64,000 nucleotides of DNA from Chelativorans sp. (lineage in GTDB: Bacteria > Pseudomonadota > Alphaproteobacteria > Rhizobiales > Rhizobiaceae). Under the pieces are notes generated by a model that saw nothing but the letters and a program-made list of their open reading frames with translations, did no database searches and was not told the DNA's origin. Shown here one piece after another: positions 1-64,000 of this stretch (positions are counted from its first letter, which is position 1; each line of letters opens with the position of its first letter). A program made the position numbers and the translations under genes. The DNA lies in assembly GCF_031180965.1 (NCBI RefSeq), contig NZ_JAPSLH010000012.1, positions 1 through 64,000 of the forward strand, in the 5' to 3' direction.

Positions 1-559
1 CGGGCCCTCAGCATGCCTCCAGGTACCGATCCCTGGAGGGGGAGGTTGCCGCCGCTCTCCCGAACACCCGGTGCGCATCCGGTTCCCGCAAGAGCGATGG
101 GACGGATTGTAAGAGGGCTGCCGGGGACGGGGATAAAGAAACGCAGATATTTTTTCGGCGGCGTGCCGGAGTGAATTAGAACAGAGGTTTAGCTGCGAAG
201 AAAAATTTTGGCCGGCGGAATCCATCCACGCCAAGCGGTTCCCGAATTGCCTGCCGGCACGGGCCCCCCTCTCTTGCGTTTTCCAAGCACTTGCTCGGGG
301 ACAAGCCCGCTCGCAAGCGCAGGAAAACGCTTTCCGGCCGGGTCCCCGCTGCTTCGCAGCGTCCCGGCGTTCGCGGGCCTTTCCATCGTGCCACCGGCAC
401 GATGAATTCGCCTTCGGCGAACCGGCCGCTCACCCCCCGCCAAGGGGGAGATAACGCCGGCATCGGCCTTGCCGGAAGTCGCCAACGCTGGAGATTGCCA
501 CAGGCGCTGGTGCAAAGCGGCTATCACCCCCCACAAAGGGGGAGGGGAGGGAACCCAGA
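1..559. other. Gene-free hairpin mosaic
   Basis: I find no convincing gene here. The stretch is made of short inverted repeats: CCTCCAGG/CCTGGAGG around an 8-nt loop (16-39), GCTGC/GCAGC around TTC (349-361), CATCGTGCC/GGCACGATG around ACC (384-404) and TTCGCC/GGCGAA around TTC (407-421). Two C-tract/G-tract hairpins (about 434-448 and 526-547) resemble the larger repeats at 9131-9268 and 24680-24869. It lies downstream of the WD40 gene, so part may serve as transcript 3' end. Frames of 60-145 codons exist on both strands but look like random open frames in GC-rich DNA. Confidence 0.6.
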
Positions 560-1534
560 CTATGCCGAGATGTCCACGACCCCGCAGTCGCCGGCCTCCG
601 AACCGAAAGCGAGGCGGCGGCCCACACCGTCCCAGCTCATGGCGGTGATCGCGCCCTTGCCAGGCCGGCGCAGCAGCACCTCCTTCGCATCGGCGAAGCG
701 CACGGCCAGGATCATGCCATCCAGATAGCCGATCGCGACGATGTCCTCGGCCGGATGGCAGCAGACCTGCGTAACCATCACACTACCGCGGGTGCCGAGC
801 TCCAGCGGTGCCTTGCCCATAGGCCCGTCCTTGCCCTGGAACGGCCAGACGATGGCGGCCGGCGCGCCGGATGTGGCGAGCCAGCGGCCCTTTGCGCTCC
901 AGGAGAAGCTCTTCACCTTGGCGGGATAGCCGGTCATGCGCATATGCTTGCCGTCGGCAAGCTTCCACCCATGCAGCGCGTTCTCCTGCATGGTGGTGAC
1001 GAGGAAATTGCCGTCCGGCGAGAAGGTGATGCCCGTATGGGCGCCCGCCCATTCAAGCTCGGCCGGCTTTCCCTCGGTGGCCGGAAAATGCAGTGTCGCG
1101 CCATTGTAGCGGGCCACACCGAGCCGCATGCCCTTCGGCGCGAAGGCCAGCCCCTCGACAGAGCGGGGATGCTGAAGCTCGCGTATCCTGCCATCGGCGA
1201 AACGCACATAGGCGGTCCTGCCGCTGGCAAAAGCCACCGCGTCCTGCGGACCGCCGGCAAGGCTCGTTACCCACTTGCGGCCGATCTCCGCGAGCAGGGT
1301 GGCGGAGCCGTCCGCCGAAAGGGCGAAGACCTTGCCGTCCTCGCCGCCCGTCAGCAGCCTTGCGCCGTCGCGCATCGGCGCGGCGGCGAGCAGCCCGTCA
1401 TGCAGCTCCGCCCATTTGTGCCCGTTGTCCAGCCGATGGACGACCCCGTCCGCCAGGGCGAAATGGGGAATGTCGTTCAGCCAGGCCGTGGCGATGCAAT
1501 GGGCGGAGAGATCGAGCGGAGCGACTGTGGGCAT
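560..1534 (-). CDS. WD40 repeat protein, partner of CobW GTPase
   Basis: The 324-residue protein shows repeating beta-propeller blades with motifs such as GITFSPDGNFLVTT, SFSWSAKGRWLATSG and AMSWDGVGRRLAFGSEAG, with no signal peptide or membrane segment, so it is probably a cytoplasmic scaffold. It begins 45 nt downstream of the CobW stop codon on the same strand and is most likely its second cistron. WD40 genes beside CobW GTPases are common in rhizobia, but the molecular role is unknown to me. A role in metal delivery is inference from this neighbour only. The ATG at 1534 has a weak ribosome binding site, so coupling to cobW translation is possible. Confidence 0.8.
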   Translation of the reverse strand: MPTVAPLDLSAHCIATAWLNDIPHFALADGVVHRLDNGHKWAELHDGLLAAAPMRDGARLLTGGEDGKVFALSADGSATLLAEIGRKWVTSLAGGPQDAVAFASGRTAYVRFADGRIRELQHPRSVEGLAFAPKGMRLGVARYNGATLHFPATEGKPAELEWAGAHTGITFSPDGNFLVTTMQENALHGWKLADGKHMRMTGYPAKVKSFSWSAKGRWLATSGAPAAIVWPFQGKDGPMGKAPLELGTRGSVMVTQVCCHPAEDIVAIGYLDGMILAVRFADAKEVLLRRPGKGAITAMSWDGVGRRLAFGSEAGDCGVVDISA

Positions 1535-1579
1535 GTCAGGCTTACGAGATGTGGAGCAAAAGCATGCGGTCCCGCCAGC

Positions 1580-2626
1580 CTAAGCCTGACACGCCTCGAA
1601 GGTGCGCTTCAGGCGCTCCGTGTCGAGTTCGCGGCCGATGAAGACGAGCCGGCTTTCGCGCTTCTCGCCTTCCTTCCACGGGCGCTGATGATCGCCTTCG
1701 ACGATCATGTGGACGCCCTGCACCACATAGCGGTCGGGATCGCCCGCAAGGGCGATGATGCCCTTGAGCCTCAGGATGTTCGGCCCGTCCATCTGGGTGG
1801 TCTTCTGGATCCAGGGGAAGAATTTCTTGGGATCCATCTCGCCGGCCCGCAGCGATATCGAGGTCACGCCCACATCATGGATCAGCGAGAGCTCCCCATG
1901 ATGATGGTGATGATGGTGGTGTTCATGATCATGCTCGTGATCGTGGTCATGATCGTGATGGTGATGATCCTCATGGTCGAGGAAATGCGGGTCGTTCTCC
2001 AGCGCACGCTGCAGGTCGAAGGCGCCGCGGTCGAGCACGTCGGTGAGAGCGACGCCTGCGCGCTGGGTCTTGTGGATGCGCGCGGAGGGGTTGATGGCGC
2101 GGACGGCGGCCTCCACCGAGGCCAGTTCCTCCGGCGTGACGAGGTCCGTCTTATTGAGCACGACCACATCGGCAAAGGCGATCTGGTCGGCGGCCTCGCG
2201 GCTGTCCTTCAGCCGCAGGGGCAGATGCTTGGCATCGACCAGCGCCACCACCGCGTCGAGCTTGGTCTTGGCGCGCACATCCTCGTCCATGAAGAAGGTC
2301 TGCGCGACGGGAGCGGGGTCGGCAAGGCCGGTCGTCTCCACGATGATGGCGTCGAACCGGCCCGGGCGGCGGGTAAGGCCTTCCACCACGCGCACCAGGT
2401 CGCCGCGCACCGTGCAGCAGACGCAGCCATTGTTCATCTCGTAGATCTCCTCGTCGGACTCGACGATGAGATCATTGTCGATGCCGATCTCGCCGAATTC
2501 GTTGACGATGACGGCATAGCGCTTGCCATGGTCCTCCGAGAGGATGCGGTTGAGCAGCGTGGTCTTGCCGGAGCCGAGATAGCCGGTCAGCACGGTGACC
2601 GGGATTTGCGAAGTCTGTTCGGACAT
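1580..2626 (-). CDS. CobW/COG0523-family GTP-binding metallochaperone
   Basis: A 348-residue G3E GTPase. A P-loop GYLGSGKT lies at residues 15-22, the zinc-binding CVCC motif at 68-71, the guanine-specificity motif NKTD near 145, and a CobW C-terminal domain follows. Between the domains, around residues 220-245, is an extreme His/Asp/Glu run that could bind many metal ions. COG0523 proteins insert or allocate Zn, Co or similar metals; the His-rich linker favours zinc or nickel/cobalt. I chose the ATG at 2626 because it starts directly before the family N-terminus; an in-frame ATG at 2665 would add 13 unconserved residues. The WD40 gene follows closely. I see no clear Zur-type palindrome upstream. 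Confidence 0.92.
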   Translation of the reverse strand: MSEQTSQIPVTVLTGYLGSGKTTLLNRILSEDHGKRYAVIVNEFGEIGIDNDLIVESDEEIYEMNNGCVCCTVRGDLVRVVEGLTRRPGRFDAIIVETTGLADPAPVAQTFFMDEDVRAKTKLDAVVALVDAKHLPLRLKDSREAADQIAFADVVVLNKTDLVTPEELASVEAAVRAINPSARIHKTQRAGVALTDVLDRGAFDLQRALENDPHFLDHEDHHHHDHDHDHEHDHEHHHHHHHHGELSLIHDVGVTSISLRAGEMDPKKFFPWIQKTTQMDGPNILRLKGIIALAGDPDRYVVQGVHMIVEGDHQRPWKEGEKRESRLVFIGRELDTERLKRTFEACQA

Positions 2627-2716
2627 GGATTTTCCCGCGGGGCGAAGATGGTCGTTGACGTCCATATAAGAGCCTGCGCGCGCTTTTGCACGAGGCGTCG
2701 TGAAGGTCGCGAGAGG

Positions 2717-3457
2717 CTACTTCAGAAGCGCCAGGTCGAAGCGTTCGACATCGGCGAGCAGCTCGACCAGGCCGCAAACGGCGTGATCGAGAAGTCTTTC
2801 GCCGGCTTCCGCGGTGGCTGCGGCCGCATTGCCGACCACGCCTTCTGGCGAAAGATCGCGCATCATCCAGCCGAAGGCGTGCGGACCATAGGCGCGCAGA
2901 TGCGTGAACTCGCGCGCAAACCCCTCCTGGGCCGAGGGGAAATGGCGCGCCGCCCGCATGTCCACGAGTTCGGGGGCGAGCGCGAGCATCACGGATGTTT
3001 CCACGAAGCCGCCATGGATGCCGAGCGCCCGCTCCTCCTCCCCGACGAGCCCGGGGGGTATGCCGAAGCGCGTCCAGCTGGTCGCGACCGCGAGCATCCC
3101 GTGGCGCGCGCGCAGCTCGGTCGCCGCGATCGTCGTCAGGGGCGAGTTGCCGCCATGCGCATTGAGCAGCACCAGCTTGCGGATGCGCTTGCGGCTCAGC
3201 CTCTCGCCGATGCCGATCCACCGCCTTGCCGCCTCCTCGAAGCTCAGGGAGACCGTGCGCGGATCGTCCGAATGCTCGATCGAATAGCCGACTTTCTCGA
3301 CCGGCAGGAGGTCGAGCGCGATGGTGTCACGGACGCGCTCACTCGCCCGCTCGGCGATGGCCGCGGCAATCATCCAGTCCGTTTCGGGCGGCAGGTGCGG
3401 CCCGTGCTGCTCCGTCGCGCCGAGCGGCAGAAGGGCGATTCTTTCGCGGTCGGCCAC
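2717..3457 (-). CDS. Creatininase-family amidohydrolase
   Basis: The 246-residue protein has the creatininase-family metal motifs: LPLGATEQHGPHLPPETD near the N-terminus (Glu, His and Asp ligands), NAHGGN in the middle and GGFVETSVMLAL further on. The family includes creatinine amidohydrolase, the riboflavin-pathway ArfB hydrolase and the mycofactocin peptidase MftE, so substrate cannot be assigned from sequence alone. The start is taken as GTG 3457, preceded by GGGAG seven bases upstream; the frame stays open to a TTG at 3511, but that stretch is not conserved-looking. It is divergent from the MarR regulator and about 90 bp upstream of cobW on the same strand. A metal-dependent enzyme beside a metallochaperone is suggestive only. 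Confidence 0.82.
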   Translation of the reverse strand: MADRERIALLPLGATEQHGPHLPPETDWMIAAAIAERASERVRDTIALDLLPVEKVGYSIEHSDDPRTVSLSFEEAARRWIGIGERLSRKRIRKLVLLNAHGGNSPLTTIAATELRARHGMLAVATSWTRFGIPPGLVGEEERALGIHGGFVETSVMLALAPELVDMRAARHFPSAQEGFAREFTHLRAYGPHAFGWMMRDLSPEGVVGNAAAATAEAGERLLDHAVCGLVELLADVERFDLALLK

Positions 3458-3644
3458 GGCGCCTCTCCCATTGTCACATGTTTGATACGCCGGTTTGGCA
3501 TTAGCCCGCAAAGGATAGCCGGCGGCGGAAAGCTAGCTTGCGGCTCCATCCGGGGCAAGCCGGCTCACCATTGCCAGGGGCGCGGGCCGAACTATCTTTG
3601 TTGGGCCTGCATCGCCGCCTGGCAGAGCGTCCGGCGCGCAGAGG

Positions 3645-4130
3645 ATGAGTAGCATGTCGCGGATATCCAGGGGCTCCATTATCGGCCAGTTGCAATCGGC
3701 GGCGCGTCTGTCGCGCACGGCGCTCGCCGAAAGGCTTTTCGACCAGGGCCTCTATGCCGGGCAGGACAAGATCATGCTGGCGCTCGACCAGGAAAACGGG
3801 CTGACGCCGGGCCAGCTCGCCGAGAAGCTCGGCGTGCGCCCGCCGACGATCACGAAGACGATCAACCGGCTGGCGGCCCAGGGCTTCCTGGAGAAGCGGG
3901 CGTCGGACACGGATGCCCGGCGGGCGCATGTGTATCTTACCGAAAGCGGCGCGGAGCTCATCCGCGCCATCGAGCGTTCCGTGCGCAAGACGGAAAAGCA
4001 GGCGCTGAAGAGCCTCGACAAGAAGGACCAGAAGGCCCTCGTCAAGCTTCTCGCGCGCATCGAGGCCAATCTGTCCCGCAAGGGAGCGCCGGTCATCGAG
4101 GAGGAAGAGGAGCTGGAGGAAGAAGCCTGA
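3645..4130 (+). CDS. MarR-family transcriptional regulator
   Basis: A 161-residue winged-helix regulator. The HTH lies around residues 56-76 (LTPGQLAEKLGVRPPTITK) and is followed by the wing with the typical DTDARRAHVYLTESG motif, then dimerisation helices and an unusually acidic tail rich in Glu. It is divergent from the creatininase gene and upstream of the DMT transporter, either of which could be a target. The 187-bp divergent gap contains the palindrome AAGCTAGCTT at 3530-3539, a weak operator candidate. An alternative ATG at 3654 would shorten it by three residues. The inducer is unknown. Confidence 0.9.
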   Translation: MSSMSRISRGSIIGQLQSAARLSRTALAERLFDQGLYAGQDKIMLALDQENGLTPGQLAEKLGVRPPTITKTINRLAAQGFLEKRASDTDARRAHVYLTESGAELIRAIERSVRKTEKQALKSLDKKDQKALVKLLARIEANLSRKGAPVIEEEEELEEEA

Positions 4131-4212
4131 CAAACGCCCGCCTGCCGTCCTCCTCGCGCCGGGACATATTTGGTCGCACCCCGTCCCGGTTGCCTTCCCG
4201 CCGCAAAGGCGT

Positions 4213-5202
4213 ATGGCCATCGGCGATGCTCCCACCCGACAAATACCCGGCCCGATGAAGGCGGACGCTCCATCCTACGCAGGCGATACGGCGGCACCGG
4301 CCGCGGCGATCGCGCTGATCTTCGGCTCGGGCGTTCTGTTCTCGCTGCTCGATACCGGCGCCAAGTTCCTCGTCCTGAACGGGCTTGCGGCGCCCTTCGT
4401 CGCCTGGATGCGCTTTGCCGTCCATCTGGCGCTGGTGCTGCTTCTCCTGCGCGCCTGGAGCAACCGTGCCGTGTTCTCGGTGAAGAGCCTGCCCTGGCAG
4501 CTCCTGCGCAGCGGCTTCCTCTTCGGCTCGACCTTTTTCAACTTCCTTGCGCTGAAGACGCTGCAGCTTGCCGAGACGGTCTCCATCGGCTTCTTCGCGC
4601 CGATGCTGATCACCGCGCTTGCCGGTCCCCTGCTCGGCGAATGGGCCGGATGGCGGCGCTGGTCGGCCATCGTCGTCGGCTTTGTTGGCGTGCTGATCGT
4701 CACCCGGCCGGGCTTCGGCGAATTCGGCCTGGGCCATCTCTTTGCCGTAGGCTCGATGACCTGCTACTGCTTTTACGTCATCCTCACGCGCCGCATGGGG
4801 GCGCGCGAGACGGCCGAGAGCCTGATCTTCTACTCCGCCCTCGGGCCGGTCGTCCTGATGGCCCCGGCCGTGCCCCTCTACGCCTCGATGCCCGCCGAAC
4901 CGCTCCACTGGGTGGTGCTCCTTTCGCTCGGACTCTTCGGCGGTATCGGGCACTGGATGCTCATCCTCGCCTTCCGCCAGGCGACCACCTCCGCCCTGGC
5001 GCCCTATCCCTATCTGCAGATCGTCTGGATGGTGGGCCTCGGTTACCTCGTCTTCGATCAGCTGCCGGATGCCTGGACCCTGGCGGGCTCGGCCGTCATC
5101 GTGGCGAGCGGGCTCTACATCATCCATCGCGAGCACCGGCTGCGGCTCGCCAACCGCAGCCTTCCCACCGCGGAAAGCGAGACGCTGGCAAAAAAGCTTT
5201 GA
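4213..5202 (+). CDS. EamA/DMT-family inner-membrane transporter
   Basis: A 329-residue protein with about ten hydrophobic segments arranged as two EamA halves, the typical drug/metabolite transporter fold. Recognisable parts include the first-half LLDTGAKFLVLNG segment, FNFLALKTLQLAETVSIGF and the C-terminal-half SALAPYPYLQIVWMVGLGYLVFDQLPD. Such proteins usually export amino acids, purines or other metabolites; the substrate is unknown here. The ATG at 4213 has AAAGG four bases upstream and is preferred; ATG 4255 is a possible later start. It lies 82 bp after the MarR gene on the same strand and may be co-transcribed or regulated by it. Its stop is 84 bp before the LacI-type gene. Confidence 0.88.
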   Translation: MAIGDAPTRQIPGPMKADAPSYAGDTAAPAAAIALIFGSGVLFSLLDTGAKFLVLNGLAAPFVAWMRFAVHLALVLLLLRAWSNRAVFSVKSLPWQLLRSGFLFGSTFFNFLALKTLQLAETVSIGFFAPMLITALAGPLLGEWAGWRRWSAIVVGFVGVLIVTRPGFGEFGLGHLFAVGSMTCYCFYVILTRRMGARETAESLIFYSALGPVVLMAPAVPLYASMPAEPLHWVVLLSLGLFGGIGHWMLILAFRQATTSALAPYPYLQIVWMVGLGYLVFDQLPDAWTLAGSAVIVASGLYIIHREHRLRLANRSLPTAESETLAKKL

Positions 5203-5286
5203 CCGCCGCGGAAGCGGTGGCATAAGCCTCGCCTAAACAGTTTAAGAAGCGCCGCGCGAGGGCGCCCTTGGCGAGGGAGGGGCACG

Positions 5287-6306
5287 CTGCCGCAAAAGAT
5301 CAAGCTTTCCACCATCGCCGATGCGCTGGGCGTTTCGACCGCCACCGTTTCGCTCGCACTCAGGGACAGCCCGCTCGTCGCCGACGGGACCCGGCAGCGC
5401 ATCAAGGAACATGCGCGCACGATCGGCTATATCTACAACCGCCGGGCAGCCAGCCTGCGCACCTCGCGTTCCGGCATCGTGGGCGTCGTGGTGCATGACA
5501 TCATGAACCCCTTCTTCGCCGAGATCCTGCGTTCCATCGAAAGCGAGCTCGACCGTTCCCGGCAGACCTTTCTCCTCTCCAACCACTACGACCAGCTCGA
5601 GAAGCAGCGCACCTTCATCGACACGCTGCTGCAGCTCGGCGCCGACGGCGTGATCATGTCGCCGGCCATCGGCACGCCGCCGGATGACATCCGGATGGCG
5701 GAAGAAAACGGGCTGCCCACGGTGCTCATCGCCCGGTCGGTGGAAGGGGCCTCGGTGCCCGTCTTCCGCGGCGACGACGCCTATGGGATCGGTCTTGCGA
5801 CGAACCACCTCATTTCACTCGGCCATACGCGCATTGCCATGATTGGCGGCACGGACCAGACATCGACAGGCCGCGACCGCTACCAGGGCTATGTGGCGGC
5901 CATGGAAAGGGCAGGGCTGGAGGTGAGGCCGGACTGGCGCTTTCCCGGCCCGCGCACGAAGCAGGCCGGCTTCGAGGTGACCGGCGCCTTCCTGGCGTTG
6001 AAGGACAAGCCCACCGCGGCCGTGTGCTGGAACGACCTCGTCGCCATCGGACTGATGAACGGCATCGCCCGGGCCGGTCTCGTTCCAGGCGTGGATATTT
6101 CCGTGACTGGTTACGACGATCTGGAGGAGGCGGCCATCGCCACGCCGGCGCTGACCACCGTCTGGAACGGGCAGCGCGAGGTGGGACGACGAGCCGCCCG
6201 CGTGCTCCTCGACCGGCTGAACGGGGCCGAAGTGAACCCGGTCCAGGAGCTGATCAAGCCCGAGCTGCACATCCGCCAGTCGACCTCGAAGCCAGTGGAG
6301 CGGTAG
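5287..6306 (+). CDS. LacI-family transcriptional regulator (probable CTG start)
   Basis: A full-length 339-residue LacI regulator. Residues 4-23 form the HTH (KLSTIADALGVSTATVSLAL) with hinge helix RRAASLRTSR about 50 residues in, followed by a periplasmic-binding-protein-like sugar domain (GVVVHDIMNPFFAEIL, GADGVIMSPA, GRDRYQGYVAAME, SVTGYDDLEEA). No ATG, GTG or TTG occurs in frame between the preceding stop (5200-5202) and GTG 5479, and that GTG would delete the whole DNA-binding domain. The most plausible start is therefore CTG 5287, with GGGAGGGGC just upstream. No sugar gene sits beside it; the alpha-glucoside transporter 7 kb away is a possible target. A sequencing error at the start codon is the alternative. 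Confidence 0.85.
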   Translation: MPQKIKLSTIADALGVSTATVSLALRDSPLVADGTRQRIKEHARTIGYIYNRRAASLRTSRSGIVGVVVHDIMNPFFAEILRSIESELDRSRQTFLLSNHYDQLEKQRTFIDTLLQLGADGVIMSPAIGTPPDDIRMAEENGLPTVLIARSVEGASVPVFRGDDAYGIGLATNHLISLGHTRIAMIGGTDQTSTGRDRYQGYVAAMERAGLEVRPDWRFPGPRTKQAGFEVTGAFLALKDKPTAAVCWNDLVAIGLMNGIARAGLVPGVDISVTGYDDLEEAAIATPALTTVWNGQREVGRRAARVLLDRLNGAEVNPVQELIKPELHIRQSTSKPVER

Positions 6307-6345
6307 GCCGGCGCCCAAGCTAAGCCTCTTGGGAGCGCGCGAAAC

Positions 6346-6774
6346 CTAGTGGGCGGGGCTGCGGCACTCGCCGTGATCGGCGAGGATCTGGATGACGCGG
6401 CACTCGCAGACCTTGCCGTGGCCGCATTCCTCCACCATGCGCTGCAATTCGCCGCGCAGCGCCTGAAGCTTTTCGATCCGCGCCTCGATCTCGCGCAGAT
6501 GGCGCGCGGCAATGCTGTCGGCCTCGTGGCAGGAATTTTGCGGCGTTTCGGTCAGGGAAAGAAGCTCCCTGATATCGGCGACCTCGAAGCCGAGCTCGCG
6601 GGCGTGGCGGATGAAGCTCAGCCGGCTCAGGTCCTTCCCGTCGAACTGGCGGCGGTTGCCTTCGCTGCGGGGTGGGGCGGGCAAGAGCCCGATCTGCTCA
6701 TAAAAGCGGATCGTCGGTACCTTGACGCCGCTTTGCCGGGCAGCCTCGCCGATGGTGAGTGCGCGTGAGTTCAT
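6346..6774 (-). CDS. MerR-family heavy-metal-responsive regulator (ZntR/CadR/PbrR-like)
   Basis: A 142-residue MerR-type activator. The HTH is at residues 5-24 (ALTIGEAARQSGVKVPTIRF, then YEQIGLL), followed by the long dimerisation helix. Metal ligands expected of the Zn/Cd/Pb branch are visible: Cys82 in the loop before the helix, and a C-terminal cluster Cys117, His119, Cys123, Cys125 and Cys137. I used ATG 6774, which starts at the conserved MNSRALTIGE and has an AAGAAG ribosome binding site; the frame is open further upstream but into the divergent promoter. It faces the P-type ATPase gene across a MerR-style operator and most likely activates it when the metal is in excess. Confidence 0.93.
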   Translation of the reverse strand: MNSRALTIGEAARQSGVKVPTIRFYEQIGLLPAPPRSEGNRRQFDGKDLSRLSFIRHARELGFEVADIRELLSLTETPQNSCHEADSIAARHLREIEARIEKLQALRGELQRMVEECGHGKVCECRVIQILADHGECRSPAH

Positions 6775-6782
6775 TTTTCTTC

Positions 6783-6814
6783 TTGCTCCTATAGTGACTA
6801 GAGGAAGTAGGTAT
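6783..6814 (+). promoter_or_regulatory. MerR-type promoter/operator of the metal ATPase gene
   Basis: A -35-like TTGCTC (6783-6788) is followed after 19 bp by a -10-like TAGGTA (6808-6813). The long spacer contains the imperfect dyad CTCCTATAG / CTAGAGGAAG. Over-long 19-20 bp spacers with a dyad are the hallmark of MerR-regulated promoters, and the dyad resembles the PbrR/CadR operator as I remember it. It sits exactly between the divergent merR and ATPase genes. The proposed -10 overlaps the first in-frame ATG (6813), which bears on the start of the ATPase. Confidence 0.72.
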
Positions 6815-6848
6815 GGCTCCGAAGCATTCAAGGCGACGAGGCACTGAA

Positions 6849-9044
6849 GTGAGCACGACGATCCAGACCGCACGCAAAAGCCGCTATCAGGTGGAGGGGA
6901 TGGATTGCGCCGGCTGCGCGCAGAAGATCGACTCGGCGGTGCGCCGCATTCCCGGCGTCGAAGACGTCTCGGTGTCCGTGGTCAGCGGCACGATGACCGT
7001 CGACCATGGGGCGCAAAGGGAGCTGGAGCCGGAGATCACCAAGCAGGTGACGCGGCTTGGCTACCGCATCGAGCCGCTCGATCCGGGCAATCGGGCAGCC
7101 AGCGCCGCAGCCGCGGAACGAGTCGAGAGCGGTGGGAGTGCCGCCGATGCTCCGGCGTCGGCAAAGCTGGAACGGAGCACGGCGTGGTGGCGCCGTCCGG
7201 CCGTTCAGCTCACCATTGCCTGCGGCGCCGCCTTTGCCGTGGCTTTTGGCGCCGGCAAAGCGGTGCCGCAATACGAGAACTGGTTTTTCGGCCTCGCATT
7301 GCTGGTAGGCCTCGTGCCGATCGCCCGCCGCGCGCTGGCGGCGGCGCTGGCCGGCACGCCTTTTTCCATCGAGATGCTGATGACCATCGCCGCCGTCGGC
7401 GCCGTCATCATCGGCGCGGTCGAGGAGGCGAGCGCAGTCATCTTCCTCTTCCTCGTCGGGGAACTCCTGGAAGGCGTGGCGGCGGACCGGTCGCGCGCCA
7501 GCATCCGCGGACTCGCCGATCTCGTCCCGAAGCTGGCGCGTGTGGAAAGAGCTGGGGCAGTGGAAGAGGTTCCGGCCGAAAGGCTTTCGGTTGGCGACAT
7601 CATCCAGGTACGGCCCGGCGACCGCATCGCCGCCGATGGCGAGGTGCTGTCCGGCACGAGCAGCGTCAATGAGGCGCCGGTGACCGGCGAGAGCGTGCCG
7701 AAGACCAAAGCGGCGGGTGACCCTGTCTTTGCCGGCACGGTGAACGGGGACGCCACCTTGCGCATCCGCGTCACGGCGGCGGCGGAAGACAACACGATCG
7801 CGCGGGTCATAAAGCTGGTCGAAGAGGCTCAGGAGAGCAAGGCGCCCACCGAGCGGTTCATCAACCGCTTCTCCCGCTACTATACGCCCGGCGTGGTGGT
7901 GCTTGCCGCGCTGGTGGCCACCGTGCCGCCGCTGGCGGTGGGCGCCTCCTGGGCGGAGTGGGTCTATAAAGGGTTGGCGATCCTGCTCATCGGCTGCCCC
8001 TGCGCCCTCGTCATCTCCACGCCGGCGGCAATCGCGGCAGCCCTTGCTGCGGGCGCGCGGCGCGGGCTCCTGATGAAGGGCGGCGCAGTGCTCGAGGGCG
8101 CGGGCAGCCTGCAGGCGATCGCCTTCGACAAGACCGGCACGCTCACCGAAGGCAAGCCCAAAGTGACGGATGTGATCGGCTTTGACCGGAACGAGCGCGA
8201 CGTGCTGCGACTCGCGGCGGCGCTGGAGCGCGGTTCGAACCACCCGCTCGCCCTCTCCATCCTTGAGCGTGCCGCGGAAGAAGGCATCGAGATACCCGAT
8301 GCGGAAGATACCGCCGCCCTCGGCGGCAAGGGGGTGACGGGCGTGATCGACGGAAGGTCCGTGCTCCTCGGTTCTCCCAAGGCCGTGGGCGAGCGGCAGC
8401 CGCTTTCGCCGGAGCAGCTGCAGAAATTCGCCGCGCTTAACGAGGAGGGAAAGACCGTATCCGTGCTGCTGGCGGACGGGAAGATCGCCGGCGCCATCGC
8501 CATGCGCGACGAGCCACGTCCGGACGCCCGCGCCGGCCTTGCGCGGCTGAAGGATGAGGGCATTCGCACGCTGATGCTGACCGGCGACAACCGCCGGACG
8601 GCGGAAGCAATCGGGCGCTCGCTGGGCATTGACGTGCAGGCGGAGCTTTTGCCGGCGGACAAGAGCCGTGTCGTCAACGAGCTCAGGGCCAAGGGACTGA
8701 AGGTCGGAAAGGTGGGCGACGGGATCAATGACGCGCCGGCCCTGGCCGCCGCCGATATAGGCATCGCGATGGGCGGCGGTACCGACGTGGCGCTCGAGAC
8801 GGCGGACGCGGCCATCCTGCACGGCCGCGTCGGCGACGTGGCCGCGATGGTCGACCTGTCGCGGCGGGCCATGGCCAATATCCATCAGAACATCGCCATC
8901 GCGATCGGGCTCAAGGTGCTGTTCTTCGTCACAACGATAGCCGGCATCACCGGCCTGTGGCCGGCGATCCTAGCCGATACCGGTGCTACCGTGCTGGTGA
9001 CGGCCAATGCGATGCGGCTGCTTGCATGGAAGCCGCGGGGATAG
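6849..9044 (+). CDS. zntA: P1B-type ATPase exporting Zn2+/Cd2+/Pb2+ (ZntA-like)
   Basis: A 731-residue heavy-metal efflux pump. Residues 17-24 hold the HMA motif GMDCAGCA, then eight expected membrane helices, the TGES actuator motif (about 278), CPC in the transport helix (about 383-385), the phosphorylation motif DKTG (Asp near 427), the HP motif (about 465) and GDGIND (about 622). CPC with a single MerR-linked HMA fits the Zn/Cd/Pb group rather than copper. I prefer GTG 6849, with GAGG seven bases upstream, over ATG 6813, because the regulated -10 element overlaps that ATG and it would not be in the transcript. The MerR gene is divergent. The two form a self-contained metal-resistance pair. 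Confidence 0.93.
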   Translation: MSTTIQTARKSRYQVEGMDCAGCAQKIDSAVRRIPGVEDVSVSVVSGTMTVDHGAQRELEPEITKQVTRLGYRIEPLDPGNRAASAAAAERVESGGSAADAPASAKLERSTAWWRRPAVQLTIACGAAFAVAFGAGKAVPQYENWFFGLALLVGLVPIARRALAAALAGTPFSIEMLMTIAAVGAVIIGAVEEASAVIFLFLVGELLEGVAADRSRASIRGLADLVPKLARVERAGAVEEVPAERLSVGDIIQVRPGDRIAADGEVLSGTSSVNEAPVTGESVPKTKAAGDPVFAGTVNGDATLRIRVTAAAEDNTIARVIKLVEEAQESKAPTERFINRFSRYYTPGVVVLAALVATVPPLAVGASWAEWVYKGLAILLIGCPCALVISTPAAIAAALAAGARRGLLMKGGAVLEGAGSLQAIAFDKTGTLTEGKPKVTDVIGFDRNERDVLRLAAALERGSNHPLALSILERAAEEGIEIPDAEDTAALGGKGVTGVIDGRSVLLGSPKAVGERQPLSPEQLQKFAALNEEGKTVSVLLADGKIAGAIAMRDEPRPDARAGLARLKDEGIRTLMLTGDNRRTAEAIGRSLGIDVQAELLPADKSRVVNELRAKGLKVGKVGDGINDAPALAAADIGIAMGGGTDVALETADAAILHGRVGDVAAMVDLSRRAMANIHQNIAIAIGLKVLFFVTTIAGITGLWPAILADTGATVLVTANAMRLLAWKPRG

Positions 9045-9283
9045 GTGCAGGTCGGGTTGGGTCGCGAGCGTAGCGCCCTATGCTGCCCGCTCTGGGTTGC
9101 TGCCCTGCGCCGGGTCCCCGGCGCGGTTCTCCCCACTCCGGCCCGCTTCGCGGGCCACCTCTCCCCCACTTTTGTGGGGTAGAGGAAGAGCGCCGAGTCT
9201 GAGGGCCGGCGTTTCCCCTCCCCCGTCGAGCGGGGGAGAGGTGGTCGGCGAAGCCGATCGGAGTGGGGGTCGACGGCGTCCGC
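9045..9283. repeat. Large imperfect inverted repeat between zntA and troD
   Basis: The gap between the convergent zntA and troD genes holds an imperfect inverted repeat. Outer arms CCCCACTCCG (9131-9140) and CGGAGTGGGG (9259-9268) enclose CACCTCTCCCCC and GGGGGAGAGGTG arms. A nested hairpin GGCCCGC-TTC-GCGGGCC lies at about 9140-9156. The composition matches the repeats at 434-547 and 24680-24869. It is probably a dispersed intergenic palindrome that also shields the converging transcripts. No gene is seen here. Confidence 0.75.
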
Positions 9284-10210
9284 TCAACTTCCCTTCGGGG
9301 CGCCGATGCGCGCCCGGTGGGGCGCGAAAAGACAGGCCAGCGCCAGGATCACACCCGAGACGGTGGCGATCATGCCCGCCGCGCTGACCGCAATCTGCCC
9401 GCCGAGCCAAAGCGGCCCATAGCCCGCCAGGACATAGCCGAGCACGGCCGAAAGCACGGCGAAGGCCACGCTCCAGAGCACCTGGAGCTCAAGCCGGTTG
9501 GTCATCAGCCGCGCGGCTGCGGGCGGGCAGATGAACATGGCGATGACGATGATCGAGCCGACCGCGTCGAAAGCCGCCACCGCCGCGACGGCGGCGGTGA
9601 TCACCAGGCCGAAGCTGAAGAGGGTGGTGGGAATGCCGACGGCGCCGGCAAAACCCTCGTCGAAAGTGGAGATCTTCAAGGGCCGCCAGAAAAGTACGAC
9701 AAGGAGCGAGATGAGCAAGGCCGCGGCTGCCATGCGGAAGAGCTCGGGCGGAAGGTCGGCGAGCGCGGCCGGGTCGAGCAGCGAGTGCCAGCCTTCGCCC
9801 GAGAACCAGATCAGGCTTTCCAGATTGCCATAAAGCGCGTGCTCCACATCAAGATGGACGCCGCTCGTGTCGCTCTGCTCGAGCAGGAGAACGCCGGCAG
9901 CGAAAAGCGATGTGAAGGTGACACCCATGGCCGCGCCGGGCTCGATGCGGCCGACGCGCTTGATGAGCTCGATCAGTACCACGGCCACGACCGCGGCCCC
10001 CGCGGCGCCCAGAAGCATCGGCCAGGTGGAGACAGTGCCGGTGATCAGGAAGGCGACGACGACGCCCGGCAGGACGACATGGCTGATCGCGTCGCCGATC
10101 AAGGCCTGCCGCCGCAGGACCAGGAAATTGCCGGGCAGGGCGCAGGCGATCGCCGCCAGGGTGCCGATGAGAAGCGGCGTGAGGCTCAGGGTGACGAAGT
10201 CCGCGCCCAT
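9284..10210 (-). CDS. troD: Mn/Zn ABC transporter permease, TroD-like
   Basis: A 308-residue ABC-3 family permease with eight to nine hydrophobic helices and the family motifs LRRQALIGDAISHVVLPGV near residues 30-50 and AFDAVGSIIVIAMFICPPAAARL around residues 225-250. It is the last gene of the run troA-troB-troC-troD and begins 9 bp after the troC stop. Together with the longer TroC it would form the membrane channel for the metal delivered by TroA. Family members carry Mn2+, Zn2+ or Fe2+; the binding protein here is of the TroA type. The C-terminus reaches the repeat-filled convergent gap. Confidence 0.88.
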   Translation of the reverse strand: MGADFVTLSLTPLLIGTLAAIACALPGNFLVLRRQALIGDAISHVVLPGVVVAFLITGTVSTWPMLLGAAGAAVVAVVLIELIKRVGRIEPGAAMGVTFTSLFAAGVLLLEQSDTSGVHLDVEHALYGNLESLIWFSGEGWHSLLDPAALADLPPELFRMAAAALLISLLVVLFWRPLKISTFDEGFAGAVGIPTTLFSFGLVITAAVAAVAAFDAVGSIIVIAMFICPPAAARLMTNRLELQVLWSVAFAVLSAVLGYVLAGYGPLWLGGQIAVSAAGMIATVSGVILALACLFAPHRARIGAPKGS

Positions 10211-10219
10211 GCTGTCCTC

Positions 10220-11434
10220 CTACGAAGCCGGCGCCGGCGGCCCCAGCCGCCGGTCGATCTCGGCGATGGCGTCGCGCGTCAAAACGGACTCAATCGGGGC
10301 CAGGCCGTCATAGCGGGCGGACTCGGCCGCGTCCTCATAGAGCTCGCGCGCGACCGCCCAGCGGCTTTCGTCGCGCAGCGTCTTTGCCGCCGCGGCCCTG
10401 CCTTCCTCCGTCGCGACGGCATCCTGGCGGATCAGACCTTCGCGCCGCAGCACCGAGAGTGTGAGCCCGTCAAAGATCGCCTCGTTGCGGGCGAGCGCGA
10501 GCAGGCCCTGGCGTCGGTGTACGCGGAGCTGGAACTCACGGCGGCGGATGAGGGCGGCGAGGATGCCGCGCACAGGAGCAAACAACAGCGAGAGGGCGAA
10601 GAGCGCAAAGCCCACCAGCACGATGATGGCGCCGGTCGGCAAATGCGGAGCGGAGGCCGAGAGGGCGGCGCCGACATAGCCGGAAAAGCCGCCGATCAGG
10701 CCGGAGAGGAGGACGACGCGCTCGGTCCGCTCCGTCCAGAGCCGCGCCGTCACCGGGGGGATGATGAGCAGGGCGACAACCAGGATGAGACCCACCAGTT
10801 TAAGCCCGATGACGGTGACGGCCATCACCAGCCCCATCATGGCGAGATCCATCCGCCGCACATTCACGCCGGAGGCGGCGGCGAATTCGGGATCAAAGGC
10901 GACCAGCGTCATCGGCCGGCGAAGAACGAGGATGAAGGCAACGGAGATCGCGCCGCCCAGGGCGATCACCACCGCGTCAGCAAAGAGCATTCCGGCTGTG
11001 GAGCCGAGCAGGAAGCCTTCAAGCCCCGCCTGATAACCGCTCGCCATGGTCTGGATGATGGTGAGAAGCACGATGCCGAAGCCGAAGAATACCGACAGGA
11101 CGGCGCCGATTGCAGTGTCCTCGGCAAGCCGCGTCCGCGTGGTGATCCACTCCACCGCTAGGAGGCCGATCCCAGCCGAAAGGGCGGAGCCAAGGAGAAG
11201 GACGGGCAGGTTCCGGCCGTCACCCCCCAGCGCGACCATCAGCATGAAGGCAATGCCCACGCCGGGCAGGGTGGCGTGCGCCACCGCATCGCTCACCAGC
11301 GCCCTCTTGCGCAGGAAGAGAAAGGTGCCGCCGCTGCCGGCGGCGATGCCCAGCAGCGCGGCCCCGATCGCCACGAGCGCCGCGTTGTAGCCGGCCTGAA
11401 GGAGGAGTGCGTCAACGAAGGCGCTGAGCATCAC
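10220..11434 (-). CDS. troC: Mn/Zn ABC transporter permease with C-terminal extension, TroC-like
   Basis: A 404-residue ABC-3 permease. The first 285 residues carry the membrane part (LRKRALVSDAVAHATLPGVG, LVVALLIIPPVTARLWT); the remaining 120 are soluble and rich in Arg, Glu and Ala, reminiscent of the winged-helix tail found on TroC/MntC proteins, which are longer than their TroD/MntD partners. The gene abuts troB with no intergenic base, so the two are translationally linked. It works with TroD as the inner-membrane pore. The function of the cytoplasmic tail is not known to me; a metal-sensing or regulatory role is speculation. Confidence 0.88.
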   Translation of the reverse strand: MMLSAFVDALLLQAGYNAALVAIGAALLGIAAGSGGTFLFLRKRALVSDAVAHATLPGVGIAFMLMVALGGDGRNLPVLLLGSALSAGIGLLAVEWITTRTRLAEDTAIGAVLSVFFGFGIVLLTIIQTMASGYQAGLEGFLLGSTAGMLFADAVVIALGGAISVAFILVLRRPMTLVAFDPEFAAASGVNVRRMDLAMMGLVMAVTVIGLKLVGLILVVALLIIPPVTARLWTERTERVVLLSGLIGGFSGYVGAALSASAPHLPTGAIIVLVGFALFALSLLFAPVRGILAALIRRREFQLRVHRRQGLLALARNEAIFDGLTLSVLRREGLIRQDAVATEEGRAAAAKTLRDESRWAVARELYEDAAESARYDGLAPIESVLTRDAIAEIDRRLGPPAPAS

Positions 11435-12250
11435 CTAGACCGTTGGCAGCTTCAACTGGTCGATATGCGCTGTCGCAAGCCGCCCGCCATAGGTCTTCTG
11501 CAGGTTTTCGGCGGTGAAGGCGGTCGCGACGGGGCCCTCGGCGATCTTGCGCAGGTTGATGAGCAGCACGTGATCGAAATACTGCGTGACGGTGGCAAGG
11601 TCGTGGTGGACGCAGACGACGGTGCGCTGTTCCGCCTTGAGCGCCTTGAGCACGTCGATGATGGCTTTTTCCGTGGCGGCATCGACCCCGGCGAAGGGCT
11701 CGTCGAGCAGGTAGAGATCGGCATTCTGGGCGAGCGCTCGGGCGAGGAAGACGCGCTGCTGCTGACCGCCGGAGAGCTGGCCGATCTGGCGGCCTGCGAA
11801 TTCCGCCATGCCGACGCGCTCAAGACAGGCGAGCGCCCGCTCGCGGTGCTGGCGGCGCACCAGGCCGAGCAGCCCGAGCTCGCGGTAAAGCCCCATGAGC
11901 ACCACGTCGAGAACGCGGGTGGGAAAATCCCAGTCGACGGAGGCGCGCTGCGGCACATAGGCGATGCGGTGCATGGCTTGCGCCAGCGGCTGTCCGAACA
12001 CGAGCACGCGGCCGGAAATCCGCGGCACGATGCCGAGCGCCGCCTTGAGGAGGGTGGATTTTCCGGCCCCGTTGGGGCCGATGATAGCTGTCATGGATCC
12101 GGCCGGCACGGTGGCGTCCACGGAGAAAACCGCCGGTTTCTCGCCATAGGAGACGGTGAGCTCGCGGACGGCAAGCGGGCTTTCGGCGGGAGCGGGATGG
12201 GCGATCTGCCGCCCCTCGTCGCTGGCAAGTTCAAGCGTCGCGGCGCTCAT
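11435..12250 (-). CDS. troB: Mn/Zn ABC transporter ATP-binding protein, TroB-like
   Basis: A 271-residue ABC ATPase with Walker A GPNGAGKST (about 61-69), signature LSGGQQQR (about 159), Walker B LYLLDEPF and the switch His in VCVHHDLATV. MHRIAYVPQRASVDWDFP around the Q-loop is typical of the metal-uptake subfamily. ATG 12250 is preferred because GGAGG lies five bases upstream; ATG 12262 has AAGG immediately against it and is too close. The gene starts 16 bp after the troA stop and runs straight into troC. It would power uptake of the ion bound by TroA. Confidence 0.92.
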   Translation of the reverse strand: MSAATLELASDEGRQIAHPAPAESPLAVRELTVSYGEKPAVFSVDATVPAGSMTAIIGPNGAGKSTLLKAALGIVPRISGRVLVFGQPLAQAMHRIAYVPQRASVDWDFPTRVLDVVLMGLYRELGLLGLVRRQHRERALACLERVGMAEFAGRQIGQLSGGQQQRVFLARALAQNADLYLLDEPFAGVDAATEKAIIDVLKALKAEQRTVVCVHHDLATVTQYFDHVLLINLRKIAEGPVATAFTAENLQKTYGGRLATAHIDQLKLPTV

Positions 12251-12265
12251 GATCGCCTCCATCCT

Positions 12266-13234
12266 TCAGCTGCCGGCCGAAAGGCGGCCGAGCATGCCGC
12301 GCTCCGGCGCCTCGCCTCCCAGCGCGCGGGCGATGGTGGTGACATTGTGGTCGATCATGCCGATATAGGTGCCCTCATAGGTCCCGTCCGGGCCCATGGC
12401 GTCCGAGAAGAGCTGGCCGCCGATCCGGACCTGTTGCCCCTTCGCCGCCGCGCCCTCCACCAGGGCGCGCATGTTGCGGTCGGAGACGGAGGATTCGACG
12501 AAGACGGCGCCCACCCTCCGGCCGACGAGAATATCGACCAGTTCCGAAACGCGGCTCAGCCCGGCCTCGCTCTGGGTCGAAATGCCCTGGATGCCCAGCA
12601 CCTCGAACCCATAGGCGCGGCCGAAATATGCGAAGGCATCATGCGCCGTCACGAGGACGCGGCTTTCCTGCGGCACGGACGCGAGAACCTTCTTCGCGTA
12701 AGCCGAAAGTTCCGCGATTTCGGCCAGATGCCTTTCCGCATTGGCGCGGAACTGCGCTTCGTCTTCGGGCCTGGCGGCGATCAGCGCATTGCGCACCGCC
12801 TCCACGACGCGCGACCAGAGGTCCGGGTCCATCCAGACATGCGGATCATAGCGGCTGCGGTAGACATCGTGCGACAACAGGGACTCGCGCGGCAGGCCCT
12901 CCGCCACCGCGACGACCTTGCGGCGCGCCGCCAGCATCTCCATGAACTCCTCCATCTGGGCTTCCAGATAGAGCCCATGCCAGAGCACGAGGTCGGTCTT
13001 TGTCATGGCGAGAATGTCGCTGCGGGTCTGCCGGTAGGCATGCGGATCGACGCCCGGCCCCATCAGCCCGCGCACCTCGACCAGATCGCCGCCGACCCGG
13101 CGCGCTGCATCGGCGATCATGCCGGTGGTGGCGACGACCTGGAGCCTTTCCTGCACCGGGGCGCCGACGGAAGGCAGCGCCAGCGCGAAGAGGCCGGCCA
13201 GCACAACCAACAAACGCCTCAACCCGTCAACCAT
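12266..13234 (-). CDS. troA: Mn/Zn-binding periplasmic protein, TroA-like
   Basis: A 322-residue cluster A-I solute-binding protein with an N-terminal signal sequence ending near SVGA. The four expected metal ligands are visible: His65 (GVDPHAYRQ), His132 (YDPHVWMD), His198 (TAHDAF) and Asp278 (FSDAMG), matching by position and type the three His plus Asp of Treponema TroA as I remember it, rather than the Glu-containing PsaA type. There is no His-rich loop of the ZnuA kind. The block GTYEGTYIGMIDHN near the C-terminus is typical of this subfamily. First gene of troABCD; metal preference between Mn and Zn is not settled by sequence. A palindromic box 19 bp upstream suggests Fur-superfamily control. 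Confidence 0.92.
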   Translation of the reverse strand: MVDGLRRLLVVLAGLFALALPSVGAPVQERLQVVATTGMIADAARRVGGDLVEVRGLMGPGVDPHAYRQTRSDILAMTKTDLVLWHGLYLEAQMEEFMEMLAARRKVVAVAEGLPRESLLSHDVYRSRYDPHVWMDPDLWSRVVEAVRNALIAARPEDEAQFRANAERHLAEIAELSAYAKKVLASVPQESRVLVTAHDAFAYFGRAYGFEVLGIQGISTQSEAGLSRVSELVDILVGRRVGAVFVESSVSDRNMRALVEGAAAKGQQVRIGGQLFSDAMGPDGTYEGTYIGMIDHNVTTIARALGGEAPERGMLGRLSAGS

Positions 13235-13252
13235 CCCGACACCCTATCCATG

Positions 13253-13275
13253 CTCCTGCAAATCATTTGCAGGAG
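13253..13275. promoter_or_regulatory. Perfect 23-bp palindrome, candidate Mur/Fur box of troABCD
   Basis: Arms CTCCTGCAAAT (13253-13263) and ATTTGCAGGAG (13265-13275) flank a single C, a perfect 11-1-11 palindrome just before troA. Its core TGCAAAT-C-ATTTGCA closely resembles the Fur/Mur boxes of alphaproteobacteria as I recall them, which control Mn and iron uptake genes. It is well placed to repress the importer when metal is plentiful. The regulator itself is not in the window. Confidence 0.72.
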
Positions 13276-13302
13276 ATGCCGGCAAACGCAGATATCTACC
13301 GT

Positions 13303-13323
13303 CCTAGTGCACAACCTAGTGCA
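13303..13323. promoter_or_regulatory. CCTAGTGCA direct repeat forming a TGCAC/GTGCA dyad
   Basis: CCTAGTGCA occurs at 13303-13311 and again at 13315-13323, exactly 12 bp apart. The same bases form an inverted repeat TGCAC-AACCTA-GTGCA (13308-13323). The element lies in the 279-bp divergent gap between troA and aglE, 28 bp from the troA palindrome. It may be a binding site for a second regulator of either operon. A candidate aglE -35 (TTGACT, 13373-13378) follows. Confidence 0.4.
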
Positions 13324-13513
13324 ATTGCGATCGATTTGCAACAGGGGCTTTGCGGTCCGGATCGCGTCCCGCTTGACTTGGCTCCGTCGAGGCCGGATTT
13401 TAGGCAGGAACCCGAAGAGCTTTCACGGGCTTTGGGGACATGGAAGGAAACGGGACCGCCGAACCGCTCGACCGGAGCGGGCACTCGGGCGAACGGACCT
13501 TGTGGAGGATGCA

Positions 13514-14872
13514 ATGAAGGCAATCAAGATCGCTGGCGCTTTGGCGCTGGTGCTTTGCTCTAGCACCGCGCTGGCGCAGGAGTTGAAATTCGCGCCCGGG
13601 GAGGATGACCGGTTTACCTGGCAGAGCTTTGAAGACTTCAAAGGCAAGCACGACCTTTCCGGGCAGCGGCTGACGATTTTCGGCGACTGGCTCGGGCAGG
13701 AACAGGACATCTTCAACTCGGTCATCGCCTATTTCGAGGAAGCCACGGGGGCGGACGTGTCCTTCTCGGGCTCCGACTCCTTCGAGCAGCAGATCGTCAT
13801 TGACACGCAGGCCGGCAGTCCTCCCAACATCGCGATTTTTGCGCAGCCGGGCATTGCCGCCAATCTGGCCGCCGAGGGCCGCCTGGCGCCGCTCGGCCAG
13901 GAGACGGCAGACTGGGTGCGTGAAAACTATGCCGCGGGCGAATCCTGGGTCGATCTCGGCACCTATACGGGCAAGGACGGTACCGACGGATTCTATGCTT
14001 TTCCCTACAAAGCCGATGTGAAATCGCTCGTCTGGTATGTGCCGGAAAACTTGGAGGATGCCGGATACGAGGTCCCGGAGACATTGGAGGACCTGAAGGC
14101 GCTGACGGAGCAGATCGTCGCCGATGGCGGCACGCCGTGGTGCATCGGGCTTGGCGCCGGCGGCGCTACCGGCTGGCCGGCGACTGACTGGGTCGAGGAC
14201 ATGATGCTGCGGACCCAGCCGCCCGAGGTCTACGACCAGTGGGTGACGAACGAGATCCCCTTCAATGACGAGCGCGTGGTCGGCGCGATCGAGGAGTTCG
14301 GCTGGTTCGCCACGAATCCGGATTTCGTCGCCGGCGGTCCCGAGGCGGTGGTTTCGACCGACTTCCGCGACAGCCCGGCCGGCCTCTTTGCATCGCCACC
14401 GCAGTGCTATCTCCACCACCAGGCTTCGTTCATTCCGAGCTTCTTCCCGGAAGGCACGGAGGTGGGCGTCGACGCCGACTTCTTCTACATGCCCGCCTAT
14501 GCCGAACGCGACCTCGGCAATCCGGTCCTGGGTTCCGGCAATATCGTTGCCATCACAGCGGATTCGGAGGCGGCACGCGCCTTCATCGAGTTCCTGAAAA
14601 CGCCCATCGCGCATGAATTGTGGATGGCGCAATCTGGCTTCCTGACGCCTTTCAAGCAGGCGAAACCGGACGCGTATGCGAACGAACCGCTCAAGAAGCA
14701 GGGCGAGATCCTGACGAGCGCGACCACGTTCCGCTTCGATGGCTCCGACCTGATGCCCGGCTCCATCGGCGCAGGCGCCTTCTGGACCGGCATGGTCGAC
14801 TATGTCGGCGGAAAGCCGGCAAAGCAGGTCGCGGACGAGATCCAGAAGGCGTGGGACGCGATCAAGAAGTGA
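13514..14872 (+). CDS. aglE: Alpha-glucoside ABC transporter substrate-binding protein (AglE-like)
   Basis: A 452-residue extracellular binding protein with signal peptide MKAIKIAGALALVLCSSTALA. It follows the family 1 sugar-binding layout: LTIFGDWLGQEQDIFNSVI, DTQAGSPPNIAIFAQPG, KSLVWYVPENLEDAGY, GTPWCIGLGAGGATGWPATDW. This combination, with the unusual length and Cys pair, is what I know from rhizobial AglE, which takes up sucrose, trehalose, maltose and related alpha-glucosides. GGAGG precedes the ATG. It heads aglEFGK; a hairpin-bearing 133-bp gap after it may allow higher expression of the binding protein. No alpha-glucosidase (aglA) is present nearby. Confidence 0.88.
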   Translation: MKAIKIAGALALVLCSSTALAQELKFAPGEDDRFTWQSFEDFKGKHDLSGQRLTIFGDWLGQEQDIFNSVIAYFEEATGADVSFSGSDSFEQQIVIDTQAGSPPNIAIFAQPGIAANLAAEGRLAPLGQETADWVRENYAAGESWVDLGTYTGKDGTDGFYAFPYKADVKSLVWYVPENLEDAGYEVPETLEDLKALTEQIVADGGTPWCIGLGAGGATGWPATDWVEDMMLRTQPPEVYDQWVTNEIPFNDERVVGAIEEFGWFATNPDFVAGGPEAVVSTDFRDSPAGLFASPPQCYLHHQASFIPSFFPEGTEVGVDADFFYMPAYAERDLGNPVLGSGNIVAITADSEAARAFIEFLKTPIAHELWMAQSGFLTPFKQAKPDAYANEPLKKQGEILTSATTFRFDGSDLMPGSIGAGAFWTGMVDYVGGKPAKQVADEIQKAWDAIKK

Positions 14873-15005
14873 TGTTCGGGGACGCCGGGACGGGCCAGGA
14901 ATTGGCGAGCGGCCCGCCCCGACGCCAGCATCCGGCCGCGGCTCGGTCCGGCGACGGCACGAGCAGGGCAGGAGAAGAGAACCGCTCCAGCGGGAGGGGA
15001 GGAAA

Positions 15006-16160
15006 GTGGCCCTATCGCAGACAAGCGCGGCGCCCGTCGCCAGCGAAACACGGCTGGTCTCGACCCTAACGACCGCTTTCGTCACGCTCACGGTGATGGC
15101 CGCCGGCCTGGCGGCCAGCGTGGCCGTTGCCGTGGCGGGCTACGTCCTGATCGACTTCGTCTTCCCCGATTCCAAGCTCCTTGATGCGGCGCTCGTCATG
15201 GTGCTGGGCGTCGCGGCCTGCTTCGGCTATTTCTGGGCTTCCAACAAGCTGCTCGATACGCTCTATCCGGCGTCGGGCGCCCATGTGGCCGCCAACCTGA
15301 CGAAGGCCAACGCCGTCCGCCCCTGGCTTTTCCTGGGGCCGGCGGTGATCGTGGTCGGCCTCTACCTCGCCTATCCGGTGGTCAATTCCATCTGGCTGAG
15401 CTTCCACGGGCCGAGCGGCGAGACCTGGGCAGGGACGAGCAACTACGAATGGCTGGCGCGCGACGGCGGGTTCCGGGAGAGCGTGCGCAACAACATTCTC
15501 TGGCTCATCGTCGTGCCGGCGGCCACCACCTTCTTCGGCCTGATCGCCGCGGCGCTCACCGATCGCATCGCCTGGGGCAATATCGCAAAAAGCCTCATCT
15601 TCATGCCCATGGCGATCTCCTTTGTCGGGGCCAGCGTCATCTGGAAATTCATCTATGACTACCGCCCGGCGGGCTCGGAGCAGATCGGGCTGCTGAACGC
15701 GATCGTCACCGGCCTTGGCGGCGATCCGCAGGCCTGGATCACCGTTCCCTTCTGGAACAATTTCTTCCTCATGGTCGTGCTGATCTGGATCCAGACGGGT
15801 TTTGCCATGGTGATCCTCTCGGCCGCCCTTCGGGGCATTCCGGAAGAGACGATCGAGGCGGCCGTCATCGACGGCGCGTCCCCCTTCCAGATCTTCTACA
15901 AGATCAAGGTGCCGCAGATCTGGGCCACGATCGCCGTCGTGTGGACGACGATCACGATCCTGGTCCTCAAGGTGTTCGACATCGTTCTCGCCATGACCAA
16001 CGGCCAATGGGGCACGCAGGTGCTCGCCAACTACATGTTCGACTGGATGTTCCGCGGGCTCGACTTCGGCCGCGCCTCGACCATCGCGCTGGTGATCATG
16101 CTGATGGTGGCACCCATCATGGCCTGGAACATCTACGAAACAAAGAAGGGCACCAAATGA
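15006..16160 (+). CDS. aglF: Alpha-glucoside ABC transporter permease (AglF-like)
   Basis: A 384-residue MalF-type permease. Two extra hydrophobic segments at the N-terminus (about 20-75) precede the main helices, and the EAA loop appears as EAAVIDGASPFQIFYKIKVPQIW around residues 285-307. It starts at GTG 15006 behind an excellent GGGAGGGGAGG ribosome binding site; an upstream frame is open but carries no signal for translation. Its TGA overlaps the aglG ATG by four bases (ATGA), so the two permeases are translationally coupled. They form the sugar channel energised by AglK. Confidence 0.9.
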   Translation: MALSQTSAAPVASETRLVSTLTTAFVTLTVMAAGLAASVAVAVAGYVLIDFVFPDSKLLDAALVMVLGVAACFGYFWASNKLLDTLYPASGAHVAANLTKANAVRPWLFLGPAVIVVGLYLAYPVVNSIWLSFHGPSGETWAGTSNYEWLARDGGFRESVRNNILWLIVVPAATTFFGLIAAALTDRIAWGNIAKSLIFMPMAISFVGASVIWKFIYDYRPAGSEQIGLLNAIVTGLGGDPQAWITVPFWNNFFLMVVLIWIQTGFAMVILSAALRGIPEETIEAAVIDGASPFQIFYKIKVPQIWATIAVVWTTITILVLKVFDIVLAMTNGQWGTQVLANYMFDWMFRGLDFGRASTIALVIMLMVAPIMAWNIYETKKGTK

Positions 16161-17293
16161 ACACGGTAGTCGGCACCCGACCGGCGCTCACCTGGGCTGT
16201 CCATATCGCCGTGTTCGTACTCGTTGCCATCTGGACCATCCCCACGCTCGGCATCCTGATCTCCTCCTTCCGTGACAAGGACCAGATCGTCACCAGCGGC
16301 TGGTGGACGGCACTTGCCCCCGCCGAGCGCAACATCGTGGCGCGCGCGGCGCCGCCGAGCGAGGCGGTCGAAGAGAATGGGCGCTGGGTGCTGCGCGGCA
16401 ATGTCTTCGGCGAAGCTTCTGGCAGCGTGAGCGCCTTCGGCATCTCGATCCAGAGGCCAACCGAGTTCGCACCCGGCGTGACGGCGGAGACCCGCGACGG
16501 CGAAACCGTCGCCGTGGGCGAGAACGGCGACTACATCATCACCTATCCCGAGCAGCCCGAAGGTGAGCGCGGCCAGCGCCTGTTCGTGACGACCCTCGAG
16601 CCACCCAAATTCACGACGGAGAATTACGAAACCGTCCTCTTCTCCGAAGGAATCGGCCAGAGCTTCATCAATACGCTGACGGTCACGATCCCCGCGACGG
16701 TGATCCCCATCCTGATAGCCGCCTATGCGGCCTATGCGCTTGCCTGGATGGAGTTTCCCGGCCGAGCGCTGCTTCTTGCCACCATCGTCGGCCTCATCGT
16801 GGTGCCGCTGCAGATGGCGCTCATCCCGCTTTTGCGCCTCTACAACGACATCGGTGTGGGGAAATCCTTCATCGGCATCTGGCTTGCTCATACCGGCTTC
16901 GGCCTGCCGCTCGCGATCTATCTGCTGCGCAACTACATGGCCGGTCTTCCGCGCGAGATCCTAGAAAGCGCGCGTGTCGACGGGGCCTCGGACTTCGAGA
17001 TCTTCCGCAAGATCATCCTGCCGCTTTCCTTCCCCGCACTCGCCTCCTTCGCCATCTTCCAGTTCCTGTGGGTCTGGAACGACCTGTTGGTGGCGACCGT
17101 CTTCCTCGGGAACAACGAGGAGCAGCTGGTCATGACCGGCCGGCTGCGAGAGCTTCTGGGCTCGCGCGGCGGCAACTGGGAAATTCTTTCGGCCTCGGCC
17201 TTCGTGGCCATCATCGTGCCGATCGTCGTCTTCTTTGCCCTGCAGCGCTATCTTGTCCGCGGCCTGCTGGCAGGCTCGGTGAAGGGAGGTTGA
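16157..17293 (+). CDS. aglG: Alpha-glucoside ABC transporter permease (AglG-like)
   Basis: A 378-residue MalG-type permease with first helix at about 10-35 and the remaining five after residue 170. Between them is a large, mostly polar insertion of about 125 residues (from QIVTSGWWTALAP to LEPPKFTTENYETVLF), probably periplasmic, a trait I associate with AglG. The EAA loop reads ESARVDGASDFEIFRKIILPL. The ATG overlaps the aglF stop. It ends ALQRYLVRGLLAGSVKGG, the common C-terminus of sugar permeases that contacts the ATPase. Confidence 0.9.
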   Translation: MNTVVGTRPALTWAVHIAVFVLVAIWTIPTLGILISSFRDKDQIVTSGWWTALAPAERNIVARAAPPSEAVEENGRWVLRGNVFGEASGSVSAFGISIQRPTEFAPGVTAETRDGETVAVGENGDYIITYPEQPEGERGQRLFVTTLEPPKFTTENYETVLFSEGIGQSFINTLTVTIPATVIPILIAAYAAYALAWMEFPGRALLLATIVGLIVVPLQMALIPLLRLYNDIGVGKSFIGIWLAHTGFGLPLAIYLLRNYMAGLPREILESARVDGASDFEIFRKIILPLSFPALASFAIFQFLWVWNDLLVATVFLGNNEEQLVMTGRLRELLGSRGGNWEILSASAFVAIIVPIVVFFALQRYLVRGLLAGSVKGG

Positions 17294-17387
17294 CCACTCC
17301 TATGTGCAGAACGACCGGACGAGGACATGGGTTTGAGCGGCGGCGCTGTCCTTGCCGCTCTCGACGGGCGAATGGGGGAGAAATCTG

Positions 17388-18476
17388 ATGTCCGGCGTTT
17401 TGATGAAGAACATCAGGAAGAGCTATGGGGCGACGGAGGTCATCCACGGCATCGACCTTGAGATCGAGTCGGGAGAGTTCGTCGTCTTCGTGGGCCCCTC
17501 CGGCTGCGGAAAGTCGACGCTGCTGCGCATGATTGCCGGGCTCGAGAGCATCTCGGATGGCGATATGTATATCGGCGCCGAGCGGGTGAATGACATCCCC
17601 CCGTCGCAGCGGGGCATCGCCATGGTGTTTCAGTCCTACGCGCTCTACCCCCATATGAGCGTTTTCGACAACATGGCTTTCGGCATGCGCATCGCCAAAA
17701 GGCCGAGGGAGGAGATCGACAGGCGCGTGAAGGAGGCAGCCGAGATCCTTCGCCTGACGCCCTATCTCGACCGCCTGCCTAAGGCGCTTTCCGGCGGACA
17801 GCGGCAGCGCGTCGCGATCGGCCGCGCCATCGTGCGCAACCCGAAGGTCTTTCTCTTCGACGAGCCTTTGTCCAATCTCGACGCGGCGCTGCGCGTAGCC
17901 ACTCGCATCGAGATCGCCAAGCTCAAGGAGTCCATGCCGAATTCGACGATGATCTATGTCACGCATGACCAGGTGGAAGCCATGACGCTGGCCGACCGGA
18001 TCGTCGTGCTTTCGGCCGGCCGAATCGAGCAGGTGGGCGCACCGATCGAGCTCTACGAGAGGCCAGCGAACCTGTTCGTGGCGCAGTTCATCGGTTCGCC
18101 CGCAATGAATGTGCAGCGCGCCAAGATCGAGAAGACCGGCGAGAGCACCACGATCAACCTCGGCAAGAGAAAGGCCGACCTTCCGATCCCTTCTCCCGGC
18201 CAACTCGCTGGAGCGGACGTGCATCTAGGCGTCAGGCCGGAGGACCTCACCATTGCCAGCAATGGCGGCGGTCTCATGGATGGCCGCGTCAATATCGTCG
18301 AGTCGCTCGGCGAGGTGACCAATGTCTATCTGGACGTCGAGAACGCGCCGCAGCCCATCGTCGTGAAGCTGCCCGGCGTGCAGAGATTTGCCCGAGGCGA
18401 GATCGTATCTGTGGCCGCTCAGCCTTCCAAGATGCATCTGTTCAACGAGAACGGCCGCTCGCTGCTTTATCTTTGA
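17388..18476 (+). CDS. aglK: Sugar ABC transporter ATP-binding protein (AglK/UgpC-like)
   Basis: A 362-residue CUT1-type ATPase: Walker A GPSGCGKST (about 37-45), signature LSGGQRQR (about 135), Walker B VFLFDEPLSNLDAALR, switch His in VTHDQVEAMTLADRIVVL, then the C-terminal OB-type regulatory domain (VHLGVRPEDLTI). ATG 17388 follows GGGGGAG; ATG 17403 is a less likely start. It is separated by 94 bp from aglG. Such ATPases can serve several sugar importers. The gene ends 23 bp before the convergent glycerate kinase gene, with no obvious terminator between. Confidence 0.92.
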   Translation: MSGVLMKNIRKSYGATEVIHGIDLEIESGEFVVFVGPSGCGKSTLLRMIAGLESISDGDMYIGAERVNDIPPSQRGIAMVFQSYALYPHMSVFDNMAFGMRIAKRPREEIDRRVKEAAEILRLTPYLDRLPKALSGGQRQRVAIGRAIVRNPKVFLFDEPLSNLDAALRVATRIEIAKLKESMPNSTMIYVTHDQVEAMTLADRIVVLSAGRIEQVGAPIELYERPANLFVAQFIGSPAMNVQRAKIEKTGESTTINLGKRKADLPIPSPGQLAGADVHLGVRPEDLTIASNGGGLMDGRVNIVESLGEVTNVYLDVENAPQPIVVKLPGVQRFARGEIVSVAAQPSKMHLFNENGRSLLYL

Positions 18477-18499
18477 GGCTGTGCCGCGAGGGCTGGACG

Positions 18500-19768
18500 T
18501 TACCTGATCCAAACCGCCCGCAAATCATTGACATTCGTGCCCGTCGGCCCGGGTGCAAAGAGCTCGCCCAATGCGTCGAAAGCACTCCAGGATTCATGGG
18601 CCGCAAGGAGCGCCTTCGGATCGTGGCCAGCTTCGCGCAGGCGCACTGCAGTCGTGTGGTCGGCAAACGCACCGGCGCTGGATTCCGAGCCGTCGATGCC
18701 GTCCGTATCAGCGGCGAAGGCGGCAATGCCAGGCACGCCGTCGATGGCAAGCGCGAGGGAAAGCAGGAACTCGGTGTTCCGTCCGCCGCGCCCGCCTTTC
18801 TGGCGGATGGTGACGGTGGTCTCGCCGCCCGACAGCATCAGCACGGGCCTTGGGAACGGGCGGTCGCGCAGTGCTATCTCACGGGCGATCGCCGCATGCA
18901 CCCGGCCCACGTCACGCGCCTCGCCCTCCATGGCATCCGACAGGATCACCGTCTTCACCCCCTGCCTCTCTGCTTCCGAGGCGGCGGCTTCGAGCGAGCG
19001 GGCCGCCGAGGCGATCACATGCACTTCATTGCGGGCGAAGCGCGGGTCGTCAGGCCTGGGCGCATCCGCGCGACTGGAATGCAGGTGTCGCAGAGCGGCC
19101 GCAGGCAGCTTCAGACGATGGGACTTCACCACGGCGAGCGCATCCCGGCGCGTTGCCCAGTCGGGGATGGTCGGGCCGGAAGACACCAGCGCCGGGTTGT
19201 CACCGGGGATATCGGAGACGACGAGGGTCACCACTTTTGCGGGATGGGCGGCGGCGGCAAGGCGGCCGCCCTTGATCGAGGAAAGATGCTTTCGCACCGT
19301 ATTCATGGCCGAGATCGGCGCGCCGGAGGCAAGCAGCGCCTGGTTCACTGCGATCTCGTCCTCCAGCGCCATGCCCGGCGGGGGAGCGGGAAGCAGCGCC
19401 GAGCCGCCGCCACAGACGAGCGCCACGACGAGGTCGTTCTCGCTCAGGTTGCCGACCAGGCGCAGGAGGTGACGGGCGCCTTCGAGGCCGGCGGCATCGG
19501 GCACCGGGTGGGCGGCTTCCAGCACGGCAATCCGCCTTGTCGGCGCGCCGTAGCCATAGCGGGTGACCACCGCCCCTTCGAGCGGACCATCCCAGACGTC
19601 CTCGAAAGCCTGCGCCATCTGGGCAGCGCCTTTGCCGGCGCCGATGACGATGGTGCGGCCCTTCGGGCGGGCAGGGAGGAAAGCAGGGACCACCTTTCTC
19701 GGGTCGGCCGCAGAGACCGCGGCGTGGAACAGGCTTTCGAAGAGTTGTCTCGGGTCGAGTGTTGTCAT
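18500..19768 (-). CDS. gckA: Glycerate 2-kinase, MOFRL family
   Basis: A 422-residue MOFRL-type glycerate kinase, often labelled hydroxypyruvate reductase (TtuD). Evidence includes VIGAGKGAAQMAQAFED near residue 40, VALVCGGGSALLPAPPPGM, VSDIPGDNPALVSSGPT and the C-terminal GRNTEFLLSLALA with ADTDGIDGSE. It converts D-glycerate to 2-phosphoglycerate. It lies downstream of guaD on the same strand, at the edge of the purine cluster. Allantoin breakdown ends in glyoxylate, which bacteria commonly pass through tartronate semialdehyde to glycerate, so a joint role is plausible inference. The ATG at 19768 (MTTLDPRQLFE) is preferred to one 11 codons earlier. Confidence 0.9.
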   Translation of the reverse strand: MTTLDPRQLFESLFHAAVSAADPRKVVPAFLPARPKGRTIVIGAGKGAAQMAQAFEDVWDGPLEGAVVTRYGYGAPTRRIAVLEAAHPVPDAAGLEGARHLLRLVGNLSENDLVVALVCGGGSALLPAPPPGMALEDEIAVNQALLASGAPISAMNTVRKHLSSIKGGRLAAAAHPAKVVTLVVSDIPGDNPALVSSGPTIPDWATRRDALAVVKSHRLKLPAAALRHLHSSRADAPRPDDPRFARNEVHVIASAARSLEAAASEAERQGVKTVILSDAMEGEARDVGRVHAAIAREIALRDRPFPRPVLMLSGGETTVTIRQKGGRGGRNTEFLLSLALAIDGVPGIAAFAADTDGIDGSESSAGAFADHTTAVRLREAGHDPKALLAAHESWSAFDALGELFAPGPTGTNVNDLRAVWIR

Positions 19769-19941
19769 GAGGGCTCTCCGCTCTTTTGCGATTTCCAACA
19801 CTCAGAAGTTCCAAGATTGTTGAACCGCCTATATTTTCCGCAAGGGAAGAGACAAGGCAGCATCGTCCTGCCGCCATTTGCCATGTCTGCGATCTGCGGA
19901 GGGTCAGCGCAAACGCCACCTATCCCCCTCGGCGGGAGAAA

Positions 19942-19985
19942 GCAAATTCTTGGGCTTCGGCAAAGCCCAACGCGCTTCAATTTGC
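19942..19985. terminator. Nested inverted repeat between guaD and gckA
   Basis: Outer arms GCAAATT (19942-19948) and AATTTGC (19979-19985) enclose a hairpin TTGGGCTT/AAGCCCAA (19950-19957 and 19963-19970). Read on the minus strand, the inner hairpin is followed by GAATTTGCTTTCT, a weak T-rich tract. It could end the guaD transcript before gckA, or be a regulator site for gckA. The 253-bp gap holds no gene. Confidence 0.45.
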
Positions 19986-20021
19986 AAGAGAGGAAGTAAT
20001 CTAGCGGGCAATTCCCGCCGG

Positions 20022-21329
20022 CTACACACCGCCCTTCATTGCGTTGCCGGCAACATAAGTCTCCACCACCGCGCGATCGTCGCCGAGCGTCTGCAGCAGG
20101 AATAACTCCTCGGCCAAGGTCTTTGCCCGCTCCATGCGCAGGCGCATTGCCGGCGTGGCGCTGGAATTGAGCACGACGAGATCGGCATCCTTGCCGGGCT
20201 CAAGCGTGCCAATGCGGCGGGCAAGCGACAGGGCTTCGGCATTGCCGCGCGTGATCTGCCAGAAGGAGGCGAGGGGATTCAGCTTTTCCCCCTGCAGGGC
20301 GATCACCTTATAACCCTCGTCCATGGTGCGCAGCATGGAATAGTTCGTGCCGCCACCCGTGTCGGTCGCGGCCGCGATGCGCAGCGGCTTTTCGCGCCGG
20401 CGATAGCGCAGATAGTCGAACAGGCCGGAACCGAGGAAAAGGTTCGAGGTCGGGCAGAACACCGCCACCGAGCCGGAGTCGGAAAGCGCATCCGCCTCGC
20501 GCTCGGAAAGATGGATGCAGTGGCCGAACAGGCTTTTCGGCCCCAGCAGGCCGTATTTCTCGTAGATCGCCGTGTAGTCGGCGCAGTCCGGGTAGAGTTC
20601 GCAGGAAAAGGCGATCTCGGCGTGGTTTTCCGAAAGATGGGTCTGCATGTGCAGGTCGGGATGCTCCGCCACCAAGGCCTTGGCCATCTCCATCTGCTCC
20701 GGCGATGAGGTGATGGCGAAGCGCGGGGTGATCGCGTAATGAAGCCGGCCCCTGCCGTGCCACTTTGCGATCAGCGCCTTGGTGTCGTCGTAGCTCGATT
20801 GCGCGGTGTCGGTGAGTGCGGAGGGCGCGTTGCGGTCCATCATCACCTTCCCGGCGATGATGCACATGCCGCGCTCCTCGGCCTCCGAGAAAAGAGCGTC
20901 GGCCGATTGCGGGTGCACGCTGCAATAGACAGCCGATGTGGTTGTCCCGTGCCGCGCCATCTCGTCCAGGAAGGCGCGGGCGATGCGCCGGGCATGCGCC
21001 TCGTCCTCGAACGCGCTTTCGGCCGGAAAGGTATAGTTGTTCAACCAGTCGAGCAACTCCGCCCCATAACTCGCGATCACCTGCATCTGCGGGAAATGCG
21101 CATGCGCATCGATGAAGCCCGGAAGCAGAAGGTGCGGGCGGTGGTCGATGGTTTTGGCATCCGGGCCGGCTTTCGCCGCAAGGTCCGAATGGCTGCCTGC
21201 GGCGCGGATGATACCTTCTTCCACCAGCACCGCCCCGTCCTCCTCGTATCGATAGGAGGAATGATCATGCGCTGCCTGCGGCTCGCGCAGGAAGGTGAGA
21301 AGGCGGGCGCGGATCAGGATTTTTGCCAT
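20022..21329 (-). CDS. guaD: Guanine deaminase
   Basis: A 435-residue amidohydrolase that deaminates guanine to xanthine in the cytoplasm. The zinc-site residues are in place: PGFIDAHAHFPQ (HxH), QTHLSENHAEI, FGHCIHLSE and ATDTGGGTN, and the sequence is full length for bacterial GuaD. It starts 21 bp after the stop of the urate oxidase gene and is probably co-transcribed with it. Its product feeds xanthine dehydrogenase encoded a few kb away. The 3' side carries a GCGGG/CCCGC hairpin (about 20004-20018). Confidence 0.95.
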   Translation of the reverse strand: MAKILIRARLLTFLREPQAAHDHSSYRYEEDGAVLVEEGIIRAAGSHSDLAAKAGPDAKTIDHRPHLLLPGFIDAHAHFPQMQVIASYGAELLDWLNNYTFPAESAFEDEAHARRIARAFLDEMARHGTTTSAVYCSVHPQSADALFSEAEERGMCIIAGKVMMDRNAPSALTDTAQSSYDDTKALIAKWHGRGRLHYAITPRFAITSSPEQMEMAKALVAEHPDLHMQTHLSENHAEIAFSCELYPDCADYTAIYEKYGLLGPKSLFGHCIHLSEREADALSDSGSVAVFCPTSNLFLGSGLFDYLRYRRREKPLRIAAATDTGGGTNYSMLRTMDEGYKVIALQGEKLNPLASFWQITRGNAEALSLARRIGTLEPGKDADLVVLNSSATPAMRLRMERAKTLAEELFLLQTLGDDRAVVETYVAGNAMKGGV

Positions 21330-21350
21330 TGACGAGATGCCTTTTGCGCG

Positions 21351-22565
21351 TCAGCGCGCTTCTTCGAACCAGGTGACGAGCAGCCGGCGTTCCTGCTCCG
21401 TCATAGCCGAGACATTGCCGGGTGGCATGGCATGGCTGCGGCCTGCCTGCAGATAAATCTCGCGCGCATGAGCGGCGATGCCGGCATCCGTGTCGAGCCT
21501 GACGTTCTTGGGCGCCGCGTGCACGCCTTCAAAGCCGGGTTCGGCCGCATGGCACATGGCGCAGCGGCCCATCACCGTGTCGCGCACGGCCGGAAATTGC
21601 GTGGAGGCGATGAAGCGCTCCTCGGCGGCGGAGATTTTTCGCTCGCCGGTCAAGACCGCGGGCACGGTGGAAAGCCACATGATGATGACGAAGAGGATAG
21701 CGGCCGCGGCCCAGGTCCAGTGCGGGTTGCCCTTCCGCGCATGGACCGTATTGAAATAGTGCCGGATCAGCACGCCGATGATGAAGATGAGCGAGGCGAT
21801 GATCCAGTTGAACTTGGTGCCGAACGCAAGCGGATAGTGGTTCGACAGCATCAAAAAGATCACTGGCAGCGTGAGGTAATTGTTGTGCAGCGAGCGCTGC
21901 TTGGCCTGCGCGCCCAGCTTCGGGTCCGGCTTCCTCCCGGCCTTCAGGTCGGCCACCACGATCTTCTGGTTGGGGATGATGAGGAGGAAGACGTTGGCGG
22001 ACATGATGGTGGCGGTGAAAGCGCCCAGATGCAGGAACGCCGCGCGGCCGGTGAAAAGCTGCGTATAGCCCCAGCTCATCGCCACCAGGATTGCGTAGAG
22101 CACCAGCATGAGCGCGGTGTCGCTTTTCCCCAGAGGCGATTTGCAGAGCGTGTCGTAAAGAAGCCAGCCGAGGCCGATGGAGGCTAGCGAGATTAGGATC
22201 GCAGTGGGTGCGGAGATGTCGAGCACGTTGCGGTCGATGAGAAAAAGATCGGCGCCCGCGTAATAGACGATGGCGAGCAGCGCGAAGCCCGACAGCCACG
22301 TAGAATAGGCCTCCCATTTGAACCAGGTGAGATGCTCCGGAAGGCTTGCGGGTGCTATCAGATACTTCTGGATGTGATAGAACCCGCCGCCATGCACCTG
22401 CCATTCCTCGCCGTGGACGCCTTCCGGGAGCCCCTCCCGCTTCACGAGGCCGAGATCCAGCGCAATGAAGTAGAAGGACGAGCCGATCCAGGCTATGGCG
22501 GTCACCACGTGCAACCAGCGCACCGCGAAGGACAGCCAGTCCCACAAGACGGCATAGTCGTTCAT
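21351..22565 (-). CDS. puuD: Membrane cytochrome c urate oxidase (PuuD)
   Basis: A 404-residue fusion of about eight membrane helices with a C-terminal cytochrome c domain. The heme motif CAMCH is near residue 333 and the distal Met lies in HAMPPGNVSAMT. N-terminal features WLHVVTAIAWIGSSFYFI and GEEWQVHGGGFYHIQKY match the DUF989 membrane domain of PuuD, described in Agrobacterium as a urate oxidase that passes electrons to the respiratory chain rather than making H2O2. The product is 5-hydroxyisourate, which UraH takes on. ATG 22565 is preferred over ATG 22577. It is divergent from the LysR regulator and transcribed before guaD. Confidence 0.93.
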   Translation of the reverse strand: MNDYAVLWDWLSFAVRWLHVVTAIAWIGSSFYFIALDLGLVKREGLPEGVHGEEWQVHGGGFYHIQKYLIAPASLPEHLTWFKWEAYSTWLSGFALLAIVYYAGADLFLIDRNVLDISAPTAILISLASIGLGWLLYDTLCKSPLGKSDTALMLVLYAILVAMSWGYTQLFTGRAAFLHLGAFTATIMSANVFLLIIPNQKIVVADLKAGRKPDPKLGAQAKQRSLHNNYLTLPVIFLMLSNHYPLAFGTKFNWIIASLIFIIGVLIRHYFNTVHARKGNPHWTWAAAAILFVIIMWLSTVPAVLTGERKISAAEERFIASTQFPAVRDTVMGRCAMCHAAEPGFEGVHAAPKNVRLDTDAGIAAHAREIYLQAGRSHAMPPGNVSAMTEQERRLLVTWFEEAR

Positions 22566-22635
22566 GCCCGCTCCCACTCCTTTTAGGGCCAGCTTACGAG
22601 TTCCATCCTAAAGGGAAAGGGATGGCCGGCGCGAT

Positions 22636-22651
22636 GACTTTCAAATTTATC
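22636..22651. promoter_or_regulatory. Shared purine-cluster motif, copy 1
   Basis: GACTTTCAAATTTATC lies in the puuD-lysR divergent region, 36 bp before the lysR ATG. A near-identical 16-mer (15 of 16 bases) occurs at 29181-29196 in the uraH-puuE divergent region. It also fits a TTTC-N11-GAAA dyad (with the GAAA just downstream), compatible with the T-N11-A rule for LysR operators. Most likely an operator or activator site of the adjacent LysR protein. Confidence 0.5.
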
Positions 22652-22686
22652 TGGAAAATCACTGCTGCAGGCGTTTCATTGGTAAA

Positions 22687-23607
22687 ATGGCCTATCTGGA
22701 CAACATCGCCGTCTTCGTCCGCGTGCTGGAACTTGGCAGCCTCTCGGCAGCGGGGCGTGATATGCGGATTTCGCCGGCGGTCGCCTCGAACCGCATCAAG
22801 GAGCTTGAAAAGCATCTCGGCGTGCGGCTGCTCAACCGCACGACCCGGCAGCTGACCGCCACCGAGCACGGGCGCGCTTTTTATGGCGGCGCCAAGAAGG
22901 TGCTGGAGGCGGTGGAGGAGGCGGAAGCGGCGGTTGCCGCGCTCTCCGGCCAGCCGCGCGGCACGATCCGCGTCACCGCGCCGCTGGGCCTGGGCAAGAG
23001 GCTGATCGCCAGCGGCATTCCCGAATTCCGCGAGCGCTACCCACAAATCGAGGTGCGGCTGAGGCTCTCCGACCACGAGGTCGACATCATGCGCGAGGGC
23101 ATCGATGTCGCCTTCAAGTTGGGGCTACTCGAAAATTCCAGCCTGCGCATGCGCGGCATCATGGATTGCGAGCGCGTGCTCGCCGCCTCGCCGAAATATC
23201 TGGAAAAGCGTGGGGAGCCGCAGCGGCCTGAGCAGCTCGTCGAAGACGGCCACGATTGCCTGATGCTGCGCTTTCCCGGCGTGCGCGAATATTTCTGGAC
23301 GTTGCAGACGGAATCGGGACCGCAGAAATTCGAGGTGCGGGGGCCTTTCGACACGGATGATGGCGACGTGATCACCGGCTGGGCGCTCGCCGGCCACGGC
23401 ATCATCAACAAGCCTCGCTTCGAGATCGAGCCCTTCATCCGCGACGGGCGCCTGAAGGTTATCCTGCCCGAAAACCCGCCCGTGCCGGTGAAGCTCGCGG
23501 CGGTCTACCCGCACAAGAAGCTGCAGGACCCGAAAGTGCGGCTGCTCGTCGATTTCATGGCCGAACGCTGCCAGCGCATGATCGGGGAGATTTTGAGAGG
23601 AAGGTGA
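22687..23607 (+). CDS. LysR-family regulator of the purine cluster
   Basis: A 306-residue LysR protein: winged HTH at residues 1-60 (LGSLSAAGRDMRISPAVASNRIKELEKHLGVRLLNR), linker helix, then the effector-binding domain (GTIRVTAPLGLGKRLIASGIPEF, VAFKLGLLENSSLRMRG). It is of the single-target, CrgA-like branch. It is divergent from puuD-guaD, and the intergenic motif at 22636-22651 recurs at the other purine promoter region, so it is the best candidate for the local regulator; the inducer might be urate, xanthine or allantoin. The ATG has a weak ribosome binding site. A truncated antitoxin gene begins one base after its stop. Confidence 0.93.
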   Translation: MAYLDNIAVFVRVLELGSLSAAGRDMRISPAVASNRIKELEKHLGVRLLNRTTRQLTATEHGRAFYGGAKKVLEAVEEAEAAVAALSGQPRGTIRVTAPLGLGKRLIASGIPEFRERYPQIEVRLRLSDHEVDIMREGIDVAFKLGLLENSSLRMRGIMDCERVLAASPKYLEKRGEPQRPEQLVEDGHDCLMLRFPGVREYFWTLQTESGPQKFEVRGPFDTDDGDVITGWALAGHGIINKPRFEIEPFIRDGRLKVILPENPPVPVKLAAVYPHKKLQDPKVRLLVDFMAERCQRMIGEILRGR

Positions 23608-23608
23608 C

Positions 23609-23788
23609 ATGAAAAAGAAGATTCCTGTTTTTAAAACAGACGAGGACGTTGAGGCGTTTATCGAGAACGCTGACCTCAGCGAATATGATCTCAGCGAGTT
23701 CAAGCCTTTCCGGTTCGAGCTCACTAAGGAGAAAGATGAGGGCGAGGAGCCCGTGTCCCGCCCTCGTCCTTCGACAAGCTCAGGATGA
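23609..23788 (+). pseudogene. Truncated CopG/BrnA-like antitoxin, 3' end replaced by a repeat
   Basis: A 59-codon frame with a good ribosome binding site (GAGAGGAAGG). The first 44 residues (MKKKIPVFKTDEDVEAF..., then DLSEYDLSEFKPFRFEL) match the N-terminus of CopG-type antitoxins, which normally continue with about 40 residues of ribbon-helix-helix DNA-binding domain. Here the frame passes into a palindromic intergenic repeat (23760-23792) and stops inside it, giving the tail SRPRPSTSSG. The DNA-binding domain is absent and no toxin gene is adjacent. I read it as a toxin-antitoxin remnant, although the frame could still be translated. The AT-richer codon use (AAA, TTT, ATT) contrasts with its neighbours and suggests foreign origin. 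Confidence 0.7.
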
Positions 23789-23792
23789 GGGC
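23760..23792. repeat. Palindromic intergenic repeat (GCCCTCGTCCT hairpin)
   Basis: Arms GCCCTCGTCCT (23760-23770) and AGGATGAGGGC (23782-23792) match at 10 of 11 positions around TCGACAAGCTC. I recognise this palindrome as a dispersed element seen between genes in many alphaproteobacteria. It sits between the lysR side and xdhC, which converge here, so it may also act as a bidirectional transcript end. Confidence 0.75.
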
Positions 23793-23836
23793 TTGCGCCG
23801 GCGCTTCAGGCAACGGGCGTTTGCGTCCGCTGATGT

Positions 23837-24637
23837 TTATAACAGCGCCCGCAGCACCTCCGCCGCCGTCAGCGCCGCGATGACCGCGGGGCGCTTGTCG
23901 CGAAGGTCGGCTCCGCCGATGGGGCAGACGAGGCGGGCGAGGCGGGAGTCTTCGCCTCCGTGTTTCAGGTACCAGCTTCGAAACGTGGCTTTCTTCGTCT
24001 TTGAGCCGATCATGCCGACATAGGCCGTATCGTCGCGCGCCAGCGCCTCGGAGACGATGAGGAAATCCAGCGAATGCTCGTGCGTGAGCACGACGAAGGC
24101 CGAATGCGGCGGCGCTTGGCGAACAGTCTCCTCGGGCACCGCGGTGAGTTTTTTCTCCACAACGTCCGGCAGATTTTCCAGCGCTTCGGTTCTCGTCTCG
24201 ACCACAATCGTGCGAACCGGGAGCAGGGCAAGTGCCGCCGCCAGCGCATGGCCCACATGGCCGCCGCCGAAAAGATAGATATTGGGGCGGGCGGCGTCTT
24301 CCGTCTCTGCCCGGATCAGCAATTCGGCACGTTCCGCCGGACCGGCAATGCGGATGTCGACTGCCACGCGCCCGCCGCAGCACTGGCCGATCTCGGGGCC
24401 GAGCGGGATATCGAGCGCGCCGCTTGCGATGTTTTCCGCAATCAGCTCGCGCGCCTTGGCGATCGCCAGGAATTCGAGCTGCCCGCCGCCGATCGTGCCG
24501 AAGATTTTCTCAGGCGAAACGAGCATCCATGCGCCCACTTCGCGCGGGGTCGAGCCTTTGGCCTCGGCAACGGTGACGAGGGCCGCTGCGGGGGATGCCT
24601 TGAGGAAAGCGGCGAGGCTCTTGGCGAGGGCCGTCAT
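23837..24637 (-). CDS. xdhC: Xanthine dehydrogenase accessory protein XdhC
   Basis: A 266-residue XdhC/CoxI protein. The N-terminal half has VTVAEAKGSTPREVGAWMLV and IGGGQLEF; the C-terminal half is a Rossmann-like domain (NIYLFGGGHVGHALAAAL, FVVLTHEHSLDFLIVSEAL, AYVGMIGSKTKKATF, CPIGGADLRDKRPAVIAALTAAEVL). XdhC binds molybdenum cofactor and installs it, in sulfurated form, into XdhB. It is the last gene of the uraH-xdhA-xdhB-xdhC run and is separated from xdhB by 274 bp of inverted repeats, so its expression may be uncoupled. Confidence 0.93.
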   Translation of the reverse strand: MTALAKSLAAFLKASPAAALVTVAEAKGSTPREVGAWMLVSPEKIFGTIGGGQLEFLAIAKARELIAENIASGALDIPLGPEIGQCCGGRVAVDIRIAGPAERAELLIRAETEDAARPNIYLFGGGHVGHALAAALALLPVRTIVVETRTEALENLPDVVEKKLTAVPEETVRQAPPHSAFVVLTHEHSLDFLIVSEALARDDTAYVGMIGSKTKKATFRSWYLKHGGEDSRLARLVCPIGGADLRDKRPAVIAALTAAEVLRALL

Positions 24638-24911
24638 GACCGGAGATGCCTGACGGCCCTTGGCGGATAGGATCGCGATCCTTCACGCCCCCCTCTGGCC
24701 TGCCGGCCATCTCCCCCACAAGGGGGGAGATTGGCTTTCGCGACTGCTTTCGCCAATCGCCACCGCTCCGAAGAGGGCGGAGCAATGCGGCCAGCGTAAT
24801 CTCCCCCCTTGTGGGGGAGATGGCCGCCCCTCGACAAAAGCTCGGGAGGCCAGAGGGGGGTGGTGAAGGGCGAAAGCATTTCAGAACAATAGCGGGCCGA
24901 AACCGCGTATT
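24638..24911. repeat. Long inverted repeat inside the xdh operon
   Basis: The gap contains a perfect 28-bp inverted repeat: 24705-24732 is the exact reverse complement of 24798-24825, and each arm is itself a hairpin built on CTCCCCCACAAGGGGGGAG. Homology extends outward less perfectly to about 24680 (CCTTCACGCCCCCCTCTGGCC) and 24869 (GGCCAGAGGGGGGTGGTGAAGG, broken in the right arm by an insertion near 24826-24847). The 65 bp between the arms show no gene. It looks like two opposed copies of a dispersed rhizobial intergenic repeat inserted within an operon. Confidence 0.85.
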
Positions 24912-27257
24912 CTACCTTCCCGCTTCCGCCTTCAGCCGCTCCACGGCGAAAAGCACGCGCTCGGGCGTGGCGGGGGCGTCGAGGCGCGGGCAGATCTTGT
25001 AATCGGCCACGCTCGCCACCGCATCGGAAAGCGCGTGCAGAACGGAAATGGCGAGCATGAAGGGCGGCTCGCCCACGGCCTTGGAGCGGTGGATGGTTGG
25101 CTCGGCATTCTCCGCCCAGTCGGCAAGCTTTACGTTGAAGATTTTCGGCCGGTCGGAGGCAAGGGGTATCTTGTAGGTCGAGGGCGCATGCGTCCGCAGC
25201 CTCCCCTTTTCGTCCCACACCAGCTCCTCGGTGGTGAGCCAGCCCATGCCCTGGATGAAGCCGCCCTCGATCTGGCCCAAGTCGATGGCCGGGTTCAGGG
25301 AGCGGCCGGTCTCGTGCAGGATATCCACCCGCTCCACCATGTATTCTCCGGTGAGCGTGTCGATGGAAACTTCCGTGCAGGCGGCGCCATAGGCGAAGTA
25401 GTAGAAGGGCTGGCCGCGGCCCTTGTCGCGGTCCCAGTGGATTTTCGGGGTCTTGTAGAAGCCGGCAGACGAAAGCTGCACGCGCGCCATATAGGCCTGC
25501 TTGATCAGATCGGCGAAGGGGATTTCCTGGTTGCCGACGCGCACGCGGCCCGGCAGGAATACCACCTGCTCATGTGGCACCTCGTACCGGTCGGCGGCGA
25601 AATCGATGAGCCGGTCCTTGATCTGCCGCGCGGCATTTTGCGCCGCCATGCCGTTCAGGTCCGAGCCGGAGGAGGCGGCGGTTGCCGACGTGTTCGGAAC
25701 CTTGCCGGTGGTGGTGGCCGTGATCTTCACCTGGTCGATGTCGATCTGGAATTCTTCCGCCACCACCTGGGCCACCTTCACGTAAAGGCCCTGGCCCATC
25801 TCCGTGCCGCCATGGTTCAGGTGCACGGAGCCGTCGGTATAGACATGCACCAGCGCGCCGGCCTGGTTGAAATGGGTGGCGGTGAAGGAGATGCCGAATT
25901 TTACAGGCGTCAGCGCGATGCCGCGCTTGATGATTTCGCTCCCGGCATTGAAGGCCGCGATGGCCTGCCGCCGCCCGGCATAATCGGCACTCGCCTCCAG
26001 CTCGGCCACGAGGCGGTGGATGATGTTGTCTTCCACCGTCTGGTGGTAGGGGGTGACGTTGCGGTCCGTCTCGCCGTAGAAATTGCGTTTGCGGATTTCG
26101 AGCGGGTCCTTGCCGAGCGCGAAGGCGATCTCCTCGACCACGCGCTCCGCGCCCACCATCCCCTGCGGTCCGCCGAAGCCGCGGAAGGCTGTGTTCGAGA
26201 CCGTGTTGGTGTAGAGCGGCACTGACGCCGCGCGCACCACCGGATAGAAATAGGCGTTGTCGCAGTGGAAGAGCGCGCGGTCGGTGACCGGCCCGGAGAG
26301 ATCGGCTGAAAAGCCGCAGCGGGCGGCATATTTCAGGTGGACGCCGAGGATGTTTCCTTCGTCGTCGAAACCGACGTCGTAGTCGATCAGGAAGTCGTGC
26401 CGCTTGCCGGTGGCCGTCATGTCGTCGTCGCGATCCGGGCGCAGTTTTACCGGCCGGCCGGTTTGCTTGGCGGCGATCGCCGCCACCGCGGCAAACAGGT
26501 TCGCCTGGGTTTCCTTGCCGCCGAAGCCGCCGCCCATGCGGCGCACCTCGACGGTCACGGCATGCGAGGGCACGCCCAGCGTATGGGCTACTATATGCTG
26601 CACCTCGCTCGGGTGTTGTGTCGAGGAGTGGACGGTCACGTCCATGTCCTCGCCCGGCACGGCAAGGGCGATCTGGCCTTCAAGGTAAAAATGGTCCTGC
26701 CCGCCTACGCGCATTTGCCCCTTGATGCGGCGCGGGGCCCGGGCGATCGCATCCTCGGCTTCGCCGCGCTTCAGCGTCAGCGGCTTCGTCACCAGCTTCG
26801 GATTCGCCGGGTCCGCGTCAGCGATGTCGATGATGGCCGGCTTTTCCTCGTATTCGATCTTCGCCTTCTGGCAGGCGCGACGGGCGGCCTCCCGCGTCTC
26901 GGCGATCACGGCGAAGATCGGCTGGCCGAAGAACTGCACCTCCTTTTCAGGGAAGATCGGCTCGTCGTGCAAGCCGGTGGAGCTGATATCGTTTACGCCC
27001 GGCACATCTTTCGCGGTGAGCACAGCGATTACGCCCGGCGCGGTCTCTACCTCCGAAAGATCCATCGCGCGGATGGTGCCGTGCGCAACCGTGGAAAGCC
27101 CGAGATAGGCGTGCAGCGTGCCGGCCGGCTCCGGCAGGTCGTCGATATAGACGGCTTCGCCGGCCACATGTTTGTGCGCGGAGTCGTGGCGGAGGCTGAT
27201 GCCCACGCCGCCGGTGATTGTCGTCCTGGTAAGATCGAGCGCCTCGTGCTTGGTCAT
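24912..27257 (-). CDS. xdhB: Xanthine dehydrogenase, molybdopterin-binding subunit XdhB
   Basis: A 781-residue molybdenum hydroxylase large subunit that oxidises hypoxanthine and xanthine to urate with XdhA. Motifs include the Mo-site MGGGFGGKETQANLF, FRGFGGPQGM, the cofactor loop SSGSDLNGMAAQNAA and the catalytic Glu region KAVGEPPFMLAIS near the C-terminus; EMGQGLYVKVAQV contacts the cofactor. The length is normal for bacterial XdhB. The ATG overlaps the stop of xdhA by four bases, so the subunits are translationally coupled. XdhC maturation protein follows after the repeat gap. Confidence 0.96.
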   Translation of the reverse strand: MTKHEALDLTRTTITGGVGISLRHDSAHKHVAGEAVYIDDLPEPAGTLHAYLGLSTVAHGTIRAMDLSEVETAPGVIAVLTAKDVPGVNDISSTGLHDEPIFPEKEVQFFGQPIFAVIAETREAARRACQKAKIEYEEKPAIIDIADADPANPKLVTKPLTLKRGEAEDAIARAPRRIKGQMRVGGQDHFYLEGQIALAVPGEDMDVTVHSSTQHPSEVQHIVAHTLGVPSHAVTVEVRRMGGGFGGKETQANLFAAVAAIAAKQTGRPVKLRPDRDDDMTATGKRHDFLIDYDVGFDDEGNILGVHLKYAARCGFSADLSGPVTDRALFHCDNAYFYPVVRAASVPLYTNTVSNTAFRGFGGPQGMVGAERVVEEIAFALGKDPLEIRKRNFYGETDRNVTPYHQTVEDNIIHRLVAELEASADYAGRRQAIAAFNAGSEIIKRGIALTPVKFGISFTATHFNQAGALVHVYTDGSVHLNHGGTEMGQGLYVKVAQVVAEEFQIDIDQVKITATTTGKVPNTSATAASSGSDLNGMAAQNAARQIKDRLIDFAADRYEVPHEQVVFLPGRVRVGNQEIPFADLIKQAYMARVQLSSAGFYKTPKIHWDRDKGRGQPFYYFAYGAACTEVSIDTLTGEYMVERVDILHETGRSLNPAIDLGQIEGGFIQGMGWLTTEELVWDEKGRLRTHAPSTYKIPLASDRPKIFNVKLADWAENAEPTIHRSKAVGEPPFMLAISVLHALSDAVASVADYKICPRLDAPATPERVLFAVERLKAEAGR

Positions 27258-28729
27258 GCCGCTTCCCCGCGCTCGACCTGCAGCGGGCCGGAATGCCCGC
27301 TCGTTTCGAGAAAGAAGCGCCGCAGAAGATTCCTGGCCGCCAGCATGCGGTATTCGGCGGAAGCGCGCATGTCGCTGATTGGCGTGAAATCCTGGCCATA
27401 GGCGGACAGCGCGTTTTCGATCGTGGCCTCAGTCCACGGCCTTCCGAGAAGCTCTGCCTCCACGGCTTTCGCGCGCTTCGGTGTCGCCGCCATGCCGCCA
27501 TAGGCGATGCGCGCGGAGGCGACGGTGCCGTCCGCCGCCATCTTCACCGCGAAGGCGCCGAGCACGGCCGTGATGTCCTCGTCGCGGCGCTTGGTGATCT
27601 TCCACGCGGCAAAGCGGGTGTCGGGATCGGGGAGTGGGACATGCACCGCCTCGACAAATTCGCCCGGCTGCCGGTCCTGTTTGCCATAGGCGATGAAGAA
27701 ATCTTCGAGCGGAATGGTGCGCCGCGTATTGCCCTTGCGCAGCGTGAGCGTGGCTCCCAGCGCGATCAGCGGCGGCGGGGTGTCGCCGATGGGCGAGCCG
27801 TTGGCGATGTTGCCGCCGATGGTGCCCATGTTGCGAATCTGGTCCCCGCCAATGCGGTCGATCAGGCGGCCGAGCGCCGGGACGCGGGGGGCAAGCGCCT
27901 CGAAGGCTTCCGAATAGCTGACGCCGGCACCGATGGTGATCGTGCCGTCATTCTCCGCAATCGTGCGCAGCTCTTCCAGCCCGCCAATGAAGACGACGGG
28001 CGCGATCTCGCGCATGAATTTCGTCACCCATAGGCCCACATCCGTGCTGCCCGCCACGATGGTCGCCTTGGGCTCGGCTTCCAGCACAGCCGCCAGATCA
28101 TCGAGGCTGGCGGGGATGACGAGGCGATCGCGGCCCGCGCCGATCTCCACGCGCGCGCCGTCCTTCATGGCAAGAAGCGCGGTTTTCAGCGCTTCGCGCT
28201 CCAGTGCCAGCGGGTCCGATCGGGCATCGCCATAGGCGGGGATGGCGCGGGCGGCGCGCATGATCGATTCATAGCCGGTGCAGCGGCAGAGGTTTCCCTG
28301 CAGCGCCTTCTCGATCGCCCTGTCGCCCGGCTGCGGGTTGTTCATCCAGAGCCCGTAGAGCGACATCACGAAGCCCGGCGTGCAGAAGCCGCATTGCGAG
28401 CCGTGATGGTCCACCATCGCCTGCTGCACGGGATGGAGCAAGCCATCCGGCCGCTTCAGATGCTCGACCGTGACGACATGGCAGCCGTCAAGCGAGGCAA
28501 GAAAGCGGATGCAGGCGTTCACGCCCTCATAGACGAGCTTGCCGTCAGCAAGCCGGCCCACCAGCGCGGTGCAGGCGCCGCAGTCGCCCTCGGCGCAGCC
28601 TTCCTTGGTGCCCATCAGGCGGCGGTCGAGCCGCAGATAGTCGAGCAGGGTCTGGTCGGGCCGGACGTCCGCGAGCGCGATCTTCAGGCCGTTCAGAAGG
28701 AAGCGGATTTCATTGCGGGTGGCGGGCAT
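27254..28729 (-). CDS. xdhA: Xanthine dehydrogenase, FeS/FAD subunit XdhA
   Basis: A 491-residue small subunit. The N-terminal 2Fe-2S domain has CAEGDCGACT near residues 40-50, followed by the second 2Fe-2S domain (QCGFCTPGFVMSLYGLW, NLCRCTGYESIMRAA); the FAD domain starts around residue 190 (TIVAGSTDVGLWVTKFMR, IGGNIANGSPIGDTPPPLIALGA). It passes electrons from the molybdenum centre of XdhB to NAD+. The start overlaps the uraH stop by one base (TGATG) and the stop overlaps xdhB by four, so uraH, xdhA and xdhB are tightly coupled. Confidence 0.96.
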   Translation of the reverse strand: MPATRNEIRFLLNGLKIALADVRPDQTLLDYLRLDRRLMGTKEGCAEGDCGACTALVGRLADGKLVYEGVNACIRFLASLDGCHVVTVEHLKRPDGLLHPVQQAMVDHHGSQCGFCTPGFVMSLYGLWMNNPQPGDRAIEKALQGNLCRCTGYESIMRAARAIPAYGDARSDPLALEREALKTALLAMKDGARVEIGAGRDRLVIPASLDDLAAVLEAEPKATIVAGSTDVGLWVTKFMREIAPVVFIGGLEELRTIAENDGTITIGAGVSYSEAFEALAPRVPALGRLIDRIGGDQIRNMGTIGGNIANGSPIGDTPPPLIALGATLTLRKGNTRRTIPLEDFFIAYGKQDRQPGEFVEAVHVPLPDPDTRFAAWKITKRRDEDITAVLGAFAVKMAADGTVASARIAYGGMAATPKRAKAVEAELLGRPWTEATIENALSAYGQDFTPISDMRASAEYRMLAARNLLRRFFLETSGHSGPLQVERGEAA

Positions 28730-29088
28730 CAGCTTCCCCGGTAGGTCGAATAACCGTAGGGCGAGACGAGCAGCGGCACGTGGTAATGCGCGCGCTCGGC
28801 CATGCCGAAGCGGATCGGCACGCGGTCGAGGAAAGCCGGGGAGGGAAGTGCAGCCCCTTTGGCGCGCAGGTATTTGCCCACCGCGAACACGAGCTCATAT
28901 TCGCCGGGCGCAAAGGCCGTGCCCTCCAGGAGTGGCGCGTCGCAGCGGCCGTCGGCATTGGTCCGGACCGTCTTCACCAGCGTGCGACTTTCGCCTTCGA
29001 GCCGATAGAGCGCAATTTCCATCCCGGCCGCGGGGCGGCCTGCCGCCGTATCGAGAACATGGGTCGTCAGCCGTCCCTGTTCGCCCAT
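28729..29088 (-). CDS. uraH: 5-Hydroxyisourate hydrolase
   Basis: A 119-residue transthyretin-related protein. It begins with [19 protein letters not shown], carries the conserved [19 protein letters not shown] end including the diagnostic C-terminal YRGS, and is typical in length. It hydrolyses 5-hydroxyisourate from PuuD to OHCU, the substrate of the UraD domain encoded across the divergent promoter. There is no signal peptide, so it acts in the cytoplasm. First gene of the uraH-xdhA-xdhB-xdhC run. Confidence 0.96.
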
Positions 29089-29180
29089 GCGGCCTCCCTT
29101 CGGTACCGTGTTTCAGCCGATGGATTGTGCGGCAAATCGCGCGCGCGCATAAGGGGGGTGCGGCGGAAAGGCTGCAAAAA

Positions 29181-29196
29181 GACTTTCAAATTTTTC
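29181..29196. promoter_or_regulatory. Shared purine-cluster motif, copy 2
   Basis: GACTTTCAAATTTTTC lies in the 169-bp divergent region between uraH and the allantoinase gene. It differs by one base from the 16-mer at 22636-22651 beside the LysR gene. A single site here could control both the uraH-xdhABC run and the puuE-allE-allA run. Confidence 0.5.
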
Positions 29197-29257
29197 GTGG
29201 GGAATGGGTGCCGGAACCTTCGGCTATCCTTGAAAGCGACGTGGAGGGATCCAAACG

Positions 29258-30697
29258 GTGACACGCTACTGCCGAAACATGCGCGGCTATGGCCCCAACC
29301 CGCCGGACGCAAAATGGCCTGGCGGCGCCTATGTGGCCGTGCAATTCGTCGTCAATTACGAGGAGGGCGGCGAAAACTGCATTCTGCATGGGGATGCCGC
29401 CTCCGAAGCTTTTCTATCTGAAATCGTCGGTGCTGCCCCATGGCAGGGCATGCGGCACTGGAACATGGAGTCGATCTACGAATATGGCGCGCGCGCCGGC
29501 TTCTGGCGGCTTCACCGCATGTTCACGGAAGCCGAGGTGCCGGTGACGGTCTATGGCGTCGCCACCGCGCTTGCCCGCGCGCCCGACCAGGTGGCGGCCA
29601 TGAAGGAAGCCAGCTGGGAGATCGCCAGCCACGGGCTGCGCTGGATCGACTACCGCGCCCACTCCGAGGAGGACGAGCGCCGCGATTTGCAGGAGGCGGT
29701 GCGGCTGCATACAGAGGTGGTGGGCGAGCCGCCGCGGGGACTTTATCTCGGCCGCACGTCGGTGAATTCGTTGAAACTTGCCATCGAGCATGGCGGGTTC
29801 GACTGGATTTCCGACACCTATGACGACGACCTGCCCTATTGGATCGACCACGACGGGCACGGCAATCCGACGCGGCCGCAGCTGGTGATTCCCTACACGC
29901 TCGATGCCAATGACATGCGTTTCGCCACGCCGCAGGGGTTCAACTCCGGCGACCAGTTCTTCGCCTATCTCAAGGACGCGTTCGACACGCTCTATGAGGA
30001 GGGCAGGGCAGGGCGGCGGCCTGCCATGATGAGTGTGGGCCTGCATTGCCGCCTCATCGGGCGGCCCGGCCGTGCGGCCTCTCTGAAACGCTTCATCGAA
30101 TACGTACAAAGCCATGACAGGGTCTGGCTGCCGCGCCGCATCGACATTGCCCGCCATTGGATGGAGCATCATCCATATCAGGCGCCGGAGCTCAGGCCGA
30201 GCCGGATGGGCAAGGGCGATTTTGTGGAGCGTTTCGGCTCGATCTTCGAGCATTCGCCCTGGCTTGCCGAGCGTGCTTTCGCGCTGGAGCTTGCGGCGGC
30301 GCATGACAGCGCTGGCGGCCTCCACAATGCGCTCGTGCGGGTTTTCCGCTCGGCGAGCGAAGAGGAGCGGCTCGGTGTACTGAAAGCGCATCCGGACCTT
30401 GCCGGAAAGCTTGCGGCGGCGAAACGGCTCACGCCGGATTCGGCCAAGGAGCAGGCTTCCGCCGGCCTCGACGCGCTGACGGACGAGGAGCGCGCGCGCT
30501 TCACCGATCTCAACACGCGCTACACGCAAAAATTCGGCTTTCCCTTCATCATCGCCGTCAAGGACAATACGAAGGAAAGCATTTTGCGCGCGTTCGAACA
30601 CCGGCTCGAGAACAGCCGCGAGGAAGAGTTTGCGACCGCCTGCCGCCAGGTGGAGCGCATCGCCTATCTGCGGCTCAAGGATATCCTGCCCTCATGA
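29258..30697 (+). CDS. Allantoinase (PuuE) fused to OHCU decarboxylase (UraD)
   Basis: A 479-residue two-domain enzyme. Residues 1-310 form a polysaccharide-deacetylase-fold allantoinase of the PuuE type (GYGPNPPDAKWPGGAYVAVQF, SYE-like NYEEGGENC, ASHGLRWIDYRAHSEEDE, GLHCRLIGRPGR). From about 315 onward is a UraD domain (FVERFGSIFEHSPWLAERAF, LKAHPDLAGKLA, LTDEERARFTDLNTRYTQKFGFPFI with the catalytic His in HPDL). The fusion performs OHCU to S-allantoin and allantoin to allantoate. It starts at GTG 29258 behind GGAGGGA. Its stop overlaps the allE start by four bases. Confidence 0.94.
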   Translation: MTRYCRNMRGYGPNPPDAKWPGGAYVAVQFVVNYEEGGENCILHGDAASEAFLSEIVGAAPWQGMRHWNMESIYEYGARAGFWRLHRMFTEAEVPVTVYGVATALARAPDQVAAMKEASWEIASHGLRWIDYRAHSEEDERRDLQEAVRLHTEVVGEPPRGLYLGRTSVNSLKLAIEHGGFDWISDTYDDDLPYWIDHDGHGNPTRPQLVIPYTLDANDMRFATPQGFNSGDQFFAYLKDAFDTLYEEGRAGRRPAMMSVGLHCRLIGRPGRAASLKRFIEYVQSHDRVWLPRRIDIARHWMEHHPYQAPELRPSRMGKGDFVERFGSIFEHSPWLAERAFALELAAAHDSAGGLHNALVRVFRSASEEERLGVLKAHPDLAGKLAAAKRLTPDSAKEQASAGLDALTDEERARFTDLNTRYTQKFGFPFIIAVKDNTKESILRAFEHRLENSREEEFATACRQVERIAYLRLKDILPS

Positions 30698-31536
30698 CCA
30701 GAACCTACTTCGCGCCCACAGGCGGCCACCCGCCGCAGACCGACCTTCTCACCGGCCGCGCGGTCTTCACCGAGGCCTACGCCGTGATCCCCAAGGGCGT
30801 GATGCGCGACATCGTCACCAGCCGGCTTCCCTTCTGGGAAAAGACCCGGGCTTGGGTGATCGCCCGCCCGCTCTCGGGCTTTGCGGAGACTTTTTCCCAG
30901 TACATCATGGAGGTCCTGCCGGGCGGCGGCAGCGAAAATCCGGAGCCTTACCGGGAAGCGGAGGCGGTGCTGTTTGTGGTCGAGGGCGAACTGACCGTGC
31001 GTCTCGACGGGGAAAGCCACCGCATGCAGCCGGGCGGCTACGCCTTCCTGCCCTCCGCGAGCCGCTGGAGCGCGCATAATGAAGGCTCGGAGCCGGTGCG
31101 CTTCCATTGGATCCGAAAGGCCTATGAGGCGGTGGAGGGGATCCCGGTGCCCGATGCCTTCTTCGTTAATGAGAAGGATATCGCGCCGACACCCATGCCC
31201 GGCACGGAGGGCAAGTGGGCGACGACGCGCTTTGTCGATCCTGATGACGTCCGCCACGACATGCATGTGACCATTGTCACCTTCGAGCCGGGCGCTGTGA
31301 TCCCCTTTGCCGAAACCCATGTCATGGAGCACGGACTCTACGTGCTCGAAGGCAAAGCGGTCTACCGGCTCAACCAGGATTGGGTCGAGGTGGAGGCCGG
31401 AGACTTCATGTGGCTGCGCGCCTTCTGCCCGCAGGCCTGCTATGCCGGCGGGCCTGGGCGGTTCCGGTACCTCCTCTACAAGGATGTGAACCGGCATGCG
31501 TCTCTCAAACCGCTGTGGCGGCAGCATCCACGATGA
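30694..31536 (+). CDS. allE: (S)-Ureidoglycine aminohydrolase, bicupin
   Basis: A 280-residue protein of two cupin domains. The first cupin includes EAEAVLFVVEGELTVRLDGE and PGGYAFLPS; the second holds the Mn-site pattern PFAETHVMEHGLYVLEGKAVYRLN with the expected Glu and His residues, and the C-terminus YLLYKDVNRH is typical. It converts (S)-ureidoglycine to (S)-ureidoglycolate plus ammonia. The gene overlaps both neighbours by ATGA, showing a tightly coupled operon. Its substrate comes from allantoate amidohydrolase, which is not encoded in the window. Confidence 0.94.
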   Translation: MTRTYFAPTGGHPPQTDLLTGRAVFTEAYAVIPKGVMRDIVTSRLPFWEKTRAWVIARPLSGFAETFSQYIMEVLPGGGSENPEPYREAEAVLFVVEGELTVRLDGESHRMQPGGYAFLPSASRWSAHNEGSEPVRFHWIRKAYEAVEGIPVPDAFFVNEKDIAPTPMPGTEGKWATTRFVDPDDVRHDMHVTIVTFEPGAVIPFAETHVMEHGLYVLEGKAVYRLNQDWVEVEAGDFMWLRAFCPQACYAGGPGRFRYLLYKDVNRHASLKPLWRQHPR

Positions 31537-32030
31537 AAATCACCGCAGTTCCACTCACCCGTGCCGCCTTCGCGCCCTTTGGCGACGTGATCGATACGGA
31601 AGGCGCGCAAAGCTTTCCGATCAATAACGGCAAGACGCAGCGCTTCCACGACCTCGCTACGGTGGACGTGCAGGGGGAGGCGGCGCGCGTGCTCATCAGC
31701 ATCGCCCGCGGGCAGCCATACACCTTTCCCCTGAAACTCACGATGGTCGAGCGCCATCCGCTGGGGAGCCAGGCCTTCATTCCGCTTGAGCCCCGGCCGT
31801 TCCTCGTCGTTGTCTGCCTCGATGAGGGCGGACGGCCGGGCAGGCCGCAAGCCTTTCTCACTGGAGCCGGCCAAGGCGTGAATTATGCCCGCAACACCTG
31901 GCACGCAGTGTTGACGCCTATCGGCGAGAAACAGGATTTTCTCATCGTCGACCGCGGCGGCGACGGCAACAATCTGGAAGAATTTTTCTTCTCCGAGCCC
32001 TACGAAATCCACCTGCCGGATAGGCCATGA
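31533..32030 (+). CDS. allA: Ureidoglycolate lyase
   Basis: A 165-residue AllA-family protein with FAPFGDVIDTEGAQSFPINNGKTQRFHDL at the start, VERHPLGSQAFIPLEPRPFLVVV in the middle and NYARNTWHAVLTPIGEKQDFLIVDRGG near the end, all typical. It splits ureidoglycolate to glyoxylate and urea. ATG 31533 overlaps the allE stop; a longer open frame upstream lies inside allE. The glyoxylate produced could be used through glycerate and GckA. Confidence 0.95.
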   Translation: MKITAVPLTRAAFAPFGDVIDTEGAQSFPINNGKTQRFHDLATVDVQGEAARVLISIARGQPYTFPLKLTMVERHPLGSQAFIPLEPRPFLVVVCLDEGGRPGRPQAFLTGAGQGVNYARNTWHAVLTPIGEKQDFLIVDRGGDGNNLEEFFFSEPYEIHLPDRP

Positions 32031-32622
32031 AGATCGACGGGACGTTTATCGACCGCCTGCTCGACGTGATTGAGCACGACATCGTCCCAAGGACGCGGGC
32101 TGGCGTCGAAGTGGGCAACAAGATCTTCGCGCGGCGATCCTGAAGAAGAGCGATCTGTCGCTGGTACTGGCTGAAACCAATAACGAGCTGGAAAACCCGC
32201 TCTGGCACGGTGAAGTGCATACGCTGAAGCGGTTCTATGAGCTGCCGAAGGAGCAGCGGCCGGAGACGAGGGACTGCATCTTTCTTTCGACGCATGAACC
32301 CTGCTCGCTCTGTCTTTCCGCGATCACCTGGACCGGCTTCGACAATTTCTTCTATCTCTTCAGCCATGCGGATTCGCGCGACGCCTTCGCGATCCCGCAC
32401 GATCTTAAGATCCTGAAGGAGGTTTTCCGGCTTGATCCTGGCGGCTATCCCGCCGAAAACGCCTTCTGGAAGAGTTTTTCCATCCCGGCGCTGGTCCGCG
32501 ATTTGCCGGAAGCCGACCGGCAGCGGCTGGAACCCCGGCTTGGCCGGATGTCGGAGATCTATGCCGAACTGTCAGGGGCCTATCAGCAGAGCAAGGCCGG
32601 GAACGACATTCCTCTCAATTGA
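32027..32622 (+). pseudogene. CMP/dCMP-deaminase-like zinc deaminase, broken by a -1 frameshift
   Basis: Starting at ATG 32027 (ATGA overlap with allA), the frame encodes MKIDGTFIDRLLDVIEHDIV...GVEVGNKIF and then hits TGA at 32141-32143. The continuation in the next frame, LKKSDLSLVLAETNNELENP and onward, carries the zinc-site WHGEV (HxE) and EPCSLC (PCxxC) motifs to a stop at 32622. Restoring one G near 32129-32131 (TTCGCGCG to TTCGGCGCG) joins the halves into one deaminase of about 198 residues. Either a sequencing error or a true pseudogene. Its place at the end of the allantoin operon suggests a purine or pyrimidine deaminase. Confidence 0.85.
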
Positions 32623-32646
32623 CGTCGCCTTGCTTCAAGGTCGTCT

Positions 32647-32668
32647 GGTATATATCATCATATATACC
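32647..32668. promoter_or_regulatory. AT-rich palindrome, probable relic vapBC operator
   Basis: Arms GGTATATAT (32647-32655) and ATATATACC (32660-32668) flank CATC. The AT-only core stands out in GC-rich DNA and resembles VapB-type antitoxin operators. It lies directly before the vapC remnant, while the vapB gene that should follow the operator is missing. Confidence 0.5.
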
Positions 32669-32684
32669 GCGTAGGAGGCGACGC

Positions 32685-33031
32685 AGCCCTGCTCTGGATC
32701 GGCGGATTGAAACCCACACCAAGCCGGAGCTCTGCGTGTCAGCAATAACCTACGGCGAGACGCGTTACGGTCTTGCCAGACGGCCTGATGCAGCCCGCCT
32801 CGCGGCTGCTGCTGCGGTATTGTTTCACCTGGTCGATATACTGCCATGGCTCCGGAAGTAGCGGACCGTTACGGCGAGGTGCGGGCCGAGCTGCGGCGTT
32901 TGGGCCGGATCCAGCCACTCGATTTGCTCATTGCCGCCCATGCTCTTCAGGTTGGCGCGACTCTGGTAACCAGCGATCGTGCTTTCCAGTTTGTGCCAGG
33001 GCTTGCTGTGGAGAACTGGCTCGAAACTTAG
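32685..33031 (+). pseudogene. VapC-like PIN-domain toxin remnant
   Basis: Translated pieces match a VapC ribonuclease: PELCVSAITYGETRYGLARRPDAARL and VDILPW in one frame, then APEVADRYGEVRAELRRLGR, PLDLLIAAHAL and GATLVTSDRAFQFVPGL in the next, to a stop at 33031. The frames join if one G is added at 32849-32850. The N-terminus with the first catalytic Asp (the usual LLDTN) is absent, and there is no vapB. This is therefore a non-functional toxin-antitoxin remnant even if the frameshift is a sequencing error. Its stop overlaps the end of the convergent pcaF gene. Confidence 0.85.
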
Positions 33032-34233
33032 ATTCGCTCCAGCGCCAGCGCGATGCCTTGGCCGACGCCGATGCACATCGTGGCAAGCGCCAGTTTTGCG
33101 CCGCGTTCCTTCAGCTCCAGTGCCGCCGTGCCGGAAATGCGCGCGCCTGACATGCCCAAGGGATGGCCGAGCGCGATCGCGCCGCCATTGGGGTTCACAT
33201 GCGCTGCGTCCTCGGGAATGCCCAGTTCGCGCAAGACGGCAATGCCCTGCGAGGCAAAGGCTTCGTTCAGTTCGATCACGTCAAAGTCCGAGGCCCGCAG
33301 CCCGAGCCGGGCGCAGAGCTTCTTCGTCGCCGGCGCAGGGCCGATTCCCATGACGCGCGGGGGCACTCCCGCCGTCGCGCCGCCGAGAATTCGGGCGATG
33401 GGCGTGAGGCCATATTTCCTTGCGGCGGCTTCCGAGGCGATGATGAGCGCGGCCGCGCCGTCGTTCACGCCGGAGGCGTTACCGGCCGTCACTGTGCCGC
33501 CCTCGCGGAAGGGCGTGGGGAGTTTTGCGAGTGCTTCTATGGTCGTGCCGGGGCGGGGATGCTCGTCCTTCTCCACCACGACCGGCTCGCCCTTGCGCTG
33601 CGGAATCTTCACCGGAACGATCTCTTTCGCCAGCCGCCCGTTCTCCTGCGCCGCGACCGCCTTGTCCTGGCTGCGCATCGCGAACGCGTCCTGGTCCGCG
33701 CGGCTCACGCGAAAATCTTCGGCCACGTTCTCGCCCGTCTCAGGCATGGAATCGACGCCGTATTGCTTCTTCATCAGCGGATTGACGAAGCGCCAGCCGA
33801 TGGTGGTGTCGTGAATCTCGGCATTGCGGGAAAAGGCCGTCTCCGCCTTGGGCAGCACGAAGGGCGCGCGGCTCATGGATTCCACGCCGCCGGCGATCAT
33901 CAGCTCGGCCTCGCCCGCCTTGATCGCGCGGGCTGCGGTCGCCACAGCATCCATGCCCGAGCCGCAGAGCCGGTTGATCGTCGAGCCCGGTACCTCGACC
34001 GGCAGGCCGGCGAGGAGCACCGCCATGCGGGCCACATTGCGGTTGTCCTCGCCCGCCTGGTTGGCGCAGCCATAGAGCACGTCTTCCACCGCGGCCCAAT
34101 CCACGTCTTTATTGCGCTCCATCAGCGCCTTCAGCGGAATGGCGGCGAGGTCGTCAGCACGCACCGAGGAAAGCACGCCGCCGAAGCGGCCGATGGGCGT
34201 GCGGACGTAGTCGCAAATAAAGGCTTCAGCCAT
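33028..34233 (-). CDS. pcaF: 3-Oxoadipyl-CoA thiolase
   Basis: A 401-residue thiolase with nucleophilic Cys90 in INRLCGSGMDAV, the GHPLGMSGAR His motif and the second catalytic Cys in ATMCIGVGQG. EAFICDYVRTPIGRFGG at the N-terminus is typical of PcaF. It cleaves 3-oxoadipyl-CoA to succinyl-CoA and acetyl-CoA, the last step of the 3-oxoadipate pathway. Co-directional with pcaI and pcaJ (8-bp overlap with pcaJ), and an IclR-type regulator is divergent, which supports PcaF over a general acetyl-CoA acetyltransferase. Confidence 0.95.
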   Translation of the reverse strand: MAEAFICDYVRTPIGRFGGVLSSVRADDLAAIPLKALMERNKDVDWAAVEDVLYGCANQAGEDNRNVARMAVLLAGLPVEVPGSTINRLCGSGMDAVATAARAIKAGEAELMIAGGVESMSRAPFVLPKAETAFSRNAEIHDTTIGWRFVNPLMKKQYGVDSMPETGENVAEDFRVSRADQDAFAMRSQDKAVAAQENGRLAKEIVPVKIPQRKGEPVVVEKDEHPRPGTTIEALAKLPTPFREGGTVTAGNASGVNDGAAALIIASEAAARKYGLTPIARILGGATAGVPPRVMGIGPAPATKKLCARLGLRASDFDVIELNEAFASQGIAVLRELGIPEDAAHVNPNGGAIALGHPLGMSGARISGTAALELKERGAKLALATMCIGVGQGIALALERI

Positions 34234-35041
34234 CCTTGGATCCTCTCTTGGCGGCCGGGCTGTCCGTGCCTTTGTGCGCTGCGTCGGTACGCGCCTTCAA
34301 GTCGCGCAAGGTTTTCAGCTCCAGCTCGGTCGGCGGCGGCGTCTCGTCGAGCTGTTCGGCGAATTTCACCCTCCAGCCGCATGTCTCCTGCACCATCTCG
34401 CGCGTGACGCCCGGATGGAGCGATACGACCGTGAATTCCTTCGTCTCCGGATCGGGCTTCCAGATGGCGAGGTCAGTGATGAGCAGCGTCGGGCCCTCGG
34501 TCTCGATCCCCAGCCGCTTGCGGTGGTCGCCGCCGTCTCCGTGGCCGAAGGAGGTGTAAAAATCGATCTTTTCCACCATGCCGCGCTTCGATTGCGCCAT
34601 GGTGATGTAGACCTGCTGGGACGATGTGGCGATCTCCGGCGCCCCGCCGCCGCCCGGCAGCCGCGTTTTGGGTTTGTGGTAGTCGCCGATGACGGTGGTG
34701 TTGATGTTGCCGTATTTGTCCAGCTGGGCTGCGCCAAGGAAGCCGATGGTGATGCGCCCGCCCTGCAACCAGTAGCGAAACATCTCCGGCACCGAAACGG
34801 TGGTGAGCGCGGTGTCGCAGAGCTCGCCATCGCCGATCGAGAGCGGCAGCACGTCGGGCGCGGTGCCTATGGTGCCGGATTCGTAGATCAGCGTGATGTC
34901 CGGCGCGTGCGTCAGCCGCGCCACGTTGCACGCCGCCGAAGGCGCGCCGATGCCGACGAAACACACGTCCTCGCTCGTCAGCGCCCGCGAGGCGGCGATG
35001 GTCATCATCTCATTGGGGGTGAAAGACTGCTCGTTCATCAT
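34226..35041 (-). CDS. pcaJ: 3-Oxoadipate CoA-transferase, beta subunit
   Basis: A 271-residue class I CoA-transferase subunit. ALTSEDVCFVGIGAPSAACNVARL at the N-terminus and IYESGTIGTAPDVLPLSIGD with the catalytic Glu in the ESG motif identify the beta chain; GGGGAPEIATSSQQVYI follows. The protein is a little longer than many PcaJ. The start is ATG 35041, overlapping the pcaI stop by four bases; the frame is open further up but only inside pcaI. With PcaI it moves CoA from succinyl-CoA to 3-oxoadipate. Confidence 0.94.
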   Translation of the reverse strand: MMNEQSFTPNEMMTIAASRALTSEDVCFVGIGAPSAACNVARLTHAPDITLIYESGTIGTAPDVLPLSIGDGELCDTALTTVSVPEMFRYWLQGGRITIGFLGAAQLDKYGNINTTVIGDYHKPKTRLPGGGGAPEIATSSQQVYITMAQSKRGMVEKIDFYTSFGHGDGGDHRKRLGIETEGPTLLITDLAIWKPDPETKEFTVVSLHPGVTREMVQETCGWRVKFAEQLDETPPPTELELKTLRDLKARTDAAHKGTDSPAAKRGSKDG

Positions 35042-35892
35042 GCCACCCTCAGCTTTGCCACGCGTCCTGCGAAATCTTCCGGCTTCGCCTTCATCACATG
35101 CTCTTCCATCCAGGTGCGGAAGCGGTCGCGGTCGGCAGCGATCTCGTCCCATTCCAGATAGGAGGCATTGTCACGCGCGTAATAGCCATGCGTGTAGGAG
35201 GGGTGGGCTCCGCCCGGCACAACCGAAATGGCGGTGACCGTCCAGTGCGGGAGGATGCACAGGTTCGGATGCAGACCGTCGAAGCTGTCGACTACTTCCT
35301 CGACCGTCACAACCGCGCGTTTGGCCGCCAGCACCGCCTCCTTCTGGATGCCGATGATGCCTTCGATCAGCACGTTGCCCTTCCTGTCCGCCTTCTGGGC
35401 GTGGATGAAGGTCACGTCCGGCCGCACCGCCGGCACCGCCGCCAGCACCTCCCCGGTAAAGGGGCAGGTGACGTTTCTGATGTTCGGGTTGACCTCGGGC
35501 AGGCCCGCGCCGCGATAGCCGCGGAAGACTGCGCAGGGGAGCCCTGCGGCACCCGCTTCGTAGGCATTTGCCATGGCGGCATGGGAATGCTCCTCCACCT
35601 CGATCACATGCGGCCAGCCATTCTCCACCGCATCACGGACACGGCGCAGGAGGCCGACCCCCGGATTGCCCGCATAGGAGAAGACGAGCTTCCTCGCCAT
35701 GCCCATCCCGACCATCTGGTCATAGACGACGTCCGGCGTCATGCGGATGAGGGTGAGATCCCTAAAAACCTGACGGATCGCCTCATGGGCGGCTGCGGTC
35801 GGGATGAGATGGGTGAAGCCCTCAAAGGCGGCAACATCGCCATCCCTGAGATTTTCCCGAACCGCCTGATCAAGCGGCATGAAGCGGGCCAT
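35038..35892 (-). CDS. pcaI: 3-Oxoadipate CoA-transferase, alpha subunit
   Basis: A 284-residue class I CoA-transferase alpha chain. GDVAAFEGFTHLIPTAAAHEAIRQ stands at the glycine-rich CoA loop, followed by KLVFSYAGNPGVGLLRRVRDAV and FIHAQKADRKGNVLIEG. The start used is ATG 35892 (MARFMPLDQAV); an upstream in-frame start would run through the operator palindrome. First gene of pcaIJF, divergent from the regulator. It pairs with PcaJ. Confidence 0.93.
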   Translation of the reverse strand: MARFMPLDQAVRENLRDGDVAAFEGFTHLIPTAAAHEAIRQVFRDLTLIRMTPDVVYDQMVGMGMARKLVFSYAGNPGVGLLRRVRDAVENGWPHVIEVEEHSHAAMANAYEAGAAGLPCAVFRGYRGAGLPEVNPNIRNVTCPFTGEVLAAVPAVRPDVTFIHAQKADRKGNVLIEGIIGIQKEAVLAAKRAVVTVEEVVDSFDGLHPNLCILPHWTVTAISVVPGGAHPSYTHGYYARDNASYLEWDEIAADRDRFRTWMEEHVMKAKPEDFAGRVAKLRVA

Positions 35893-35904
35893 ATCGCCTC
35901 CAGA

Positions 35905-35921
35905 TGTTCGTATTGCGAACA
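35905..35921. promoter_or_regulatory. PcaR-type operator palindrome
   Basis: TGTTCG (35905-35910) and CGAACA (35916-35921) flank TATTG in the 56-bp divergent gap between pcaI and the IclR regulator. The GTTCG half-site resembles the PcaR/IclR binding sites I know from pca operons. The dyad lies 13 bp from the pcaI start and 27 bp from the regulator start, so one protein could control both. Confidence 0.65.
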
Positions 35922-35948
35922 TAAGTTTTGTATGCGATACGTAGATAG

Positions 35949-36746
35949 ATGAGCCAGGTTCTGGAGTCAACGCAGAAGGCGGAGCCCGAAGACCGCGATC
36001 TGGTGGGATCGCTGGCCAAGGGCCTGCGCGTTTTGGACATTCTGGCCGGCGCGCCCTCGGGCCTGCGGCTCACGGAAGTTGCCGAGGCGGCGCGACTGAC
36101 GCGCGCCGGCGCCCGCCGACTGCTCCTGACGCTGGTCGCCGAAGGCTATGCGAGGCAGGAGGGGCGCCTCTTCCTGCTCTCCGCCAAGCTGCTGTCGCTC
36201 ACCCGCGCCTGGCTCGGCGGGGCGCCGCTCTGGGCCTACGCGGAGCCGGTGATGCGCGAGGTCTCGCAGGCGCTCGGCGAATCCTGCTCGGCCGCGGTGC
36301 TCGAAGGGGAGGATGTCGTCTATGTGGCGCGCGTTGCGGGCCGGCGCATCGTATCGGTGTCCCTGTCCGTCGGAGCGCGGCTCCCGGCCTACTGCACGTC
36401 CATGGGGCGAGTGCTTCTTTCAGATCTGGACGATGCCGAACTCGCCCGTTTTCTGAGCAAGGCGGCGATCCGCGCCAACACACCCAAGACGATCACCGAC
36501 CGGGAGGCGCTTGCCGATCGTGTGGCTGAAGCGCGGCGGGCCGGCTACGCCATCGTCGACGAGGAACTGGAGCTGGGGCTCCGGTCGATCGCGGTGCCGG
36601 TGCGCGCCCGCTCGGGACGCGTCGTGGCGGCAATCAACGTGTCCACGCAATCCGCGCGGTTTTCCTGCGACGAGATGCGCGAGGTCATCCTGCCGCCGCT
36701 TCTCGAGGCGGCCGCAAAAATCGAGGATTTCCTGGCGCTGCAATAG
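35949..36746 (+). CDS. pcaR: IclR-family regulator, PcaR-like
   Basis: A 265-residue IclR protein. The winged HTH spans about residues 20-80 (SLAKGLRVLDILAGAPSGLRLTEVAEAARLTRAGARRLLLTL), and the effector domain follows (SQALGESCSAAVLEGEDVVYVARV, YCTSMGRVLLS, GYAIVDEELELGLRSIAVPV). It is divergent from pcaIJF with a shared palindrome, which fits PcaR, the 3-oxoadipate-responsive regulator. The name rests mostly on context, because other aromatic IclR regulators (PobR, CatR-like) look similar. Confidence 0.88.
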   Translation: MSQVLESTQKAEPEDRDLVGSLAKGLRVLDILAGAPSGLRLTEVAEAARLTRAGARRLLLTLVAEGYARQEGRLFLLSAKLLSLTRAWLGGAPLWAYAEPVMREVSQALGESCSAAVLEGEDVVYVARVAGRRIVSVSLSVGARLPAYCTSMGRVLLSDLDDAELARFLSKAAIRANTPKTITDREALADRVAEARRAGYAIVDEELELGLRSIAVPVRARSGRVVAAINVSTQSARFSCDEMREVILPPLLEAAAKIEDFLALQ

Positions 36747-36760
36747 GGGGCGGAGCGCAC

Positions 36761-36985
36761 TCATGCGGCGCTCCTGGAGTCCCTTCCCTGATCGGCGGGA
36801 TCGAGCATCTCGCGCATTTTGCGGACGAGGCGCTCCTGCAGGCGCGCATGCAGAAGCTTTTCCCAGGCCGGATCGCCGGCCGCCTTTGCATGGGGCATCG
36901 ACAGGAGCGTATCGATGACGGATGCGCGATCATCGCGCGCCAGCAGCGCATCGATCTCCGCCTCCAGTTCCTCATCCAGCTTCAT
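36761..36985 (-). CDS. Small conserved-looking cytoplasmic protein
   Basis: A 74-residue acidic helical protein (MKLDEELEAEIDALLARDD..., RLVRKMREMLDP) behind a very good GGAGGC ribosome binding site five bases before the ATG. It is downstream of xylA on the same strand and converges on pcaR with 14 bp between the stops. I do not recognise the family. The strong translation signal and sensible composition support a real gene; its function is unknown. Confidence 0.55.
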   Translation of the reverse strand: MKLDEELEAEIDALLARDDRASVIDTLLSMPHAKAAGDPAWEKLLHARLQERLVRKMREMLDPADQGRDSRSAA

Positions 36986-37098
36986 GATGCGCCTCCAAAT
37001 CAGGAGCGGGATTTCTCTCTCCCGATCCTGTCTGCATAAAGGCGCGGCGATGAAGATTTGACGACAGTCCGCCGGGAAATTCGGCGGCGTGCAGCCGG

Positions 37099-38409
37099 CT
37101 AAACGTAACGATTCACAACGTTTTCCAGCTTCTCCTGACGGCCGGAGCGCGGCTTGGGGTCAAGATTCGCGCGGACCACGCGCTCGGCGATTTGCTCCAA
37201 TGTGCGCTGGCCAGCGAGCATCGCCTGCGCTTCAGCATCACTCCATCCGGCATACCGCTCTTCAAGCGGGCCGCTCAGCGTCTTGTCCTCAATCATCCGA
37301 GCGGCGGCCTTCAAGCCGCGAGCGCAAATGTCCATGCCGCCGATATGGGCAGCAATCAGATCCTCCGGATCCAGCGACTGGCGGCGCAGCTTCGCGTCGA
37401 AATTCGTACCGCCGGTCGTGAAGCCGCCAGCCTGCAGCACGTAGTAGTAAGCCAAGGCGGCCTCGGGCGCATTGTTCGGAAACTGGTCGGTGTCCCAGCC
37501 CGACTGGTAGTCGTTGCGGTTCATGTCGATCGACCCGAAAATGCCGAGGGCGGCGGCCAGCGCCAGTTCGTGCTCGAAGGAGTGGCCGGCAAGCAGCGCA
37601 TGGCCCTGCTCGATGTTCACCTTCACCTCGTTTTCCAGCCCATAGCGCTTCAAGAAACCGTAGACCGTCCCGACGTCGAAGTCATACTGATGCTTGGTGG
37701 GCTCCTGCGGCTTCGGCTCGATGAGGATCGTGCCCTTGAAGCCCGTCCTGTGCTTATAGTCGACCACCAGATTCAGGAAGCGCCCGAGTTGGTCGAGTTC
37801 GCGGCTCATATCGGTGTTGAGCAGCGTCTCATAGCCCTCGCGTCCGCCCCACAACACGTAGTTCTCGCCATCGAGCCGCTTCGTCACGTCCATGCAGGCT
37901 TTCACGGTTGCGGCCGCATAGGCGAATACATCCGGGTCGGGATTGGTGGCGGCACCGGCCATGTAGCGCCTGTGGGAGAAAAGATTCGCGGTGCCCCAAA
38001 GGAGCTTCACACCGGTCTTTTCCATCTTCGCGGCGAAGTAGTCGGCGATCTCGTTCAACCGATCCACGCTCTCGGAGAAGGACGCTCCTTCCGGCCGCAC
38101 GTCATGGTCATGGAAGGTGAAGAACGGCGCGCCAAGAATCTCGAACATCTCGAAGGCGACGTCGGCCTTGAGTTTCGCGTTTTCCATCGTGTCGCCGAAC
38201 CACGGACGCTCGAAGGTCTGGCCGCCGAAAGGATCGCCGCCCGGCCAGACGAAATTGTGCCAATAGCAGACGGCGAAGCGAAGATGGTCCTCAAGGCGCT
38301 TTCCGAGCACGACCTCATCGGGATTGTAGTGGCGGAAGGCCAGCGGATTGTCGCTTTCGGGCCCTTCGTAGCGGATGGGTTTGAGGTCGCCGAAAAAACC
38401 TGTGCTCAC
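37099..38409 (-). CDS. xylA: Xylose isomerase
   Basis: A 436-residue class II xylose isomerase. The signature [12 protein letters not shown] carries the catalytic His-Asp pair near residue 101, and [15 protein letters not shown] holds metal ligands; [18 protein letters not shown] and [16 protein letters not shown] are also typical. It converts D-xylose to D-xylulose. The gene follows xylB with a 4-bp overlap, so kinase precedes isomerase. A GC hairpin CCGCCG/CGGCGG (37069-37087) lies just beyond the stop but has no T tract. Confidence 0.97.
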
Positions 38410-39860
38410 GATGAAACTCCTCGGATGGCTGGGTAGAGGTCGCGGTAGCGGCGATAGCTCGCCTCGAAGGCTGGAGCGAGCGCGCGGTCGGGCTCGACTG
38501 TCGCAGAAATTCTCGGCGGCGTGCAGACGGAAAGCGGATCAGCGCCTTCGGCGGCGATGAGGCCGAGCCGAGCGGCGCCGAAGGCCGCGCCGAAATCGCC
38601 TTCGGCGGGCACGTCCACGGGAAGGTTCAGCGCCGTGGCGATCGCCTTCAGCCAGTAAGTGGAGCGGGAGCCGCCGCCGATCGCGGTCACGCGCGCAATG
38701 TCGGTGCCGGCTTGCTTCAGCGCTTCCAAGCTGTCGCGGAAGGCGAAGGCCACACCCTCGACCACCGCCTGGGTCAGCGCGGCGCGGTCGCTCTGATGCG
38801 ACAGGCCTGTGAGGCTGCCGCGGATCACCGCGTCGTTGTACGGCGTGCGCTCGCCGGAAAGATAGGGCAGGAAGGTTACGCCGGAGGGCGGCTTCAGCTC
38901 CTCGCCGAGTTCGGCCGTCAGCTCGCCCGCTTTGCGTCCGGTAATGCCTGCCAGCCAGTTGAGCGAATCGGTGGCGGAAAGGATCACACCCATCTGGTGC
39001 CATGTGTCCGGCAGCGCATGGCAGAATGTGTGCACCGCGCTCTCGGGATTGGGCAGATAGGCGCCGTTGGAGGCAAAGAGCACGCCGGATGTACCAAGCG
39101 AGACGAAGGCGGCGCCGGGCTCGACCGTGCCAGCGCCGCAGGCGGAGGCGGCGTTGTCGCCCGCGCCGCCGGCGACCGTGACACCGGCACCCAAGCCCCA
39201 GCTGCCGGCAAGCTCGCCGCGCAGCGTGCCGGCGCGCTCGGTGCCTTCCACGAGGCGCGGCATGTGGGTCTCGTCAAGGCCGGTGAAAGCGAGCAGCTCC
39301 GGCGACCAGCGGCGCTTTTCGACGTCCAGCCAGGAGGTGCCGGCCGCGTCGGACATTTCCGAAACGTGCTCGCCGGTCAGCCAGAGGCGCAGGTAGTCCT
39401 TGGGGAGAAGCACCTTCTTCGTCGCGGCGAAGATATCCGGCTCGTTGCGCCTGACCCATACAAGCTTGGGCGCGGTGAAACCGGGGAAGACAATGTTGCC
39501 GGTGACCTTCCGGAAGCGCGGATCGGAGTCGAGCTCTGCCGCTTCCGCATGGCTGCGCGTGTCGTTCCAAAGAATGCAGGGGCGCAGCGGCCGGTCCGAG
39601 GCATCGAGCAGCGTGGCACCATGCATCTGGCCGGAAAGGCCGATGCCTTTTACAGCCGCCAGTGCCTCGCCATGGGAAGCCTTCAGTGCGCCGATGGCCT
39701 CGTCGGCAGCGCGGATCCAGTCCGCAGGATGCTGTTCCGACCATCCGGAATGGGGGCGGGAAACCTCGAGCGCGACCGTCGCCGAGGCGACAATCCGCTG
39801 GGCGCCGTCAAGCAAGAGCGCCTTGATCCCGGACGTGCCGAGATCGAGACCCAGATACAT
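38406..39860 (-). CDS. xylB: Xylulokinase
   Basis: A 484-residue FGGY-family kinase. The N-terminal [18 protein letters not shown] is the ATP-fold start, with [24 protein letters not shown] and the C-terminal [24 protein letters not shown]. It phosphorylates D-xylulose to xylulose 5-phosphate for the pentose phosphate pathway. ATG 39860 follows GGAGGAGAAG; an open frame continues 20 codons further into the operator. First gene of the xylBA operon, divergent from a 2-hydroxyacid dehydrogenase gene. Confidence 0.95.
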
Positions 39861-39889
39861 CTTCTCCTCCCAGGCGCGCAGCGCGCCGT

Positions 39890-39914
39890 ATTTATTTCGG
39901 GTTCCGAAACAAAT
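39890..39914. promoter_or_regulatory. Palindromic operator upstream of xylBA
   Basis: Arm ATTTATTTCGG (39890-39900) and arm CCGAAACAAAT (39904-39914) are separated by GTT; only one of the eleven pairs fails. AT-rich ends with a CCGAAA core resemble the ROK-type XylR operators known from rhizobia. It lies 29 bp before the xylB ATG. No xylR gene is in the window. Confidence 0.65.
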
Positions 39915-40042
39915 ATGCACAAGTGTCGGACGGAAGCAATTGGCCAGGACAGCCGAGAGGTCTTTCGCTGCCCGGGAGGTGGCGCTTCGGCTCCGTTGCG
40001 ACTAGAAATCCTCGTCTGCCAGAGCGGAGAGAGGGAGCGGCT

Positions 40043-41020
40043 ATGTCGATCCAAAGCAGCGAAGTCACAATCCTCGTGCCCGGAAAGCTGCATCCGCATG
40101 CGGTAAGCCGGATCGGCGAGCGGTTCAGACTGGTGACGGTCGAGCGTGCCGACCCGGCTCTTCTGACGAAGGAGATCACGGGCAGTGTGGTCGGTATCGC
40201 GTCCTCCACCGTCATCAGCGCTGCCTTCATCGATGCCCTTCCAAACCTTCAGATCATCGCGACTTTCGGCGTCGGCTATGACGATGTCGATGCCGAGCAT
40301 GCCGGTCTTAGAGGCGTGATGGTGACCAACACGCCGGACGTGCTGACGGAAGAGGTGGCAGACGTCACGATCGGTCTCCTGATCAACACCGTGCGCGAAT
40401 TGCCGAAAGCGGAGAAATATCTGCGCGAGGGACGCTGGCGGAGCGAGGGATCCTATCTCTTGACGAAGGGCTCGCTGCGCGGCCGCAGTGTCGGCATCTT
40501 CGGGATGGGCCGCATCGGCCGCGCCATCGCGCGCCGGATCGAGGCGTTCGGACTGCCTGTCAGTTACCACAACCGGCGCCGGGTTGAGGACGTGCCCTAT
40601 CCCTATCACCCGACGCTGCTTGCGCTGGCCGAGGCGGTGGACACGCTGATCTCCATCGCGCCGGGGGGAGCGGGCACGAGAAATGCAGTGGACGCACAGG
40701 TTCTGCGCGCCCTCGGGGAAAATGGAGTCTTCATCAATGTGGGCCGCGGCAGCACGGTGGACGAGGAGGCGCTCGCCGCCGCTCTGCGCAGCGGAACCAT
40801 CCTCGCGGCTGGGCTCGATGTCTTCGCCGACGAGCCCCATGTACCGGAGAACTTGCTTGCCTGCGAGAATGCGTGCCTCTTGCCGCATGTGGCATCGGCA
40901 TCCGTTCCCACACGCATAGCGATGGCAAACCTTGTCGCCGACAATATCATCTCCTGGTTCACGCGCGGGGAGGCGCTCACCCCGGTGCAGGAGACGGCAC
41001 ATGTGGGACGGCAGGCATGA
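40043..41020 (+). CDS. D-isomer-specific 2-hydroxyacid dehydrogenase
   Basis: A 325-residue NAD(P)-dependent dehydrogenase of the glyoxylate/hydroxypyruvate reductase type. The nucleotide motif GMGRIG is at residues 154-159 and the catalytic triad is Arg235 (INVGRGS), Glu264 (DVFADEP) and His282 (LPHVASAS). HNRRR around residue 177 after the second strand favours NADPH. It begins at ATG 40043 behind GGGAG. It is divergent from xylBA, and its substrate could be glyoxylate, hydroxypyruvate or a sugar acid. The glyoxylate made by the purine cluster is one possible source. Confidence 0.9.
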   Translation: MSIQSSEVTILVPGKLHPHAVSRIGERFRLVTVERADPALLTKEITGSVVGIASSTVISAAFIDALPNLQIIATFGVGYDDVDAEHAGLRGVMVTNTPDVLTEEVADVTIGLLINTVRELPKAEKYLREGRWRSEGSYLLTKGSLRGRSVGIFGMGRIGRAIARRIEAFGLPVSYHNRRRVEDVPYPYHPTLLALAEAVDTLISIAPGGAGTRNAVDAQVLRALGENGVFINVGRGSTVDEEALAAALRSGTILAAGLDVFADEPHVPENLLACENACLLPHVASASVPTRIAMANLVADNIISWFTRGEALTPVQETAHVGRQA

Positions 41021-41104
41021 TTTGCGGCTGCCATTTTTCTGCCAAGTAAGTTTCAGTTAATAATTTCGCCCAATGATGCGTTTTAATCAACTGAGGGGGC
41101 GAAG

Positions 41105-41500
41105 ATGAAACTGGCGATCTCGACGCTAGCAGCGCTTGGCGTCTTGGGAGCGGCATATTTTCTGCTCCCCGAACATCGCGAGGCGACGGCCGCCAAGGTC
41201 GGGGAAGCCAAAGAGTCTCCAGTCCGCTATGAACTCAGCGTCGTTGGGCGGGAAGGGGACTGCACGGTGGTCAAGCGGGGCAATGTGGAGGCCGCGCGCG
41301 CCAATCTCGAGCTGACCCCCAAGTGCGTGGAACTGATGCCCCGCCTTGCCCAGGCGCGCTACTGGCAGGAGAACGGCGAGGGAGAGCTGCGTTTCGTCGC
41401 AGCCGACGGCCGTGCCGTGGTCGAGTTTTTCGCGGCTGACGGAGTGGCATATGAGTCGCTGAAGCCGCAATCGCCGCTGATTGCGCTCAAGGCCGAATAG
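41105..41500 (+). CDS. Secreted AprI/Inh-type protease inhibitor-like protein
   Basis: A 131-residue exported protein with a hydrophobic N-terminus (MKLAISTLAALGVLGAAYFLLP). The rest fits the small beta-barrel Inh fold: two Cys (GDCTVV and TPKCVEL) that could form the conserved disulfide, then a YWQENGEGELRFVAADGRAVVEFF strand pattern. Inh proteins block serralysin-type metalloproteases in the periplasm; some alphaproteobacterial members, such as Brucella Omp19, are lipoproteins, but this one has no lipobox. Family assignment is from pattern only. It has a strong GGGGGCGAAG ribosome binding site. Confidence 0.6.
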   Translation: MKLAISTLAALGVLGAAYFLLPEHREATAAKVGEAKESPVRYELSVVGREGDCTVVKRGNVEAARANLELTPKCVELMPRLAQARYWQENGEGELRFVAADGRAVVEFFAADGVAYESLKPQSPLIALKAE

Positions 41501-41509
41501 GAGCCCCGC

Positions 41510-42280
41510 TCACTCTGCCGCCAAGGGCTGGCGGCCGCGTCGGTCCGCATGCGCGCGCACGGCATCTCCAAAAGCCCTCAGTACCCGCTGCGAGGCGCTG
41601 TCCGTCGCGGCCCAATACTCCGGATGCCACTGCACGCCGACGGCGAAGCCTGGCGCGCCGATCACTGAGACCGCTTCCACCGTTCCGTCCGGAGCCACCG
41701 CCTCCACCTGGAGGCGCGAACCCAGCTGGCCGATCGCCTGCCGGTGGACGGAGTTCACCATGATCTCGCCGCTGCCGAACACCTCTGCAAGGCAGGTGCC
41801 GGGCCTGATCTCCACCTTCTGGCGGATCGCGAAGCGCTCGTCCGGCGTCCCCTCAGGCCCGCGGTGATCAAGCGTGCCGGGGTGCTCCTGGATATCGTTG
41901 ATCAGCGATCCGCCGAGCGCGACATTCAATTCCTGTATGCCCCGGCAGATGGCCAGCAGCGGCAGGCCCTTCTCGATTGCCTTGCGGATGAGCGGCAGGG
42001 TGGTCGAATCGCGCCGCTGATCGTAGGGACCATTCTTCTCGTCGGCCGTGCCGCCATAAAGCGGCGGGTAGACGTTGGATCGCGCGCCCGTCAGCATCAG
42101 CCCGTCCACGGCGCCGAGAACGGAATCTAGATCGATCGCCTCGCCGAAGGAAGGCACGAGGACCGGCACCACGCCCGCCGTCGACAGGGCCGCGGTGAGA
42201 TACTGCTCAGGCGTCGCGTGCCAGGTATAGCCCTCGAAAACCTTCACGTCGGTCGGCAGGGCAACAAGCGGCTGCGGCAT
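41510..42280 (-). CDS. Class I glutamine amidotransferase-like hydrolase (gamma-glutamyl-GABA hydrolase family)
   Basis: A 256-residue peptidase C26-type protein. The nucleophile is Cys112 in LLAICRGIQELNVALGGSL, and the His-Glu pair is in GVQWHPEYWA near residue 225. It belongs to the family of PuuD from the E. coli putrescine route (a different protein from the urate oxidase also called PuuD) and related gamma-glutamyl hydrolases. No polyamine genes are nearby, so the substrate is open. ATG 42280 (MPQPLVALPTD) is the natural start; the frame is open 43 codons further into the intergenic region. Confidence 0.88.
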   Translation of the reverse strand: MPQPLVALPTDVKVFEGYTWHATPEQYLTAALSTAGVVPVLVPSFGEAIDLDSVLGAVDGLMLTGARSNVYPPLYGGTADEKNGPYDQRRDSTTLPLIRKAIEKGLPLLAICRGIQELNVALGGSLINDIQEHPGTLDHRGPEGTPDERFAIRQKVEIRPGTCLAEVFGSGEIMVNSVHRQAIGQLGSRLQVEAVAPDGTVEAVSVIGAPGFAVGVQWHPEYWAATDSASQRVLRAFGDAVRAHADRRGRQPLAAE

Positions 42281-42482
42281 CAGGCGGCTCCTAGCAGTTG
42301 TTAGGCGTATGTACTTCTGTTCGCGGCGGTTTCCAAGGTCGGCCAGCCGCGCACGTACATGCTGGAAAGCTGGACTTGCCGGAAGGCGCGTGTATTGATA
42401 CCCCGGCATTCGGGGGAGGCAGGCGCGTGCCGCAGCGCCCGATTCCGCACAGTTTCTCGATCCTCAATGTGGGAGGTACTTC

Positions 42483-43577
42483 ATGGATCGCCGCTCATTC
42501 ATAAAAAAGGCAGGCCTTGCCGGTGTCGGCGCAGGCGCAGCCGCTCTCGCCACGCCTGCCATTTCCCAAGGGAACCAGACCTGGCGCATGGTCACCACCT
42601 GGCCGAAGAACTTTCCCGGCCTCGGTGTCGGTGCACAGCGCCTCGCTGACCGCATCACCGCGGCCTCCGGCGGCCGGCTCACGGTCCAGGTCTACGCCGC
42701 GGGCGAGCTCGTGCCGCCGCTGCAGTCGCTCGATGCGGTCATCGACGGTTCGGCCGAGATGAGCCACGGCGCGGCCTATTACTGGCAGAACAAGAGCCAG
42801 GGTCTCTCCTTCTTCACTGGCGTTCCCTACGGCATGACCTCGCGCGAACTCACCGGCTGGGTGCGCTTCCTCGGCGGCCAGGAGATCTGGGACGAGATCT
42901 ACGACCAGTTCGGCGTACAGGGCTTTCTGTCGGGCGATACGGGGACCCAGGCGGGCGGCTGGTTCCGCAACGAGCTGACGGGGCTCGATTCGATCAAGGG
43001 CCTGCGGTTCCGCACGCCGGGGCTCGGCGGCCAGGTGTGGGAGAAGCTCGGTGCTACTGTCACCAACATGGCGGCCGGCGAGATTTTCCAGGCTTTGCAG
43101 TCGGGCACGCTGGACGCGGCCGAGTTCGTCGGTCCCTACAACGACCTCGCCCTCGGCTTTTACCAGGTTTGCAAGAACTACTACTTCCCGAGCTTCGTCG
43201 AGCCGGGTTTGGCAACCGAGCTCGTCGTTTCCAAGGCAAAGTATCAGGAACTGCCGAGCGACCTTCAGGCGATCATCCGCGACGCCTGCCAGGCCGAGTA
43301 CGACAATGTGGCCGCCGACTTTGCTGCCAACGACCCACGTGCCCTGCAGACGCTGGTCAACGAGCATGGCGTGCAGGTCCGCACCTTCCCGGACGACATT
43401 TTGCAGGCCGGCGCCAATGCGGCCAAGGAGATCCTGCAGACTATGCTCGACTCCAGCGACCCGTTGACCAAGAAGACGGCCGAGAGCTTCGTTTCGGCGC
43501 TCAACATCGTGCGCCAGAAGACGCAGGGTACCGATTCGCTCTTCATCCAGGCGCGCGAGAAATACTTCCAGATCTGA
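42483..43577 (+). CDS. dctP: TRAP transporter substrate-binding protein with Tat signal (DctP family)
   Basis: A 364-residue periplasmic binding protein. It starts MDRRSFIKKAG, a twin-arginine signal, and ends its signal region near ATPAIS. The mature part has GELVPPLQSLDAVIDGSAEMSHGAAYYW and KGLRFRTPGLGGQVWEKLGATVTNM, typical of the Tat-exported TRAP branch that binds 2-oxo acids or aromatic/lactate salts with a metal ion. Its likely membrane partners are the DctQM pair 0.7-2.6 kb downstream on the opposite strand. A strong terminator follows it. GGGAGG precedes the ATG. Confidence 0.9.
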   Translation: MDRRSFIKKAGLAGVGAGAAALATPAISQGNQTWRMVTTWPKNFPGLGVGAQRLADRITAASGGRLTVQVYAAGELVPPLQSLDAVIDGSAEMSHGAAYYWQNKSQGLSFFTGVPYGMTSRELTGWVRFLGGQEIWDEIYDQFGVQGFLSGDTGTQAGGWFRNELTGLDSIKGLRFRTPGLGGQVWEKLGATVTNMAAGEIFQALQSGTLDAAEFVGPYNDLALGFYQVCKNYYFPSFVEPGLATELVVSKAKYQELPSDLQAIIRDACQAEYDNVAADFAANDPRALQTLVNEHGVQVRTFPDDILQAGANAAKEILQTMLDSSDPLTKKTAESFVSALNIVRQKTQGTDSLFIQAREKYFQI

Positions 43578-43604
43578 ACAGCCGCACCGTCTGTCGAAGA
43601 TTCG

Positions 43605-43634
43605 GCCCGGGCGGCAACGCCCGGGCTTTCTTTT
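43605..43634 (+). terminator. Rho-independent terminator after dctP
   Basis: GCCCGGGC (43605-43612) pairs with GCCCGGGC (43619-43626; the octamer is its own reverse complement) around GGCAAC, followed by TTTCTTTT (43627-43634). It is the clearest intrinsic terminator in the window. It ends the dctP transcript just before the convergent exoD stop at 43637. Confidence 0.88.
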
Positions 43635-43636
43635 GG

Positions 43637-44269
43637 CTAGCCCCCGAACATCGAGCTCAGCCCCTGGCCGGCCGCGAAGGCGCCATAGCCGAGCAGCGCG
43701 AAATAGATCAGCGTGGCGATCGTCAAGCCGTAGCCGGCGAGCACGAACAAGCCGTCACATTGTGCAATTCCGATGGCAAGGAACAACACGCCGAAGGCGG
43801 GCAGCGTGTTGGAAAAGGGAACGAAGCCGAGTGGGAACATCAGCAGCACGCCGCCAAGCATCAAGACGAGGCCGTTGAAGCGGCTGACCGCCGTCCCCTT
43901 CGTCAGCCCCTCGATGCGGGGCTTGATGACCCTCTCGATGCGCCCGACAATGTGGGATCCCTTCTTGAGCGTCGGGATGAGCTTTTCGGCGTCGATCGGA
44001 CGTTCGGCGATCTTCTTCGGCAGCCAGGGCGCGCGATTGAGCATGATGCCGACAGAGATCAGGATGATCGCAAGGCCGAAGACGGTGCTCACCCCGGGGA
44101 TCGAGACCGGGAGCAGGAACGGCAAGGTGAGAATCGCGCAGAGCAGGAGCAGGCCCTGTTCCCCCGTGAGCTCGACAATCTCGCGGAGTGTGACGGTACG
44201 GCCGTCGATCGAGTCAACCATCTTCTGAATCGTCTCGCGCAGGGAGTGCGAAGTGTCTTCGAACCTCAT
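43637..44269 (-). CDS. exoD: ExoD-family membrane protein
   Basis: A 210-residue protein with an N-terminal amphipathic stretch (SLRETIQKMVDSIDGRTVTLREIVELTGEQG) and about four to five membrane helices, including LTLPFLLPVSIPGVSTVFGLAIILIS and PLGFVPFSNTLPAFGVLFLAIGI. These are hallmarks of the ExoD family, first linked to exopolysaccharide production and alkali tolerance in Sinorhizobium; the biochemical role is unclear. It follows dctM by 13 bp on the same strand and may be part of the dctQM transcript. Confidence 0.9.
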   Translation of the reverse strand: MRFEDTSHSLRETIQKMVDSIDGRTVTLREIVELTGEQGLLLLCAILTLPFLLPVSIPGVSTVFGLAIILISVGIMLNRAPWLPKKIAERPIDAEKLIPTLKKGSHIVGRIERVIKPRIEGLTKGTAVSRFNGLVLMLGGVLLMFPLGFVPFSNTLPAFGVLFLAIGIAQCDGLFVLAGYGLTIATLIYFALLGYGAFAAGQGLSSMFGG

Positions 44270-44282
44270 GCCGGACTGCTCC

Positions 44283-45674
44283 TTAGCTGTAGATCCAGCG
44301 GGGCAGCCAAGTGGCGATCCCGGGGAAGGCGAACATGATGGTGATGGCCAGGATCTGCAGACAGACGAACGGAATAATGCCTCTATAGATCATGCCGGTG
44401 GAGACGCTCCTCGGCGCCACGCCGCGCAGATAGAAGAGGGCGAAGCCGAACGGCGGGGTGAGGAAACTCGTCTGCAGGTTCACGCCGACCAGCACGCCCA
44501 GCCATAAGGGATCCACGTCCAGCGCAAGCAGGATTGGCGCCGTGATCGGGATGACGATGAAGATGATCTCGAACGTGTCCAGGATGAAGCCGAGCAGGAA
44601 CATGATGAGCATCACCATCGCCACCGCGGCCAGCTGGCCGCCCGGCAGACCGGTGAGGAATTCGTGCACGAGGTTGTCGCCGCCCATCAGGCGGAAGACG
44701 ATCGAGAAGACAGAGGCGCCGAGAAGAATGACGAACACCATCGATGTGATGGCTGCAGTCGAGATCACAGCCTCGCGCAGAACGCGAAAGGAAAGCCGCC
44801 AGCGCAGCGCCGCAAGAACCATCGCGCCGACCGCGCCGACGGAGGCTGCTTCCGTTGCCGTGGCGACGCCGCCCAGGATCGAGCCAAGCACGGCAATAAT
44901 GAGGATCAGCGGCGGCACGAGCGCGACCACGATCTCCTTCAGAAGGTCCTTCTTCTCCTCCGGCGGGACCGGGGTTGCCGGGCAGGTTTCCGGCTGGAAG
45001 ATCGCCTTGAAAATCATCCAGCCGAGATAAAGCGACACGAGCAGGAGCCCGGGCAGGAGCGCGCCGGCAAAGAGGTCGCCCACCGAGACCGGTGCCGGCG
45101 CGAAATTGCCCTTGGCCATCTGCACCTGCGCATTTATGCCGGCGAGCATATCGCCCATGAAAATGAGCACGGTAGACGGCGGTATGATCTGCCCCAGCGT
45201 GCCCGAGGCGCAGATGACGCCGGAGGCCAGCCTGGGGTCATAGCCGGCGCGCAGCATCGCCGGAAGCGAGATCAGCCCCATGGTGACCACGGTCGCCCCG
45301 ACCACGCCTGTCGAGGCGGCAAGCAGCGCGCCCACGACAATGACGGAAATGCCGAGCCCACCGCGCAGATTGCCGAACAGCTTGCCCATGGTGAGAAGCA
45401 GTTGCTCGGCGATCTTGGAGCGTTCCAGGACCACGCCCATGAAAATGAAGAGCGGCACCGCGACCAACACCTCATTCGTCATGAAGCCCGCATAGCGGGG
45501 CGGCAGGCTGCCAAGATTGGTCGGGTCGAACACGCCGAAGAACATGCCGACCGCCCCGAAGAGCAGCGATACGCCGGCGAGGGTGAAGGCCACTGGGAAT
45601 CCCAGCATCAGGAACCCGATGATGCCGAAGAACATCAGGCCGGAAAGGATTTCGCCGATCAGCCGCGGATCCAT
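44283..45674 (-). CDS. dctM: TRAP transporter large permease (DctM)
   Basis: A 463-residue protein with about twelve to thirteen membrane helices. Recognisable DctM motifs are VAVPLFIFMGVVLERS, GALLAASTGVVGATVVTMGLISLPAML, SGTLGQIIPPSTVLIFMGD, ATEAASVGAVGAM and NLQTSFLTPPFGFALFYLRGVAP. It carries the Na+-coupled transport path. The length fits the larger DctM variants associated with Tat-exported DctP proteins, supporting a pairing with the dctP gene on the opposite strand. It overlaps dctQ by one base (TGATG). Confidence 0.95.
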   Translation of the reverse strand: MDPRLIGEILSGLMFFGIIGFLMLGFPVAFTLAGVSLLFGAVGMFFGVFDPTNLGSLPPRYAGFMTNEVLVAVPLFIFMGVVLERSKIAEQLLLTMGKLFGNLRGGLGISVIVVGALLAASTGVVGATVVTMGLISLPAMLRAGYDPRLASGVICASGTLGQIIPPSTVLIFMGDMLAGINAQVQMAKGNFAPAPVSVGDLFAGALLPGLLLVSLYLGWMIFKAIFQPETCPATPVPPEEKKDLLKEIVVALVPPLILIIAVLGSILGGVATATEAASVGAVGAMVLAALRWRLSFRVLREAVISTAAITSMVFVILLGASVFSIVFRLMGGDNLVHEFLTGLPGGQLAAVAMVMLIMFLLGFILDTFEIIFIVIPITAPILLALDVDPLWLGVLVGVNLQTSFLTPPFGFALFYLRGVAPRSVSTGMIYRGIIPFVCLQILAITIMFAFPGIATWLPRWIYS

Positions 45675-46231
45675 CAGTGGGCGCTCCCGTCGCTTTCATA
45701 GCGCAGCCGGGCGGGCAGCAGATGCTCGCTGCCGGCGAGCACCAGTATGCTCCGCAGAGCCATCGCAATGCCCTGGAGGGCGACGAGGCCCGCGAAGACA
45801 AGGATGAAGCTCTTCAGGATATAGAGGCCGCCCAGGCCTCCGGTGTTCGGTGATCCTTCATAGATACGCCAGGAACGGGCCACGAACGGCCAGCCATAGC
45901 GATAGACGATCCAGCAAAAGGGGAGCAGAAAAACGACGACGCCGATCAGGTCGATGAGTGCCTTCGTGCGGGTCGCGGCGGGGCGATAGAAGATGTCGAC
46001 GCGTACGTGGTCATTGCGCAGGAGGGCGAATGCGGCAACGGCAGTAAACATTGCTCCGTTAAGCCAGACATAGAGATCCTGCATCCATACGAAACTGATG
46101 GAGAAGACATAGCGCTGCACCACGACAGTGAAGCAGACCAGCACGATGGCGAGCGCAAGCCAGGAGAAAATGCTGCCTATCAGCCAGTTCAAGCCGCTGA
46201 TGGCGCGCACGATCAGGGCGATGATCCGCAC
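45674..46231 (-). CDS. dctQ: TRAP transporter small permease (DctQ)
   Basis: A 185-residue four-helix protein with the DctQ pattern: GSIFSWLALAIVLVCFTVVVQRYVF, WMQDLYVWLNGAMFTAVAAFALLRNDHVRVDIFYR, then two further helices. The conserved WxxDLxxW and DHVRVD elements are clear. It forms the membrane complex with DctM. First gene of dctQ-dctM-exoD, transcribed away from the ferredoxin oxidoreductase gene. Confidence 0.93.
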   Translation of the reverse strand: MRIIALIVRAISGLNWLIGSIFSWLALAIVLVCFTVVVQRYVFSISFVWMQDLYVWLNGAMFTAVAAFALLRNDHVRVDIFYRPAATRTKALIDLIGVVVFLLPFCWIVYRYGWPFVARSWRIYEGSPNTGGLGGLYILKSFILVFAGLVALQGIAMALRSILVLAGSEHLLPARLRYESDGSAH

Positions 46232-46679
46232 GGCTACGCCTCCCCAGGGGCCGCCTGCGCGCGCCCTCCATCTGCTCTGCTCATTCGTTCACTCCCAAGC
46301 TCGCCCCCGGCCGGGAGCCGAGGTTTCCCCTTGCGCGCATTGGCTGCGCTTCTATGCACACGTCAACGTGGCGGCCGGGTTCTTAGCAGCTTTGTCCCGC
46401 CTGCAAAAGTGCGGAGCGACGAAGGTAGAAGACGAGCGCCACGCCGGCTCGGCGGAAAAACTGCGGTGCATGCCCCTATCGGAGGGCTGATTCGAGCGGA
46501 ACGATTCGTGCTGGAAATGGCTGTCTGCGTCTAACAAAATGTCGCGAAGGCATCTCATTGGATATTGCTCTTGCTCTTTTTACCGGCTCATCAATTTCAT
46601 TTGGCCGAAATGGGGAGGAAAAGTATTTATACTGATGCGGTCTGGCATTCTCTTGAGGAGAAGCCGCGAGGAGGTTCGC
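46232..46679. other. Divergent intergenic region, dctQ / ior
   Basis: This 448-bp gap holds no recognisable gene. Its right part (about 46540-46640) is noticeably AT-richer than the surroundings and precedes the ferredoxin oxidoreductase start, where GAGGAGG serves as ribosome binding site, so promoters for both directions are expected here. I see no clear dyad operator. Confidence 0.6.
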
Positions 46680-49600
46680 ATGACGCTCCATGAGGTCTCG
46701 CTGAGCGACAAATTCGATCTCTCCAAGGAGCGCATCTTCGTGTCCGGCGCCCAGGCGATCGTGCGCATGCTCCTGATGCAGCGCGAACGCGACCGGCGCG
46801 CCGGTCTCAATACAGCAGGGTTCGTCTCAGGATATCGCGGATCGCCCGTCGCCGGCATTGACCATCAGCTGTGGAAGGCGGGAAGGGAACTGCAAGGCGC
46901 AAATATCGTCTTCCAGCCCGGCCTCAACGAAGAACTGGCCGCCACCGCCTGCTGGGGGTCGCAGCAGACGGAACTGCTGGGCGACGGCAGGTATGATGGC
47001 GTGTTCGCGCTCTGGTACGGCAAGGGGCCGGGCGTCGACCGCACGGGCGATGTCTTCCGCCACGCCAACATGGCCGGGACCTCGCCCCATGGCGGCGTGC
47101 TCGCGCTCATGGGCGACGACCATACGGCCGAATCATCGACCGTGGCGCATCAGAGCGAATTCGCTTTTGTCGACACGATGATACCGATCCTCAATCCCGC
47201 CGGGGTCCAGGAACTCATCGACTACGGCCTTTACGGCTACGCGCTGTCGCGTTTCGCCGGGACATGGGCCGCCATCAAATGCGTCAAGGACAATATCGAA
47301 TCGACCGCCTCGGTAGATGTGGCGCTGGAGCGCCTCAACATCGTCCTGCCCGAGTTCGAGATGCCTCCCGGCGGGCTCAACATCCGGCACGAGGTGAACC
47401 AGCTTGGCCAGGAAGAGCGGCTGCACGACTTCAAGCGCGGTGCGGCGGCGGCCTTCGTTCGGGTGAATGGGCTCGACCGCATCATCTTCTCGGGCGGCGC
47501 GAAGCCGAGGCTCGGCATCGTTACAATTGGCACCAGTTATCTGGATACGCGTCAGGCGCTGGATGATCTGGGTATCGACGAGGCGCGTGCGGCCGCCCTC
47601 GGCATAAGGCTTTTCAAGGTTGCCTGTCCCTGGCCGTTCGACTTCGAGCACATGGCCGATTTCGTGCGCGGGCTGGAAATGGTCATCGTCGTCGAGGAGA
47701 AGCGCTCGCTGCTCGAAGTCCAGCTGCGTGAAAACCTCTACGGGACGGCCAACCACCCGGTGATCATCGGGAAGAAGGATGAGCGTGGCGAACTCCTTTT
47801 CCCGGTCAAGGGCGCGCTCGACCCGAACGAGATTGCCATTGCCATCGGCGAACGGATCCTCAGAGTGGTGGGCCCGTCGGAGGAGATCGCCTCGCGCGTG
47901 GCGAGGCTGCGTCAGTTCCAGGCGATGCTGGCCGAGACGAAGGACGTCGCCGGCCGCGTTCCCTATTTTTGCTCTGGCTGCCCGCACAATACCTCGACGC
48001 GCGTGCCGGAAGGCTCGATCGCCGGGGGCGGCATCGGCTGCCATTTCATGGCCGTCTGGATGGACCGGGGCACGATCGGTTTCACCGCCATGGGCGGGGA
48101 GGGGGCGCAGTGGATCGGCCAGGCGCCGTTCTCCAAACGCGAGCACTTCTTCCAGAACCTCGGCGACGGCACTTACAATCATTCGGGCTCGCTTGCCCTG
48201 CGCTTCGCGATCGCTGCCGGCGTCAACATCACCTACAAGATCCTCTACAACGACGCCGTCGCGATGACCGGCGGACAGCCGCATGAGGGCGGCCTCACGC
48301 TCGGCATGATCGCCGATCAGGTACGGGCCGAGGGCGTGAAGCGGATCGCCGTCGTGAGCGATGATCCCGATAAGTATGAAGGCGTGGTGCGCTTCCCGGG
48401 AGGCACGACCGTCCACCACCGCGACGACCTCGACCAGGTGCAGCGCGAACTCAGGGAGGTCAAGGGCGTCACGGTCCTCCTCTATGACCAGACCTGCGCG
48501 GCCGAGAAGCGGCGGCGCCGCAAGCGGGGCACATATCCCGATCCCGACAAGCGGGTCATCATCAACGAGCTTGTCTGTGAAGGTTGCGGCGACTGCGGCG
48601 TCAAATCCAACTGCGTCTCGATCCAGCCGGTAGAAACGGAGTTCGGCCGTAAGCGGCGCATCGACCAGTCGAGCTGCAACAAGGACTTCTCCTGCCTCAA
48701 TGGCTTCTGCCCGTCCTTCGTGACCGTCCACGGCGCAAAGTTGAAGAAGCTTGCCGGAGCGGCCGGCGATATTGATCCGCTCTCCGGAGTCCCCGATGCC
48801 GAGCTCTTCCCGATCGAGCGCGGCTGGTCGGGCATCGTGGACGGCATCGGCGGGACCGGCGTCGTCACCATCGGCGCAGTGCTTGGCATGGCGGCGCATC
48901 TGGAGGGCAAGGGCTCGGGCGTCATCGACATGGCAGGCCTCGCCCAGAAGGGCGGCGCGGTCTATTCGCACCTGCGCATCGCGCGCACCCCGCAGGACAT
49001 CAATTCCATCCATGTGGCGGCCGGCAAGGCGGACCTTGTGCTCGGCTGCGACCTGGTGGTTTCCGGAGCACGGAAAGTGCTGTCGACCGTGCGCGAGGGC
49101 CACACGCTCTTCGTCGCCAACACCGCAGAGGTGATGCCGGGCGACTTCGCGCGCTCGGCCGATTTCTCGCTTCCCGTCGAACGGCTGAAGCGTGCGGTCC
49201 GCGAGGCGGCGGGCAAGGAAAGGGCGCACTTCTTCGACGCGACGCGCACCGCGACAGTGCTTTTCGGCAATTCCATCGCCGCCAACATGTTCATGCTGGG
49301 CATGGCCTACCAGCTGGGCGGGCTGCCGGTCTCCGCCGAAGCCATCGAGAAAGCGATCGAGCTGAATGGCGAGGCGGTGGCCATGAATGTCTCTGCCTTC
49401 CGCTGGGGCCGCCGCGCGGCGCATGAGCCGGACTTCGTGCTCGACCTCGTCGCGCGCTCCGCGCCGGCCGGGCGGGAGGCTCCGGCGCAGAACCTCGATG
49501 AAATCATCGACCGGCGCGCGGCCTTCCTCGCTGCCTATCAGGACGAGACCTACGCGGCGCGCTATCGCGAGCGAATCGCCCGCCTGCGTGCGGCGGAAGA

Positions 49601-50153
49601 AAAGGCGCTGCCCGGCTCCACCTCGGTAACCGAAGCGGCCGCGCGTAACCTCTTCAAGCTGATGGCCGTCAAGGACGAGTACGAGGTGGCGCGGCTCTAC
49701 ACCGATGGCTCATTCCAGCGCCAGCTGACCGCCGAATTCGAAAGCTTCGACCGTCTCGAGTTCCACCTCGCGCCGCCGGCTTTCGCCAGGCGCGGGCCGG
49801 ACGGGCACCTCAGGAAGGCGCGCTATGGGCAGTGGATGTTGAAGGCTTTTGCGCTGCTCGCACGGCTCAAATGGCTGCGGCGCACGCCCCTCGATCCGTT
49901 CGGCTACACCGCCGAACGCAGGATGGAGCGCGAACTCCTTGCCCAGTACGAGAAAGACCTTGAGCGGATCGAGGCGATCCTTGCGCCAGGGCGCATCGAA
50001 GCCGCGGCCGCACTCGCTTCGGTGCCATCCCTTATCCGGGGCTTCGGCCATGTGAAGGAAGGAAATGCCAAGCGGGCGGCCGAAGAGCGGGCGCGCCTTC
50101 TTGTGCGCCTGGAGAAAGACGAACCCGACCCAGTGCTCCAGGCCGCGGAGTAG
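46680..50153 (+). CDS. Indolepyruvate ferredoxin oxidoreductase, fused alpha-beta-type chain
   Basis: A 1157-residue single-chain 2-oxoacid:ferredoxin oxidoreductase. The N-terminal pyrimidine-like domain has GFVSGYRGSPVAGIDHQLW; the thiamine diphosphate domain, near residues 470-540, has CSGCPHNTST and GDGTYNHSGSLALRFAIAAG...NITYKILYND; a 4Fe-4S region follows near 630 (CEGCGDCGVKSNC); and the gamma-type domain has GIGGTGVVTIGAVLGMAAHLEGKG. Such fused enzymes oxidise aryl-pyruvates from aromatic amino acids to acyl-CoA aerobically in proteobacteria. It starts at ATG 46680 behind GAGGAGG. It stands alone, without aminotransferase or ligase genes. Confidence 0.93.
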   Translation: MTLHEVSLSDKFDLSKERIFVSGAQAIVRMLLMQRERDRRAGLNTAGFVSGYRGSPVAGIDHQLWKAGRELQGANIVFQPGLNEELAATACWGSQQTELLGDGRYDGVFALWYGKGPGVDRTGDVFRHANMAGTSPHGGVLALMGDDHTAESSTVAHQSEFAFVDTMIPILNPAGVQELIDYGLYGYALSRFAGTWAAIKCVKDNIESTASVDVALERLNIVLPEFEMPPGGLNIRHEVNQLGQEERLHDFKRGAAAAFVRVNGLDRIIFSGGAKPRLGIVTIGTSYLDTRQALDDLGIDEARAAALGIRLFKVACPWPFDFEHMADFVRGLEMVIVVEEKRSLLEVQLRENLYGTANHPVIIGKKDERGELLFPVKGALDPNEIAIAIGERILRVVGPSEEIASRVARLRQFQAMLAETKDVAGRVPYFCSGCPHNTSTRVPEGSIAGGGIGCHFMAVWMDRGTIGFTAMGGEGAQWIGQAPFSKREHFFQNLGDGTYNHSGSLALRFAIAAGVNITYKILYNDAVAMTGGQPHEGGLTLGMIADQVRAEGVKRIAVVSDDPDKYEGVVRFPGGTTVHHRDDLDQVQRELREVKGVTVLLYDQTCAAEKRRRRKRGTYPDPDKRVIINELVCEGCGDCGVKSNCVSIQPVETEFGRKRRIDQSSCNKDFSCLNGFCPSFVTVHGAKLKKLAGAAGDIDPLSGVPDAELFPIERGWSGIVDGIGGTGVVTIGAVLGMAAHLEGKGSGVIDMAGLAQKGGAVYSHLRIARTPQDINSIHVAAGKADLVLGCDLVVSGARKVLSTVREGHTLFVANTAEVMPGDFARSADFSLPVERLKRAVREAAGKERAHFFDATRTATVLFGNSIAANMFMLGMAYQLGGLPVSAEAIEKAIELNGEAVAMNVSAFRWGRRAAHEPDFVLDLVARSAPAGREAPAQNLDEIIDRRAAFLAAYQDETYAARYRERIARLRAAEEKALPGSTSVTEAAARNLFKLMAVKDEYEVARLYTDGSFQRQLTAEFESFDRLEFHLAPPAFARRGPDGHLRKARYGQWMLKAFALLARLKWLRRTPLDPFGYTAERRMERELLAQYEKDLERIEAILAPGRIEAAAALASVPSLIRGFGHVKEGNAKRAAEERARLLVRLEKDEPDPVLQAAE

Positions 50154-50252
50154 AACGAGCCCGGTTCTGGCACAATCCGGACAGCGTTACTCTATTATAA
50201 ACCTTTCTTAAGTCCGGTATGCGATGGCTGGACCGGACAACGGGTTCACGCT

Positions 50253-52592
50253 GTGAAAAATAGCAGGCCAAGGATACCTGAAGACGTCTATGTCGGCTTC
50301 GTTCGGTCGCTGTTCAACGACGCCGAAGTCCTGCTCATCGGCGGGGCCTGCCATTTCCTGATCGCCATCCTCGTCTACACCAGCTCACGCGAGCCGATCT
50401 ATTTGTGGTTCGCGGTGGTTTTATTCTTCGCCGGCGTGTTCCGGTACTACAATATCTTGCAAGGCAAGAAGGCTGAAATAGCCAATTACGAGCAGGCCCG
50501 GCGCTGGGAGTGGAGCTACCTCTGCACCGGTACGTTCCAAGCTCTTGCCATGGGTCTTTTCAGCTTCACGGCGATCTACTACAAACCCGACCCATTCGGC
50601 GAGATCGGGTCCGTTGCGGTCGTCCTAGGCTCCACGATCACCATTGTCGGCCGGAACTACGGCTCCAGCAGGATGGTGATGCTGCAGTCGACGGCCATTG
50701 TCGTGCCAATGGCAGTGGCCATGATCATGCGCGGCGGCTACCAACTCGTCATCCTCGGCCTCTATCTAATACCATTCATCTTCGTCCTCAAGAAGATGTC
50801 GAAGACGGTGCAGACGGTGCTCTTCGACGCCATCATACAGGGCAATCGCTCCCGCCTGCTCGCCCATCGGTTCGACCGCGCACTCAACACCATGTCGCAC
50901 GGGCTGGTTATGTTCGGAACCGACGGCAAGGTGGTGGTCGCGAATGCGAGGGCGGCCGAGACCATGGGATTTGCCTCGGTGGACCAGTTGGTCGGGCGGA
51001 CGCTGAGGGCGCTCCTGATGCGGGGCGTCGCGGGGGGCCTTCTCGACATCAAGGAAGCCCGGCACGCGGAAAAGCTGCTCACCGACGCGCTGCGGGAAGG
51101 GCGCGACCGGAAAGTGCTTTTGAAGCTGGCCGGCCAGCGCTACCTGGAGTTCTCGGCCCGCGAGGGGCGCGATGAATTAGGCGTCCTTATTTTCGAAGAA
51201 GTGACACAACGCGTCGAGGCGGAAGAACGGATCCGCTACATGGCCCGCTATGACAGCCTGACGGGGCTTCCCAACCGAGCGCATTTCCACGACGTCGTCG
51301 CCGAGCTGATGGAGGGCGGCGATCCCAACCGGCTCTGCGGCCTTGCCGTTTTCGATCTCGACGATTTCAAAAGCATCAATGACTCGCTCGGCCATCCGGT
51401 GGGCGACGGTCTCATTTATGCTGCCGCCGAGCGGCTCGCCCAGTTCGAGGATGACGAGGTGAAGGTCAGCCGCTTCGGCGGTGACGAGTTCATGATCTTC
51501 TTCAACCGCGTCGAGAGCGAAGAAGATCTCTCGCAGCGAATCGCCCATATAGCCGACAGCCTCAAGGGAGAGGTGGATGTAGCCGGCCATATGCTGCGCA
51601 TCCAGACAAGCGGCGGCGCTGTTCTCGGGCCAGTGCGCGACAACCATATCGACGCGATGATCGTGAAGGCGGATCTGGCTCTCTACAAGGCAAAGGAGCA
51701 GGGCAAGAACGGCTGGCGTCTTTTCGAAGCCGAGATGGACGCAGCCTTCCGCAATCGGCAGACGATGAAGGCGGATCTCAGGAACGCGGTCGAATCAAGG
51801 AGCCTGCGGGTCGTCTTCCAACCAATTGTAGACCTGCGCACCATGCAGATATCGAGCTGCGAGGCATTGTGCCGGTGGGACCATCCGGAACTCGGGCCCA
51901 TCTCACCAGCGATCTTCATTCCCCTGGCCGAAGAAATGGGCATCATCTCGGACATCAGCACGCTGGTCCTTGAGGCCGCGTGCCAGGAATGCGTGCAGTG
52001 GCCAGAGCATCTTGGCGTCTCAGTCAACCTGTCGGCGAAAGATTTCTACAGCGGTTCCGTCGTCCAAAAGGTCCGGAATGCGGTGCAAAAGGCGCAGCTT
52101 GCGGCGCACCGGCTGGAGATCGAAGTGACGGAGACGACGCTGCTCTACGACCAGATTTCGACCCGCGGCTATTTGCAGGAACTCAAGCAACTCGGGGTGA
52201 GCATTGCCCTCGACGATTTCGGCACCGGCTATTCCAGCCTCAGCTACCTTCACCGGCTGCCGCTCGATAAGGTTAAGATCGATGGAAGCTTCCTCGTCGA
52301 CGTTACGAATAACGAGCGGTCGCTGCGTCTGCTCACCGGAGTTGTCGAGCTGTCGCGAAATCTCGGGCTCGCAGTCACTGTGGAGGGCGTCGAGACTTTC
52401 GCGCAGCTGAAGATACTGGCCAGCTCGGTGCAACCCGAATTCGTGCAAGGGTTCCTGTTCGGGTCAGCGCTCACCGCGTCCGGCATCAGGACGATGTCGG
52501 CACATACCTGGTCCCCGTCGGGTTTCGCAGCCCCCGGTGCGCCGCAACGCCGTTCTTCAAAGCCGGGGGACAGAAAGGACGCGAATGTGTGA
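50253..52592 (+). CDS. Membrane GGDEF-EAL protein with PAS domain
   Basis: A 779-residue c-di-GMP enzyme. About five to six hydrophobic helices fill residues 20-180, a PAS domain follows (NTMSHGLVMFGTDGKVVVAN, about 210-310), then GGDEF with an intact RFGGDEFMIF active site near 406, and EAL with CEALCRW near 534, DDFGTGYSSLSYLHRLPLDK near 653 and KIDGSFL. Both catalytic signatures look intact, so it could make or degrade c-di-GMP depending on regulation. The start is GTG 50253, with only a weak ribosome binding site. It precedes the FeeM-like gene by about 160 bp on the same strand. Confidence 0.93.
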   Translation: MKNSRPRIPEDVYVGFVRSLFNDAEVLLIGGACHFLIAILVYTSSREPIYLWFAVVLFFAGVFRYYNILQGKKAEIANYEQARRWEWSYLCTGTFQALAMGLFSFTAIYYKPDPFGEIGSVAVVLGSTITIVGRNYGSSRMVMLQSTAIVVPMAVAMIMRGGYQLVILGLYLIPFIFVLKKMSKTVQTVLFDAIIQGNRSRLLAHRFDRALNTMSHGLVMFGTDGKVVVANARAAETMGFASVDQLVGRTLRALLMRGVAGGLLDIKEARHAEKLLTDALREGRDRKVLLKLAGQRYLEFSAREGRDELGVLIFEEVTQRVEAEERIRYMARYDSLTGLPNRAHFHDVVAELMEGGDPNRLCGLAVFDLDDFKSINDSLGHPVGDGLIYAAAERLAQFEDDEVKVSRFGGDEFMIFFNRVESEEDLSQRIAHIADSLKGEVDVAGHMLRIQTSGGAVLGPVRDNHIDAMIVKADLALYKAKEQGKNGWRLFEAEMDAAFRNRQTMKADLRNAVESRSLRVVFQPIVDLRTMQISSCEALCRWDHPELGPISPAIFIPLAEEMGIISDISTLVLEAACQECVQWPEHLGVSVNLSAKDFYSGSVVQKVRNAVQKAQLAAHRLEIEVTETTLLYDQISTRGYLQELKQLGVSIALDDFGTGYSSLSYLHRLPLDKVKIDGSFLVDVTNNERSLRLLTGVVELSRNLGLAVTVEGVETFAQLKILASSVQPEFVQGFLFGSALTASGIRTMSAHTWSPSGFAAPGAPQRRSSKPGDRKDANV

Positions 52593-52750
52593 GCGTCCTA
52601 GGCGAGCTGGTACGCCCTCAAGGGTTCAAGAGAAACAATGCTGGCGTTTGGCCATTCACGGTTGATAGTGTGTTAAGACAATGGAGCTAGCTTCCGGATC
52701 TTCTGCTTGGACTGGTCGGGCGATCTGTTGTTGATGTGGGGCAGGCGGTG

Positions 52751-53515
52751 ATGTCACCGAACATTCAAGTGACCAAATCCCCGCCGGGGCCGCCGACGAG
52801 ACAGCCTTCCGCCTTCACCCGGATGGCTATGGCGCTTCTCGATGAGATCGAATACCGGCGCTGCGATCGCGGAGAAGATCTCGAGGCCATCTACAAGCTG
52901 CGCTACAAATCTTTTCGCCATCACGGCCTCCTGCTGACCGAATCGGCGGACGAAAGAATGGTGGACGATCTCGACGCTGCGCCGAACTGCTACAAGTTCG
53001 GCGTCTTCATGGATAACGCGCTCATCAGCACGATCCGCCTTCACTATCTGACAAAGGAAATGCCCTACGCACCGTCAATGACGGTCTTCGGAGACATTTT
53101 GCGGCCGCGGCTCGATCGCGGCGACACCTTCATCGACCCGAGCCGGCTGGCGATCGATCCGGAGCTGACGAAGAGCTCTCGAATTCTCCCCTACATCACC
53201 ATGCGGCTCGCCTTCATCGCAACGGTGCATTTTCGGACGACGGGCTGCATCTCGATGATCCGGGAGGAACATACCGCCTTCTACAACCGCAGCTTCGATT
53301 CCATGCCGATCTGCGAGCCGCGGCTCTATCCGCCATTCACCATGCCGATTTATCTCTACGAGACCCGCTATGACTTGAGCGCGCAGGTCTCGCTGGACCG
53401 CTTCCCCTTCTTCGCATCGACGGCAAGCGAACGCCGGATGCTGTTCGACCCGCCGAAGCGGGGCGAACTGGCGCCCCTTACCATCCTTCCCACGGCGAAG
53501 TATCTCGCCGCATAG
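52751..53515 (+). CDS. FeeM-like N-acyl amino acid synthase (GNAT fold)
   Basis: A 254-residue protein related to FeeM and acyl-homoserine-lactone synthases: YRRCDRGEDLEAIYKLRYKSFRHHGLL opens the GNAT-like fold, and DTFIDPSRLAIDPE and ITMRLAFIATVHFRTTGCISMIREEHTAFYNRSF form the acyl-carrier-dependent core. FeeM joins a fatty acyl chain from acyl carrier protein to an amino acid. Product and partner here are unknown; signalling or membrane lipid functions are both possible. ATG 52751 is used; GTG 52736 would add five residues. It follows the GGDEF-EAL gene. Confidence 0.75.
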   Translation: MSPNIQVTKSPPGPPTRQPSAFTRMAMALLDEIEYRRCDRGEDLEAIYKLRYKSFRHHGLLLTESADERMVDDLDAAPNCYKFGVFMDNALISTIRLHYLTKEMPYAPSMTVFGDILRPRLDRGDTFIDPSRLAIDPELTKSSRILPYITMRLAFIATVHFRTTGCISMIREEHTAFYNRSFDSMPICEPRLYPPFTMPIYLYETRYDLSAQVSLDRFPFFASTASERRMLFDPPKRGELAPLTILPTAKYLAA

Positions 53516-53655
53516 GCTGCTTTCCGCCTGAACAGATGTCGCGGCGATGATGGAGCCTTCCTGCAGGATCATCGTTCTTATGGTATCCAGTCGCTCCAGA
53601 TAGCTGGCGGGCGATGGCTAACCCGCCTGGCCGGGGTTGTTGTTGAAAGGAAGAG

Positions 53656-53805
53656 ATGATGCTTTCCGACCTGTCGCTTGCACCAGCCGTCGCCCTGATC
53701 GCAGGCATCCTCATTTTGATCATGCCGCGGCTGCTCAACTATATCGTCGCCTTCTACCTCATCATCGTCGGATTGCTCGGCCTATTCCCCCAGCTCGCCG
53801 GCTGA
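53656..53805 (+). CDS. Small membrane protein, DUF3096 family
   Basis: A 49-residue protein with two hydrophobic segments (LAPAVALIAGILILIMPRLL and YIVAFYLIIVGLLGLFP), matching my memory of DUF3096. The GAAAGGAAGAG ribosome binding site is good; a second ATG follows immediately. The family is widespread in proteobacteria with no known role. It lies between the FeeM-like gene and the oxidase subunit gene. Confidence 0.8.
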   Translation: MMLSDLSLAPAVALIAGILILIMPRLLNYIVAFYLIIVGLLGLFPQLAG

Positions 53806-54083
53806 GGGCATCGCGGCGCGAGCGCCGCGGGAGTGGGCGTCGATTTCCGGTGACGAAGACAGGAACCCCGAGACCATTGCCGGCCGTTCCTTCGCTCGCC
53901 ATTCAGCTTCCTTGAGCGAAGAGCGTCGCCGGTGGCAATCGCTGGGGGAGATCGGCGGGCCTACTTCCCTATCTCAGTTGCCAAGGCGAGGCTTGAACCG
54001 GCGTACCTGCGTCACCGAGCCCATTGCCCTTGCGGCGCCTTTTCGCTATTCCCTTGCCAGCTTTGTTCCCAAGGGGTTATGCG
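53806..54083. other. Intergenic region without recognisable gene
   Basis: No gene, RNA or clear dyad is supported in these 278 bp. A short segment with GAGGCTTGAACCGG looks superficially like a tRNA T-arm but does not pair. The region must contain the promoter for the oxidase subunit and pnt genes. Confidence 0.5.
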
Positions 54084-54311
54084 ATGGCACATGACACGCC
54101 GGAAGGTCCCGCCGAAATGGGCGCGGAAATGGACTATGCCGAGCACGAGCGCACCTATGACCTCTTCCTGACCGTCACCAAATATACCTGCCTCGTGGTG
54201 ATCGCTACGCTGATCGCCATGGCCTTCGGCTTCTTCACTGCCGCGGGCTTCATTTCCAGCACCATCCTCTTCATCCTCATCTGCGCGATCGGCGCCTGGT
54301 TTCTGCGGTAA
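54084..54311 (+). CDS. aa3-type cytochrome c oxidase subunit IV
   Basis: A 75-residue protein: acidic N-terminus (MDYAEHERTYDLFLTVTKYT) and a single long hydrophobic region to the C-terminal WFLR. This matches the bacterial COX subunit IV type seen in Paracoccus aa3 oxidase. Its place just before pntAA is common in rhizobia, while the catalytic cox genes are elsewhere. ATG 54084 follows AAGGGG. Confidence 0.85.
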   Translation: MAHDTPEGPAEMGAEMDYAEHERTYDLFLTVTKYTCLVVIATLIAMAFGFFTAAGFISSTILFILICAIGAWFLR

Positions 54312-54369
54312 CCTGCGCCGTCGCGGCCGGGCCGCTATCGGGGGGACCGTCCAATAGAAGGACTTGACG

Positions 54370-55695
54370 GTGGGACAGACGATCTTCGTTCCCAGGGAGG
54401 CGGACGTCAACGAACCGCGCGTGGCTGCATCACCCGATACGGTGAAGCGCTTCAAGGGGCTGGGCTTCGACGTAGTGGTGGAGAGGGGCGCGGGAATGCG
54501 TTCGCGCATTCCCGACGAGGAGTTCGAGACGGCCGGAGCCACCCTCGGTAGCGCCGCGGATGCCGCCATGGCCGATGTGGTGCTGAAAGTGCGCCGCCCG
54601 GCGGCCGGCGAACTTGCCGGTTACAAGAAGGGTGCGGTGGTGATCGCCACCATGGATCCTTACGGGAACGAGGCCCAGGTTGCGGCAATGGCCAATGCCG
54701 GGGTCACCGCCCTCGCCACGGAGTTCATGCCGCGTATCACGCGGGCGCAGTCCATGGACGTGCTCTCGAGCCAGGCCAATCTTGCCGGCTACCGCGCCGT
54801 CATCGATGCGGCGGCTGAATATGACCGGGCCCTGCCCATGATGATGACCGCGGCTGGCACCGTGCCCGCCGCCAAGGTGTTCGTGATGGGCGCGGGCGTC
54901 GCCGGCCTGCAGGCGATCGCCACGGCGCGGCGGCTGGGCGCGGTCGTGACGGCCACCGACGTTCGCGCGGCGGCGGCAGAGCAGGTGGCCTCGCTCGGCG
55001 CCAAATTCATCATGACGGATGCGCTCAAGGACGCCTCGGGCCAGGGCGGCTACGCGCGCGAGCTGACCGATGACGAGAAGACGGCCCAGGCCGCGCTCGT
55101 CGCCGAGCACATCGCCAAGCAGGACATCGTCATCACCACCGCCCTCATTCCGGGCCGACCGGCACCGCGGCTGGTGACAGCCGAGATGGTGGCGTCCATG
55201 CGGCCGGGTTCGGTAATCGTCGACCTTGCCATCGAGCGCGGCGGCAATGTCGAGGGCGCCGTCGCCGGGCAGGTGGTCACGACGGCCAATGGCGTAAAAA
55301 TCCTGGGACATCTCAATGTGCCGGGTCGGGTCGCAGCCTCCGCATCGCTTCTCTACGCGCGCAACCTCTACGCCTTCGTCGAAACCATGGTCGACAAGCA
55401 GTCGAAGACCTTCGCGATCAATTTCGAGGACGAATTGGTGAAGGCAACGCTGCTCACGCACGGGGGCGCGGTAGTACACCCCAATTTCGCCAATGCGGTT
55501 TCGGCCTTCGCGCCGAAGCCCTCGCCGGCCGATCCGGACGTGGTGAAGGCGGCAGAGGGCACGGAACCGGGGCTCGCGGTCGCGCCGAAGAAGGCGCCGG
55601 CGCGCCGCAAGGCCGCCGAGACCGAAACCGGTAGTGCCAAGGAGCCGCGCAGGAGCAGGAAGCCTACGGCGCCGAAAACGGGGGGAGAGGTCTGA
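54370..55695 (+). CDS. pntAA: NAD(P) transhydrogenase, alpha subunit part 1
   Basis: A 441-residue soluble NAD(H)-binding domain I. The N-terminal [22 protein letters not shown] and the alanine-dehydrogenase-like Rossmann core ([30 protein letters not shown]) are clear, as is the mobile loop ([25 protein letters not shown]). The C-terminal 70 residues are low-complexity, rich in Lys/Arg/Pro/Ala. GTG 54370 is chosen because AAGGA is seven bases upstream; TTG 54364 is too close. Followed by pntAB with a one-base overlap (TGATG), the split arrangement known from Rhodospirillum. Confidence 0.94.
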
Positions 55696-56120
55696 TGGAG
55701 CCAGACGCGATCGAACAGGCGCTCGAGCAGCTCGAGCGCGCGACGGCAAGCGTCCGCGCCGCCTTCGAAAGCATGGAGGCGGAGGGCGCGGCGGATGCGG
55801 CGGGAGCCTTAGCGCATGGCGCGACGGGAGGGGCGATCGATCCCTTCATCTTCCGCTTCGCCATTTTCGTGCTTGCGATCTTTGTCGGCTATTATGTCGT
55901 CTGGTCGGTAACGCCTGCCCTGCATACCCCGCTGATGTCGGTCACCAACGCGATCTCCTCGGTCATCGTGGTGGGCGCCCTGCTCGCGGTAGGGATTTCG
56001 GCTTCGGGACTTGCGACCGGCTTCGGCTTCGTCGCCCTGGTGCTTGCCTCGGTCAACATTTTCGGCGGCTTCCTCGTCACCCAGCGCATGCTGGCCATGT
56101 ACAAGAAGAAGGAAAAGTGA
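55695..56120 (+). CDS. pntAB: NAD(P) transhydrogenase, alpha subunit part 2
   Basis: A 141-residue membrane component. After a soluble acidic N-terminal helix ([22 protein letters not shown]) come four hydrophobic helices: [56 protein letters not shown] and neighbours, which with PntB form the proton channel. The extended N-terminus of about 50 residues is longer than in some PntAB. Translationally coupled to pntAA; pntB starts two bases after its stop. Confidence 0.93.
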
Positions 56121-56121
56121 C

Positions 56122-57519
56122 GTGAGCGCCAACCTCGCTTCCTTCCTTTATCTTGTCTCCGGCATTCTCTTCATCCTGGCTCTCCGGGGCCTTTCGCATC
56201 CCACCACCAGCCGGCAGGGCAATCTCTACGGCATGGTCGGCATGGGCATCGCCATCGTCACCACGCTGCTATTGACCACGCCTACGCCAGGCGGATTCGC
56301 CCTCATCCTGCTGGGCCTCGCTATCGGCGGCGGCTTGGGCGCCGTGATCGCGCGCCGCATCGCGATGACTGCCATGCCGCAGCTCGTTGCCGCCTTCCAT
56401 TCGCTGGTCGGCCTTGCCGCCGTCATGGTGGCGGCGGCCGCCCTTTACGCGCCGGAGAGCTTCGGCATCGGTGAGGTGGGCGCGATCCACGCCCAGGCCC
56501 TGGTGGAGATGTCGCTCGGCGTGGCCATCGGCGCCATCACCTTCACCGGTTCCATCATCGCCTTCCTGAAGCTGGATGGCCGCATGTCCGGAAAGCCGAT
56601 ATTGCTGCCGGGCCGGCATGCCGTGAACGCGGCGATCGGCATCGCGCTCATCGTCCTCGTCATCATGCTGGTGGTCACGCAGAGCCACACGGTTTTCTGG
56701 CTGATCGTCCTGCTCTCGCTGGTGCTCGGCGTTCTCATCATCATCCCCATCGGCGGCGCCGACATGCCGGTGGTCGTCTCGATGCTCAACTCCTATTCGG
56801 GTTGGGCGGCGGCCGGCATCGGCTTTACGCTCGGCAATCTCGCGCTCATCATCACCGGCGCGCTGGTCGGCTCCTCGGGCGCCATCCTTTCCTACATCAT
56901 GTGCAAGGGCATGAACCGGTCCTTCATCTCAGTCATTCTCGGTGGCTTCGGCGGCGAGACGGCCGCTGCGGCGGATGACGGGATCGAGCGCACCGTCAAG
57001 CAGGGCTCAGCGGACGATGCCGCCTATCTGATGATGAACGCGCAGAAGGTGATCATCGTGCCGGGCTACGGAATGGCGGTCGCGCAGGCGCAGCATGCGC
57101 TGCGCGAGTTGGCGGACAAGCTGAAGGCGCATGGGGTGGAGGTGAAGTACGCGATCCATCCGGTGGCGGGCCGTATGCCCGGCCACATGAACGTGCTCCT
57201 AGCCGAGGCCAATGTGCCCTATGACGAGGTTTTCGAGCTGGAGGACATCAATTCCGAGTTTGCGCAGGCGGATGTCGCCTATGTCATCGGCGCAAATGAT
57301 GTGACCAATCCCGCGGCGCGCGACGACCCGTCCTCGCCCATCTACGGCATGCCGATCCTTGAAGTGGACAAGGCGCGCACCTGCCTGTTCGTCAAGCGCT
57401 CGCTCGGCTCCGGCTATGCCGGCATAGACAACACGCTGTTCTACAAGGACGGCACGATGATGCTTCTGGGCGACGCCAAGAAGATGACCGAGGACATCGT
57501 CAAGGCAATGGGCCACTGA
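56122..57519 (+). CDS. pntB: NAD(P) transhydrogenase, beta subunit
   Basis: A 465-residue protein. The N-terminal half has about nine helices (LVAAFHSLVGLAAVMVAAAA, FTGSIIAFLKLDGRMSGKP), and the C-terminal NADP(H)-binding domain III shows VIIVPGYGMAVAQAQHALRELAD, HPVAGRMPGHMNVLLAEANVPY and YVIGANDVTNPAARDDPSSPIYGMP. It uses the proton gradient to make NADPH from NADH. GTG 56122 is used because it begins directly after pntAB. Last gene of pntAA-pntAB-pntB. Confidence 0.96.
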   Translation: MSANLASFLYLVSGILFILALRGLSHPTTSRQGNLYGMVGMGIAIVTTLLLTTPTPGGFALILLGLAIGGGLGAVIARRIAMTAMPQLVAAFHSLVGLAAVMVAAAALYAPESFGIGEVGAIHAQALVEMSLGVAIGAITFTGSIIAFLKLDGRMSGKPILLPGRHAVNAAIGIALIVLVIMLVVTQSHTVFWLIVLLSLVLGVLIIIPIGGADMPVVVSMLNSYSGWAAAGIGFTLGNLALIITGALVGSSGAILSYIMCKGMNRSFISVILGGFGGETAAAADDGIERTVKQGSADDAAYLMMNAQKVIIVPGYGMAVAQAQHALRELADKLKAHGVEVKYAIHPVAGRMPGHMNVLLAEANVPYDEVFELEDINSEFAQADVAYVIGANDVTNPAARDDPSSPIYGMPILEVDKARTCLFVKRSLGSGYAGIDNTLFYKDGTMMLLGDAKKMTEDIVKAMGH

Positions 57520-57606
57520 GATATCCAAGAGCCCCGGGCTGCCCGGGTGGAATCGTGAACCGTTGAGGGGTACGCGCCGGTTGCACGCCTGTCCGTTGAC
57601 GAGCTT

Positions 57607-57628
57607 GCCGGCGGCAGCTGCCGCCGGC
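57607..57628. repeat. Perfect 22-bp palindrome between convergent genes
   Basis: The two halves GCCGGCGGCAG and CTGCCGCCGGC are exact reverse complements with no loop. It lies between pntB and the convergent DUF992 gene, with a smaller CCCGGG-CTG-CCCGGG hairpin at about 57535-57549. Probably transcript-end structure for both directions, although no T tract is present. Confidence 0.6.
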
Positions 57629-57638
57629 GCTCACCGGG

Positions 57639-58136
57639 TCAGCCGGCCTGACCGGTTGACCGCAGCTGGAATTCGCTGACCCCCAGAGCAAGGTTGAGGC
57701 CAGTCTGGGCCTGAAGGCTAATGGGCTGGAGCACCAGGTTCTTCGCCGTCTGGCTGACCAGTATATTGGCGCCGCCGCCGATGCCGGCGGTAACTTCCGC
57801 GCTCGGGCCAACATAGTTGTCGGCTAGCGCGCCAGGCTGGTAGGCCGGATCTGACGTAGGGGCAAACACCGCCCAGCGCATCACGCTCTCGCTGGTGGTG
57901 CCGATCTCAAGCCCGAATTTCCTAACCACGCCCACATAGGTCTCCGGCGGGCGATTGGCGTCCGCGGGTTGGAACGTGCAGGAAAGCTCCTTGGACGTGA
58001 CGAAGCCGATATCGGTGCCGCCTTGGATGATGCAATCCAGCGTGCCGACTTCGGTACGCTGCTGGGCAGCTGCGGACAGTACGCCAGCCGCAAGGCCGAA
58101 TACCGCTCCAAGCGCGGCAATTGCGCTCCTCTTCAT
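57639..58136 (-). CDS. DUF992 family secreted protein
   Basis: A 165-residue exported protein with signal peptide MKRSAIAALGAVFGLAAGVLSAAA and mature start QQRTEVGTLDCIIQGGTDIGFVTSKELSC. Two Cys in that stretch (LDC and LSC), YVGVVRKFGLEIGTT, and the C-terminal NLVLQPISLQAQTGLNLALGV are typical of DUF992, common in rhizobia, with no known role. ATG 58136 follows AAGGAG; ATG 58178 would add a non-signal extension. It is followed by the palindrome and convergent pntB. Confidence 0.85.
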   Translation of the reverse strand: MKRSAIAALGAVFGLAAGVLSAAAQQRTEVGTLDCIIQGGTDIGFVTSKELSCTFQPADANRPPETYVGVVRKFGLEIGTTSESVMRWAVFAPTSDPAYQPGALADNYVGPSAEVTAGIGGGANILVSQTAKNLVLQPISLQAQTGLNLALGVSEFQLRSTGQAG

Positions 58137-58213
58137 GACTGAAACTCCTTTTCCGTTGACACTACAGAACAGCGCCAAGGTCAGGATGGTTCCAGGGGGA
58201 GGGAAGCGGGCGG

Positions 58214-59089
58214 TCAGGCCCGCGAGGCCGTTGCCGTGCTGCCCGCGCCGCGCGTACGTGCCACGCCATCGCGCGCCGGACCATATTCCGGGTCGAGCTG
58301 CAATGCGCGCGCATAGGCCCGAGCGGCCTTGTCCGTTTCGCCACGCTTTTCGTAGACGAGCGCCTGGTTGGCCCAGCTTTCCGCCAGTTTTTCGTCCAGC
58401 CGGATCGCGGTGTTGAAATCAGTGAAAGCGTTCTCGTCGTCGCCCAGGGCCAGATAGGAAAGGCCGCGGCCGTTATAGCCATAGGGCTGGTTGGGCGCGA
58501 GCGAGATGGCCTTGGCGAAGTCCTCGATGGCGAACTGGTGCTGGCCGCTTGCCTGGTACAGCAGCCCGCGCCGGTGGTAGGCGCGCGGATCCGTCGTGTC
58601 GAGCTGGATCGCCCGCTCGAAGTCCTGAAATGCCTCGGTCGAGCGCCCGGCAAGGCGATAGAGCTCGCCGCGCCCCACATAGGCGCTGTCGTAGTTCGGG
58701 TTGAGCGCGAGCGCCTGGTTGTAGTCGGCAAGCGCCCGCTGCTGGTCGCCCATGTAACGGTAGATGAGCGCGCGGTTGGCGTAGGCGCGGAAGGAGCGCG
58801 GATCGAGCGAGATGGCCTGGTCGAAATCCTTCAACGCTGCGTTGTAGTTGCCGGCACGCCCATAGGCAGCGCCGCGGATATTGTAGGCTTCGGGATCATT
58901 CGGCGTGCGCTGTATGACAGCGGTGAGGGAGGCAATATTCTCCTCTGAACCCTGAGCGGTATCGATCCGGGTTACATCGGTCACCGGATCGGCGGCGTTG
59001 CAGGCCGCCAGCAACATCATTGCCGTCGACAGGAATGCAACCCGCACGCGGCTGCTGGTCCTCATCTCTGCGGTGGTTCCGTCAGCCAT
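58214..59089 (-). CDS. TPR-repeat lipoprotein
   Basis: A 291-residue protein with a lipobox LLAAC (about residues 29-33), so it is probably a lipoprotein. About six tetratricopeptide repeats follow (for example EAYNIRGAAYGRAGNYNAALKDFDQAI, RAYANRALIYRYMGDQQRALADYNQAL, SAYVGRGELYRLAGRSTEAF), arranged back to back with 34-residue spacing. It resembles NlpI-like TPR lipoproteins, but I cannot assign a partner. ATG 59089 is preferred; a later ATG at 59065 would keep the signal and lipobox. Confidence 0.85.
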   Translation of the reverse strand: MADGTTAEMRTSSRVRVAFLSTAMMLLAACNAADPVTDVTRIDTAQGSEENIASLTAVIQRTPNDPEAYNIRGAAYGRAGNYNAALKDFDQAISLDPRSFRAYANRALIYRYMGDQQRALADYNQALALNPNYDSAYVGRGELYRLAGRSTEAFQDFERAIQLDTTDPRAYHRRGLLYQASGQHQFAIEDFAKAISLAPNQPYGYNGRGLSYLALGDDENAFTDFNTAIRLDEKLAESWANQALVYEKRGETDKAARAYARALQLDPEYGPARDGVARTRGAGSTATASRA

Positions 59090-59211
59090 CAATCTGCCCG
59101 TCCTTTCGCTTCTGCCTGCGCTTGAGCGCGCTGCAACAAAAAGGTGGCGGCGATGTTTCGATCGCGCCACCTCGTGCATTAGAGCCGGTGAAAAGGACAA
59201 AAAATGGGCGC

Positions 59212-59442
59212 TCAGCGCGCCGCGGGCGCCCGTCCGCTCACAATGCCCTCGCGCTGGGCGCGCTTGCGCGCCAGCTTGCGCGCCCGGCGCACCGCCTCGG
59301 CCTTCTCCCGCGCCCGCTTCTCCGAGGGCTTCTCGTAATGTCCGCGCATCTTCATTTCGCGGAAAATGCCTTCGCGCTGCATCTTCTTCTTCAGCGCGCG
59401 GAGCGCCTGGTCAACATTGTTGTCGCGGACGAGTACCTGCAC
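59212..59442 (-). CDS. rpsU: 30S ribosomal protein S21
   Basis: A 76-residue S21: [30 protein letters not shown] and the basic tail [17 protein letters not shown] are unmistakable. GTG 59442 encodes the family N-terminus and has AGGAAA upstream; the longer open frame is leader sequence. S21 is involved in translation initiation. A GCCGGA/TCCGGC hairpin (59476-59492) stands in the leader, 33 bases upstream of the start. It lies between TPR and SDR genes, on the same strand. Confidence 0.95.
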
Positions 59443-59625
59443 CTGGGTTTCCTGTAAAAGCGTTGATCCTCGATCGCCGGAGCCCGTCCGGCTAAATGCC
59501 ACAACCCCGCGGAAGGGTTTTCCTTTCGCAGGATGGCGCGCTACTAGCAGAATGCGCGTTATTTGTCGAGAGGCTGCGGCGGCGAGGCGCGCAGCCCCCG
59601 CCGCCCAATCCTGCGCCGCACATTC

Positions 59626-60384
59626 CTACGTGCGGTTGATGGAGATACCGCCATCGGCCAGCATTGCCGCGCCGGTGACGAAGCTCGCGGCGTCCGAGGC
59701 CAGAAAGAGCGCGGCGCGGGCGATCTCCTCCGGCTTGGCTACACGCTTCAGCGCGTGCAGGCCCTCCACGAAGGCCCACTCTTCGGGTGTCTTGAAGGTG
59801 GCCGCCGGTGTATCCGTGCCTCCGGGGAGCAGCGCGTTCACGCGGATGCCGCGCGGCCCGACCTCCACGGCAAGCGTTTGAGTGAGGCCCACCAGCCCCG
59901 CCTTGGCGGCCGCGTAAGGTGCCATGCCGGGCATGCCCACCGTGTTGCCAACGAAGCTGGATGTGAAGATCAGGGTGCCCGCGCCCCGCTCCAGCATGGC
60001 CGGGATCTGGTATTTGGCGGCGAGAAAAGCGGAGGTAAGGTTTACGTCGAGCGTCTCGTCCCAACTGTCACGGTCGAGCTCGGGTGCCGGCGCCATCCGG
60101 CCCACAATGCCTGCATTGTTGAAACCAATGTCGAGGCCGCCAAAGCGCCGCATTGCCCGGTCGACAAGTGCCTTCGCATGGGCCTCGTCCCTCACGTCAC
60201 CTGGTACCGCCTCCGCCTCGCCGCCCCCTTCCCGAATCTCCGCGACCAGTTTCTGGAGCTCCTGCTCGCGGCGTGCGCTGACAATGACTTTTGCGCCTTC
60301 TTCGGCGAAAAGCCTTGCCGTTGCGCGCCCAATGCCGGAGCTCGCACCGGTAACGATTGCTACTTTGCCAGCGAGAGAGAACAT
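59626..60384 (-). CDS. Short-chain dehydrogenase/reductase
   Basis: A 252-residue classical [11 protein letters not shown] at residues 12-19 binds the nucleotide; NNAG appears in FNNAGIVG; the catalytic Ser is in FTSSFVGN and the Tyr-Lys pair in [23 protein letters not shown] after the second strand favours NADP. Substrate unknown. ATG 60384 has GGAAAGGAAG upstream. It is divergent from soxB but separated by 212 bp, so there is no strong functional link. Confidence 0.92.
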
Positions 60385-60596
60385 GCATCTTCCTTTCCAG
60401 TTGTCCGCGGCGTCTGCCGATGGAATGGCAGTCCTCTTTCCAGACCGGCCATGTCCCAACCACCCGAAACCGGACAAGCCGATTGGCGCAAAACGGCAAG
60501 TCCCGTCGCAATCAGCGCAAGGCAGGCAGCAGGCTTTCGCTACTTCTGCACATCGTCTATGCCCAAGAGGCTTGGGGTGCGGCCAGCGGGAGTCTG

Positions 60597-61850
60597 ATGA
60601 AAAAATATTCGGTCTTTGCCATCGCGCGCGAGGCGCTGCGCGGCCACAAAGGCTGGCCGGAGCAATGGGGCTCGCCCGAGCCGAAGGCGGCCTATGACGT
60701 GATTATCGTCGGCGCGGGCGGCCATGGCCTTGCCACCGCATACTACCTTGCCAAGGAGCACGGCGTCACCAACGTGGCCGTGCTCGAGAAAGGCTGGCTG
60801 GGCGGCGGCAATACCGGCCGCAACACCACAATCATCCGCTCCAATTACCTCTATGACGAGAGCGCGGCGATCTATGACCATGCGGTAAAGCTCTGGGACG
60901 GACTGTCCCAGGAGCTCAACTACAATGTCATGTACTCCCCACGCGGCGTGATGATGCTCGCCCACAATGCGCATGACGTGCAGGTCTTCAAGCGCCATAT
61001 CCACGCCAACCGGCTGAACGGGGTGGACAATGAATGGCTGACGCCGGAAGAGGCGAAGGAATACTGCCCGCCCCTCAACATCTCTCGTGACGCCCGCTAT
61101 CCGGTCATGGGAGCGGCGCTGCAGCGCCGCGGCGGCACGGCGCGTCACGATGCGGTGGCTTGGGGCTATGGGAGGGCCGCTTCAATGCGCGGCGTCGACA
61201 TCATCCAGAACTGCGAAGTGATCGGCATCAATCGCGGGCCGGACGGCGCGGTCGCGGGTGTCGAGACGACCCGCGGATCGATCCGGGCGAAGAAGATCGG
61301 CGTAGTCGCGGCGGGGCATTCCTCCGTCCTCATGCAGATGGCCGGCGTCTCGGTGCCGCTCGAATCTTTCCCGCTGCAGGCGCTGGTTTCCGAGCCGGTG
61401 AAGCCGGTTTTCCCCTGCGTCGTCATGTCGAACACCGTGCATGCCTATATCTCGCAATCCGACAAGGGCGAGCTCGTCATCGGCGCGGGTACCGACCAGT
61501 ACACCTCCTATTCCCAGACCGGCGGCCTGCACATCATCCAGCACACGCTGGACGCCATCTGCGAGATGTTCCCGATCTTCACGCGCATGAAGATGCTGCG
61601 CTCCTGGGGCGGCATCGTCGATGTCACGCCGGACCGCTCCCCCATCCTGGCGAAGACCCCGGTGAAGGGACTCTATGTCAATTGCGGCTGGGGCACCGGT
61701 GGCTTCAAGGCGACGCCGGGCTCGGGCCATGTCTTCGCCCACACCATCGCGCGCGACGAGCCGCACCCGATCAACGCGCCCTTCACCCTGGAGCGCTTCC
61801 GGGGCGGGCGGCTCATCGACGAGGCGGCCGCGGCGGCCGTAGCGCATTAG
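60597..61850 (+). CDS. soxB: Sarcosine oxidase, beta subunit
   Basis: A 417-residue FAD enzyme subunit. The nucleotide fold [20 protein letters not shown] spans residues 35-54, followed by [18 protein letters not shown], and the His that binds FMN covalently in the family appears as His174 in [28 protein letters not shown] near the C-terminus is typical. With SoxA, SoxD and SoxG it oxidises sarcosine to glycine and passes formaldehyde to tetrahydrofolate. First gene of the operon, seven bases before soxD. Confidence 0.96.
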
Positions 61851-61857
61851 AGGTTCC

Positions 61858-62157
61858 ATGCTTCTCATCTACTGCCCCTATTGCGAGGAAGAGCGGCCGG
61901 AACTCGAGTTCCGGCATGCGGGTGAAGCGCATATTGCCCGGCCGGCAAACATCGCCGAGATCTCGGACGAGGAGTTCGAACGCTACTTCTTCATCCGCTC
62001 CAACCCGAAGGGGATCACCTTCGAGCGCTGGCGGCATGTCCATGGCTGTGGGCGCTTCTTCAATGCCGCACGGGACACCGTCTCGGACCGGTTTCTCGCT
62101 ACCTACAAGGCGGGCGAACCCAAGCCGGATTTGAGCGGCAAGGGCGCGAAGACATGA
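61858..62157 (+). CDS. soxD: Sarcosine oxidase, delta subunit
   Basis: A 99-residue zinc protein: MLLIYCPYCEEERPELEF contains Cys6 and Cys9, and HVHGCGRFF supplies the His and Cys that complete the zinc site. ERYFFIRSNPKGITFERWRH is typical of SoxD. It is a structural subunit of the heterotetramer. The stop overlaps the soxA start by four bases (ATGA). Confidence 0.95.
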   Translation: MLLIYCPYCEEERPELEFRHAGEAHIARPANIAEISDEEFERYFFIRSNPKGITFERWRHVHGCGRFFNAARDTVSDRFLATYKAGEPKPDLSGKGAKT

Positions 62158-64000
62158 CCCAGCCCTTCCGCATTCCGGCAGCCGGGCGGCTTGACCCACA
62201 GAAGGTCGTCCGCTTCACCTTCGACGGGAAAAGCTACACCGGCCTTGAGGGCGATACGCTCGCCTCGGCGCTGCTCGCCCACGGGGTTCACCTCGTCGGC
62301 CGCTCGTTCAAGTATCACCGCCCGCGCGGCATCCTTTCGGCCGGCGCCGAGGAGCCGAACGCGCTGGTCGGCATCCGTCGGGACGAGGCGCGCAGGACAC
62401 CCAATGTCCGCGCGACGGTGCAGGAGCTCTATGATGGCTTGACTGCGGTGTCGCAGAACCGCTGGCCATCGCTTGCCTTCGACGTCGGCGCCGCGAGCAG
62501 CCTTGCCGCTCCGCTCCTGTCCGCCGGCTTCTACTACAAGACCTTCATGTGGCCGAAGGCCGCATGGGAGCGTCTCTACGAGCCGGCGATCCGCCGGGCT
62601 GCAGGGCTGGGCGTGGCACCGCACAGGCCCGATCCCGACCGCTATTCAAACCGTTTCGCCCATTGCGACGTGCTGATCATCGGTGGCGGGGTCGCCGGAT
62701 TGTCGGCGGCACTCGCTGCATCGGACGCTGGCGCCCGGGTCATCCTCGCCGACGAGCAGGCCGTACCGGGCGGTACGCTGCGTTTCGAGGCGGGCGCCGT
62801 GATCGACGGCATGCCCGGTTGGGAGTGGGCACTGGCGGCGGCAGCCGAGCTGCGCTCGCGTCCGAATGTGCGCCTCCTCAACCGTACCACCGGGTTCGGC
62901 TACTACGCGCAGAACATGCTGGGCCTTGTCGAGCGGCTGACCGACCACCTTGCCACTCCCGTTCCCGATGCGCCGCGTGAAAGGCTCTGGCAGGTGCGCG
63001 CAAAGCGCGTCGTGCTGGCGACGGGTGCTATCGAGCGGCACATGGTGTTCCCGGACAATGACCGGCCGGGCATCATGCTGGCTTCGGCAGCGCGGGCCTA
63101 TCTCAACCATTTCGGTGTCGCGGTCGGAAGCAGGATCGCCGTCTACACAGCCGAGGATTCCGCCTATGCGGCTGCAATCGACCTGAGGAAACGGGGGGTC
63201 GAAGTGCCGGCGATCATCGATCTGCGGCAGGACCCGCGCGGGCCGCATGTCGAGGAAGCGCGGTCGCTCGGGATCGAGGTGCTGGCCGGCTGCATGGTGG
63301 TGGCCACGGAAGGGTGGCTCCGCCTGCGGCGGGTCTGCATCGCCTCCGGAGAGGGCTGGCGGCGCGACATCGAAGCGGACGCCCTGCTCACCTGCTCCGG
63401 CTGGACTCCGGCCGTCCACCTCTTCTCGCAGTCGCGCGGAAGGCTCGCCTTCGACCCGGAAACCCAGCGCTTCCTGCCCGGCCAATATGCCCAGGATGCT
63501 GCCTCAGTCGGGGCCTGCAACGGCACAACCGGTCTCGCCCCGACTGTTGCGGAGGCCTTGAAAGCAGGCGCGGATGCCGCAAGGGAAGCGGGTGCAGGTG
63601 CCGGCGGGGCGAGGAACATCGACGCGCATTCAGGCGACGCCTGGTCGGCCGGGTTTTTGGGCGATGCGCCAGCTGCAGGCCGTATGGCCTTTGTCGATTT
63701 CCAGAACGATGTGACGGCGAAGGATATCCGGCAGGCCGTGCGGGAGGGCATGCGCTCCATCGAGCACGTCAAGCGCTTCACCACTACCGGTATGGCGACG
63801 GACCAGGGCAAGACGTCCAACCCGCACGGGCTCGCGATCGCCGCCAGGATGCTTGGCAAGCCCATTCCCGAGGTCGGGCTCACCACCTTCCGGCCGCCCT
63901 ACACGCCCGTCACGTTCGGCGCGCTCGCCGGCCATTCGCGGGGAAAGCTCTTCGAGCCGACGCGCCGCACGCCGATCCACCCCTGGGCCGAATCGCAGGG
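62154..64000 (+). CDS. soxA: Sarcosine oxidase, alpha subunit (truncated by window end)
   Basis: The first 615 residues of a subunit usually near 1000 residues; the frame is open to the last base. The N-terminal domain (FTFDGKSYTGLEGDTLASALLAHGV, SFKYHRPRGILSAGAEEPNA) is the 2Fe-2S-like fold without cluster Cys, and the NAD-binding region DVLIIGGGVAGLSAALAASDAG starts near residue 170. GAIERHMVFPDNDRPGIMLASAARAYL, CNGTTGLAPTVAEAL and the FVDFQNDVTAKDI connector follow. The folate-binding C-terminal domain and probably soxG lie beyond the window. Confidence 0.96.
   Translation, partial: MTQPFRIPAAGRLDPQKVVRFTFDGKSYTGLEGDTLASALLAHGVHLVGRSFKYHRPRGILSAGAEEPNALVGIRRDEARRTPNVRATVQELYDGLTAVSQNRWPSLAFDVGAASSLAAPLLSAGFYYKTFMWPKAAWERLYEPAIRRAAGLGVAPHRPDPDRYSNRFAHCDVLIIGGGVAGLSAALAASDAGARVILADEQAVPGGTLRFEAGAVIDGMPGWEWALAAAAELRSRPNVRLLNRTTGFGYYAQNMLGLVERLTDHLATPVPDAPRERLWQVRAKRVVLATGAIERHMVFPDNDRPGIMLASAARAYLNHFGVAVGSRIAVYTAEDSAYAAAIDLRKRGVEVPAIIDLRQDPRGPHVEEARSLGIEVLAGCMVVATEGWLRLRRVCIASGEGWRRDIEADALLTCSGWTPAVHLFSQSRGRLAFDPETQRFLPGQYAQDAASVGACNGTTGLAPTVAEALKAGADAAREAGAGAGGARNIDAHSGDAWSAGFLGDAPAAGRMAFVDFQNDVTAKDIRQAVREGMRSIEHVKRFTTTGMATDQGKTSNPHGLAIAARMLGKPIPEVGLTTFRPPYTPVTFGALAGHSRGKLFEPTRRTPIHPWAESQ

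Follow-up and report, generated by a model that had tools for sequence, protein, structure and literature searches.

Why do two control regions of one purine-catabolic gene cluster carry almost the same short sequence? In the 64,000-nucleotide stretch of Chelativorans sp. DNA analyzed here (the window), the 16-mer GACTTTCAAATTTATC is found at positions 22636-22651 and GACTTTCAAATTTTTC at 29181-29196; as the preliminary description had claimed, they match at 15 of 16 positions. The two copies are about 6.5 kb apart, and each lies in a divergent intergenic region of the purine pathway. From the sequence comparisons set out below, we consider it highly probable that the motif forms the left arm of an operator for the LysR protein encoded at 22687-23607, which would regulate the lysR gene itself and act as an activator of puuD-guaD, uraH-xdhABC, and puuE-allE-allA.

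The first copy separates lysR (forward strand) from the divergent genes puuD (membrane urate oxidase with a Urate_ox_N domain; 21351-22577, reverse strand) and guaD (guanine deaminase; 20022-21329, reverse strand). The second is positioned between two further divergent gene sets. One of these, on the reverse strand, starts with uraH (hydroxyisourate hydrolase; 28729-29088) and continues with xdhA (xanthine dehydrogenase small subunit; 27254-28729), xdhB (molybdopterin subunit; 24912-27257) and xdhC (xanthine dehydrogenase accessory protein; 23837-24637). The other, on the forward strand, comprises a puuE-uraD fusion (allantoinase and OHCU decarboxylase; 29258-30697), allE [(S)-ureidoglycine aminohydrolase; 30694-31536] and a gene named allA (ureidoglycolate lyase) in the preliminary description (31533-32030), whose open frame was confirmed and whose start was picked by eye. 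The presumed binding protein, LysR, possesses an N-terminal HTH_1 domain (64.8 bits; cut-off 26.6) and a C-terminal LysR_substrate domain (129 bits; cut-off 28).

The edges of the 16-mer are arbitrary. The motif itself is real and conserved, but as a unit it had to be replaced by a site of 23-24 bp, of which it forms the left part; the conserved unit extends over about 22637-22659 and 29182-29205. Operator 1 (ACTTTCAAATTTATCTGGAAAAT; 22637-22659, forward strand), located between puuD and lysR, can be written as ACTTTCAA-N7-TGGAAAAT, and operator 2 (ACTTTCAAATTTTTCGTGGGGAAT; 29182-29205, forward strand), located between uraH and puuE, as ACTTTCAAA-(A/T-rich)-GGGGAAT. Their right arms differ from each other, and the right arm is conserved although the sites were found without using it. 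The dyad of operator 1 covers 7 of 11 positions and reads by eye as TTTC-N11-GAAA, so that the pair 11 apart is C..G, in contrast to the plain T-N11-A LysR box; the symmetry of operator 2 is small (2/11, or 4/12 when taken as a 24-mer). In 118 of 126 loci, the lysR start codon follows operator 1 at a distance of 33-74 bases. The center of operator 1 would lie at about −64 of a predicted puuD promoter (CTTTCC-N17-TAAGCT; 22591-22619, reverse strand); 74 of 125 loci have this spacing and a TAAnnT box. Operator 2 would be placed at about −43 relative to the predicted puuE promoter, whose −10 box (TATCCT; 29225-29230, forward strand) is 43 bases from the operator start; such a box is present at a distance of 42-44 bases in 57 of 106 loci, while none was seen in 46 of the 106.

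Both sites are rare in their surroundings. Exactly two matches to GACTTTCAAATTTWTC with up to three mismatches exist in the window, in line with the preliminary description, in which no further copy had been noticed, and 100 shuffles of the window gave a mean of 0.26 such matches with the same reference. A scan of the whole genome (4.37 Mb in 64 contigs, 95% complete), which had been proposed as a check, yielded 13 matches at up to three mismatches: both known sites exactly, two at two mismatches and nine at three. The motif thus has only two close copies and is not common at other genomic places.

In relatives, the site is kept upstream of the same genes. Counting distinct gaps only, its core is present between puuD and lysR in 115 of 119 cases with a LysR orthologue, and between uraH and puuE in 99 of 106 with the orthologue versus 2 of 17 without it, although core conservation is partly circular since sites were sought at up to one core mismatch. 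For these counts, both genes of a locus had to be found, divergent and at most 900 bp from each other, and identical gaps were merged; five loci (L097-L101) were dropped because none of nine purine or lysR genes is present there. The extended pattern occurs in 93 of 135 genomes of the family that possess LysR versus 10 of 112 that lack it; the counted genomes are related, so that p values overstate their independence. Among 109 genomes whose orthologue is at least 64% identical, 86 carry the pattern and 23 are without its strict form. When the orthologues are about 50-58% identical, the core was found upstream of lysR in only 5 of 12 fetched loci, hand-picked from 26 such genomes (another 20 regions were likewise hand-picked), and where the orthologue has diverged most, the site can often no longer be recognized. 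In 7 of the 106 LysR-containing uraH/puuE gaps, the cores have changed further, one of these loci (L279) encoding a LysR protein that is 75% identical. Collectively, the conservation of the motif at the same promoters, its rarity elsewhere and its tracking of the LysR orthologue support the regulon that the preliminary description had suggested.

Where the regulator is missing, the operator is mostly absent or changed. The same divergent uraH/puuE gap exists in 16 of 28 LysR-lacking clusters, and a site within 400 bp upstream of puuE was present in 1 of the 28. These loci represent LysR-lacking genomes with a listed place for a fused puuE (E-values down to 2e-196); weaker or split puuE genes were left out except for those of G118, G109, G199 and G231, none of which has a core near puuE. 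The absence of lysR may be an assembly artefact in some cases because five of the LysR-lacking assemblies (G016, G108, G164, G198 and G234) are 66-88% complete and a sixth (G204) is in 930 contigs. Two congeners of the Chelativorans strain are telling. In G008, which is among the 17 LysR-lacking gaps, lysR and operator 1 have been lost from an otherwise kept cluster, and a core base of the remaining site is changed; in G006, the halves of the cluster are on separate contigs and the site is retained on both. The lysR-less congener with its changed operator provides a natural example of the coupled fate of a regulator and its operator.

Pairs of 16-mers matching at 15 positions are common in the window: there are 575 (337 once collapsed), and three random windows matched in first-order statistics held 186-264 (122-155 collapsed). 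A bare pair of this kind is consequently not rare in 64 kb, and we dropped repeat counting in the window as evidence. This abundance is what a chance resemblance could appeal to, an explanation that has virtually no probability: none of 400 random pairs of the two control regions had a common 16-mer at 15/16, and the conservation of both places across genera already refutes it. What is unusual about the pair is its location and, above all, its conservation. The site is also AT-rich and near predicted promoters, as would be expected of a promoter part, an AT-rich upstream element or the site of a general factor acting on the purine genes independently of LysR. We hold this to be extremely improbable, since a general factor would not leave just two close sites in 4.37 Mb and the LysR-lacking loci (site in 1/28 upstream of puuE, 2/17 gaps) make a plain part of the puuE promoter unlikely.

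Another transcription factor, encoded elsewhere and co-inherited with the cluster, could bind the site instead; the presence of lysR follows kinship, and a second factor could share the same distribution. Three findings render it very unlikely. One copy of the site adjoined lysR in every one of the first 104 loci; G008 lost lysR together with operator 1, and its other core is changed; and in three genera with both lysR states (g95, g104 and g146) the pattern was found, among the matches listed, in 5 of 5 genomes with LysR and 0 of 4 without, the LysR-lacking members of these genera and of g120 having different purine loci. In g120, the pattern occurred in neither the one genome with LysR nor the two without among the matches listed, and mixed genera with divergent orthologues only were alike in both states among the matches listed. 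LysR-type activators usually bind their recognition site around position −65 of the promoter they activate. The center of operator 1, which would lie at about −64 of puuD before a poor −35 box, speaks against the possibility that LysR binds the site but mainly represses the catabolic genes until a purine releases it. We regard such repression as rather unlikely; it would fit with operator 2, which would overlap the −35 region of puuE, and with the CrgA protein of Pseudomonas aeruginosa, described as a repressor in PMC6422896.

We therefore return to LysR as the activator that most likely uses both operators. The protein would bind both sites: at operator 1, it would act on its own promoter and activate puuD-guaD, and at operator 2 it would switch on both divergent operons, uraH-xdhABC and puuE-allE-allA. 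Activation of the enzyme genes is suggested by the position of the sites at about −64 and −43 of the predicted puuD and puuE promoters. The effector may be a purine or an early catabolite, e.g., xanthine or urate. The CrgA-like LysR protein is most likely an autoregulated activator and probably a purine-responsive one.

In enterobacteria, purine or allantoin genes are under the LysR-type regulators HpxR, AllS, and PunR, which share with our protein the LysR type and a tie to purine use. Our protein reaches 41.1 bits with the PunR model (NF008294), whose cut-off is 345. Among the best 25 of 46 matching families, no LysR equivalog, including YafC, TtdR and AaeR, reached its cut-off, the top-scoring being YafC (204.9 against 470). 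The best solved chain by sequence is 3hhg (E 9e-45), named as Neisseria CrgA in PMC6422896. The domain make-up, the gene divergent from its target and the operator in between are as in LysR-type, CrgA-like regulators, whereas the targets here are purine-catabolic; the P. aeruginosa CrgA sites, GC-rich mirror repeats according to the same paper, are unlike our operator. Our literature search found no described operator of this form, and we most likely deal with a new regulon of a familiar LysR type.

A parallel comes from Sinorhizobium meliloti, for which PMC5596199 describes a LysR gene, SMb20847, that lies downstream of xdhA2-xdhB2, is upregulated together with them under nitrogen limitation and is suspected to control them; bdhA is said there to adjoin xdhA2. 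Both systems have a LysR gene adjoining xanthine dehydrogenase genes; no operator is named in the passages covered. On pSymB of strain 1021, a single relative of our LysR (867099-868007; E ≤ 1e-60; 67% identical) is encoded in a purine cluster and is a candidate for SMb20847. This strain has both sites and a third in front of a purine permease gene. A third site in this position occurs in four Sinorhizobium/Ensifer-type loci. pSymB holds three exact matches to CTTTCAAAWWWW, one of them (717468) away from purine genes. In Rhizobium tropici, a permease gene is near the cluster and no third site exists within one mismatch.

For purine breakdown in rhizobia and their relatives, a local regulator can thereby be predicted together with its operator sequence and a small regulon, which is testable at once in S. 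meliloti 1021 with its three sites. Legume nodules are capable of producing purines and ureides, and bacterial control of purine use consequently bears on nitrogen exchange. Tentatively, and with more doubt than confidence, we suggest that lysR and its dispersed operators may form a portable purine-nitrogen module, repeatedly gained and lost in Hyphomicrobiales, and perhaps in Alphaproteobacteria beyond this order, whether carried by chromosomes or by large plasmids; its operators would change soon after loss of the regulator. In Sinorhizobium/Ensifer, it might also govern the purine permease and so help to decide the use of host purines by a root-nodule bacterium.

Most pattern matches in LysR-containing genomes are at the two promoters, as judged by eye among the matches listed. 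We opened nine matches away from them, a selection that leaves out matches in, for example, G168, G233, G237 and LysR-lacking genomes. Two (L280 and L281) merely repeat the known sites, on contigs of 3.5 kb and at a contig end, and one (L282) precedes an NCS2 permease gene. Three (L283, L284 and L286) have an oxygenase-like gene on one side and on the other a GntR gene, behind which a BMP-type binding protein is encoded; they may be part of the GntR system, and the Pfam run on this neighborhood covered L284. The remaining three (L285, L287 and L288), within or beside a gene that by eye is pdxH-like, look like chance matches.

The two 16-mers singled out in the preliminary description (22636-22651 and 29181-29196) lie at these positions and agree at 15 of 16 bases, and scanning all 64,000 nt of the window yielded no additional match with up to three mismatches; no further copy had been noticed in that description either. 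The own-genome assembly (95% complete; 64 contigs totalling 4.37 Mb) contains 13 matches at this threshold, and the 11 besides the pair differ at two or three positions. Within the window (1-64000), pairs of 16-mers with at least 15 identical bases are about twice as frequent (575) as in three random windows matched for first-order statistics (186-264). None of 400 random pairs of the two control regions shared such a 16-mer. Since a 15/16 pair is not unusual in itself, the case for a shared operator stands on conservation and context.

The block conserved among relatives exceeds 16 bases. Operator 1, located between the divergent puuD and lysR genes (22637-22659), reads ACTTTCAA-N7-TGGAAAAT, with 7 of 11 dyad positions matching, and is preceded by GATG in close relatives. 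Operator 2, located between uraH and puuE (29182-29205), consists of ACTTTCAAA, an A/T-rich stretch and approximately GGGGAAT, often with AAAG in front. The left arm is common to both operators, while the right arms differ. We determined the information content from 33 loci thinned to less than 85% LysR identity (lysR site from 27, puuE site from 17). Over 23 columns, the lysR site averaged 1.40 bits (flanks 0.45 and 0.14) and the puuE site 1.37 bits (flanks 0.34 and 0.34); conservation of the core is partly built in by the search design, that of the right arm is not.

A close LysR orthologue adjoins purine genes in Chelativorans, Nitratireductor, Mesorhizobium, Aminobacter and Pseudaminobacter (80 loci kept). 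Plasmid records of Sinorhizobium, Ensifer, Phyllobacterium and Rhizobium likewise contain it; the three of these that were examined and S. meliloti pSymB each carry the same purine cluster. The core (≤1 mismatch) is present upstream of every lysR gene in the first 104 loci, duplicates included. When more distant loci were added and identical gaps merged, the motif proved to be kept upstream of the same genes, with the core in 115 of 119 puuD/lysR gaps and in 99 of 106 uraH/puuE gaps of genomes possessing the orthologue. Loci devoid of the core mainly encode LysR orthologues of about 50-58% identity, and of 12 loci with orthologues in this range, 5 have it upstream of lysR; L279 lacks the puuE core although its LysR is 75% identical. 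At five distant loci (L094, L096, L249, L254, L258) the best puuE-side candidate is in reverse orientation. Three Mesorhizobium loci (L129, L139, L165) have the lysR operator 164-201 bp before lysR, and in at least two of them the intervening sequence resembles, by eye, an inserted repeat.

Among 247 genomes of the family, 135 possess the LysR orthologue (E ≤ 1e-80) and 227 possess puuE. The extended pattern ACTTTCAAAWWWWN{1,6}RRRAAW occurs in 93 of the 135 genomes with the orthologue vs. 10 of the 112 without it; it is present in 86 of 109 genomes whose orthologue is at least 64% identical and in 7 of 26 with a more distant one, where some sites lie away from purine genes. The reversed pattern, used as a control, hit 11 of the 247 genomes by our reading of the table. 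Where the orthologue is missing, the core (≤1 mismatch) was found in the 400 bp preceding puuE for one of 28 clusters (one of the 28 has less than 100 bp there) and, with G008 included, in 2 of 17 divergent uraH/puuE gaps (Fisher p 3e-12, uncorrected for kinship), namely those of G204, a fragmented assembly, and the congener G008. Among genera in which LysR is present in some members and absent from others, and in which a close orthologue occurs, five of six genomes with LysR (G160, G203, G262, G265, G288) and none of six without it (G109, G118, G134, G199, G213, G231) have the pattern; in the exception, G273, both places carry the core, in an altered setting. Mixed genera with only distant orthologues displayed no such contrast.

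Two congeners provide natural experiments. In G006, guaD-puuD-lysR and allE-puuE-uraH-xdhABC reside on different contigs, far from the contig ends, and the site is kept on both, which fits a diffusible regulator. G008 has retained puuE (86% identical), uraH, xdhABC, puuD and guaD in order, while two ORFs (285 and 216 aa; L299:9888-11686) replace lysR and operator 1 between xdhC and puuD. No lysR remnant was found in this stretch, and the closest LysR relative in the genome is 36% identical. Its one surviving copy, in the uraH/puuE gap, is ACGTTCAAA. In the 99 gaps of genomes with LysR that have the core, changes are confined to positions 1 and 2 of the core (90 ACTTTCAAA, 4 TCTTTCAAA, 3 AGTTTCAAA, 2 ATTTTCAAA); the seven core-negative gaps differ within TTTCAAA or beyond. 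As a single case, the loss of the regulator together with an altered core is suggestive but no proof.

Most likely, the LysR protein (22687-23607, forward strand) would bind both operators. A predicted puuD promoter (CTTTCC-N17-TAAGCT; 74 of 125 loci share the spacing and a TAAnnT box) would place operator 1 near -64, and the distance from operator 1 to the lysR start codon (33-74 bases in 118 of 126 loci) is consistent with autoregulation. A TATCCT box in front of puuE begins 43 bases from the start of operator 2 (42-44 in 57 of 106 loci; no -10-type box was seen in 46 of 106) and would place operator 2 at about -43, overlapping a poor -35 region. Such an arrangement fits an activator responding to a purine or an early catabolite; the same protein could also act as a repressor. 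Binding, effector and sign of control are all inferred.

The proposal of one LysR-controlled purine regulon is thus well supported by genome comparison, with direct binding as a predicted element. The preliminary description knew of no such operator, and we likewise recognised no account of operator or regulon in the full-text literature searched, which covers few subscription journals; an earlier RegPrecise or RhizoBindingSites prediction may exist. Operator and regulon appear to be new, though of a familiar kind. According to the available part of PMC5596199, the S. meliloti LysR gene SMb20847 lies downstream of xdhA2-xdhB2, was upregulated together with these genes when nitrogen was limiting, and may take part in controlling them; the LysR-type relative at pSymB 867099-868007 may or may not be its equivalent. 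The accessible parts of PMC7674921, PMC5343134 and PMC12373482 contain nothing on the present regulon; the comparison with CrgA draws on the available part of PMC6422896.

The own genome contains just the two sites, operators 1 and 2, and among the matches listed, most in genomes with LysR sit, by eye, at the two promoters. A third site lies 227-313 bp upstream of a purine permease gene in S. meliloti 1021 and S. medicae WSM419 (one core mismatch each), G255 and G269; the permease was identified through Pfam Xan_ur_permease in the latter two and near-identical N-termini in the two Sinorhizobium strains. In Rhizobium tropici no permease site was present within one mismatch. The predicted regulon therefore covers the deamination of guanine, the oxidation of xanthine and of urate, and the reactions leading to allantoin and onward through it; in some species it also takes in the import of purines. 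In the own genome the PuuE-UraD protein has two matches at E ≤ 1e-80, which implies another PuuE relative besides the one matched in the window. Motif-like sites followed by TATCCAAT repeats were also seen in two genera (L283:3512, L284:3359, L286:2935), flanked on one side by an oxygenase-like gene and on the other by a GntR regulator gene and then one for a BMP-type binding protein; they possibly mark a second, GntR-controlled purine system.
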